Source: a virus | Virus record (IMG/VR): IMGVR_UViG_3300045741_000367 | Location: 1-29,350 of that record | DNA: 29,350 bases | Strand: one strand, 5' to 3' | In this document: in pieces, positions 1 through 29,350 of the stretch | How the letters are laid out: each line of letters opens with the position of its first letter | Position numbering within the stretch: the first letter of the stretch is position 1 | The notes under the pieces: generated by a model | Databases searched by the model: none | The model's input: only the letters and a program-made list of their open reading frames with translations | Told to the model about the DNA's origin: nothing | Program-made: the position numbers and the translations under genes

Positions 1-833
1 AAGGACCATAGCCCTCGCAGCGTTGGGCTGGTGTAGGCCTCGACGTTGTCGAGGGCCAGCTCCTTAGCGGCCTTGGCGTGCCCTGGCTGGTTAAATTCGT
101 CGTGGAGGGCCAGCCAGTGCCATTGAGGAAATGCCTGCGCCAGGTGCTGCAGCACTGAGGCGCACCCTTCTGGGCTTATGGAGCGAGGGCCGTTGGCTGC
201 CGAGGCCAGCTGAAACATGGCCAGGTCTTTTCCTGGAAAAGCTGACATGGCCAGGCGAGTTTCAGCCGGCGTAAACTGTGGCTCAACGACCTTGTCCGTG
301 GGTGATACCTGTCTCGGGTCAAGCCCGACGCGGCGAAGCATTCGATCCGTGGGGTGCTCTTGGTCTGGGTGCTCGTCGGCGTTGCAGACGATGTCAAAAA
401 TGGCATGGTAGTCAAAGGTTTGAAAATGCTCGTACGGCATTGGCAGCGAGTACGTGGCCCGGACAAATGGAAAATTTTGCCAACAGGATTGATTTCCTGG
501 GTCAACGAGAATGCTCACCTCAAGCCCAAGGCGGTCAAGGGCCCTGGCGACGGGCCAGGTCATGATTTGATCCCCGTATCCTGAGCTGCCGTTGTAGAGG
601 AGAAGTCGCTGCTGGCCCGGCCGGCGGGCCAGCACGTTGAAGCTAACCACCCTTGGAAGCAGGTCAGAGATCTTGAAGATGCAGCTTCGGACAACTTCGC
701 TGTCTCGCAGAAGATTGGACAGCTGGGTGCTGGAGCACACATAGTCCTTTCCAGGATCTAGTGTGGCGTGGTACGTTCCGGCTGACTTCTGAAACGCGAC
801 CTGCATCGGCTCTGACAGGCGGCATATTTTCAT
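1..833 (-). CDS. GT9-like glycosyltransferase, 3' end cut by window edge
   Basis: Open on the minus strand from an ATG at 833 to the left edge with no stop (277 residues visible). Near residue 75 it has LLLYNGSSGYGDQIMTWPVA, the glycine-rich first-strand loop typical of glycosyltransferase family 9 (heptosyltransferase-like). A second Rossmann-like segment, LAMFQLASAANGPRSISPEG, matches the sugar-nucleotide-binding half of the same family. The family moves a sugar from a nucleotide-sugar donor; in a phage the acceptor could be phage DNA, a virion protein or host surface glycan, which cannot be told here. The ATG overlaps the stop of the phosphoesterase (ATGA at 830-833), so it is probably translated by coupling as the third gene of a mazG-like operon. 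The C-terminus is missing. Fold assignment is fairly sure; substrate unknown. Confidence 0.75.
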   Translation of the reverse strand, partial: MKICRLSEPMQVAFQKSAGTYHATLDPGKDYVCSSTQLSNLLRDSEVVRSCIFKISDLLPRVVSFNVLARRPGQQRLLLYNGSSGYGDQIMTWPVARALDRLGLEVSILVDPGNQSCWQNFPFVRATYSLPMPYEHFQTFDYHAIFDIVCNADEHPDQEHPTDRMLRRVGLDPRQVSPTDKVVEPQFTPAETRLAMSAFPGKDLAMFQLASAANGPRSISPEGCASVLQHLAQAFPQWHWLALHDEFNQPGHAKAAKELALDNVEAYTSPTLRGLWS

Positions 834-1876
834 TCACCCGGGCTTTCAGCAATTTGAAGTCCAATGTTGATCATCTCCTCTGGCTCAAGCTTGATTCCGC
901 AGCTGGTTGGCGGCACCTTGTCCAGGTAGCGGCTAAAGATGGAGCGGGTAGTCCATGCGGGCTGCTCTGTTTCTACTGGCCCCTTTGGCTCGGTGACGCT
1001 GTATTGGTATACTGGGTCGGCCGCGACATGACTAGGGTTAGCGAAAAATTTCTCGGCCTCCGCGGCACTTCGCAGGCACACCTTATAGCGGTCTTCTGAC
1101 GTGGCTGGGTCTTGCTGCAAAAAATCTTCAAGGGACAGTACGTGGTACTGCGGAAATCCGGTGATTGGCACCCACTCCACTTGGCAGCTATCAGTGTCAA
1201 CGACGGCCACTCGCTTTTCCTGGCCGCTTTCTCCAAAGTTTTGCTGAAGGGGAGATCCGATGTAGTGGGCGCGTGGCGTGATGGCCTGCCCAAGGTGAAT
1301 GTGCCCCAAGAGGGTTAGCGTGAATGGCTCAATGGTCGCCTTTGCTATTCCCGTCAAGGCCGCTCCACTGCCGGTGGCTGTGCCGCTGACTTGAAAATGC
1401 CCCAGCAAGATTGCGGGTGACCCGCAGCAGGCCTCCTGGGCGGCCTTAAGCCAGTGCGTTAGGTTTACCTCACTTGTTGGGTAGGCCGCGGCGCAGATGA
1501 TTCTGTTGTCAATTCGCAGTGTCGCCGCCGCGCTGACGATGTGCGGAAAAATGGAGTGAAATAGATTTCCGGAGTGAATGCGGCCGTCCTTGAAGTGCTG
1601 CTCATGGTTGCCGATGAGCTTGACATTGTGAGGTGACCGTGGAAATTTTTTGAGGCCGTCAATGACAACCTGAATGGTGGGCACTGGGATGGCCGACCGA
1701 TCATCAAGCGTGTCTCCAAGGTCAAGGAGTCCGCTGCAGCCATAGTTTTTGTAAATTTCAAGCAGGCGCGTGAAAAAATGCTCGACGCGCCATCGCTGCA
1801 GTGGGGTGTCCGGGCAAAGGCGGCAAGGCTCGTGCCCGTCGGTGGCTTGAACGTCGGCGAATGCCAGTAATTTCAT
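830..1876 (-). CDS. SbcD/Mre11-like calcineurin-type phosphoesterase (T4 gp47-like)
   Basis: 348 residues. Metallophosphoesterase motifs appear in order: FADVQ (motif I, residues 6-10), LLDLGDTLDD (motif II, about 50-59), LIGNHEQHF (motif III, about 87-95), LLGHFQVS and LLGHIHLG (the two His motifs, about 157-197). This is the SbcD/Mre11/T4 gp47 arrangement: a Mn-dependent nuclease subunit that works with an SbcC/Rad50/gp46 ATPase in end resection and recombination-dependent replication. The usual DxH of motif I is DxQ here, so one metal ligand differs. No gp46 partner lies in the window. It overlaps the MazG-like gene upstream (1873-1876) and the glycosyltransferase downstream (830-833) by ATGA, giving a three-gene coupled operon. 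Confidence 0.88.
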   Translation of the reverse strand: MKLLAFADVQATDGHEPCRLCPDTPLQRWRVEHFFTRLLEIYKNYGCSGLLDLGDTLDDRSAIPVPTIQVVIDGLKKFPRSPHNVKLIGNHEQHFKDGRIHSGNLFHSIFPHIVSAAATLRIDNRIICAAAYPTSEVNLTHWLKAAQEACCGSPAILLGHFQVSGTATGSGAALTGIAKATIEPFTLTLLGHIHLGQAITPRAHYIGSPLQQNFGESGQEKRVAVVDTDSCQVEWVPITGFPQYHVLSLEDFLQQDPATSEDRYKVCLRSAAEAEKFFANPSHVAADPVYQYSVTEPKGPVETEQPAWTTRSIFSRYLDKVPPTSCGIKLEPEEMINIGLQIAESPGE

Positions 1877-2313
1877 GTGCAGCAGTTCATGAAGCTTTCA
1901 CGGGCCTCGTGAATAGCCTGGCATGTGGGGCAAATAAGCGGGTCGCCGACGAGGTCCTCGTGTCGAGGCGGCTTCCAGCCAGGTGGCTTGACTACGTCAA
2001 AGGCCGTTTGGCGCTTGCTGTCATGGGCGCTGGCGGCCCTAATCTTTTTCATGTTGGCGGAGTGCACGCGGCGCCACGCCTCGTCAAAGTTCCACCCTCT
2101 CAGGTAGGCGTATCCTAAAATCACGTAGACTAAGTCACAGCAGGCGTCAAGCTGGTCAGCGTTTGAGCTGGAGTTGACGAGCTCCTTAAACTCCTCTTCA
2201 ATGAACTTAAGGCGAAAGCGCTGCAGCTCTTCGCTAAGCTGTCGCGGCGGGCCCTCATAGGTCAGTCCGTATTTGGCGTGAAAATCCTTGATGTCCTGCC
2301 AGACGTTAATCAT
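1873..2313 (-). CDS. MazG-like nucleotide pyrophosphohydrolase
   Basis: 146 residues from the ATG at 2313; an ATG six codons upstream (2331) is also possible and neither has a clear ribosome site. The N-terminal part has the MazG/PRA-PH helical signature: DIKDFHAKYGL, then FIEEEFKELV, then LDACCDLVYVILGYA (the ExxE...D-x-x-D metal-binding pattern), then WRRVHSANMKKI. Such phage enzymes hydrolyse dNTPs or related nucleotides, and phage MazG has been proposed to affect ppGpp levels or host metabolism. The C-terminal 40 residues hold a CPTC pair and a final CC, perhaps a half zinc site. First gene of the operon with the phosphoesterase and glycosyltransferase. Confidence 0.85.
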   Translation of the reverse strand: MINVWQDIKDFHAKYGLTYEGPPRQLSEELQRFRLKFIEEEFKELVNSSSNADQLDACCDLVYVILGYAYLRGWNFDEAWRRVHSANMKKIRAASAHDSKRQTAFDVVKPPGWKPPRHEDLVGDPLICPTCQAIHEARESFMNCCT

Positions 2314-2406
2314 GACCACCAGAATAGGCATTGCCAGCCAATCACGCGAGTGGAAATTCGTATTCTTTAGGGGTGAACAGAATGGAGGCTAGCAGTTGAG
2401 ACATAG

Positions 2407-2556
2407 ATGAACACGATGCTGTATGTGCTCTGGAAAAACGGCGACCCTGTTTGCTCGGTCAGCGTGGAGGTTCCGGCGTGGCTCCCACTTAGGCCCAGGC
2501 TGAATCGAGACTGGATGCGAGAGTTTTTGCGGAGGATTTTGTCTCGTGGCGCGTGA
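2407..2556 (+). CDS. small hypothetical protein
   Basis: 49-residue frame beginning MNTMLYVLWKNGDPVCSVSV and ending ILSRGA, read directly from the DNA. It has a hydrophobic strand-like start, three Trp and a basic C-terminus. Only a weak purine run (TTGAGA) precedes the ATG. It lies between the divergent MazG-like gene and the GTG-started gene at 2575 and ends 18 nt before the latter, in the same direction. No family recognised; could be chance. Confidence 0.4.
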   Translation: MNTMLYVLWKNGDPVCSVSVEVPAWLPLRPRLNRDWMREFLRRILSRGA

Positions 2557-2574
2557 CCGCACGGTAGGTAACAT

Positions 2575-2907
2575 GTGAGCATCGACCAGCTGGCAACTTA
2601 TCTTATCGACTCAGGCGGGCCGAGCACCGCCAAGGCCTTCATTGACCGGCTGCTGCTTCGACTCTTTAACTCACCTGAGTTGATTTTGCACCTCAAGAAG
2701 GTGGGCCTTAAAAGAGACCAAAAGACCCTTCAGCTCGTCTTCGCCACGGTCCCAAATGAGGTCATCACTGACATTCAAAGGATCATCAGCTCTCCCTGTC
2801 GAGTAATTCCGTTTAGTGATGAGGGTGACGAGGCAACCTCATACATAGGGTTTGAGATCCCACTGCCTAAGAAAGCTCCGGATTTCTCTGGGCGTCAGCC
2901 GGATTAG
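2575..2907 (+). CDS. hypothetical protein
   Basis: 110 residues from a GTG preceded by GGTAGGTAAC, a plausible ribosome site. The first 60 residues look helical (TYLIDSGGPSTAKAFIDRLL; LILHLKKVGLKRDQKTLQLV), the rest mixed. Not recognised. It is convergent with the ribbon-helix-helix gene and overlaps its 3' end by 41 nt. Confidence 0.6.
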   Translation: MSIDQLATYLIDSGGPSTAKAFIDRLLLRLFNSPELILHLKKVGLKRDQKTLQLVFATVPNEVITDIQRIISSPCRVIPFSDEGDEATSYIGFEIPLPKKAPDFSGRQPD

Positions 2908-3076
2908 CGTACTGAATTCGGCCACTCACGAAGTCCAGCACCAGCTTTCGAACCAGCTGACCTTCAGATTTGATGCCCTCAATAGGCTTCCCCATGAGCT
3001 CGTTCAGCTTGTTGGCCTCCCCTGTCGGAAGGCGAAAGCTGATGATTCTCTTTTTCTTCTTGTGTTCAATCATCAT
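2867..3076 (-). CDS. ribbon-helix-helix-like DNA-binding protein
   Basis: 69 residues if started at the first of two adjacent ATGs (3076); an ATG at 3091 would add five. The shorter start is preferred because it lies 27 nt from the upstream TGTTTACAA-like motif, as in other genes of this window. A Lys-rich start (IEHKKKKR) leads into IISFRLPTGEANKLNELM, a beta strand plus helix as in CopG/Arc ribbon-helix-helix repressors, then a second helix EGQLVRKLVLDFVSGRI. Likely a small transcriptional regulator; target unknown. Its 3' end overlaps the convergent gene ending at 2907. Confidence 0.6.
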   Translation of the reverse strand: MMIEHKKKKRIISFRLPTGEANKLNELMGKPIEGIKSEGQLVRKLVLDFVSGRIQYANPADAQRNPELS

Positions 3077-3103
3077 GGCTAATGTATACATGACCCAAGC
3101 AAA

Positions 3104-3112
3104 CTGTAAACG
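3104..3112 (-). promoter_or_regulatory. variant copy of TGTTTACAA start-proximal motif
   Basis: On the minus strand reads CGTTTACAG, a 7/9 match to the repeated TGTTTACAA element. It lies 27 nt before the ATG at 3076 of the ribbon-helix-helix gene, in the region divergent from the portal gene. Weakest member of the set. Confidence 0.4.
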
Positions 3113-3154
3113 CCCAAGCGACTATTGTGATAAATTCTTGATATTTAGATAGCT

Positions 3155-5083
3155 ATGCCAAAACCTACCGGCCTTAATATCCTTCGCCACCTGGGCATGA
3201 TCGGGTCGCCTCTCTCGATGGGAAGCGGCGGCATCGTTCCGCGAGCGGCGACTCCGGCCGCGCAGGCCGCCCAGCGGGATGACTTTTTTGACCTTGGGCG
3301 CGTGGCCAACCCAGAGATTTGGTACGCGCACGTGATGAAGCGTCCCAGCACGCTGGAGGCCCAGCTGCAGCTGTGGGATGAGATGTCCACGTGGGACCTG
3401 ATCACGGCGGCGCTTGTTGAGATCGTTGACGAGACAATTCAGGCTGACACGTTCAAAGATAAGTCAATCTGGTATGAGAGCAGTGACAAGAAGAGCGAGG
3501 ACGAGGTCAATCAAATGCTTCAGCACATCAACGCCGAGGGACTCCTGCCTTCGCAGGTGTGGCACGTGGCCAGCCTTGGAAATCACTATGAGAAGATTGA
3601 CTACGCCGTTGGAGATGGCATCCGTGGGCTGACTTTTGTTCACCCATTTGACATTCGCCGATTTTGGCTGGAGCGAAATCGCCAGTGCATTGGCTTTCGC
3701 TGGAAAGGCCACGTTCCAAACAAGGAGGACATCTACGTTCAGCCAGACAACAAAACGCCCATTGAGCGCGTCGCGCTGAGCACGGGCAGCGCGATTGAGG
3801 ACCTTTACTACCCATGGGACTTTATGCACATGCGCCGCATGTTTCGGCTGCGCAGCACGGAGCATGGCGAGCCACTTTTTGACGAGGCCCAGGGAATTTA
3901 CAAGAAGCTGCGGCTGGCGCTGGACCAGATGGTGGTGCACCGCGCGCAGGTGCAGCCCGACCGTTACGTGGTCAACATTGACACGCAGGATCTTCCCCCA
4001 ACGGAGCAGATGAAGGTCGTCAATCGCTGGCGCCAGTCTCTTCGCAACAAGCAAACATTCGGCCTGGGGACAGACTCCCAGTCGCTTAACACGCCGGATG
4101 AATTTCGAAGCTTTTACAATCCTTGGGCGCTGGACACCATCTTTTACATGGCCCGCCCCAAGGGGGTCGCACACGCCATTGAGAAGCTGGCCGGCACGCC
4201 GCAGGTTCCTGACGTCTTTGACATTGAGCTTCTCATTGACCTTTTCTTCTCCATCATTGGCATGCCAAAGTCTTGGTTTGGCCTAGGTGGGGGCAGCTCA
4301 GGCGGGGCGGTAATTCCGTCAGGGCGGTCGCTGCTCGCGCAGGACATCCGCTTCCTGCGCAAGGTTAAGTCACTGCGACGCCCCATCGTGGAGAGCTACA
4401 CGTGGCTGGCGTACTTTCACCTGCTCCTGCGCGGCGTTGACATCCAGCACGTCAATTGTCAAGCCAAGATGCCTGACATCGGGGGCCTTGAGGAGCAGAT
4501 GAAGATGGACCTGATTAAGTCTCAGGCCGAGGTGCTTGGCATGTTGGGAGACGTCATGACGCAGTACAACCTTCCCAAGGAGGCGTGGGTTGAGCTGATC
4601 TTCAAGCGCTATCTTCACCTCCCTGATGAAATTGTCAACGTCTTCATCACCTCGCTTCCTGCTGAGCGGGAGCCTGTCCCAATGGAGGGACTTACCAGGG
4701 CCCCCTCAGAGTCTAAAATTCTGGAGATGATTGGCCAGCGGCTGGCTGGGTCTTCGGCTGTTAGCCGGCTGCGGGATAAGATCTCCATGTATTTTGAGGC
4801 CAAAACGTTTAGCTCAAGTGGCGGCGTCATGACATCGCAGCAGTTTCTCAAGACCATGCAGGCGCCGGTGGCCTGCTTAGGTGACCGGTGTGGCATTTCA
4901 ACAGAAAGCATGACTGCCGTCGCCGCCGCGGACTCAAAGGGCAAGAGGCGGCCCATGGTTAAGCTTCAAGAAAGCCAAGGCTTAGGCGGAGAAAGCTCAA
5001 GCAATGGAGGCCCTGATGGCACGCAGTCGATGCCACGCCAGTGGCGCCAATACATGCCATCAAAGATGAACGGCCATGCTTAA
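3155..5083 (+). CDS. portal protein (T4 gp20-like)
   Basis: 642 residues, in the size range of gp20-type portals (about 520-650). Portals form a dodecameric ring at one head vertex for DNA entry and tail joining. Supporting stretches include EAQLQLWDEMSTWDLITAAL and YPWDFMHMRRMFRLRSTEHG near residue 215-235 (the conserved 'hyperlink to W/H...R' core of myovirus portals), ALDQMVVHRAQVQPDRYVVN, and RFLRKVKSLRRPIVESYTWL of the C-terminal wing. The C-terminal 100 residues are low in structure and rich in Ser/Gly/Gln. No ribosome site is obvious before the ATG; a short AT-rich leader precedes it. It overlaps the baseplate gene by 8 nt. Terminase and head genes are not adjacent, so head genes are scattered. 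Confidence 0.88.
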   Translation: MPKPTGLNILRHLGMIGSPLSMGSGGIVPRAATPAAQAAQRDDFFDLGRVANPEIWYAHVMKRPSTLEAQLQLWDEMSTWDLITAALVEIVDETIQADTFKDKSIWYESSDKKSEDEVNQMLQHINAEGLLPSQVWHVASLGNHYEKIDYAVGDGIRGLTFVHPFDIRRFWLERNRQCIGFRWKGHVPNKEDIYVQPDNKTPIERVALSTGSAIEDLYYPWDFMHMRRMFRLRSTEHGEPLFDEAQGIYKKLRLALDQMVVHRAQVQPDRYVVNIDTQDLPPTEQMKVVNRWRQSLRNKQTFGLGTDSQSLNTPDEFRSFYNPWALDTIFYMARPKGVAHAIEKLAGTPQVPDVFDIELLIDLFFSIIGMPKSWFGLGGGSSGGAVIPSGRSLLAQDIRFLRKVKSLRRPIVESYTWLAYFHLLLRGVDIQHVNCQAKMPDIGGLEEQMKMDLIKSQAEVLGMLGDVMTQYNLPKEAWVELIFKRYLHLPDEIVNVFITSLPAEREPVPMEGLTRAPSESKILEMIGQRLAGSSAVSRLRDKISMYFEAKTFSSSGGVMTSQQFLKTMQAPVACLGDRCGISTESMTAVAAADSKGKRRPMVKLQESQGLGGESSSNGGPDGTQSMPRQWRQYMPSKMNGHA

Positions 5084-5792
5084 AATTATCGCCACCCCTG
5101 ACCAGACGTTTCTTGCATCTGGCCGCTATGGCCTGCTGGTCTCAATTCAAGAGGATGACCTGCTGCTTGGTGACAGGCTGGTTTCTGGGGAAATTAGCTG
5201 GGGTGACGGGTCCGTGGTTGCCATTGACCTGCAGGCTATTCAAGTTGGGGAGCTGGCCACCGCTCCGGTGCTCTACACGCACGACTTTTTGCCTGGGATG
5301 CATGTCGTGCGGGTGATCGCCAAAAATTACAGGGCCCCCGTGGCCGACGTTGACCTGTTTGTTGATTATGTGAACTTGACGCGGGCCGCGGCGCCGGCCG
5401 CGCCGGGTGGAAATTTGACGATTGGGCCGATCATGTCACGTGACGTGGGCTATCCAAACGCTAGCCAATGGAAGTTTGACGTCGGCCGTGACCTGCAAAC
5501 GGTTGAGTCGGCCGTCAAGCTTCTCCTGACGACGGCGCGGGGTGAGCGCCTCATGAATCCTGACTATGGGACTAATCTTGGCCGGATTATTTTTGACTCA
5601 GATGACGCGGCCATTGATGGCCTGGTGCAGCATGAGATATCCCAGGCCGTTGAGCGGCACGCGGGCGGCATCGTCACAATTCAGTCTATTTCTGTAAATC
5701 GTGGCGGCCCGCGTCGAATTAACGTTGAGGTGAAGTTTATCTCACGCGCGAAGCGCCAGCCCTTTCAAGTAAACATGAAGTTTGAGCGATGA
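5076..5792 (+). CDS. PKD-like domain fused to gp25/GPW baseplate wedge protein
   Basis: 238 residues. The C-terminal half (about 122-238) is the gp25/GPW family: WKFDVGRDLQTVESAVKLLL, RGERLMNPDYGTNLGRIIFD and a strand-rich end. In T4 and related injection machines gp25 holds the sheath initiator position on the baseplate wedge. The N-terminal 110 residues are extra: ISWGDGSVVAIDLQ followed by YTHDFLPGMHVVRVIAKN is the WGDG...H-x-F-x-x-G-x-H-x-V-x-V pattern of PKD/Ig-like beta sandwiches. An Ala/Pro linker joins the two. Typical gp25 is about 130 residues, so this is roughly doubled. Starts inside the portal 3' end; shares ATGA with the next gene. Confidence 0.85.
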   Translation: MLKIIATPDQTFLASGRYGLLVSIQEDDLLLGDRLVSGEISWGDGSVVAIDLQAIQVGELATAPVLYTHDFLPGMHVVRVIAKNYRAPVADVDLFVDYVNLTRAAAPAAPGGNLTIGPIMSRDVGYPNASQWKFDVGRDLQTVESAVKLLLTTARGERLMNPDYGTNLGRIIFDSDDAAIDGLVQHEISQAVERHAGGIVTIQSISVNRGGPRRINVEVKFISRAKRQPFQVNMKFER

Positions 5793-6109
5793 GCAGGTTA
5801 AAAATGTCAACAAGGCGGGTTGATTTTATCGTAAAGCTGCAAACTCGCGGATTTGACTATGTGGACGCCGTCAAGGCCTACGAGGCCATGGTGTCCGTGT
5901 TTGAGGACTCCATCATTCGCGGGGCTCGAGTCGGCATCGGGAAAGTTGGGGCCCTTGTGCCCACGCGCCTGCCACCCAAGGTCGTGCACATGGGATTTCA
6001 GCGTGAAAATGGGCAGATCAAGAAGGTGTCTCGTGAGTACATTCTTGGGCGCCGCGTGCGGTATAAGTTTAACCTTCATCGCAGCTTTATTCGGCGTCAC
6101 AGCCTTTAA
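5789..6109 (+). CDS. HU/IHF-like small basic protein
   Basis: 106 residues, strongly basic. The order helix-helix then SIIRGARVGIGKVGALVPTR, a long arm-like stretch, then a basic end (YKFNLHRSFIRR) resembles the HU/IHF fold, where the G-x-x-V-x-I-x-x-x-G segment precedes the DNA-embracing arm. A distant member, so DNA binding is inferred. The ATG overlaps the gp25 gene stop (ATGA); a second ATG at 5804 has a better ribosome site (AGCAGG) and could be the true start. Placed among virion genes, so it could be packaged or act at the baseplate. Confidence 0.6.
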   Translation: MSRLKMSTRRVDFIVKLQTRGFDYVDAVKAYEAMVSVFEDSIIRGARVGIGKVGALVPTRLPPKVVHMGFQRENGQIKKVSREYILGRRVRYKFNLHRSFIRRHSL

Positions 6110-6123
6110 TAGCAGTTAAGACC

Positions 6124-7398
6124 ATGCCAATCAAGCCCATTGTCATTCCTGAGGCCGCCGGCGTTAATTTTGCCGAACATGACGTGCGGCACATCGCCCT
6201 TGGCGATGAGCTGAGCCAGGCGTCCATTTCGACGGCCACCCGGCACCTCGCTGACCGAGACAACACGCTGGCCACAAAGCTTAATGAGGTCATCGGCCAG
6301 GTAAATAATCGAGAGCAGCTGGTCAGCCTGCCGGTGCTGCGCACGGCCATTCCAGCAAGCGCGGCGGAGGTGGTGGCCAACTACCGCATTCCTGCCGGCT
6401 ATGAGGCTCGCGTATTGAATGCAGTCATCAGCGACCAGGCTGGTGGCATTTCCAAGCTTGAGATATTTTATGGCCCAGGGTTTGGCGCCACCGCCGGCGA
6501 GGTGGTTGTTTCAACCTACGGGGAGTTTACAGGCGACGTTAAGTTTTACGGCGCGGGTGAGCTAATCGTCAAGATCACCAACACGGGTGGCGTGATGGCT
6601 GAGGCGGTAGCCAGCGTCATTCTCACGCTGCGGCCGCTGGCGGAGCAGGGAGGGCTGCTTATTGGCGCGGCTCCAACGGGCCCCGCCGGTCCTGTTGGGC
6701 CAGCCGGTCCCGCAGGGCCTGCCGGGCCGGCTGGCTCCGCGGGCCCAGCTGGGGCGCCTGGCCTCTCATGGTATGGCCCTTACAGCTCAATGGTCACCTA
6801 CCCTCCCAGCAGCGTGGTCACCGTTGTTGAGGCCGGAACGGGCGTCTCGTCGTATGTGTCCCTGGTCTCTCAGGCTGGCACGGCGCCGCCGGCGCCGTCT
6901 TGGAGCCCCGTGGCCACCGCGGCCGTTGGCGAGCCTGGAGCTCCTGGGGCTCCAGGGTCTCCGGGCGCCCCAGGCACGGCGCCTGTTTTCGAGATGTTTC
7001 AAGTTCCTGGGACACTCATCACGCAGGCTGACTTTGTCCCGTCAACGACGGAAGGTGATTATGTGGGCATCTCCGCGGGCACAAGCACGTTTTCAGCGAC
7101 TGAGTTTTCCATCTCAGGCGGCGTGGCCTCGCCAAGTGGGATGGTGACGCTTAAGGCCAAGAAGGCCGCTCGATTTGGCGGAACAATGTCAGTCAGGCTG
7201 CCGTCAGTGGCCTGGGGAGCCCGCATGGATTACCAGATCGCGGACGCCATCTTGACGGCCTCGCCTCACGGCACCAACAGCGGAAGCCCGCCGCTGGTGA
7301 CAGTTTCAAGCGAAAATCCAAACATGTTTCACGTGCGAGCTTGGCAGCCCGACACGAAGGTTGACATTGGCCTTGTCGCCTTCAGGGTGCTGCCGTGA
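6124..7398 (+). CDS. collagen-like tail fibre or virion surface protein
   Basis: 424 residues. N-terminal 175 residues contain a predicted beta-rich domain. Residues about 185-216 are Gly-X-Y repeats (GPAGPVGPAGPAGPAGPAGS...), then WYGPYSSMVTYPPSSVV with YVSLVSQAGTAPPAPSW, which resembles the W-x-x-Y-x-x-G-D-x-V...Y pattern of carbohydrate-binding module family 5/12. A second repeat, GEPGAPGAPGSPGAPG, lies at about 269-284. The last 135 residues look like a beta-sandwich tip. Collagen-like triple helices are common stalks in phage fibres. Likely a trimeric fibre binding host surface sugars. Convergent with the next gene, with 1 nt between stops. Confidence 0.75.
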   Translation: MPIKPIVIPEAAGVNFAEHDVRHIALGDELSQASISTATRHLADRDNTLATKLNEVIGQVNNREQLVSLPVLRTAIPASAAEVVANYRIPAGYEARVLNAVISDQAGGISKLEIFYGPGFGATAGEVVVSTYGEFTGDVKFYGAGELIVKITNTGGVMAEAVASVILTLRPLAEQGGLLIGAAPTGPAGPVGPAGPAGPAGPAGSAGPAGAPGLSWYGPYSSMVTYPPSSVVTVVEAGTGVSSYVSLVSQAGTAPPAPSWSPVATAAVGEPGAPGAPGSPGAPGTAPVFEMFQVPGTLITQADFVPSTTEGDYVGISAGTSTFSATEFSISGGVASPSGMVTLKAKKAARFGGTMSVRLPSVAWGARMDYQIADAILTASPHGTNSGSPPLVTVSSENPNMFHVRAWQPDTKVDIGLVAFRVLP

Positions 7399-7399
7399 G

Positions 7400-8110
7400 C
7401 TACGTGGCGTCCTGTTGGTAAACTCGAATGACGCGGCCGTACTGCGTCATGCCTGCGTTGGTGAGCTTGAGCCGAAGGAAGTAGCCGCCGCTGTTGTCGC
7501 CGCCAGGGGCGACAATGCCAAAAATTCCATTAAAGCTGCCAACTGGCGTTGGGATGTTTCCCGCGCCCGTGTCACCTATCGGGTAAAGGCCGCACCCGCC
7601 CGTGATCCGGTACGTGGTGAGAGGGAGCCAGGCAAGGCTGTCGGCTGAAAACTGCCACTCGTAGTCAAGCGGAAATGTTCCACCTATCACCGGCGTGGTG
7701 ATGGTCATGGAGCTGGGCCACTCCTCGCCGCCCTCAACCTGCAGGTAGATGATGGCCCCATCCTGGGTGCAAGAAAGGTAAAAGGTGCCATGAATTGGGC
7801 CTTGAAATGTCACCACCGGGCACAGGGCAATTCGAATGGGCTGTGGCGGACCCGTTGGGCTGGGGTCGGCTGGAAGCAGGTAGGAGCTGCCTCCGCATCG
7901 AACGCGAATGGCCGCTCGCCCGGTGCGGTGCGGCGCCTGTCCCGCTGGGATTGTGGCGTTGTCAAAGGTGCTGAGCCCCGTTTGAGCCCACAGGCGGTGA
8001 ACGTCCTGGTACGGCTGGAGAATGTGCTTGTTGGAGGCATCAGCCGCGGCCTCGATGGGCGCGTTGATGTTTTGCAGCTCAACCTCGGTGATGAGGCCTT
8101 GGTCGCTCAT
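7400..8110 (-). CDS. virion-associated protein with N-terminal copy of a repeated module
   Basis: 236 residues. The first 80 residues (GLITEVELQNINAPIEAAAD...AAIRVRCGGSSYLLPADP) align by eye with the whole of the two small proteins upstream (8107-8358 and 8355-8603): a L-[IV]-T-[EK] start, a helix, a D-containing turn and a strand ending in G-x-x-Y. The remaining 155 residues are new, beta-rich and Gly/Pro/Trp-containing, as in fibre or decoration domains. ATGA overlap with the upstream gene. Function not known; structural role inferred from its position. Confidence 0.65.
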   Translation of the reverse strand: MSDQGLITEVELQNINAPIEAAADASNKHILQPYQDVHRLWAQTGLSTFDNATIPAGQAPHRTGRAAIRVRCGGSSYLLPADPSPTGPPQPIRIALCPVVTFQGPIHGTFYLSCTQDGAIIYLQVEGGEEWPSSMTITTPVIGGTFPLDYEWQFSADSLAWLPLTTYRITGGCGLYPIGDTGAGNIPTPVGSFNGIFGIVAPGGDNSGGYFLRLKLTNAGMTQYGRVIRVYQQDAT

Positions 8111-8358
8111 GTGGTGGGGGCGTCTCCAATGACGAGCCGGCAGGGAATGTAGTAGGTGACGCCGTCAATGGGCACCGCCAAGATGCGGGTTCCGATGGTG
8201 TCTCCATGGGAGTCCTGGTATGTTCCAACCTCACTGCTAAGCGCGTGGTGCGCGGTCGCGTAAGATGCCTGAATGTGCGCGAGGAGTCCCTGCGCAATCG
8301 TGGTCATGAGGTCACTCTTGGCCGCGATTTCAGACTTTGTGACAAGGGCCGCTTTCAC
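8107..8358 (-). CDS. small protein, copy 2 of a tandem module
   Basis: 83 residues. ALVTKSEIAAK, then LLAHIQASYATAHHAL, then YQDSHGDTIGTRILAVPIDG and VTYYIPCRLVIGD. The stretch DSHGDTIG...VTYYIPCRLVI aligns with DSRGDVVA...GYYAYALVPAI in the neighbour. ATGA overlaps at both ends with the other two copies, so the three genes are translated together. Role unknown; probably virion-associated. Confidence 0.65.
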   Translation of the reverse strand: MKAALVTKSEIAAKSDLMTTIAQGLLAHIQASYATAHHALSSEVGTYQDSHGDTIGTRILAVPIDGVTYYIPCRLVIGDAPTT

Positions 8359-8603
8359 TCTGGGATGGCTGGAACAAGGGCGTAGGCATAATATCCCGAT
8401 TCAGCGAGCTTGACGCCAATTTTCAGCGTCTTGGCCGCGACAACATCTCCGCGGCTGTCTAAGAAGGCTTGGTTGATGATGACGTGCTGATCATGGCCAG
8501 AAAGGTCTTTTGCAATGTGGGCCGCAAGGTCAGCGTTAAATTGAGCCACGGCGTCAATGATGGCTTGTCGCGCGGCCTCGGTAATGAGGCATGTTGTGGC
8601 CAT
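8355..8603 (-). CDS. small protein, copy 1 of a tandem module
   Basis: 82 residues. CLITEAARQAIIDAVAQFNA, then LAAHIAKDLSGHDQHVI, then FLDSRGDVVAAKTLKIGVKL and GYYAYALVPAIPE. A GGAAGAA ribosome site precedes the ATG by about 9 nt. It follows the acidic gene by 4 nt and overlaps the second copy by ATGA. Role unknown. Confidence 0.68.
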   Translation of the reverse strand: MATTCLITEAARQAIIDAVAQFNADLAAHIAKDLSGHDQHVIINQAFLDSRGDVVAAKTLKIGVKLAESGYYAYALVPAIPE

Positions 8604-8607
8604 TCTA

Positions 8608-9006
8608 TTAGCGTTCTTCCAACTCTAACTCCTCCCCCTCTAGGCCTTCCTCGCCTTCATCTTCGCCCGCTTCTTCACCTTCTTCAGCAGTTTCAGCGCC
8701 CAGTTCTTCGCTCTCCACGTCGTCGGGGTGCGGAAGCTCCTGATCCAGGTCAACGGCCTCAATGTCGTCGGGACCGCGTGGCTTTTGAAGGTCGTTGCGG
8801 CGCGGCTGAGGCACAATCTCTCCGTCCTTTTTCTCCTCCCCTGGCTGTGGCAGCATGTCAAGGTATGTTGACAGCTCAAAAAATAGCTCGTCAGAGATTG
8901 GGTCAGCGTGTCGCTGGGCAAGGGCATTTTTGATGGCCACCAGCTGGCCAAATGACAGCTCACACTTGTACCCATTGACCTGATCTTTAATCTTGTCAAT
9001 TTTCAT
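8608..9006 (-). CDS. hypothetical protein with acidic C-terminal tail
   Basis: 132 residues from an ATG with AGAGGT upstream. Residues 1-57 form a helical region (KIKDQVNGYKCELSFGQLVA; DELFFELSTYLDMLPQPGEE). The last 45 residues are almost wholly Glu/Asp/Gly/Ala, a strongly acidic disordered tail. Acidic tails occur in scaffold, assembly and DNA-mimic proteins, but nothing here separates these. First gene of the operon with the three module copies. Confidence 0.68.
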   Translation of the reverse strand: MKIDKIKDQVNGYKCELSFGQLVAIKNALAQRHADPISDELFFELSTYLDMLPQPGEEKKDGEIVPQPRRNDLQKPRGPDDIEAVDLDQELPHPDDVESEELGAETAEEGEEAGEDEGEEGLEGEELELEER

Positions 9007-9040
9007 GATCTACATACCTCTAGTTCATCCAGCTCAGTGG

Positions 9041-9271
9041 CTAGGCACATGCTGAACATAGCGGCCTAAATCCACACCCATTGACGTCACTCTTCGGCAG
9101 GGACCAGAATTTTTTGGGCACTAGCTTTCCACACGAGAGGCAGCGTCGGCCTTCCAGCGGGTCTTGCATCTTAAGATCATTGATCTTCAATGACATGAGT
9201 TTTTCATCATCGAGCCCTAAACTTAGGGCATGCTGTGGCTGTTGGTGCGACTCAGGAGAGTAGCCGGTCAT
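9041..9271 (-). CDS. zinc-ribbon protein of the phage CxxCG...CxxC type
   Basis: 76 residues from an ATG at 9271 (a TTG at 9304 is in frame but would overlap the divergent gene). The C-terminus has RRCLSCGKLVPKKFWSLPKS, then CGFRPLCSACA, which is the CxxCG-x(n)-F...C-x-x-C knuckle often seen alone or before HNH domains in phages. No HNH catalytic core is present. Probably a nucleic-acid-binding or adaptor protein. The start has no clear ribosome site. Confidence 0.6.
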   Translation of the reverse strand: MTGYSPESHQQPQHALSLGLDDEKLMSLKINDLKMQDPLEGRRCLSCGKLVPKKFWSLPKSDVNGCGFRPLCSACA

Positions 9272-9288
9272 GGCGAAAAGAACATAAT

Positions 9289-9747
9289 ATGAATCAGATC
9301 TCAAATGTCGGATTCGGAACAGACGCCACGCTTCTCGCCGGCTACGCGCAGCACGCCAACGCCAGCTTGGGGAACGTCGTCATCACTGTTGAAAACACGG
9401 GAGAAAATAGCCTGTATTTTCAGCTGAAGGAGTATCCGGTGGCCGCGTCAGCTGGCGGGGTTAGCGGCTACGGTCGAACTGGTCCCGCCATAACGGTGGT
9501 TCCTAAGGGCGTGAAGGACTTGTCCTATAACCTGGTTTCCAGGCGCGTTGGCTTCTTTGGCTCTGGAAACACCAAGGCCAACATCTCCATTTCAATGCGC
9601 AACAAGGCCGACCTGCGAGGGGCGCAGATTGACCTTGTGGCCGTTGGGCGCCGTGGCTGGGGATACGACGACGCATTTAACACGGGTGAACTCACGAAGA
9701 ACTTTGGCTCACCTCCGGACTCCCCGACAACTCCGTCGGTGTCTTAA
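9289..9747 (+). CDS. putative virion structural protein (beta-sandwich, decoration-like)
   Basis: 152 residues from the ATG at 9289. Beta-rich, Gly/Asn/Ser-rich: NVVITVENTGENSLYFQLKE, ITVVPKGVKDLSYNLVSRRV and ANISISMRNKADLRGAQIDL. The segment VENTGENSLYFQLKEY resembles LRNAGANQINYVFQEF in the protein at 19627-20007, so the two may share a fold. It stands alone with its own strong terminator, which suggests high expression, as for a decoration or tube protein. The exact role is not determined. Confidence 0.6.
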   Translation: MNQISNVGFGTDATLLAGYAQHANASLGNVVITVENTGENSLYFQLKEYPVAASAGGVSGYGRTGPAITVVPKGVKDLSYNLVSRRVGFFGSGNTKANISISMRNKADLRGAQIDLVAVGRRGWGYDDAFNTGELTKNFGSPPDSPTTPSVS

Positions 9748-9771
9748 CTTAGACACTTCGGCTGGCACATG

Positions 9772-9803
9772 GCGGCCTCTGCAAGTGCAGAGGCCGCTTT
9801 TTT
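9772..9803 (+). terminator. intrinsic terminator
   Basis: Perfect 11-bp GC-rich stem (GCGGCCTCTGC, loop AAGT, GCAGAGGCCGC) followed by six T. It lies 24 nt after the stop at 9747 and points the plus way. Clearest terminator in the window. Confidence 0.92.
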
Positions 9804-9807
9804 GTCA

Positions 9808-10113
9808 CTAAATGGCCCGCACTAATGTTTGAATGGGGCGCCCAACCTGAACTTCAGGGTCTGACGTCAGTGTGCCTTCCAGCGCCCAGGCTCTCCCACT
9901 TGAGCGACAAACAAGGCTAGACAGCAGCGAGGTCAGCGTTAAAATTTGTGGCCCTCGCTCGTCCGAGTAGGTGAACTCGACAAGGTCACCCTCAAGGGCC
10001 ACATCGACCCCGTCAATTTTGGGGCGGCCAGGAACGGTGACTAGAGGAGGAACGCCGACAACGCCTGTTCCAGGCCCGACAAGAGGGGTGCCTTCGGTGG
10101 CGACGAGTGGCAT
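9808..10113 (-). CDS. hypothetical Gly/Pro-rich protein
   Basis: 101 residues. N-terminal 30 residues are Gly/Pro/Val-rich (TPLVGPGTGVVGVPPLVTVP), then a beta-rich core (LEGDLVEFTYSDERGPQILT). No family recognised. The ATG overlaps the TAA of a 50-residue frame by one base (TAATG), so the two may be coupled. Its stop lies 5 nt from the opposing terminator. Confidence 0.6.
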   Translation of the reverse strand: MPLVATEGTPLVGPGTGVVGVPPLVTVPGRPKIDGVDVALEGDLVEFTYSDERGPQILTLTSLLSSLVCRSSGRAWALEGTLTSDPEVQVGRPIQTLVRAI

Positions 10114-10151
10114 TAGCTTAATCTGTGGGTGATTAGTTTAATCTGCGGGTG
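10112..10151. repeat. tandem 20-bp direct repeat over a stop/start junction
   Basis: ATTAGCTTAATCTGTGGGTG is followed directly by ATTAGTTTAATCTGCGGGTG (18 of 20 identical). On the minus strand the first-listed unit contains the TAATG that ends one small gene and starts the next. Because 20 is not a multiple of three, the repeat changes frame between units. Confidence 0.85.
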
Positions 10152-10265
10152 CTTGACAAGCTTGATGACATCTTCCTGATCTGTGTGTTGTTGTGGAAAG
10201 TCTAGGCTTGATGAGGCATAAACGGCATCATGGTGTGACCGCATCAAGCTGTTGAAGTCTTGCAT
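10113..10265 (-). CDS. small hypothetical protein
   Basis: 50-residue frame, MQDFNSLMRSHHDAVYASSS... ending THRLS, read directly. It ends in TAATG shared with the start of the gene at 10113, so coupling is likely. The C-terminus is encoded by the tandem 20-bp repeat. No strong ribosome site next to the ATG, though GGGGTGA lies about 24 nt upstream. Not recognised. The 119 nt between this gene and the primase stop holds no other convincing feature. Confidence 0.45.
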   Translation of the reverse strand: MQDFNSLMRSHHDAVYASSSLDFPQQHTDQEDVIKLVKHPQIKLITHRLS

Positions 10266-10384
10266 GGACTTGATGTCTGCGATCTTTTTTCACCCCTCAA
10301 GGCTACAATTCCGTCGCGTCTCACCATCAGCACAATTGTTTCAGATAAAACATGCTTGCTTTAGCTTTCATGGATTAACTATGG

Positions 10385-11404
10385 TCATAAATTTCTGGCC
10401 TGAATCTCAAGCATTGCAGCCAGCCCGACGCGGCGGCGATGCCTGAAGGCCACAATGGCCGCCTCGACGTCGTCGTTGGGGTCAAGCGTTGGCCTCTCCG
10501 TCGTCCACGGCATTTCAGCCACGGTGCAGTTGACGTGGCCAAGCTGAGCTCCCTGCCGCCACGCCTCCGCCGTGGCGTCCGCGTCGTACATGATGCAAAT
10601 TTCCTTCAAGTTGTGGCAGGACAACAGCTTGGCCTGCTGTGGCCTGGAGATGGCATGCTTGAAGACGGCCACGGGGACCACGCCGTCAATTTTAAGCTCG
10701 CGCAGCCGGCGGCGGAGGGAGAGGACATTGAGGATAGACTCTACGATGACGACTACCTTGGTGCCAGGCTGGCGGGCCGCGTCAATGTTGTAGACCCAAT
10801 GCTTGGCGCCAAGTGGCGCCTCCTCGCGGCTTGGATTTAGCTTCGGCATGACGCCCTCATTTTCTTGAACCAGCCGGCGGCCCTGGTAAAAGACAAGCTG
10901 GCGCCACTCGTAGGCTGGAAAGATGGCCTGGCCCTCCCAGCGGTCATCAGAGCGCGTGAAGTGCACGTCGGCCTCCACCATGTCATCCAGCGTCAGGTTT
11001 TTAACTTGGGCCATTCGGGCGATGGCCTGAGCGTAGGCTGAGTCGAGATTGTCAGCCAGCCGCAAGCTCCCCTTGGGCAGGCGAATCTTGGCCAGCACCG
11101 GGACGACAACCTGGCCTGGCCGCGCGCTTAAAATTTCTCCCAGCTCCTGGGTGGAGGCCAGCGTGACGTCGTCCTCAGAAATTTCAAGGCCTAGCTTTCT
11201 GGCCCACCTGAAGAAAAAGCCGCCGACGTTGCACCGAAAGCAGTTAGTGGCCCCCGTTCGAAGGTTGACGGACCGATTGCCGGTAGAGTCGCCGCACCTA
11301 GGCTGTGGACAGACGAAGACAAGCTCGTCAGCTGAGCACCTGGCCTTGACGACCTTGAAGTTGGCCTCAACGAGGCCCTTGATTTTAGAGGCGCTGACCA
11401 GCAT
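10385..11404 (-). CDS. DNA primase (DnaG-type zinc finger plus TOPRIM)
   Basis: 339 residues. An N-terminal zinc finger is visible: VCPQPRCGDSTGN then NCFRCNVGGFFF (four Cys, residues about 32-62), as in DnaG, T7 gp4 and T4 gp61. A TOPRIM domain follows: VVVIVESILNVLSL (motif with the catalytic Glu, about 220) and EICIMYDADATAEAWRQG (DxD, about 275). The enzyme makes RNA primers for lagging-strand synthesis. Short for a primase and without a helicase domain, so it should work with a separate helicase. Last gene of a minus operon; 7 nt after the DUF551-like gene. Confidence 0.87.
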   Translation of the reverse strand: MLVSASKIKGLVEANFKVVKARCSADELVFVCPQPRCGDSTGNRSVNLRTGATNCFRCNVGGFFFRWARKLGLEISEDDVTLASTQELGEILSARPGQVVVPVLAKIRLPKGSLRLADNLDSAYAQAIARMAQVKNLTLDDMVEADVHFTRSDDRWEGQAIFPAYEWRQLVFYQGRRLVQENEGVMPKLNPSREEAPLGAKHWVYNIDAARQPGTKVVVIVESILNVLSLRRRLRELKIDGVVPVAVFKHAISRPQQAKLLSCHNLKEICIMYDADATAEAWRQGAQLGHVNCTVAEMPWTTERPTLDPNDDVEAAIVAFRHRRRVGLAAMLEIQARNL

Positions 11405-11411
11405 TCACGTT

Positions 11412-11873
11412 TCAGCAGTATTGAGCCGGCCCGCGCTCTAGCTCCTCGAGGCGTCTTCGGATATCTTGCAACTTCTCGTCAGTCGTCAAGGCATTCCATG
11501 CCGCGGTGCGTTCTCGGTATTCGCGTTCACTACAGATGCGGCATTTCCCGTTGCAATGCTGCGTCTCTCGCTCACAGTGGTGACAGTATTCGTCTCGGAT
11601 TAAAGCCATAATGTCTTTAGAATATGCTGCGGGCGGCTCTGGTATCGGCATCCAGTGGCTAAATTTTCCCTTGTACCAATCCCACCACATATCACAATCC
11701 AGTTCATGCGGGCAGTTATGGGGTGACGACAATATGGTGTGTTTGCGACAAGTCCACGATGCCATGACCACATTTGTGCCGGTGTGCAGACCAGAATCCC
11801 AATGCCACACTAACAACACTGGAGTTCCATCTTTGGGGGCGGTTGAGATTTCACGCCAGCCATTCACTGTCAT
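11412..11873 (-). CDS. DUF551-like protein with zinc-binding tail
   Basis: 153 residues. GWREISTAPKDGTPVLLVWH at the start and HWMPIPEPP at about 75 are the hallmark ends of the DUF551 domain, a common phage and bacterial domain of unknown function. Then YCHHCERETQHCNGKCRIC (about 97-115) is a likely zinc knuckle, followed by a coiled-coil-like helix. ATGA overlap with the 35-residue frame upstream. Function unknown. Confidence 0.7.
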   Translation of the reverse strand: MTVNGWREISTAPKDGTPVLLVWHWDSGLHTGTNVVMASWTCRKHTILSSPHNCPHELDCDMWWDWYKGKFSHWMPIPEPPAAYSKDIMALIRDEYCHHCERETQHCNGKCRICSEREYRERTAAWNALTTDEKLQDIRRRLEELERGPAQYC

Positions 11874-11977
11874 AGGCTGTTGATTATAAGTTTAGTGGCG
11901 CCACTTTTTGTGGAAGCTCCGATGTCCGCAAGAGCCGCAAAAATTTGGCGATTTCCAAGCCTATGGCTAGAATCCAT
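11870..11977 (-). CDS. 35-residue coupled ORF
   Basis: Reads MDSSHRLGNRQIFAALADIG..., ending in LIINSL and sharing ATGA with the start of the next gene, the usual junction in this operon. No clear ribosome site. A second 18-codon frame fills the space up to the helix-turn-helix gene with another ATGA. Too short to assign; supported only by gene packing. Confidence 0.35.
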   Translation of the reverse strand: MDSSHRLGNRQIFAALADIGASTKSGATKLIINSL

Positions 11978-12019
11978 CCAACGCTAGCCGGCCACGTCGC
12001 TGATGGCGCCACTTAAATG

Positions 12020-12298
12020 TCATTGGACCCTAGGGTATTTTTTCAGCAGGCGGCGCACTATTCCGACGCGCTGCTTCGTCACTCCCAGCTGGCGTGCAAT
12101 GTGGGTGTCATGTTCGGCCCAATCTACGTTTTTGTATTGGCTTGTCACCTTCAGCATTCGCCACCTCTTGTGGCGGGCAGATTTTTTGGCGCCGGCCTTT
12201 TTTCGATTGACACACACAGTGGATGGGGTCCGCCCCTCAAGCCTAGCAATTTCGCAATCTTGCAGGCTCCAGTCAATGGCTCTCCAGTCAGTTTTCAT
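12020..12298 (-). CDS. double helix-turn-helix protein
   Basis: 92 residues from an ATG at 12298 that overlaps the previous stop (ATGA); a longer frame to 12412 is less likely. Two copies of one motif: WRAIDWSLQDCEIARLEGRT (residues 5-24) and YKNVDWAEHDTHIARQLGVT (55-74), each followed by a recognition-like helix (PSTVCVNRKKAG and KQRVGIVRRLLK). The shared pattern DW-x-x-x-D-x-x-IAR-x-x-G-x-T-x-x-x-V-x-x-x-R is that of a small phage helix-turn-helix unit. A basic linker separates them. Probably a DNA-binding regulator with a two-half-site target. Confidence 0.72.
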   Translation of the reverse strand: MKTDWRAIDWSLQDCEIARLEGRTPSTVCVNRKKAGAKKSARHKRWRMLKVTSQYKNVDWAEHDTHIARQLGVTKQRVGIVRRLLKKYPRVQ

Positions 12299-12582
12299 GG
12301 GCAAATAAACATTGCCATCACCCATGCCATCGCCATGATCAGCAGCAGCAGCCATAGCAGCGTGGCCGTGGTATTTTCCACAAGCAATCCAGTTCCACCA
12401 CATGTCTTGCAAACGTGAGAGGTTGGCGCGTCGCCTTGCCCCTCACAGTCAGGACATATTATCCCTATAGCTTTTTTCCACAGTCCATATATTCCACAAT
12501 GTGGACATGCTGGACGACCACAGTTTCCATCACCGTTGGTGTCGTTTGGACATGCTTTGCCGCTTGTGGATGTTTTTTTCAT
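12295..12582 (-). CDS. zinc-ribbon protein with C-terminal membrane segment
   Basis: 95 residues. CGRPACPHCGIYGLW, IICPDCEGQGDAP and VCKTCGGTGLL (residues 21-68) are CxxC knuckles of the DnaJ cysteine-rich kind (CxxCxGxG). Residues about 74-94 (LLWLLLLIMAMAWVMAMFI) are a strong transmembrane helix, so it is likely an inner-membrane protein with its zinc part in the cytoplasm or a tail-anchored protein. ATGA overlaps at both ends. Function unknown. Confidence 0.65.
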   Translation of the reverse strand: MKKTSTSGKACPNDTNGDGNCGRPACPHCGIYGLWKKAIGIICPDCEGQGDAPTSHVCKTCGGTGLLVENTTATLLWLLLLIMAMAWVMAMFICP

Positions 12583-12785
12583 ATTTTTATCAGCTCTTGA
12601 GGCTCGACACTGGCTAAGCCTTTGCGCGTGTCTTCAAAGCCTCGCATCTTTTCAGTAATGGTATCGAACCGTATCTCGACGGTGTAAGCGTCGCGCTCGA
12701 CCACCGTGGCGGTCATGTCGTGCAGGAAATGGCCGGGCGAATTTACTTTTACTCGCTGGCCGATGTCGAAGTCGTCGGTGTTCAT
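12579..12785 (-). CDS. small SH3/KOW-like protein
   Basis: 68 residues. DIGQRVKVNSPGHFLHDMTA then ATVVERDAYTVEIRFDTI is the strand-turn-strand order of a KOW/SH3-like barrel. Such small phage proteins often bind nucleic acid or protein, but no specific function is visible. ATGA overlap with the next gene. Confidence 0.6.
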   Translation of the reverse strand: MNTDDFDIGQRVKVNSPGHFLHDMTATVVERDAYTVEIRFDTITEKMRGFEDTRKGLASVEPQELIKI

Positions 12786-12841
12786 TCAATCATTTGCGCG
12801 TCCATCAGCGCGGCGCGCTTGTACTTTTGCGTCGTGATCAT
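12782..12841 (-). CDS. possible 19-residue leader ORF
   Basis: MITTQKYKRAALMDAQMIE, read directly, shares ATGA with the next start. The next gene lacks its own ribosome site, which favours coupling from this frame. No ribosome site is seen before this frame either. Very short, so doubtful. Confidence 0.22.
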   Translation of the reverse strand: MITTQKYKRAALMDAQMIE

Positions 12842-12857
12842 ATTTCTAGGTGCCGCC

Positions 12858-13394
12858 TTAGCTCACTGGCACTCGCCGCACAAGGTTGGCGGTGACAAAC
12901 CGAACATATTCAGGCTCGCCTTCTCTGTAAAACCCGACGCGGCCACCGTGGTTGACGTGGCTGAATTTTCGCCGCGTCCACCCGATGTCCCTAAACTTTA
13001 CCTCAATGTCACTGCCTGGCCTGAGGCCAAATAGCCCGGCGGCGTCAGCCAGCGAGCGGCGCTTGGCGCAGATTTCAGCCCGCTTGCGGGTGATGTTGGC
13101 CTTGATATGGAGAAACTTGCCTTGGGCCATTGGGTCGCCCGCGCCAATTCGCGTGCACATCTTTTCTGGCACGGTCCAAAAGCTTGCGTCTTCCCCAGGG
13201 GTGGTTCCGTCTGGTAGAACGACCAGCCGGCGAATGACGTATGTTTCAAGCCCATAGCGCTTCACCAGCTCGTTGCGGCTTCCGGGGCGTGAAAACTTGA
13301 TGGCCGTTACCGTTCCCTGGACTTGCAATCCGCGATTGTTAAACACGACTCTTTCTCCGACGCCGATGGCGGTGGCATTTTCAGTTTTATTCAT
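12858..13394 (-). CDS. hypothetical protein
   Basis: 178 residues. Beta-rich start (VGERVVFNNRGLQVQGTVTA) resembles the KOW/SH3-like pattern of the gene at 12579, then a helical, basic middle (HIKANITRKRAEICAKRRSL) and a strand-rich end. Function not recognised. Its ATG lies 27 nt after the TGTTTACAA motif, so it is probably the first gene of the primase operon. Confidence 0.62.
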   Translation of the reverse strand: MNKTENATAIGVGERVVFNNRGLQVQGTVTAIKFSRPGSRNELVKRYGLETYVIRRLVVLPDGTTPGEDASFWTVPEKMCTRIGAGDPMAQGKFLHIKANITRKRAEICAKRRSLADAAGLFGLRPGSDIEVKFRDIGWTRRKFSHVNHGGRVGFYREGEPEYVRFVTANLVRRVPVS

Positions 13395-13420
13395 GGCGTT
13401 AAGGTGCCTAGTGTGGTGAG

Positions 13421-13432
13421 CTTGTAAACAAG
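13421..13432 (-). promoter_or_regulatory. TGTTTACAA motif before the primase-operon head
   Basis: Minus strand reads CTTGTTTACAAG, 27 nt before the ATG at 13394. A GGC follows at the same distance (about 14 nt) as in three other copies. Member of the repeated motif set. Confidence 0.6.
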
Positions 13433-13448
13433 TCTTAGTCTCAACTGC

Positions 13449-13583
13449 TTATTCATGTGTTTTTGCTAACACTGTAGATTGTCCAATTCTGGCTGGACAT
13501 GAAGCCAGAGAGCAGCTCTTTCCAAGATAATGCTCTTCACGCCGACATGTCGGCACCACGTGGTATTCGCTGCATTTTTCCAT
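13449..13583 (-). CDS. 44-residue Cys-containing ORF
   Basis: Read directly: MEKCSEYHVVPTCRREEHYL..., ending LAKTHE. The ATG overlaps the stop of the gene upstream (TGATG at 13581-13585), the same kind of junction as elsewhere. Four Cys (positions 4, 13, 24, 29) could bind zinc, in line with the neighbouring zinc proteins. A perfect 14-bp palindrome, GCCGACATGTCGGC, lies inside (13542-13555). Not recognised. Confidence 0.42.
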   Translation of the reverse strand: MEKCSEYHVVPTCRREEHYLGKSCSLASCPARIGQSTVLAKTHE

Positions 13584-14131
13584 CAGTTAGGTTGTATCAT
13601 GATTGGTGTCTGCGTCTGGATATTTGGCGGCACAGCCCACAGTAGGCCGGAGCCTACGCATGATTTACATGGCCACGGGCCGCAGGACGATGACGACCAT
13701 TCGCGCTGGTCGCCAGCGACATAGGGCGGGCGGCTTACGAGGCCGGAGCCATCACAGACTGGGCACTTGTGGGGTATTGGTGCCGCCGGCGGGATTGCGT
13801 CTCTTGTGTTATCCATCGTGGGCCGTTGCGCGGTTGTGGCTGTTTCAGAACTTGGAGAATGTCGATTGCACCCGAAGTTGTGATACGTCGAGATGCGCCC
13901 GCGGTCGTCGAACGAGCTCAGGCGAACGCGTTCATGTGGCATCTTGTCATACGGGTAATCAGCAACCGCGCCATACTGCATGGCGTGGTCAACTCGCCCA
14001 CATCGCCCCCACAGCTTGTGAACCGGCTCAGGCCGCCAATATTCACAGGCGGCGCAGGTGCCACTGACAGTTTTGGGCTGCTTGGGCCGCTGCTCTTCTA
14101 ATGGATCTTTTGTCAAAAAGCTTGTGTTCAT
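13583..14131 (-). CDS. double zinc-knuckle protein
   Basis: 182 residues. The first half has CAACEYWRPEPVHKLWGRCG then FGCNRHSP (C-x-x-C-x-x-W...GRCG...F-x-C), matching the neighbour at 14162-14392. The second half has CPVCDGSGLVSRPPY and CKSCVGSGLLW, a DnaJ-like CxxCxGxG pair. So two zinc modules, 120 residues apart, joined by a Pro/Ala linker. Function unknown; adaptor or nucleic-acid-binding role is inferred. The TGTTTACAA motif lies only 9 nt from this ATG. Confidence 0.66.
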   Translation of the reverse strand: MNTSFLTKDPLEEQRPKQPKTVSGTCAACEYWRPEPVHKLWGRCGRVDHAMQYGAVADYPYDKMPHERVRLSSFDDRGRISTYHNFGCNRHSPSSETATTAQRPTMDNTRDAIPPAAPIPHKCPVCDGSGLVSRPPYVAGDQREWSSSSCGPWPCKSCVGSGLLWAVPPNIQTQTPIMIQPN

Positions 14132-14140
14132 GGGCTGATT

Positions 14141-14149
14141 TTGTAAACA
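14141..14149 (-). promoter_or_regulatory. TGTTTACAA motif
   Basis: Minus strand TGTTTACAAAA, 9 nt before the ATG at 14131. The spacing breaks the 25-28 nt rule seen elsewhere, so either the start is further in or this copy acts differently. Confidence 0.5.
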
Positions 14150-14161
14150 GGCCCAACTCTG

Positions 14162-14392
14162 TTAGCTGTTGAAAGGTGATTGATTGGGCTTTGCACTCCA
14201 CTTAGAGCACGTAAATGTTTTGCGGGTCATTTCCGGTCCGGCGCCGGGGTCTTCAGTTTCAATGGCTGTTCGGCCATCGTTTCCACACCTGCCCCACCAT
14301 TCCCCCAGCCTTCCCCAGTGTTTGCATGTCGCACACATTTGACCGTCGCACGTTTTAGATTGTTGCTCTTTTATCAAATAGTTTATGTTCAT
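14162..14392 (-). CDS. zinc-knuckle protein, paralogue of the N-terminus of its neighbour
   Basis: 76 residues. CATCKHWGRLGEWWGRCG then TFTCSKWSAK shares the C-x-x-C-x-x-W...W-GRCG...F-x-C-x-x-W pattern with the gene at 13583-14131, and both begin MN-x-x-[FY]-L-x-K. The two genes therefore look like a tandem duplication with divergence. Each has its own TGTTTACAA motif. Function unknown. Confidence 0.66.
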   Translation of the reverse strand: MNINYLIKEQQSKTCDGQMCATCKHWGRLGEWWGRCGNDGRTAIETEDPGAGPEMTRKTFTCSKWSAKPNQSPFNS

Positions 14393-14417
14393 GGCCCATA
14401 AGCCTAAAAATCAACTT

Positions 14418-14427
14418 TTGTAAACAA
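14418..14427 (-). promoter_or_regulatory. TGTTTACAA motif
   Basis: Minus strand TTGTTTACAAAAG, 25 nt before the ATG at 14392. The sequence GGCTTATGGGCCATGAACA after it closely resembles GGCATGATGGGCCATGAACA at the 23813 copy, so the whole start region is shared. Confidence 0.65.
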
Positions 14428-14510
14428 GCACATAACGCGGCGAGCCGATCGCCGCGTTATGTGCTTGTCGTGATTTTGACGCCGCTTTTCTTATCCCAGC
14501 CTATTGCCAG
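14420..14510 (-). ncRNA. candidate small RNA from orphan motif to hairpin
   Basis: The orphan TGTTTACAA copy at 14536-14544 is not followed by any start codon at the usual distance. It is followed instead by about 45 nt of unstructured DNA and then the 20-bp hairpin at 14424-14468, whose minus-strand 3' flank is T-rich (TTGTTT). This is the layout of a short transcript ended by an intrinsic terminator. Ends are guesses. Confidence 0.35.
14424..14468. terminator. 20-bp perfect hairpin, possible minus-strand terminator
   Basis: Arms 14424-14443 and 14449-14468 pair perfectly (stem begins ACAAGCACATAACGCGGCGA), loop GCCGA. The minus-strand downstream bases TTGTTTAC are T-rich and also contain the next TGTTTACAA motif, so it could stop incoming transcription just before a new start. 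No T-run in the plus direction. A protein-binding or replication role is not excluded. Confidence 0.6.
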
Positions 14511-14535
14511 GAGTGACCAGCTTAAAAACGGGCTT

Positions 14536-14544
14536 TTGTAAACA
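14536..14544 (-). promoter_or_regulatory. orphan TGTTTACAA motif
   Basis: Minus strand TGTTTACAAAAGCCCG, like the copy at 14418 (TGTTTACAAAAGTTGA), but with no ATG, GTG or ORF at 25-28 nt. Confidence 0.55.
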
Positions 14545-14945
14545 GGCACGTATTTTAACGGCGAGATGTGCAAACAGGGCGCCGGAAGCGCCACATGGGT
14601 GATGAGTTTGCCCACCTCACCCATGATACGTGGGCAGGCCAGGCGCGAGGCGAGGCATGCGGGTGGTGGGAGGGAGGTGTGGCACGGCCGGGTGTCCCCG
14701 GCGCTTCGGCCTGCTCAAGGCGACATTTGCAGCGTAGCGCCTCGGCCGCTTTGACGCGCGATCATGACCCAAGCCTGAGTCGCCACACAAGGCGACATAA
14801 CTCTAGTCTGAGCGTGGTTGTGCCACGCAAGTTGCGTCGGGCTATATGATTAACGCCAATGCCAAGTGGCGGCGTAAAATTTCGCGCACGCCGTGGGATG
14901 AATTTTACGCGGTGGTCTGACTGTTGAAAATGTGCGCTGCTTGTA

Positions 14946-15010
14946 GGTCGGTGCCGCGTGCAGCGCGACGCTTGCTGCTTTTGTGGTCAATGCCGCGTGC
15001 AGCGTAACGC
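14946..15010. repeat. 26-bp direct repeat pair
   Basis: 14946-14971 and 14985-15010 share GGTC--TGCCGCGTGCAGCG--ACGC, 22 of 26 identical, start-to-start 39 bp. They sit directly before the 69-bp repeats. Confidence 0.8.
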
Positions 15011-15148
15011 AGGATGGCGGGGGTTTTAATCACTGGCGCGAGAGATTAGTCGATCGCGCTCTAACATTAGCCGGCATCCAGGATGGCGGGGGTGTTTGCT
15101 CTGGCGCGAGAGATTAGTCGATCGCGCTCTTTAGCTAGGCCGCATCCT
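15010..15148. repeat. two tandem 69-bp structured repeats
   Basis: Units at about 15010-15079 and 15079-15148. Each begins CAGGATGGCGGGGG, carries an identical 28-bp core (15035-15062 and 15103-15130, GGCGCGAGAGATTAGTCGAT then CGCGCTCT) and ends CCGGCATCC or CCGCATCC. GGATGGCGG at the start can pair with the CATCC end, and GCGCGA with TCGCGC inside the core. The core is conserved while the flanks drift. Confidence 0.82.
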
Positions 15149-15190
15149 GCTCAGTAGAATACTGCAGGAAAGTCACTCGTAAAATAAATT

Positions 15191-15361
15191 TTAATCGCCA
15201 AATTCAAGGTCAATGCTGATCTCTCCAGAGATTTGGTGGAGCTCGATGTCGATGGCGGGCTCGTTTCCTCCCACAGGCTCAAGGGCGTTTGGCGTCACCT
15301 CAGTTTCTAGGTGGGCCGCCGTCGGGATGGTGGCGGCCTCCTGCTCAAAAATATTTTTCAC
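15191..15361 (-). CDS. small acidic hypothetical protein
   Basis: 56 residues from a GTG at 15361, read directly: MKNIFEQEAATIPTAAHLET..., ending ISIDLEFGD. Strongly acidic with no rare-looking residues and typical GC-rich third positions. No ribosome site before the GTG, and no ATG in frame, so it could also be the remaining 3' end of a decayed gene. Divergent from the GroES gene with 24 nt between starts. Confidence 0.45.
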   Translation of the reverse strand: MKNIFEQEAATIPTAAHLETEVTPNALEPVGGNEPAIDIELHQISGEISIDLEFGD

Positions 15362-15385
15362 GCAATAAGTAGATTCTTGGAGGCT

Positions 15386-15964
15386 ATGTCAACACTAAAA
15401 TTACGCGGTGAGCTCGTGGCCGTCACGGAGGCCACCGAAACTTTCGAGTCAAGCTTGGCTCTGCCACAGGAGCGCAACATTGCATACAACCTGGGAAAGG
15501 CCGTCGCCATTGGCGACGGCAAGCTGGCAGACCGGCAAGCAGAGATGCTTGTCAAGCCTGGTGACCTTCTGCTGTTTCAGATGAACGGCATTCAGGCCAC
15601 CAATTCCTTGCACCTGTGTGATGGCCAGCCCATATTTATTCTTAACCAGGGGGACATGATCGCGCGGCTGCAGAGCACAACCATCAGCTTGAAGTCGTTT
15701 GAGATCTTGGGCGGCTGGGTGCTGCTGGAGCCATTCTTAGACATGAAGGACAACATCATCGTCATCCCTGACACTGCCATGACGTCGCAGACGGAGCTGC
15801 AAAAGTACCGTCTGCTTCAGCAGGGATCCACGGCAAAGTTAGACGCCGTGGCCGGCCAAGAGCTGGTGGTGGAGCGAATGCGCGTTCACCGCATTGACAT
15901 TGGCGGCGACACGTGCGGCTTTATCCACTCAAGCTGCGTTCACGGGGTGATTGAGCAGGACTAG
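15386..15964 (+). CDS. tandem two-domain GroES-like co-chaperonin
   Basis: 192 residues from an ATG with GGAGG six nt upstream, one of the few strong ribosome sites here. N-terminal half: ELVAVTEATETFESSLALPQ (mobile-loop region), YNLGKAVAIGDGKL, VKPGDLLLFQMNG, GQPIFILNQGDMIARL, which follows GroES strand by strand (GEVLAVGNG, VKVGDIVIF, GEEVLIMSESDILAIV). C-terminal half repeats the fold: GGWVLLEPFLDMKDNIIVIP DTA, then AGQELVVERMRVHRI and CGFIHSSCVHGVIEQ. LAL and IVI could be the hydrophobic tripeptides that touch GroEL. Phage co-chaperonins such as T4 gp31 cap host GroEL to fold the head protein, but have one domain. Confidence 0.8.
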   Translation: MSTLKLRGELVAVTEATETFESSLALPQERNIAYNLGKAVAIGDGKLADRQAEMLVKPGDLLLFQMNGIQATNSLHLCDGQPIFILNQGDMIARLQSTTISLKSFEILGGWVLLEPFLDMKDNIIVIPDTAMTSQTELQKYRLLQQGSTAKLDAVAGQELVVERMRVHRIDIGGDTCGFIHSSCVHGVIEQD

Positions 15965-16130
15965 GCACGCGTCTTATCGTTCCGCTAAAGTCACGGGCGT
16001 ACCATCTTCCGCCTTGGTCTTGAAATGGCCTGAGCGGTTCGGCAAATTGTCCCATGGTAGAGCAATCTCGCTTAACTTTTGGAGTTGAGCTTGAGTTTGT
16101 GTTTGTCGCGTTGTCACACCACCCTGTCAT
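15921..16130 (-). CDS. small hypothetical protein
   Basis: 69 residues; the start shares ATGA with the stop of the tail-tube-like gene (16127-16130). N-terminus Asn/Ser/Thr-rich, then PLRPFQDQGGRWYARDFSGT and a basic Ser/Pro/Arg end. Its 3' end overlaps the GroES gene by 44 nt on the other strand. Not recognised; perhaps virion-associated from its neighbour. Confidence 0.5.
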   Translation of the reverse strand: MTGWCDNATNTNSSSTPKVKRDCSTMGQFAEPLRPFQDQGGRWYARDFSGTIRRVPSPAQSPRERSLSG

Positions 16131-16798
16131 AGCTGTGAGAGTTGCCTTCGCCCTGCTGGGTCAATTTGTAGCACGTCGTCGATGTACAGCGTGGCCTCAA
16201 TCTTGTGAACGACCGGGGACTCATAGCTGACGTCCGTCAGCCTAATTCCGCCAAGCCACGCGTTTACCAGGACATAAACTGACGCCACCTGCAGCCCTGC
16301 GCCCAGGTTTGGGTCGCCGACAGCTGCATCCTCGGCGTCCTGGCGGCCTCCCTGCAGAAATTGCAGGTTCAAGTTGAATTGCCACTCCAGGGGAGGCTTG
16401 AAGTTTTGGCCGAGGGTGGGCACGCTTTCCGTTGACATGCCACCACGGCCTGATCGGACAATGGACCGCCACGCGTTGAGCAACCTGTAAATTTTTGAGC
16501 AGCGCACGTCATTCTCAGCGGTGCTGGAGACGTCATGAGTAAACGTGATTCTTGCAGGGCTAAGCTGTGAGTCGAGGCCTGGCATGTTGTAGGGGCGGGA
16601 GTCGCGGTAAATTATGTCGGGGGTGATGGCCAGCTCCGGCAGCGTGACGGCGCTGGCGTAGAACGTTGTCTTGCCGTTAAGGCCATAGGAGCCGCCGCGG
16701 CTTTCAAACTCGCGGATGAGCGGCTCAAGGTTGACCTCCCACAGGTCGCTGCGCTGGGGCTCCAGCTCTCGGCCCCATGGATTAAGTGAAAGTCTCAT
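16127..16798 (-). CDS. tail-tube or tube-initiator-like baseplate protein (gp19/gp54-like)
   Basis: 223 residues from ATG 16798 (a GTG one codon upstream is possible). LWEVNLEPLIREFESRG, then FYASAVTLPELAITPDIIYR, YNMPGLDSQLSPARITFTHD, CSKIYRLLNAWRSIVRSG and VLVNAWLGGIRLTDVSYESP follow the order of the gp19 tube fold: target surface, P-G-L loop, T-F helix-W and final strands. Longer than gp19 (163 residues), and close to gp54-type sizes, so a tube initiator or tube-end protein is possible. Paired head-to-head with the spike gene. Confidence 0.6.
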   Translation of the reverse strand: MRLSLNPWGRELEPQRSDLWEVNLEPLIREFESRGGSYGLNGKTTFYASAVTLPELAITPDIIYRDSRPYNMPGLDSQLSPARITFTHDVSSTAENDVRCSKIYRLLNAWRSIVRSGRGGMSTESVPTLGQNFKPPLEWQFNLNLQFLQGGRQDAEDAAVGDPNLGAGLQVASVYVLVNAWLGGIRLTDVSYESPVVHKIEATLYIDDVLQIDPAGRRQLSQL

Positions 16799-16818
16799 CA
16801 CGTAATTATCACGGACCT

Positions 16819-17613
16819 ATGCTTGGAACTCTCTATGGCCTATACGGCGGCATCGTGCGTGAAAACGGCGACCCGCAGCGGCTTGGCCGGCTTAAGGTTC
16901 ACGTCCCAACGGTGTATGGGGTTGCCGGTCCAGATACCCAAGAGTTGGGAATTGATGACCTTCCGTGGGCGTGGCCATCTGGCATGCCAGCGGGCGGCAC
17001 GGCCGCCTCAGGGGGCGTTGACTGGCTGCCGAACGTTGGCGATCACGTTTGGGTCAGATTTCTAAATGGCGAGCCTGAGCACCCTGTGTGGGAGTGGGGC
17101 AGCCAAGACGTTGGCCAGGCCAAGGTTTTTCCCCTTCATGACTACGACGCGAAGACGGGGAAGCCCAAGCGGGCGGCCATCACGAGGTATGGCCACACGC
17201 TGGACTTTACCGCCAGCGGCGTCATCCTGACCACCAAGGGAGGCTACGCCATTGCCATTGATGACAGTGCCACGCAGCTTGGAAGCATCACCATTCGCTC
17301 GCCTGGAGGCCACTCTGTCAAGGTTGATGACGCGGCGAGCGTTGTCACGCTGGAGTCAAGGGCGGGCCAGGCCATCACGCTGGATGACCTGGCCAACTCC
17401 GTGCGAGTGCAGGCCAATCAAGATCTAGACGTTCAGGCCATGAGCGAGGCCAACATTCAGGGCGGCAGCGTGACCATCGAGGCCCTTGGGGAAAGTGTTG
17501 ACATCAAGGTTGGGCTTACCGCCATCACCCTTGCTGATGGTGAGCTGACCCTGGACGTGGGCGGGAACAAGCTAACGATCAGCGACTCAGGGTTTGACTT
17601 TTCTGGCATCTAG
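16819..17613 (+). CDS. baseplate spike/hub protein (gp5/VgrG-like OB fold)
   Basis: 264 residues from ATG 16819; a GTG at 16786 would add 11 residues but overlap the divergent gene. LYGLYGGIVRENGDPQRLGR then LKVHVPTVYG, DLPWAWPSGMP and LPNVGDHVWVRFLNGEPEHP VWEWG form the gp5/VgrG OB-fold domain (about 1-100). The rest has short repeated strands (ITIRSPGGHSVKVDDAASVV, VTLESRAGQAITLDDLANSV) that look like a triple-stranded beta-helix needle. No lysozyme domain is seen between, unlike T4 gp5. Such a protein pierces the outer membrane. Confidence 0.83.
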   Translation: MLGTLYGLYGGIVRENGDPQRLGRLKVHVPTVYGVAGPDTQELGIDDLPWAWPSGMPAGGTAASGGVDWLPNVGDHVWVRFLNGEPEHPVWEWGSQDVGQAKVFPLHDYDAKTGKPKRAAITRYGHTLDFTASGVILTTKGGYAIAIDDSATQLGSITIRSPGGHSVKVDDAASVVTLESRAGQAITLDDLANSVRVQANQDLDVQAMSEANIQGGSVTIEALGESVDIKVGLTAITLADGELTLDVGGNKLTISDSGFDFSGI

Positions 17614-17633
17614 CCGGCGTAATTAAACAAGAT

Positions 17634-18188
17634 ATGACGACAAGCCGACCTGCTGGATGGGTCTCAATTTCAAGCATCTGCGACGCTGGCGGTCAGCCTG
17701 TGGCGATTCAAGACGCCATTCGACGTGGCTGGCTCAGGGTGGAGTTGGCCTGCCCCTCCTTTCAATCTTACGCGGAGCTTAACCTTGCCAGGCTTGAAGA
17801 TGTGGGCGGGCCAAATCTTTTCTGCGACAATGGGCGGCAGTGCCTGGCCTATGTCTTTGGCGGGCGCAGCCCGAGCAGCGACTTTGCCTGCAAAAAATTT
17901 GGGCTGGGCGTTGGCACCACCCCGCCCAACGTCGCGGACGTTGGCCTAGAGTCAGCGCTTAATTTCTTTGGCGGAAGTCCCGTGAAGCCAGTTGACTCAA
18001 TCTCTTATCCGGCCCCATTCATCGCGGCAGTGCAATTCACAATTGGCGCCACGGAGGCCAACGGGTTTTTGATCACGGAGATGGGGCTATTTAGTGGCAA
18101 TGACACGCTGATTTCGAGGCGGGTGATGGTGGGCATCAACAAGACGAGTGACTTCGCGCCGACACTTTCTTGGAGGATCCGGTTATAG
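17634..18188 (+). CDS. tail fibre/collar-like protein
   Basis: 184 residues. RLEDVGGPNLFCDNGRQCLA, FACKKFGLGVGTTPPNVADV, and ANGFLITEMGLFSGNDTLIS are the blocks typical of phage tail-collar or fibre-base proteins (G-x-G-T-x-P...D-x-x-L...ITE-[MA]-GLF). Thus a virion protein near the baseplate or fibre base. Follows the spike gene by 20 nt. The hairpin at 18210-18227 lies just after its stop and may end transcription, though it has no T-run. Confidence 0.65.
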   Translation: MTTSRPAGWVSISSICDAGGQPVAIQDAIRRGWLRVELACPSFQSYAELNLARLEDVGGPNLFCDNGRQCLAYVFGGRSPSSDFACKKFGLGVGTTPPNVADVGLESALNFFGGSPVKPVDSISYPAPFIAAVQFTIGATEANGFLITEMGLFSGNDTLISRRVMVGINKTSDFAPTLSWRIRL

Positions 18189-18200
18189 TTCTTTTGGCCA

Positions 18201-18229
18201 ATAAATCTTTGCCCGCTTTCGCGGGCATG
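18201..18229. repeat. 29-bp repeat copy A with hairpin
   Basis: 28 of 29 bases are shared with 18801-18829 (ATAAATCTTTGCCC-CTTTCGCGGGCATG). The hairpin TGCCCGC-TTTC-GCGGGCA is perfect here. On the minus strand the loop is GAAA, a GNRA loop. The minus strand has GATTTATTGG where copy B has GATTTATGG, so no start codon. Confidence 0.85.
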
Positions 18230-18280
18230 TGTTGTTCGACTTGGCTGGACGAATAGGATTACTACGCCACGCTGTGCATA

Positions 18281-18314
18281 ACCTAATTGCACCAAACCTA
18301 ATTGCATTGCACCA
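18281..18314. repeat. short direct repeat
   Basis: ACCTAATTGCACCA (18281-18294) is followed at 18296-18314 by ACCTAATTGCATTGCACCA, with an extra ATTGC. Lies just 3' of the gene at 18323. Could be a small operator or slippage product. Confidence 0.6.
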
Positions 18315-18322
18315 CACTTAAA

Positions 18323-18802
18323 TTATGTTGGAGGTTTTAGTGACGATGTAGGTCTGGGCATTGTCACGGACCTCATGAGGCCAAGCCGCATGGCATTTTT
18401 CTCTGCCTTTGCGTTCAATCTTCGCTTGTCTTCAGCCGTAATTTCTGCGGTTGGGTTGTGCGCGACGCCTGCAAATATGGCTATCGCTCGCGTTATCTCC
18501 CTGTAGCACCTTTTGACGCGGCCATCACCGACAATTTCAGCCCGCTCTGGCTCGACCACGACGTAGCCCTTTCCCTGCTGATCACGCGCGCTTAGGTAGT
18601 AGCCGTCATGCATGAGCACGTCGTTAATGTGTGACATGGCTATTCCAAACTTAATGTCGTCACTCTTGCACATGAGTGCCGCCTCTAGGCGCTCAATGGC
18701 ATAAAACGTGCCAAATGTGACGCCCTCGCTGCGCATTTCACCCAACAGCCGTGTCCAAGCCGCGGGAGAAATATCGTCGCTGGTAATTTCAAAATTTTCC
18801 AT
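18323..18802 (-). CDS. conserved phage protein, winged-helix-like
   Basis: 159 residues from ATG 18802. Residues 1-60 are helical (PAAWTRLLGEMRSEGVTFGT; YAIERLEAALMCKSDDIKFG), then VLMHDGYYLSARDQQGKGYV VVEPE, which has the turn and G-x-G-Y hairpin of a wing, then basic helices (KRCYREITRAIAIFAGVAHN). From memory it resembles an unnamed phage family with the same order. DNA binding is inferred. A GNRA-loop hairpin covers the place of its ribosome site, suggesting translational control. Confidence 0.65.
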   Translation of the reverse strand: MENFEITSDDISPAAWTRLLGEMRSEGVTFGTFYAIERLEAALMCKSDDIKFGIAMSHINDVLMHDGYYLSARDQQGKGYVVVEPERAEIVGDGRVKRCYREITRAIAIFAGVAHNPTAEITAEDKRRLNAKAEKNAMRLGLMRSVTMPRPTSSLKPPT

Positions 18803-18829
18803 AAATCTTTGCCCACTTTCGCGGGCATG
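18801..18829 (-). promoter_or_regulatory. 29-bp repeat copy B: GNRA hairpin before a start codon
   Basis: On the minus strand TGCCCGC-GAAA-GTGGGCA (18827-18810) folds with one G-U pair and ends 7 nt before the ATG at 18802. Copy A at 18201 has G-C at that pair, so the stem is kept. It occupies the ribosome-site position. Confidence 0.55.
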
Positions 18830-18882
18830 CACATAATTGGACAATGTATAGTATGGTTTGGTAATGATTCGCCGTGCAAAAT

Positions 18883-19542
18883 TTATTTAACTTCAACTAA
18901 AAATCGGCCAAATTTTGGCCTCCATCCGCCTATTCCACAGAATGTGCTTGACCTTTCCAGCGCTCTGATTAACGCCTCTCTCGTGATGATGTCAGGCGTG
19001 TATTCAATGTGAAACGTCATCTTCCACCCTGTTGGGATCATGCAGCGGCATTTCCAAACTAGCGCGCCTGTCTTTGGCGGAATTCGGCACGGCCCAGATA
19101 AAACAAAAGACTCATCAGCGTAAGCCTCATCGATGGACGCCACTTTCTTGGTGTCAATGTAGACGGTTGTTTCTTGAATCAAAACACCGCGGTCAATGTC
19201 CTTGCTGTTTCGTCCGGCCGCCGCGCCGGCCCTGATGCAGGCTAAGATCACAGTGTCTGGCAAGTAAAATTGGCGCTGCTGGAAGTCCCAATAAATCGTT
19301 GATTCCCAGTCATTTCGCATTTGAAGTTTTTCTAGCGCCACAAGCCGCTCGAACTCATCTTTTTTTCGAGCGGCCTTGATCAAAGAATTTAACCGGCGGC
19401 TTTCAGCCGTGAACGGGTTGCTGATTTGCACCGTTTGCGGGTTACTCATGATCAGCGGACGGGTTCCTGTCCACGTTGTTTTTAATATTTCCAGGGGCGT
19501 TTCAGCGCTGGCGCTATCCGCTGCTGATTTTGATTTTTCCAT
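18883..19542 (-). CDS. conserved phage protein of unknown function
   Basis: 219 residues from ATG 19542, 28 nt after the TGTTTACAA motif; a GTG at 19566 is also in frame. TTWTGTRPLIMSNPQTVQIS NPF, then KARKKDEFERLVALEKLQMR-like helices, FYLPDTVILACIRAGAAAGR, and a final GIGGWRPKFGRFLVEV. From memory this matches a widespread uncharacterised phage family with TPLLMHN...NPF...LPA...GDWRPRFGRF. No activity is known to me. Adjacent to, and same direction as, the winged-helix-like gene. Confidence 0.66.
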   Translation of the reverse strand: MEKSKSAADSASAETPLEILKTTWTGTRPLIMSNPQTVQISNPFTAESRRLNSLIKAARKKDEFERLVALEKLQMRNDWESTIYWDFQQRQFYLPDTVILACIRAGAAAGRNSKDIDRGVLIQETTVYIDTKKVASIDEAYADESFVLSGPCRIPPKTGALVWKCRCMIPTGWKMTFHIEYTPDIITREALIRALERSSTFCGIGGWRPKFGRFLVEVK

Positions 19543-19570
19543 GTCGCATGGGTGCTGAAAGCACACTGTG

Positions 19571-19579
19571 TTGTAAACA
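19571..19579 (-). promoter_or_regulatory. TGTTTACAA motif inside an inverted repeat
   Basis: Minus strand TGTTTACAACAC, 28 nt before ATG 19542. It is flanked by ACACTG (19563-19568) and CAGTGT (19584-19589), so it lies in the loop of a 6-bp inverted repeat. Divergent from the gene at 19627. Confidence 0.6.
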
Positions 19580-19626
19580 TCCGCAGTGTTTTAAGAAAAT
19601 GCTATCGCGGCAGATACTTAGCCAGC

Positions 19627-20007
19627 ATGAACACTGTTGTTGCGGACACAAACGCCGTCCCAGAGACCGGGTCTTATGGGGGCAAGGAGTTAATCTTTAC
19701 CATCACCCTCCAAGGGCCTGTTAACGCCCCGGCGATCTTGCGCAATGCTGGGGCCAACCAAATCAACTACGTTTTTCAAGAATTTAACGGGACCAGCTGG
19801 GCAGACATCAGCCTGGTTGGAACGGACCTGAACAATGTTTTGGCAACGGGCAGCCCTCCAACCAACGTCAAGGTCATTGTCATCGCCTCCAGCTATTCTC
19901 AAGTGCGCCTCCTGGCCAGCGCCTCAGGTGGCTCCACGCTTGAGTTTGTGGTCATGCGGTATTACAATCGTCCGCCGGGTGGCTCCCTGCCACTATTAAC
20001 TGTTTAG
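19627..20007 (+). CDS. putative virion structural protein
   Basis: 126 residues from ATG 19627. Beta-rich and poor in charge: GKELIFTITLQGPVNAPAIL, AGANQINYVFQEFNGTSWAD, VKVIVIASSYSQVRLLASAS. It resembles the lone protein at 9289-9747 in size and in one strand pair. Likely a decoration or tail protein; not proven. Gene start lacks a clear ribosome site. Confidence 0.6.
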   Translation: MNTVVADTNAVPETGSYGGKELIFTITLQGPVNAPAILRNAGANQINYVFQEFNGTSWADISLVGTDLNNVLATGSPPTNVKVIVIASSYSQVRLLASASGGSTLEFVVMRYYNRPPGGSLPLLTV

Positions 20008-20020
20008 TTGAAAGTTGAAT

Positions 20021-20305
20021 ATGAATAGCATGAAACAAATAGACGTTAAAAGGGCGGCTGTTAAGCTCGTGGAGTCTTTAATGATTGAGAGTCCTGCAGG
20101 AGAAGATAAAAACGTCCTTACTAAACTGCAGTCTGAAATCTATAATGCCGTTGTTGTGAGAGGAGTGTCTCTCATGGACGTATGTTATGCACTTAACGGA
20201 GAGCCAACTTTTCGAGAGATGCTTGACGATGCCGGGCTTGAAGATCCAGAAGATGCAGTTGAGCTGGCTGCTGCAATAAGGGCTTTAACAGGTCAGTCGA
20301 AGTAG
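20021..20305 (+). CDS. hypothetical helical protein
   Basis: 94 residues from ATG 20021. Helical and acidic: IDVKRAAVKLVESLMIESPA, NVLTKLQSEIYNAVVVRGVS, LEDPEDAVELAAAIRALTGQ. Codon use is more AT-rich than in the neighbouring structural genes. Not recognised. The sigma70-like promoter for the next gene lies in its 3' end. Confidence 0.6.
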   Translation: MNSMKQIDVKRAAVKLVESLMIESPAGEDKNVLTKLQSEIYNAVVVRGVSLMDVCYALNGEPTFREMLDDAGLEDPEDAVELAAAIRALTGQSK

Positions 20306-20311
20306 TATAAT
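20284..20311 (+). promoter_or_regulatory. sigma70-like promoter
   Basis: TTTAAC at 20284-20289, 16 nt, then a perfect TATAAT at 20306-20311, 23 nt before the ATG at 20335. Best host-type promoter seen. Not tested. Confidence 0.5.
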
Positions 20312-20334
20312 GTTGGTCAAAGGTTTATACAAAC

Positions 20335-21555
20335 ATGAATAGCAACGTTGAGTGTGGACGGTCACGCCGAGTTCTTGGCCAGGTCATTGAAGATTGGGGT
20401 GATTTGGGCACCAAGTTGGACCCCGTTTCCCTAAATTTTAGGTCGCGATCAGATAGGCCTGCTGGCATCGGTCAGCACTCTCCCGTGACGTCAGTCACCG
20501 TCAAGTCAGCCGCTGAGGCCCTTCGGCGCTTGACAGACGGCAAGGACATTGGCGCCGTTTTTAAGGCCAACGGGGAGCCCGTTTTTACAGTTTGGGCAGA
20601 CAGGAACGGCTCAAAAACCTCATTTCGCATCAAGTCATCCACCCCTGGCCTATCGTCAGGATATGTCACCGTCAGCGAGCTGTACTCGGCCTTAAATCAG
20701 CTGAACAAGCTACATAGGGGACAAATAACAGCTGACATGATAGGTCGCGACGAGCAGCGAGCTGCGATCCAACTTCAGCGCGCGCAGCAAAAGCAGGGAA
20801 GTCCGCATTGGACAAAATCACGCTCGGGGCGCCAGGAACCTGTTCACCCCTCCTCGAGGGAATTTAACAGTCTTGCCCGTCAGGCTCTCCAGGCCAGGCT
20901 GACAAAGTATAAGGCCACCAACGCAGCCGGCGTTGAGTCTCCTGAAAAAATGTTGAGCTTCATCAAGCAAAAGGGCTTTCTTGACCGAATTCGCGTGGGG
21001 CCTTACTCTTACGTGCTGCGAGACGCGCAGCTTGACGTGAAGAATGTGATGACTGGGAAGGAAGATTGGAATGGCCGTGGCATGACAGTCACCTATCGCT
21101 ATGACGATGAAGGCAATGAAAAGACGTTGTGGGGCTTTGACTTTGATGACTTTGATGAAGAGGATCGCCCACCTCGTGAATTTTACGTTAAATTTAAGGC
21201 TGAGGGCGGCTCGCTGGTGCCGGCTGAGGTTTATTCCGAGATAGAGGGCGACCGTGATCCTGAGACAGGCCGACATCCTCGAAAGGTTTATCGCGAGGAG
21301 GGAGTGCGGCAGAATGCGCGGCGCCTGGTCAGCCAGCTGCTTGACGGCTTAGAAGATCCGTGGGACCCGCTTATTCCAGACCACAGGGAGCGCTTTGACC
21401 GCGATCTAGAGCTAGAGGCCGGGATTAGGGTGGAGATGGAGCACACAGACGACGCTGAAGTTGCCAAGAAAATTGCCTTGGATCACTTGGCAGAAGATCC
21501 TGACTATTACAAGAAGCTCAGAGATGCCAACTTGGCGGATGAGAATCTAAAATGA
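20335..21555 (+). CDS. large protein with DUF5661-like C-terminus
   Basis: 406 residues. The last 40 residues (LEAGIRVEMEHTDDAEVAKK IALDHLAEDPDYYKKL) match the EHTDDPEVAKKIALDHLxEDPxYYxKL signature of DUF5661, seen in phage and bacterial proteins of unknown role. The middle (about 245-330) is rich in Asp/Glu/Tyr. N-terminus has basic and Gly stretches (DRPAGIGQHSP). Possibly an internal or processed virion protein; only the C-terminal match is supported. Shares ATGA with the next gene. Confidence 0.68.
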   Translation: MNSNVECGRSRRVLGQVIEDWGDLGTKLDPVSLNFRSRSDRPAGIGQHSPVTSVTVKSAAEALRRLTDGKDIGAVFKANGEPVFTVWADRNGSKTSFRIKSSTPGLSSGYVTVSELYSALNQLNKLHRGQITADMIGRDEQRAAIQLQRAQQKQGSPHWTKSRSGRQEPVHPSSREFNSLARQALQARLTKYKATNAAGVESPEKMLSFIKQKGFLDRIRVGPYSYVLRDAQLDVKNVMTGKEDWNGRGMTVTYRYDDEGNEKTLWGFDFDDFDEEDRPPREFYVKFKAEGGSLVPAEVYSEIEGDRDPETGRHPRKVYREEGVRQNARRLVSQLLDGLEDPWDPLIPDHRERFDRDLELEAGIRVEMEHTDDAEVAKKIALDHLAEDPDYYKKLRDANLADENLK

Positions 21556-22133
21556 AAGAAAGAGTTTATGCCGCGTTAAGCCAGCTTGGATATGACCAAA
21601 AAAGAAACAGGGGCATTCCTGGAATTATTGCCTATCACGGTAATCACGGGTATTTTATTCACGTGCGTGAAATTAACGCGGGTTATGAGGCTACTGTTTT
21701 AGACTCTGACGACGGTCTTCCTAAGTATTGGACGTATGCTGGATCACGCAGCCATGTCGAGCCAATCGAGTCTTTTCAAGGGCCGGACGTGGATGAAGTC
21801 ATCAATAGTGCGCATGAGTTTATCATGCAAAGACTCGCACAATTAAAATCAGACGATTCCGTTACGACCAAACAGGCTCGTATCCAGAAAATTTTAGCGC
21901 CGCCAGTTAATCCCACCATCACCAAATCTTGGCGTGATTACGACGCCGAAAATGACATCATCCGCCTGTTTCCATTTCGCCCCACGTCAGATGACATCAT
22001 CGACCTCTACCAGAAGGCTAAGGATATGCGCAGCAACAAGCTCATCAACCTTGCCAGGGAGCGCTCATCCAGAGTGGAGTCAATTACCGAAAAATTGATC
22101 AAGCTATTAACGGCAAATGACCCCAAATATTAG
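21552..22133 (+). CDS. hypothetical protein
   Basis: 193 residues. N-terminal half mixed (GYDQKRNRGIPGIIAYHGNH, GYFIHVREINAGYEATVLDS), C-terminal half helical (SDDIIDLYQKAKDMRSNKLI). Coupled by ATGA to the DUF5661-like gene and followed 6 nt later by the next. Not recognised. Third-position base use begins to look more AT-rich than in the tail genes. Confidence 0.6.
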   Translation: MKERVYAALSQLGYDQKRNRGIPGIIAYHGNHGYFIHVREINAGYEATVLDSDDGLPKYWTYAGSRSHVEPIESFQGPDVDEVINSAHEFIMQRLAQLKSDDSVTTKQARIQKILAPPVNPTITKSWRDYDAENDIIRLFPFRPTSDDIIDLYQKAKDMRSNKLINLARERSSRVESITEKLIKLLTANDPKY

Positions 22134-22138
22134 GTGAA

Positions 22139-22621
22139 ATGAGAGATGACGTCTGGAAACTTCCGCTGTCTGGCAAGGCCAAGCGGTACGCCCGGCGTCG
22201 CGGCTTAAGGTCCATGATGCGCCAGCCAGATGACTTTGTGGCCGTCAACGCGGAGCTGACGAATCCTGGAAAGCCCAACGTTTTTAAGAATCGCGATGCA
22301 GTTGGGCTCGTTAAGAAGTCAATGAAAGGCTATCACGGCGAGTCTAGAGCCAGAAAAATTATTAAGTTGATGTTGGAAAAGAAAATCAACGGAATTGAAG
22401 AGAAAGCTATCTTTGCCAAAAAGAAATTTGGAGAATTAAAACTTAATCAAATTTTTACTGCTTCTTTATGGAAATCTGGGGAAAGAATTAAATTTGTCAA
22501 AAGAGATTCTAAAACAGCTACTCCTTATGAACATTTTGTTAAACACGGTCATCCGAGAGGTTGGGGATATGGGAGAACCCAATTTTATTCAGACGACAAA
22601 GTAATAGGACACAATAAATGA
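22139..22621 (+). CDS. hypothetical protein, compositionally chimeric
   Basis: 160 residues. The first 63 residues are coded with about half GC, the rest (from about 22340) with strikingly AT-rich codons, mostly AAA, TTT, GAA and ATT. Protein changes to Lys-rich there: RARKIIKLMLEKKINGIEEK, IFAKKKFGELKLNQIFTASL, and ends PYEHFVKHGHPRGWGYGRTQ. No stop or frameshift at the junction. Looks like recent recombination joined two sources. Unknown function. Confidence 0.6.
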   Translation: MRDDVWKLPLSGKAKRYARRRGLRSMMRQPDDFVAVNAELTNPGKPNVFKNRDAVGLVKKSMKGYHGESRARKIIKLMLEKKINGIEEKAIFAKKKFGELKLNQIFTASLWKSGERIKFVKRDSKTATPYEHFVKHGHPRGWGYGRTQFYSDDKVIGHNK

Positions 22622-22685
22622 ACTCTATTATTTTATGTGTTGGAAAGGCACTTAGCGGCCGTGACTTAACGACCAAGGTGCTAGG

Positions 22686-23798
22686 TTAAAGTGCAATTTT
22701 TCGCAGCTCCTCTAGGCGCTCCGCCGGGGGTGCCAGCCCGCCGACGGCGGTGTAGACCACGATGCCATCCTTGCTGCCGCTGTAAATTCCGCGGTGAATG
22801 GTGCTGCCAGGCTTAAGCAACCTGGATAGCTGATCAAAGGCGTGGTCCAAGTATTCCTGCGGAACTGAGCTTAAGGTTGTGGCGCCGCCAATGACAATGG
22901 CTCCCGCGACGCTGCCCGTCGCCAAGTTGACGCCGCCAGTTAGGATGTTTTTCTTCAAGTTGTCTCGCACGGCAAAGCTGATGTCCGTTGCGTCAGCCCA
23001 GCGGCTGACCGGCGTGGCCCCAAGAACAATCAGCCCGCTGTCCAGGATTGTCCTAAAGTCTGCCGCATCGAAGCTGGTGTAGCTGGAGTTGTGGATGCTG
23101 ACAGAGTTGAAGAGGTGCAGCAGTCGGCTTATGCTGGAGTTGGCCGTGTCCCAGAAGGTGTCAACGGACAGCCCAGGAAAAATTCGGCTGGTGCGCTCAT
23201 TGTCGATGAGAATCAGCGGCGAGACGTGGCCGTCTTTTACCAGGGCCAGCAGCTCTTGAAGCACACGGTAGGCGTTGGCGCTGGACTTGGCCCCCTCGGA
23301 ATTTTTTGGCAGCGCCGCGATGATCCCTATCTTGGTGGCTGGGAGGCGAAGTGCGGCCTGCAGCTCTTGAACGATGCTAACCAGCGGGACGACCATTCCA
23401 GCGCCCGTGCCACCTCCAAGCCCAGCCGTGATGAAGACGCGGTCAAACGACGGCCCGAAGCAGCGGCGCATGAAGTCTAATGCGTCCTCTTTTCGTTCAG
23501 CCAAGAATGCCGCGGCGACTTCTGGCTGCTTGCCGGCCCCTCCATGTCCAAGAAGCAGCTTATTTGCCTCAGGGAGGTGGATTGACGCTAGGTCTTGAAG
23601 CGCGGTGTTGATGACGGCGCATCGCTGGTAGCCCAGGCGGTAAAAGGCCTGCGTGAGGCGCGAGCCGCCTTGGCCTACACCGATCATGGCAAATTTGAAG
23701 GCAGAGTTGAAGGCGTCCTTAGCTTCAGCAGGGCCTGTCTCAACAGGCAGCGGAATGTCAGGCGTTTCAATGTCGAATCCTGGCGTAATGTTTTCCAT
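22686..23798 (-). CDS. FtsZ/tubulin-superfamily GTPase
   Basis: 370 residues from ATG 23798; the longer frame to 23936 would run through the intergenic motif and the next gene. GTP-site loops in order: T1 IGVGQGGSRLTQ (about 38-49), T3 LGHGGAGKQPEV AAAF (about 82-97), T4 AGLGGGTGAGMVV (the tubulin signature, about 124-136), and a T7-like SFDAADFRTIL (about 243) where FtsZ has N-x-D-x-x-D. The Asp pair is kept, the Asn is Ser. Loop T3 and T7 look more like FtsZ than like PhuZ or tubulin. Filament-forming and GTP hydrolysis are inferred. Such proteins position phage DNA or the replication body, or interfere with host division. Divergent from the gene at 23848. Confidence 0.85.
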   Translation of the reverse strand: MENITPGFDIETPDIPLPVETGPAEAKDAFNSAFKFAMIGVGQGGSRLTQAFYRLGYQRCAVINTALQDLASIHLPEANKLLLGHGGAGKQPEVAAAFLAERKEDALDFMRRCFGPSFDRVFITAGLGGGTGAGMVVPLVSIVQELQAALRLPATKIGIIAALPKNSEGAKSSANAYRVLQELLALVKDGHVSPLILIDNERTSRIFPGLSVDTFWDTANSSISRLLHLFNSVSIHNSSYTSFDAADFRTILDSGLIVLGATPVSRWADATDISFAVRDNLKKNILTGGVNLATGSVAGAIVIGGATTLSSVPQEYLDHAFDQLSRLLKPGSTIHRGIYSGSKDGIVVYTAVGGLAPPAERLEELRKIAL

Positions 23799-23812
23799 GG
23801 GATAACTACGCT

Positions 23813-23821
23813 TGTTTACAA
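23813..23821 (+). promoter_or_regulatory. TGTTTACAA motif between divergent genes
   Basis: CTTGTTTACAAAAA, 26 nt before the plus ATG 23848, and 14 nt from the FtsZ-like start at 23798 on the other strand. It may serve both. Confidence 0.62.
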
Positions 23822-23847
23822 AAATTTGCAATGAGGCATGATGGGCC

Positions 23848-24237
23848 ATGAACAAATCAACTGTCGCGAAAGTAGTGGTAACGTCTATTTGGTCGAAAAT
23901 TGAAGGCGCCGAGGGGCGCCTCATGGGCCGTGACAAGAATGTTGTCTACCCCGTGATTGTTAAGCGTGGAGAAACGGCTGAGGACACGCTGGAGAACGCG
24001 TTTGTTAAAACCAACGCGGATGACCGTCCGTTTGGCACCACATGCTGCTCGACCACCGCGGGTGACATCATGAAGTTGGATGGACAAGACTATCTCGTCG
24101 GCATATTTGGATTTCACGCCATCACCGCCGACGAGGCTGCGCAAATTGCGAAACTTTCAAGCCGAGACACCAGCTTTGGCTATGACTTTTTGGTCAAGCG
24201 TGGCCTGATCAATGCCACCGCCGTGACCGCAAGTTAA
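23848..24237 (+). CDS. hypothetical protein divergent from the FtsZ-like gene
   Basis: 129 residues. N-terminal part VAKVVVTSIWSKIEGAEGRL (strand-like), a middle ENAFVKTNADDRPFGTTCCS T, and YLVGIFGFHAITADEAAQIA near the end. Not recognised. It shares a 50-nt control region with the FtsZ-like GTPase, so a functional link is possible but only by position. Followed immediately by the motif for the next gene. Confidence 0.62.
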   Translation: MNKSTVAKVVVTSIWSKIEGAEGRLMGRDKNVVYPVIVKRGETAEDTLENAFVKTNADDRPFGTTCCSTTAGDIMKLDGQDYLVGIFGFHAITADEAAQIAKLSSRDTSFGYDFLVKRGLINATAVTAS

Positions 24238-24240
24238 TTT

Positions 24241-24249
24241 TGTTTACAA
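24241..24249 (+). promoter_or_regulatory. TGTTTACAA motif
   Basis: TTTTGTTTACAACACC, 26 nt before ATG 24276 and 3 nt after the preceding stop. Followed by GGC at the usual spacing. Confidence 0.62.
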
Positions 24250-24275
24250 CACCCACCTGTTTGGCACCATCTACT

Positions 24276-24947
24276 ATGTCACTCAAAAAACTTAATATCG
24301 GGACCGAAGTCAAGCCCAAGGCTAAAAATGAAATCCCCGTGTTTGTCGTGAACAATGACATTACGCGGTACAACGAGGCCTGCCTGGCCCTGGTGGAGGC
24401 GGAAGCCACCGTCAAGGAGCTGCGGCCGGCCATTGAGCAGGCGGGCTTCAAGCGGCTCGTGGACGTCAACGTCAGCAACCCCTACAGCCCTCTGTCTAGC
24501 GTTAAGCTGGAAGATCCGAGCGGCGCGAAAGTTCGCGTGACGATGGCGGCTCGCTACAAGGTGGCCAACGCTGACGTTGCTAGCCACCTCTTCGAGGAGC
24601 TTAATGACAAGGATGGCAATGCCGTGGACGTGAACACCTACGTTCACGAGACGGTGAAAGCCTCATTTGACAGCAGCGTCTTCATGCGGAAAACCTCCGT
24701 CACCAACCCTGACACAGGCGAAAAGCTGGAAGTTAGCGAGTTTGTCCCTGCCATTTACGAGGCCTTTAAGACGGCCATTGAGGGCGTGGCCAAGAAGTTG
24801 GGCGTCCCGTCGCCGCTGAGCAGCACGACGGTTTGTCTGCCGAAGCCAGAGTTTCACAAGCTTCGCTGGGCGAAGTTTGACGTGGAGTCAAACTTGAAGA
24901 TTCAAGAGTCGCTGCCGGCGGTGGTGTCGGTGGCTGACAACGTGTGA
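24276..24947 (+). CDS. hypothetical protein
   Basis: 223 residues. Helical start (RYNEACLALVEAEATVKELR), a beta-rich middle (SPLSSVKLEDPSGAKVRVTM) with an Ala-rich helix after it, and IYEAFKTAIEGVAKKLGVPS. Not recognised. Ends in GTGA-type overlap with a possible GTG of the HD gene. Motif-driven start makes it probably early-expressed, with the HD gene and helicase behind it. Confidence 0.65.
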   Translation: MSLKKLNIGTEVKPKAKNEIPVFVVNNDITRYNEACLALVEAEATVKELRPAIEQAGFKRLVDVNVSNPYSPLSSVKLEDPSGAKVRVTMAARYKVANADVASHLFEELNDKDGNAVDVNTYVHETVKASFDSSVFMRKTSVTNPDTGEKLEVSEFVPAIYEAFKTAIEGVAKKLGVPSPLSSTTVCLPKPEFHKLRWAKFDVESNLKIQESLPAVVSVADNV

Positions 24948-24997
24948 ATCTCGCCCACGTCGACCAACGTGTTACATGTCTCAGGTCCCACACCGTT

Positions 24998-25432
24998 ATG
25001 ACACCTATGACACCAGAAGAAATTGAGCACTACGCGACGCTGGCATCTTGGACGGCTGCATACGCTCATCGAAATCAAAAGAGGAAGCTAAATGGCCTGC
25101 CTTACTTGGTGCACCCAACGGCCGTGGCCGCTCAGCTTCCCGCTGAGTTAAAGCCCGTTGGGTATTTGCATGACGTGCTGGAGGACAACTCAGTTGAGTA
25201 TTCTGAGGAGATGCTGCGCGGCCTGTTTCCAGCGCAGATTATGGACGTTGTGGTTACTTTAACGCGAAGGAGTGGCGAGCCGTATGATGACTACGTCATG
25301 CGCGTCGCGCAGAATCCAGCTGCCAGACAGGTAAAAATTGCGGACCTGCGAGACAACCTGAAGGACTTGTCGGCAGGCAGTCTTCGAGACAAGTATCGCC
25401 TCGCGCTGCGGCTTCTCGGTGAGACGCCATGA
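24998..25432 (+). CDS. MESH1/SpoT-like HD alarmone hydrolase
   Basis: 144 residues from ATG 24998; ATG 25007 or an upstream GTG at 24944 are possible. Motifs of the (p)ppGpp hydrolase HD family in order: AYAHRNQKRKLNGLPYLVHP (first His and the R/K-x-G-x-P-Y pattern), YLHDVLEDNSVEYSEE (HD...ED), and VKIADLRDNLKDL (the K-x-A-D-x-x-D/xNL motif). Stand-alone proteins of this size (small alarmone hydrolases) remove the 3' pyrophosphate of ppGpp. In a phage this would lift the stringent response or counter alarmone-based defence. Substrate is inferred from motifs. ATGA overlap with the helicase. Confidence 0.82.
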   Translation: MTPMTPEEIEHYATLASWTAAYAHRNQKRKLNGLPYLVHPTAVAAQLPAELKPVGYLHDVLEDNSVEYSEEMLRGLFPAQIMDVVVTLTRRSGEPYDDYVMRVAQNPAARQVKIADLRDNLKDLSAGSLRDKYRLALRLLGETP

Positions 25433-27129
25433 TTCAGCTAACTGAAACGGCCACGCGGCTTATCCTGCAGGGGGAGATGCGAGAGCTGCGTCAGCTTGAT
25501 GACGCTCTCAAGTATCGTCCCCCGTACTATTTTCGCAGCGACGCCTACCAGCTGTGGAAGATGACAGGTGGCCAGCGAGGCTGGGACGGCTACCTTAGGC
25601 CGCTGCGAATTACGCCGCGAGGCCAAGGGGCCGGCGAGGCCATTTCCATGCGTGGCCACCTGGATTTAATTCAGGAGCATGCTGACCGGCTAGGCCTGGA
25701 GGTGCAGCTGAAGCTGCTGCCTCGCCCCTTTCAAAATCTGGTGCCTGATGACCTCCCTGACGACCTTATCAAGGCAAGCTTTGAGCTTGACGAGGCCCAG
25801 CGGGAGTGCATTGCCAATTGGCTGCGGGAAACAATCGGCGTCAATCACATGTCGGTGAATAGCGGCAAAACGGCGTGCTTTGCGGCGGCCGCAAGCTTCA
25901 TCAAGCGAGCGTACCCAAGGGCCAGAGTTTTGTATGTCACCCAAAGCGAGAGGCTGGTGCGTCAGGCATTTTCCAACATGACCGAGTTTTTGCCAGGCTG
26001 GAGCATCAGCCAGTTTGGCGGCGGTGAAAAGGACTCCAGCGGCCGTGACATGGTCGTGGCGACGGCGGCCATGCTCGGAAGGAATTTTTCACAGCTCAAG
26101 GCCAGCAAGTGGCTTCAGTCGTTCATGGTCGTGGAAAATGATGAGTCGCACCACGCCTCCAGCCCGACGCTGGAAAAGGTGCTGTTGGCCATGCCAGCTG
26201 TTTTTCGCTTTGGGGCCTCTGACACCATCGCCGAGGGTGACATCGTACGTGGCATGAAGATTCAAGGGCTGCTTGGCCCAGTGCTTGACCGCCAGGTTTT
26301 ATTTGGGGAGCTGGCCAGCAGCGGGCGCTCGGCGACGCCGCACGTCAGCGTCGTGACCATTCCTGAGTGGGCTGGAAAGTATGCGGCGCTTCGCCACGCC
26401 GCTGAGGAGGGAAGCCCTGCCTGGACTCTCCTAAATGGGGAGTGGAAGTCTGGCACCTACATGGGCCCGGCGGTGGAGGCTGACGGGTCAGCTCCTGATG
26501 GAATTAAGCGCAATGCCGCTGGCGAGCCTGTCACCATTCCAAATCGGCATCGAATTGTTCTCACTGGGGAGGCCGACGAGCGGGAGCTTGACTCGCGCTG
26601 GTGCCTTCTGGAGCGCCTCTATGACCGCGCCATCATTCGATTCAAGGACCGCAATGAGCAGATTGCTCGCTGGGCCAAGCTTTACTCGGGCCGCGGGTGG
26701 CCCACGCTGGTGGTCTGCACTCGCACCCTGCACATCTACATCCTGCGTGAGCTGATTCAGCGGGTCATTGGCGCTGAAAAGGTGCAGATTCTCTATTCAG
26801 CTCACTCGTCAAAAGAGCGTGACGTGGCATTCCAGTGGCTGCGCCAAGTTCCTGGCGCGGTGCTCATCACGCCACTGGCCAAGGAGGGCGTCAGCATTCC
26901 AGAGATTCGCGCGGGAATTGTGGCAGACCACGTTGTCAACCTTGAGGTGCTAGAGCAGATTATTGGCCGCTTTGTTCGAAAGAAGGAGGCGGGGACTGAC
27001 AACGAGGCTCACGTGACCGTGTTCATGGACAATCAGCACCCGACTTATCGGGCTGGCAGCAGCAAGATCTTGAAGGGGCTCAATGGGATTGTAGGATACA
27101 AGGTGACGCCAGTTAGTGGCCTCGCGTGA
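25429..27129 (+). CDS. UvsW-like SF2 helicase
   Basis: 566 residues. The N-terminal region has GQRGWDGYLRPL (about 50), as in UvsW-like proteins (KWDGYIR). LDEAQRECIANWL, then a Walker-A-like MSVNSGKTACF (about 143), VVENDESHHAS (DExH, about 236), FGASDT (motif III-like), and LEQIIGRFVRKKE (motif VI, about 505). T4 UvsW unwinds recombination intermediates and R-loops and controls origin use. The first residue of Walker A is unusual (Met) but GKT is intact. Coupled by ATGA before and GTGA after. Confidence 0.85.
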   Translation: MIQLTETATRLILQGEMRELRQLDDALKYRPPYYFRSDAYQLWKMTGGQRGWDGYLRPLRITPRGQGAGEAISMRGHLDLIQEHADRLGLEVQLKLLPRPFQNLVPDDLPDDLIKASFELDEAQRECIANWLRETIGVNHMSVNSGKTACFAAAASFIKRAYPRARVLYVTQSERLVRQAFSNMTEFLPGWSISQFGGGEKDSSGRDMVVATAAMLGRNFSQLKASKWLQSFMVVENDESHHASSPTLEKVLLAMPAVFRFGASDTIAEGDIVRGMKIQGLLGPVLDRQVLFGELASSGRSATPHVSVVTIPEWAGKYAALRHAAEEGSPAWTLLNGEWKSGTYMGPAVEADGSAPDGIKRNAAGEPVTIPNRHRIVLTGEADERELDSRWCLLERLYDRAIIRFKDRNEQIARWAKLYSGRGWPTLVVCTRTLHIYILRELIQRVIGAEKVQILYSAHSSKERDVAFQWLRQVPGAVLITPLAKEGVSIPEIRAGIVADHVVNLEVLEQIIGRFVRKKEAGTDNEAHVTVFMDNQHPTYRAGSSKILKGLNGIVGYKVTPVSGLA

Positions 27130-27965
27130 ACATGCTGAAGCTTGTAAATTATCCGGGCTCTAAGGCCAGAGTTTTAAGCCAACTTTATCCATTGCTCGAC
27201 CTAAGCCGTGAAGTTTATGTCGAGCCATTTTTGGGCGGTGGTGTGGTTTTGCTCAACATGCCCGCTGAGGCTAAGTTTTCAAGGATTTACGCCAGCGATC
27301 AATGTCCTCACGTTGTCAACGCGCTGGTAAACCTGAGGCGCCCCGTTCAGCTCATCCAGCATGCAACTCAGGTCAGCCAGCTCGGCCTTAAAAAGAATCG
27401 TGAGGCATACTATCAGCTTCGCGAGCGGTGGAATCTTCGGTCGTGCAAGGTTACTCCGCAGGCCTCGGCTGAATTTATCCTGCTGGCCAATTCCTGCATT
27501 AATGGCCTTGTGCGGTTTGGGCCGCGTGGATTTAATCAGGCCTGGGGAGCCCGTGAGATGAATCTTGACAGCCTGTATCAGGTGGCGGCGTGGATTAACG
27601 CGCGCGAGCTGGAGCTCTCTGTGATGGACTTTAGGGAGGCCTTTCTAGCGCGTAAAAATGTGTGGCATCAGGCGACAATTTACGCTGATCCGCCTTATTC
27701 TAACTGCGTGGGTCCAACTGTCAATGGAATTTACGACAATTGCCGGCCATGGTTGGCTAAAGATGACGCTGACTTGGCTGACCTGTGTCTTCAGGCGGTC
27801 CAAGCTGGGGCGCACGTCGTGGTGTCTAGCTTGGCTGACAATCATGGCTTAAATTCAAGGCTGATCGGATTTAAGGAATGGCCATGTCAGCGGGTTTACA
27901 AGGCGTCACCTGGAAGGCACCTTGCAAAGGGTCACGTTGAAATTATTTTAGTTGGAAAAGCATGA
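27126..27965 (+). CDS. Dam-type N6-adenine DNA methyltransferase
   Basis: 279 residues from GTG 27126 overlapping the helicase stop; ATG 27132 is the other choice. D12-class motifs: LVNYPGSKARVL (substrate loop), YVEPFLGGGVVLL (AdoMet motif I), ANSCINGLVRFGPRGFN (typical N-G-L-x-R...G-x-F-N), and IYADPPYSN (catalytic DPPY). Likely modifies adenine in a short site, perhaps GATC as Dam does, protecting phage DNA from restriction or marking it. Specificity not predictable. ATGA overlap with the next gene. Confidence 0.88.
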   Translation: MNMLKLVNYPGSKARVLSQLYPLLDLSREVYVEPFLGGGVVLLNMPAEAKFSRIYASDQCPHVVNALVNLRRPVQLIQHATQVSQLGLKKNREAYYQLRERWNLRSCKVTPQASAEFILLANSCINGLVRFGPRGFNQAWGAREMNLDSLYQVAAWINARELELSVMDFREAFLARKNVWHQATIYADPPYSNCVGPTVNGIYDNCRPWLAKDDADLADLCLQAVQAGAHVVVSSLADNHGLNSRLIGFKEWPCQRVYKASPGRHLAKGHVEIILVGKA

Positions 27966-28312
27966 ACGCGGAAAATCTTTCAAAAAAGCTGAGCATTCCG
28001 GGCGGGTCGATGCAGTGTCCTCATTGCTTGGAGGTTCTAAGCCGAATGTCGACGAGCACTGGTGAGGCCAAGCTGGCGCCATTTTCTGTGGCAGTTTGCG
28101 CTCGGTGTGGAGAGGTTTCTTGGTATAATCCAGATAAAAAATGCCTGCGCAAGGCCGGGAGTGGTGATTTGGAATTTTTACGGGAAAATGGAGTTTTAAC
28201 TCATCAAGACGTGGATGTCATTAGGCGAGCCTCAGAGTTTATTAAGCGGGACTTGCAGCGTGGCATTCACGACGTTAGCATTCCAAAAATCGCGCATGAA
28301 ATATTCAAGTGA
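27962..28312 (+). CDS. zinc-ribbon protein
   Basis: 116 residues. SMQCPHCLEVLSRMSTS and VAVCARCGEVSWYN form a CxxC...CxxC ribbon (residues 18-54). The C-terminal half is helical (DVDVIRRASEFIKRDLQRGI). Coupled to the methylase by ATGA, so possibly a partner, but no known function. Overlaps the lipoprotein gene by 17 nt. Confidence 0.66.
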   Translation: MNAENLSKKLSIPGGSMQCPHCLEVLSRMSTSTGEAKLAPFSVAVCARCGEVSWYNPDKKCLRKAGSGDLEFLRENGVLTHQDVDVIRRASEFIKRDLQRGIHDVSIPKIAHEIFK

Positions 28313-28520
28313 GCTTGCCTTCAAAAGGCTTACGTGGTTGGCCGTGATTTTCTGCGGCATCTTGTCAGGCTGTGACCGAGAGCAAGCAGTCAGTCACAGG
28401 CACCGCATTGAGATGACTGTAACTGGCACAGGTCAAAGCTGGACGAACCTTGATGGAACAGTGTGGGTGGAGCTTAAATTTTATCAGAAGCCAGACAATG
28501 TAACGCCTATTCACAAATGA
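28296..28520 (+). CDS. small lipoprotein, predicted inner-membrane
   Basis: 74 residues from ATG 28296 (a longer upstream frame is less likely). Signal peptide of lipoprotein type: charged start (KYSSELAFKR), hydrophobic core (LTWLAVIFCG), lipobox LSGC with Cys 26. The residue after Cys is Asp, which in enterics keeps lipoproteins in the inner membrane. The mature part is 49 residues, with GTGQSWTNLDGTVWVELKFY. Phage lipoproteins act in superinfection exclusion or as spanin partners; it is not Pro-rich like Rz1. Role undecided. Confidence 0.68.
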   Translation: MKYSSELAFKRLTWLAVIFCGILSGCDREQAVSHRHRIEMTVTGTGQSWTNLDGTVWVELKFYQKPDNVTPIHK

Positions 28521-28738
28521 GCATTAACTCAAAAGACGACATTTTGCAGCAGTTGCGTCACGTCGACAAGGCTCCTGCTCTGCTAAGGTCAATAAGAGAA
28601 AACGTTGACAGCTTAACTCAAGTCATTGCTTGCGCGGCGGATGAAATTGAAAGATTGAGGGTTGGGTGTAGCTGTTATGAGCCTGGTCGCGCTACTGACC
28701 CACACTGTCCTATTCATGGATATCATAGATCCAAATGA
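28517..28738 (+). CDS. small protein with Cys/His knuckle
   Basis: 73 residues, ATGA overlap with the lipoprotein and the next gene. Helical N-terminus (ILQQLRHVDKAPALLRSIRE; AADEIERLR), then VGCSCYEPGRATDPHCPIHG, a Cys/His group able to bind zinc. The AADEIERLR helix is common in small phage proteins. Unknown role. Confidence 0.58.
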   Translation: MSINSKDDILQQLRHVDKAPALLRSIRENVDSLTQVIACAADEIERLRVGCSCYEPGRATDPHCPIHGYHRSK

Positions 28739-28938
28739 AGTTGGAAGATACTGACAAAATGCCGTTTGGGCTGCACAAGGGAAAGTTGATGCAGGATGTG
28801 CCAGTCTGGTATCTTCATTACTTGTGGACAAATGGCATTCGTGGAAATATGCGAGAGGATGCCGCCGCCGTGGCAGACTATATTGCTCGCAGCTTAAACG
28901 CCCTTAAATTGGAATGCCCGGATAAAATATGGGATTGA
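28735..28938 (+). CDS. DUF3820-like small protein
   Basis: 67 residues. MPFGLHKGKLMQDVPVWYLH near the start is the MPFGKYKG...D-V-P-x-x-Y-L signature of DUF3820, a small domain spread over phages and bacteria with no firm function (sometimes next to exonuclease domains). ATGA overlap with the gene before; last of this plus operon. It ends 3 nt before the opposing gene. Confidence 0.7.
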   Translation: MKLEDTDKMPFGLHKGKLMQDVPVWYLHYLWTNGIRGNMREDAAAVADYIARSLNALKLECPDKIWD

Positions 28939-28941
28939 AGT

Positions 28942-29350
28942 TCATGTTGTTTCATGTTTGCTGTCCATTTGCTTAAGGTCGGCTATCCAGGCATGAACTA
29001 GGTCAAGCTCAGCCTCACACATAAATTGCTTTTTTACAAGGGCCTCATAGCAGACCACAAGATTTTCAATTGCTGACGTAGACTTTAGCTTTAGATTGCC
29101 TAAAATATTGGCTATTTTTTCACTGTCAAGGTAGCATGGAATCTCACTCTTAAAGTCCTTCATTAAGTCGTGTTTGTTTCGCTGTTGAATAACTTCTGTG
29201 GAGTGAAATGTGACGCGGCTGCCCATGGCCCATAAGCATCGCTGGGCCACAAAACTACGCCAAATGTCAGTTACTCTAAACGGACAATAGCTTGGGAGAT
29301 ACAGCAGTGGGTAGGATTCATCAAACCACCACGAGCTTTGGCTGTTGAAT
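28942..29350 (-). CDS. STELLO/DUF288-like glycosyltransferase, 5' end cut by window edge
   Basis: Open on the minus strand from the stop at 28942 to the right edge, 135 residues plus a part codon visible; internal starts at 29250 are not needed. WWFDESYPLLYLPSYCPFRV, then TDIWRSFVAQRCLWAMGSRV, then FHSTEVIQQRNKHDLMKDFK match the C-terminal core of the STELLO/DUF288 family (D-I-W-R-S-[YF]-x-A-Q-R...H-R-N-x-H...D-F-x-x-E). Eukaryotic STELLO proteins act in Golgi glycan and cellulose-complex assembly; bacterial and phage relatives are uncharacterised glycosyltransferase-like proteins. The rest is helical with few Gly. Confidence 0.65.
   Translation of the reverse strand, partial: FNSQSSWWFDESYPLLYLPSYCPFRVTDIWRSFVAQRCLWAMGSRVTFHSTEVIQQRNKHDLMKDFKSEIPCYLDSEKIANILGNLKLKSTSAIENLVVCYEALVKKQFMCEAELDLVHAWIADLKQMDSKHETT

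Follow-up and report, generated by a model that had tools for sequence, protein, structure and literature searches.

The phage genome fragment analysed here encodes a predicted GTPase of the tubulin superfamily that most likely represents a lineage sister to plasmid TubZ, a placement drawn from its nucleotide-binding loops, a family-profile search of the PDB, the fold of its AF2 model, profile–profile comparison and phylogenetic trees. It is judged somewhat probable that this GTPase polymerises into dynamic filaments that move or place phage cargo late in infection. The window, an entire IMG/VR contig of 29,350 bases, covers part of a tailed-phage genome, and in agreement with the initial annotation it encodes a 370-amino-acid tubulin/FtsZ-superfamily protein with the following features, for which conservation was counted over 64 non-redundant full-length phage homologues:

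22686–23798, minus strand: coding sequence of the TubZ-related phage GTPase, 370 aa, ATG start (Pfam Tubulin 3.2e-13; AF2 pLDDT 86, pTM 0.87; homologues found)
23745–23774, minus strand: N-terminal peptide DIETPDIPLP, residues 9–18, conserved, in an acidic tail of low pLDDT
23658–23681, minus strand: T1 loop GVGQGGSR, residues 40–47 (G40, G42–G45 and R47 in 64/64)
23529–23543, minus strand: T3 loop GGAGK, residues 86–90 (G87, G89 and K90 in 64/64; A88 in 63/64)
23397–23423, minus strand: T4 signature GLGGGTGAG, residues 126–134 (G129, G130, G132 and G134 in 64/64)
23196–23204, minus strand: T6 DNE, residues 199–201 (D199 and N200 in 64/64)
23058–23072, minus strand: T7 loop FDAAD, residues 243–247, with predicted catalytic acids D244 and D247 (both in 64/64)

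The mechanically called open reading frame is longer by 46 codons upstream and begins with TTG, but the family N-terminus (MxxxxxFDxxxPDIPLP) favours the ATG at 23798, which is preferred because the relatives begin at that position. The match to Pfam Tubulin (PF00091) reaches 50.8 bits against a cut-off of 33, Tubulin_2 matches over one stretch (2.8e-9, above its cut-off), and NCBIfam FtsZ matches at 1e-19; judged from these sequence comparisons, the superfamily match is far beyond chance. All four loops that had been read from the sequence are present (T1 GVGQGGSR, T3 GGAGKQPEV, T4 GLGGGTGAG and T7 SFDAAD), and the T7 acid pair D-x-x-D, already described as kept, is invariant. The replacement of the T7 Asn by Ser is likewise real, but it is not a decayed FtsZ feature because TubZ also lacks that Asn. 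The PEV that the initial annotation read at the end of T3 varies across the family (PAV, REV or RKV in relatives). Ahead of the GTPase domain, the acidic N-terminal tail of the phage family carries P(D/E)IPxP, with P13 present in 61/64, I15 in 62/64 and the last proline, P18, in 64/64. The protein ends at residue 370 inside the terminal helix, without a flexible C-terminal tail, and the AF2 model contains no coiled coil. The low dN/dS of close pairs (0.02–0.08) indicates that the phage gene is under strong purifying selection.

The initial annotation assigned the protein to the FtsZ lineage, whereas tree, profile comparison, fold and loop motifs all place it beside TubZ, which is the nearest relative of the phage family by profile, fold and tree. 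The T1 motif GxGQ occurs in several TubZ proteins (those of Alicyclobacillus, Niallia and Paenibacillus) and in one CetZ, whereas FtsZ has GxGG; the T6 motif DN is that of TubZ and CetZ, with PN in most FtsZ compared; and the family T7, TxFDxxD, resembles TubZ and CetZ (FDxx(D/E) in most TubZ), whereas FtsZ has NxD. A PDB search with the window protein alone ranks FtsZ first (1.7e-14), whereas the family profile places Bacillus cereus TubZ (2e-24) ahead of FtsZ (4e-19), and the profile result is preferred. Profile–profile comparison gives TubZ at 1.8e-42 over 323 columns, FtsZ at 2.5e-14 and PhuZ at 9.6e-7. The structural and phylogenetic comparison with FtsZ, CetZ, TubZ and PhuZ that had been proposed likewise returns TubZ as nearest instead of supporting FtsZ. 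For the AF2 model, the closest Foldseek match is TubZ (TM 0.79), and VIA structure comparison gives TubZ a Z of 38.0 (2.2 Å over 329 residues), CetZ 32.9–35.3 and FtsZ about 31, with a core identity to FtsZ of about 22–26%; tubulins and PhuZ are absent from the 50 VIA matches listed. The window protein has no match to the FtsZ C-terminal Pfam domain, and its sole C-terminal Pfam match is TubZ-like_C, at 0.014 in the window and above the cut-off in the L012 phage and in the bacterial homologue L109.

In the full tree, the family groups with TubZ (93/99), FtsZ stands apart (100/98) and PhuZ forms a separate long-branch clade (100/100). The grouping with TubZ rises to 100/99 in a reduced tree from which the longest branches were removed; here plasmid TubZ falls between a few of the phage rows at weakly supported internal nodes, so that the order in which TubZ and the family branch is tentative. 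Filing the protein as FtsZ was rejected as the best placement on the NCBIfam equivalog cut-off (71.1 bits against 295.2), the tree and the profile–profile comparison, although forcing the family and FtsZ together in an AU test costs 18.6 lnL with a p-AU of 0.07, short of strict rejection. Filing it as PhuZ was rejected as the best placement on the tree and the profile–profile comparison, although the AU test of the family and PhuZ as one clade gives a p of 0.30, no rejection, with long branches in play. The earlier view that the protein is not a PhuZ is borne out by the full tree, in which the family lies outside a monophyletic PhuZ, and by the greater distance of PhuZ than of TubZ.

The resemblance to known systems is therefore closest for TubZ (RepX), known from Bacillales plasmids and Clostridium phage c-st, which is the best neighbour in fold, profile and tree. 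Identity between TubZ and the phage family is only about 17–28%, however, and whereas TubZ-Bt has a C-terminal tail beyond the core, the phage family instead has its acidic N-terminal tail with the conserved PDIPLP. The phage family also differs from TubZ in residing in large phages, many of them with linkage to packaging genes. PhuZ of the Chimalliviridae is likewise a tubulin-superfamily GTPase of large phages with D-x-x-D in T7, but its profile score is far lower, its T1 is GGxG-like and it lacks DNE. Bacterial and archaeal FtsZ share T3, T4 and the T7 acid pair with the phage family and differ in T1 and T6. FtsZl1 and FtsZl2 are FtsZ-like families that have diverged but keep the T4 signature (PMC2875224), each with its own type of C-terminal region, which in FtsZl1 includes a coiled coil; the tree contained no FtsZl sequences, and the phage family differs from them in having a T6, a T7 and a C-terminal domain that can be aligned with those of TubZ along the full length, and in lacking a coiled coil. 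One phage gene from the TubZ neighbourhood, which sits on a long branch, falls in with TubZ and not with the present family:

L151, 2992–4119: Bacillus phage G gp138, annotated 'putative FtsZ-like cell division protein'

Relatives are widespread in uncultured phages. A first IMG/VR scan found 25 related loci and a profile scan at least 454, the best 80 of which were fetched; several lie on contigs of 116–230 kb. Among 50,697 phage records there is one weak partial match, an unannotated gut fragment. The larger contigs searched hold exactly one tubulin-family gene each, with no second tubulin gene, by a search that also recovers the PhuZ of phage 201phi2-1, with a score under the family cut-off. 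A single-sequence query with 201phi2-1 chimallin found no match in ten contigs of 77–230 kb; the same query gave no hit in two of the four other phages with PhuZ to which it was applied. The top match in a comparison with predicted viral structures is a protein of an uncultured phage that carries the name 'FtsZ Cell division GTPase', so automatic annotation has already encountered this family or something closely related to it; literature searches found no published account of this phage family. One member (L015, 1310–2476) has a stretch of about 30 residues duplicated in frame (INQFWNTSNNSICSLFNLFNNIITKNSS), which may be an assembly artefact.

The virion genes of the window bear on its description as a T4-like phage:

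3155–5083, plus strand: T4-type portal protein (Portal_T4, 3.4e-15)
5076–5792, plus strand: gp25-like baseplate wedge protein (GPW_gp25, 2.1e-9)
16786–17613, plus strand: baseplate hub/spike OB-domain protein (Phage_base_V, 1.1e-9)

The description suits the presence of these three genes in a loose sense only, since the Portal_T4 match is remote and the cultured relatives found are distant. The window also encodes a GroES-like (Cpn10) protein of 217 aa (15311–15964, plus strand; a remote match), a RelA/SpoT-type HD hydrolase (24944–25432, plus strand) and a MazG-like pyrophosphohydrolase (1873–2331, minus strand), the last two pointing to nucleotide-pool or alarmone control. Eighteen proteins of the window have counterparts in the 230-kb L004 phage, mostly in one block, the TubZ-related protein being the most alike (57%). 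It is also the most alike protein between L004 and L012, both 230-kb phages and otherwise very different (53%, against 18–42% for eight others). This highest likeness between divergent phages therefore implies strong constraint or transfer between phages. The 230-kb relative encodes a PurZ-like synthase 4 kb from its TubZ-like gene (L193, 17390–18379, minus strand; G001:C1:177387–178379), scoring 143 bits to PurZ and 60 to PurA TIGR00184, short of the curated cut-off (300); possibly, this relative contains 2-aminoadenine DNA.

Gene neighbourhoods fall into several groups. Terminase and portal-like genes precede the TubZ-related gene in an apparent operon at 47 of about 100 sampled loci: at 31 the portal-like gene lies directly before it, mostly at a spacing of −4 to +10 nt, and at 16 more a single extra gene, c18, intervenes. 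The order in this large group is large terminase (PHROG 5e-26), a protein of 640–700 aa (c1), the optional c18 and the TubZ-related gene. The c1 protein is predicted to be portal-like from a model of low confidence (pLDDT 62), whose listed matches are phage portal or connector structures throughout; in sequence it matches nothing in Pfam, PHROG, the PDB or the phage records, and it has no profile match to the window's portal. In the window, the gene instead stands alone on the strand opposite to its neighbours, which are convergent and divergent at gaps of about 50–65 bp. In the freshwater-type L012 group it comes after the gene for a 178-aa uncharacterised protein (c3), with a GTP cyclohydrolase gene and a QueD-like one in the vicinity. 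Because the gene lies outside the packaging operon in the window and in the L012 and L016 groups, a role tied to the operon is not general, and no partner gene common to all neighbourhood groups was found. The position of these two genes next to the TubZ-like gene in the L012 group (L009, 5411–6157, minus strand; L013, 5419–6072) suggests 7-deazaguanine DNA modification.

The catalytic acids are intact under strong constraint, which argues for GTP hydrolysis coupled to assembly, that is, for filaments. In the proposed mechanism, subunits would polymerise head to tail, driven by GTP, with the T7 acids of one subunit completing the GTPase site of the next. The dynamic filaments would place replicated DNA or proheads late in infection and could bring the two together, and the N-terminal PDIPLP peptide may be the attachment point for a partner, a job done by the C-terminal tail in TubZ and FtsZ. 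TubZ filaments move plasmids, and PhuZ filaments move the phage nucleus or DNA and capsids (PMC7950403, PMC13282480). A late filament joining proheads and DNA is the best guess because of this cargo transport by TubZ and PhuZ together with the packaging linkage. Of the functions offered by the initial annotation, filament formation and the centring of phage DNA are still the ones favoured.

A structural or assembly factor of the head, for example a scaffold or capsid-positioning protein with a GTPase fold that forms no long filaments, would also suit the tight linkage to terminase and portal genes at the 47 sampled loci. This is unlikely, as the linkage is lost in other groups in which the GTPase residues are still invariant. 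Just as unlikely is a partition motor of the type III, tubZRC-like kind, which would keep the phage genome as a low-copy plasmid in pseudolysogeny, as in phage c-st. Its appeal is that the nearest characterised kin by profile and fold is TubZ, and that most of the family's plasmid-collection matches are TubZ-like genes carried by Bacillales plasmids, with a small ORF of about 105–125 aa directly upstream at all six loci fetched. No such tubR-like upstream ORF is present in the window or at the other phage loci inspected, however, and no centromere iterons were found near the gene in the window, L004, L012 or L044, by a search that found none at plasmid L153 either. Partition in pseudolysogeny is considered less likely because of these two absences, and the position of the gene among packaging genes in the terminase–portal group also speaks against it.

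Less probable again is interference with, or co-opting of, host division, either by co-polymerisation with FtsZ or by capture of FtsZ partners through the N-terminal IP-rich peptide. FtsZ carries a DIPxFL peptide at its C-terminus, which PDIPLP loosely recalls, a lead only, and the protein matches FtsZ at superfamily level (NCBIfam, PDB). However, an inhibitor needs no invariance of both catalytic acids over such divergence, the low core identity to FtsZ makes co-assembly unlikely, and the suggestion that the protein poisons host FtsZ gained no positive evidence. Assembly into filaments of its own remains the preferred reading for the phage protein.

Close kin in bacterial genomes were found only in MAGs of Phycisphaerae/Planctomycetota and Omnitrophota, besides one phage-type contig within a bacterial bin (L105). 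The cellular homologues, on the chromosomes of these MAGs (L106–L119), include:

L106, 4809–6131: cellular TubZ-like GTPase
L109, 4821–6101: cellular TubZ-like GTPase
L119, 4434–6116: cellular TubZ-like GTPase

They are 36–39% identical to the phage protein over most of its length, spanning the GTPase and C-terminal domains, and phage and cellular members form one clade in the full tree (98/96). Although this identity could point to a recently acquired host gene with no set phage role, such an origin is very improbable given a separate and broad phage clade of at least 454 loci under strong purifying selection. The cellular family differs from the phage family in often having a long basic N-terminal tail, against a short acidic one, in its T1 (GQCGGR) and in being chromosomal; the copies inspected sit among chromosomal genes, in tandem pairs in L119 and L117. 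The tail, present on many cellular members, spans 80–220 aa, is rich in Lys and Ala and is histone-H1-like. Occurrence is sporadic (8 of 198 genomes of class Phycisphaerae), and any tubulin-family match was found in 3 of 119 Planctomycetota and 1 of 58 Omnitrophota genomes. In most MAGs that hold it, the cellular gene is the sole tubulin-superfamily gene found, with no canonical FtsZ recovered; in one Omnitrophota MAG, a short contig carries a canonical FtsZ as well. Two Planctomycetota genomes (L159 and L160, from G143 and G070) encode another divergent protein of FtsZ type, which the tree places as sister to FtsZ. The cellular TubZ-like family of some Phycisphaerae and Omnitrophota is apparently undescribed so far.

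The phage tubulins covered in reviews are of two kinds, the PhuZ of phages that form a nucleus and the TubZ of the plasmid-prophage c-st (PMC7950403), and two distinct tubulin representatives are described in jumbo phages (PMC7824862). The present family looks like a third kind besides PhuZ and the c-st type of TubZ. It is possible, and proposed here tentatively, that it constitutes a third phage cytoskeleton class, with a filament sister to TubZ and outside the PhuZ clade that is expressed with packaging genes in a large group and joins proheads and DNA, and that with the sister family, which has a basic tail resembling DNA-binding ones and occurs in Planctomycetota and Omnitrophota without FtsZ, it would make up a shared, undescribed DNA-positioning tubulin. 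If this is true, tubulin-based positioning would be common among large phages, well beyond those that form nuclei, and the cellular sister family would offer a lead on how DNA or division is organised in lineages without FtsZ.
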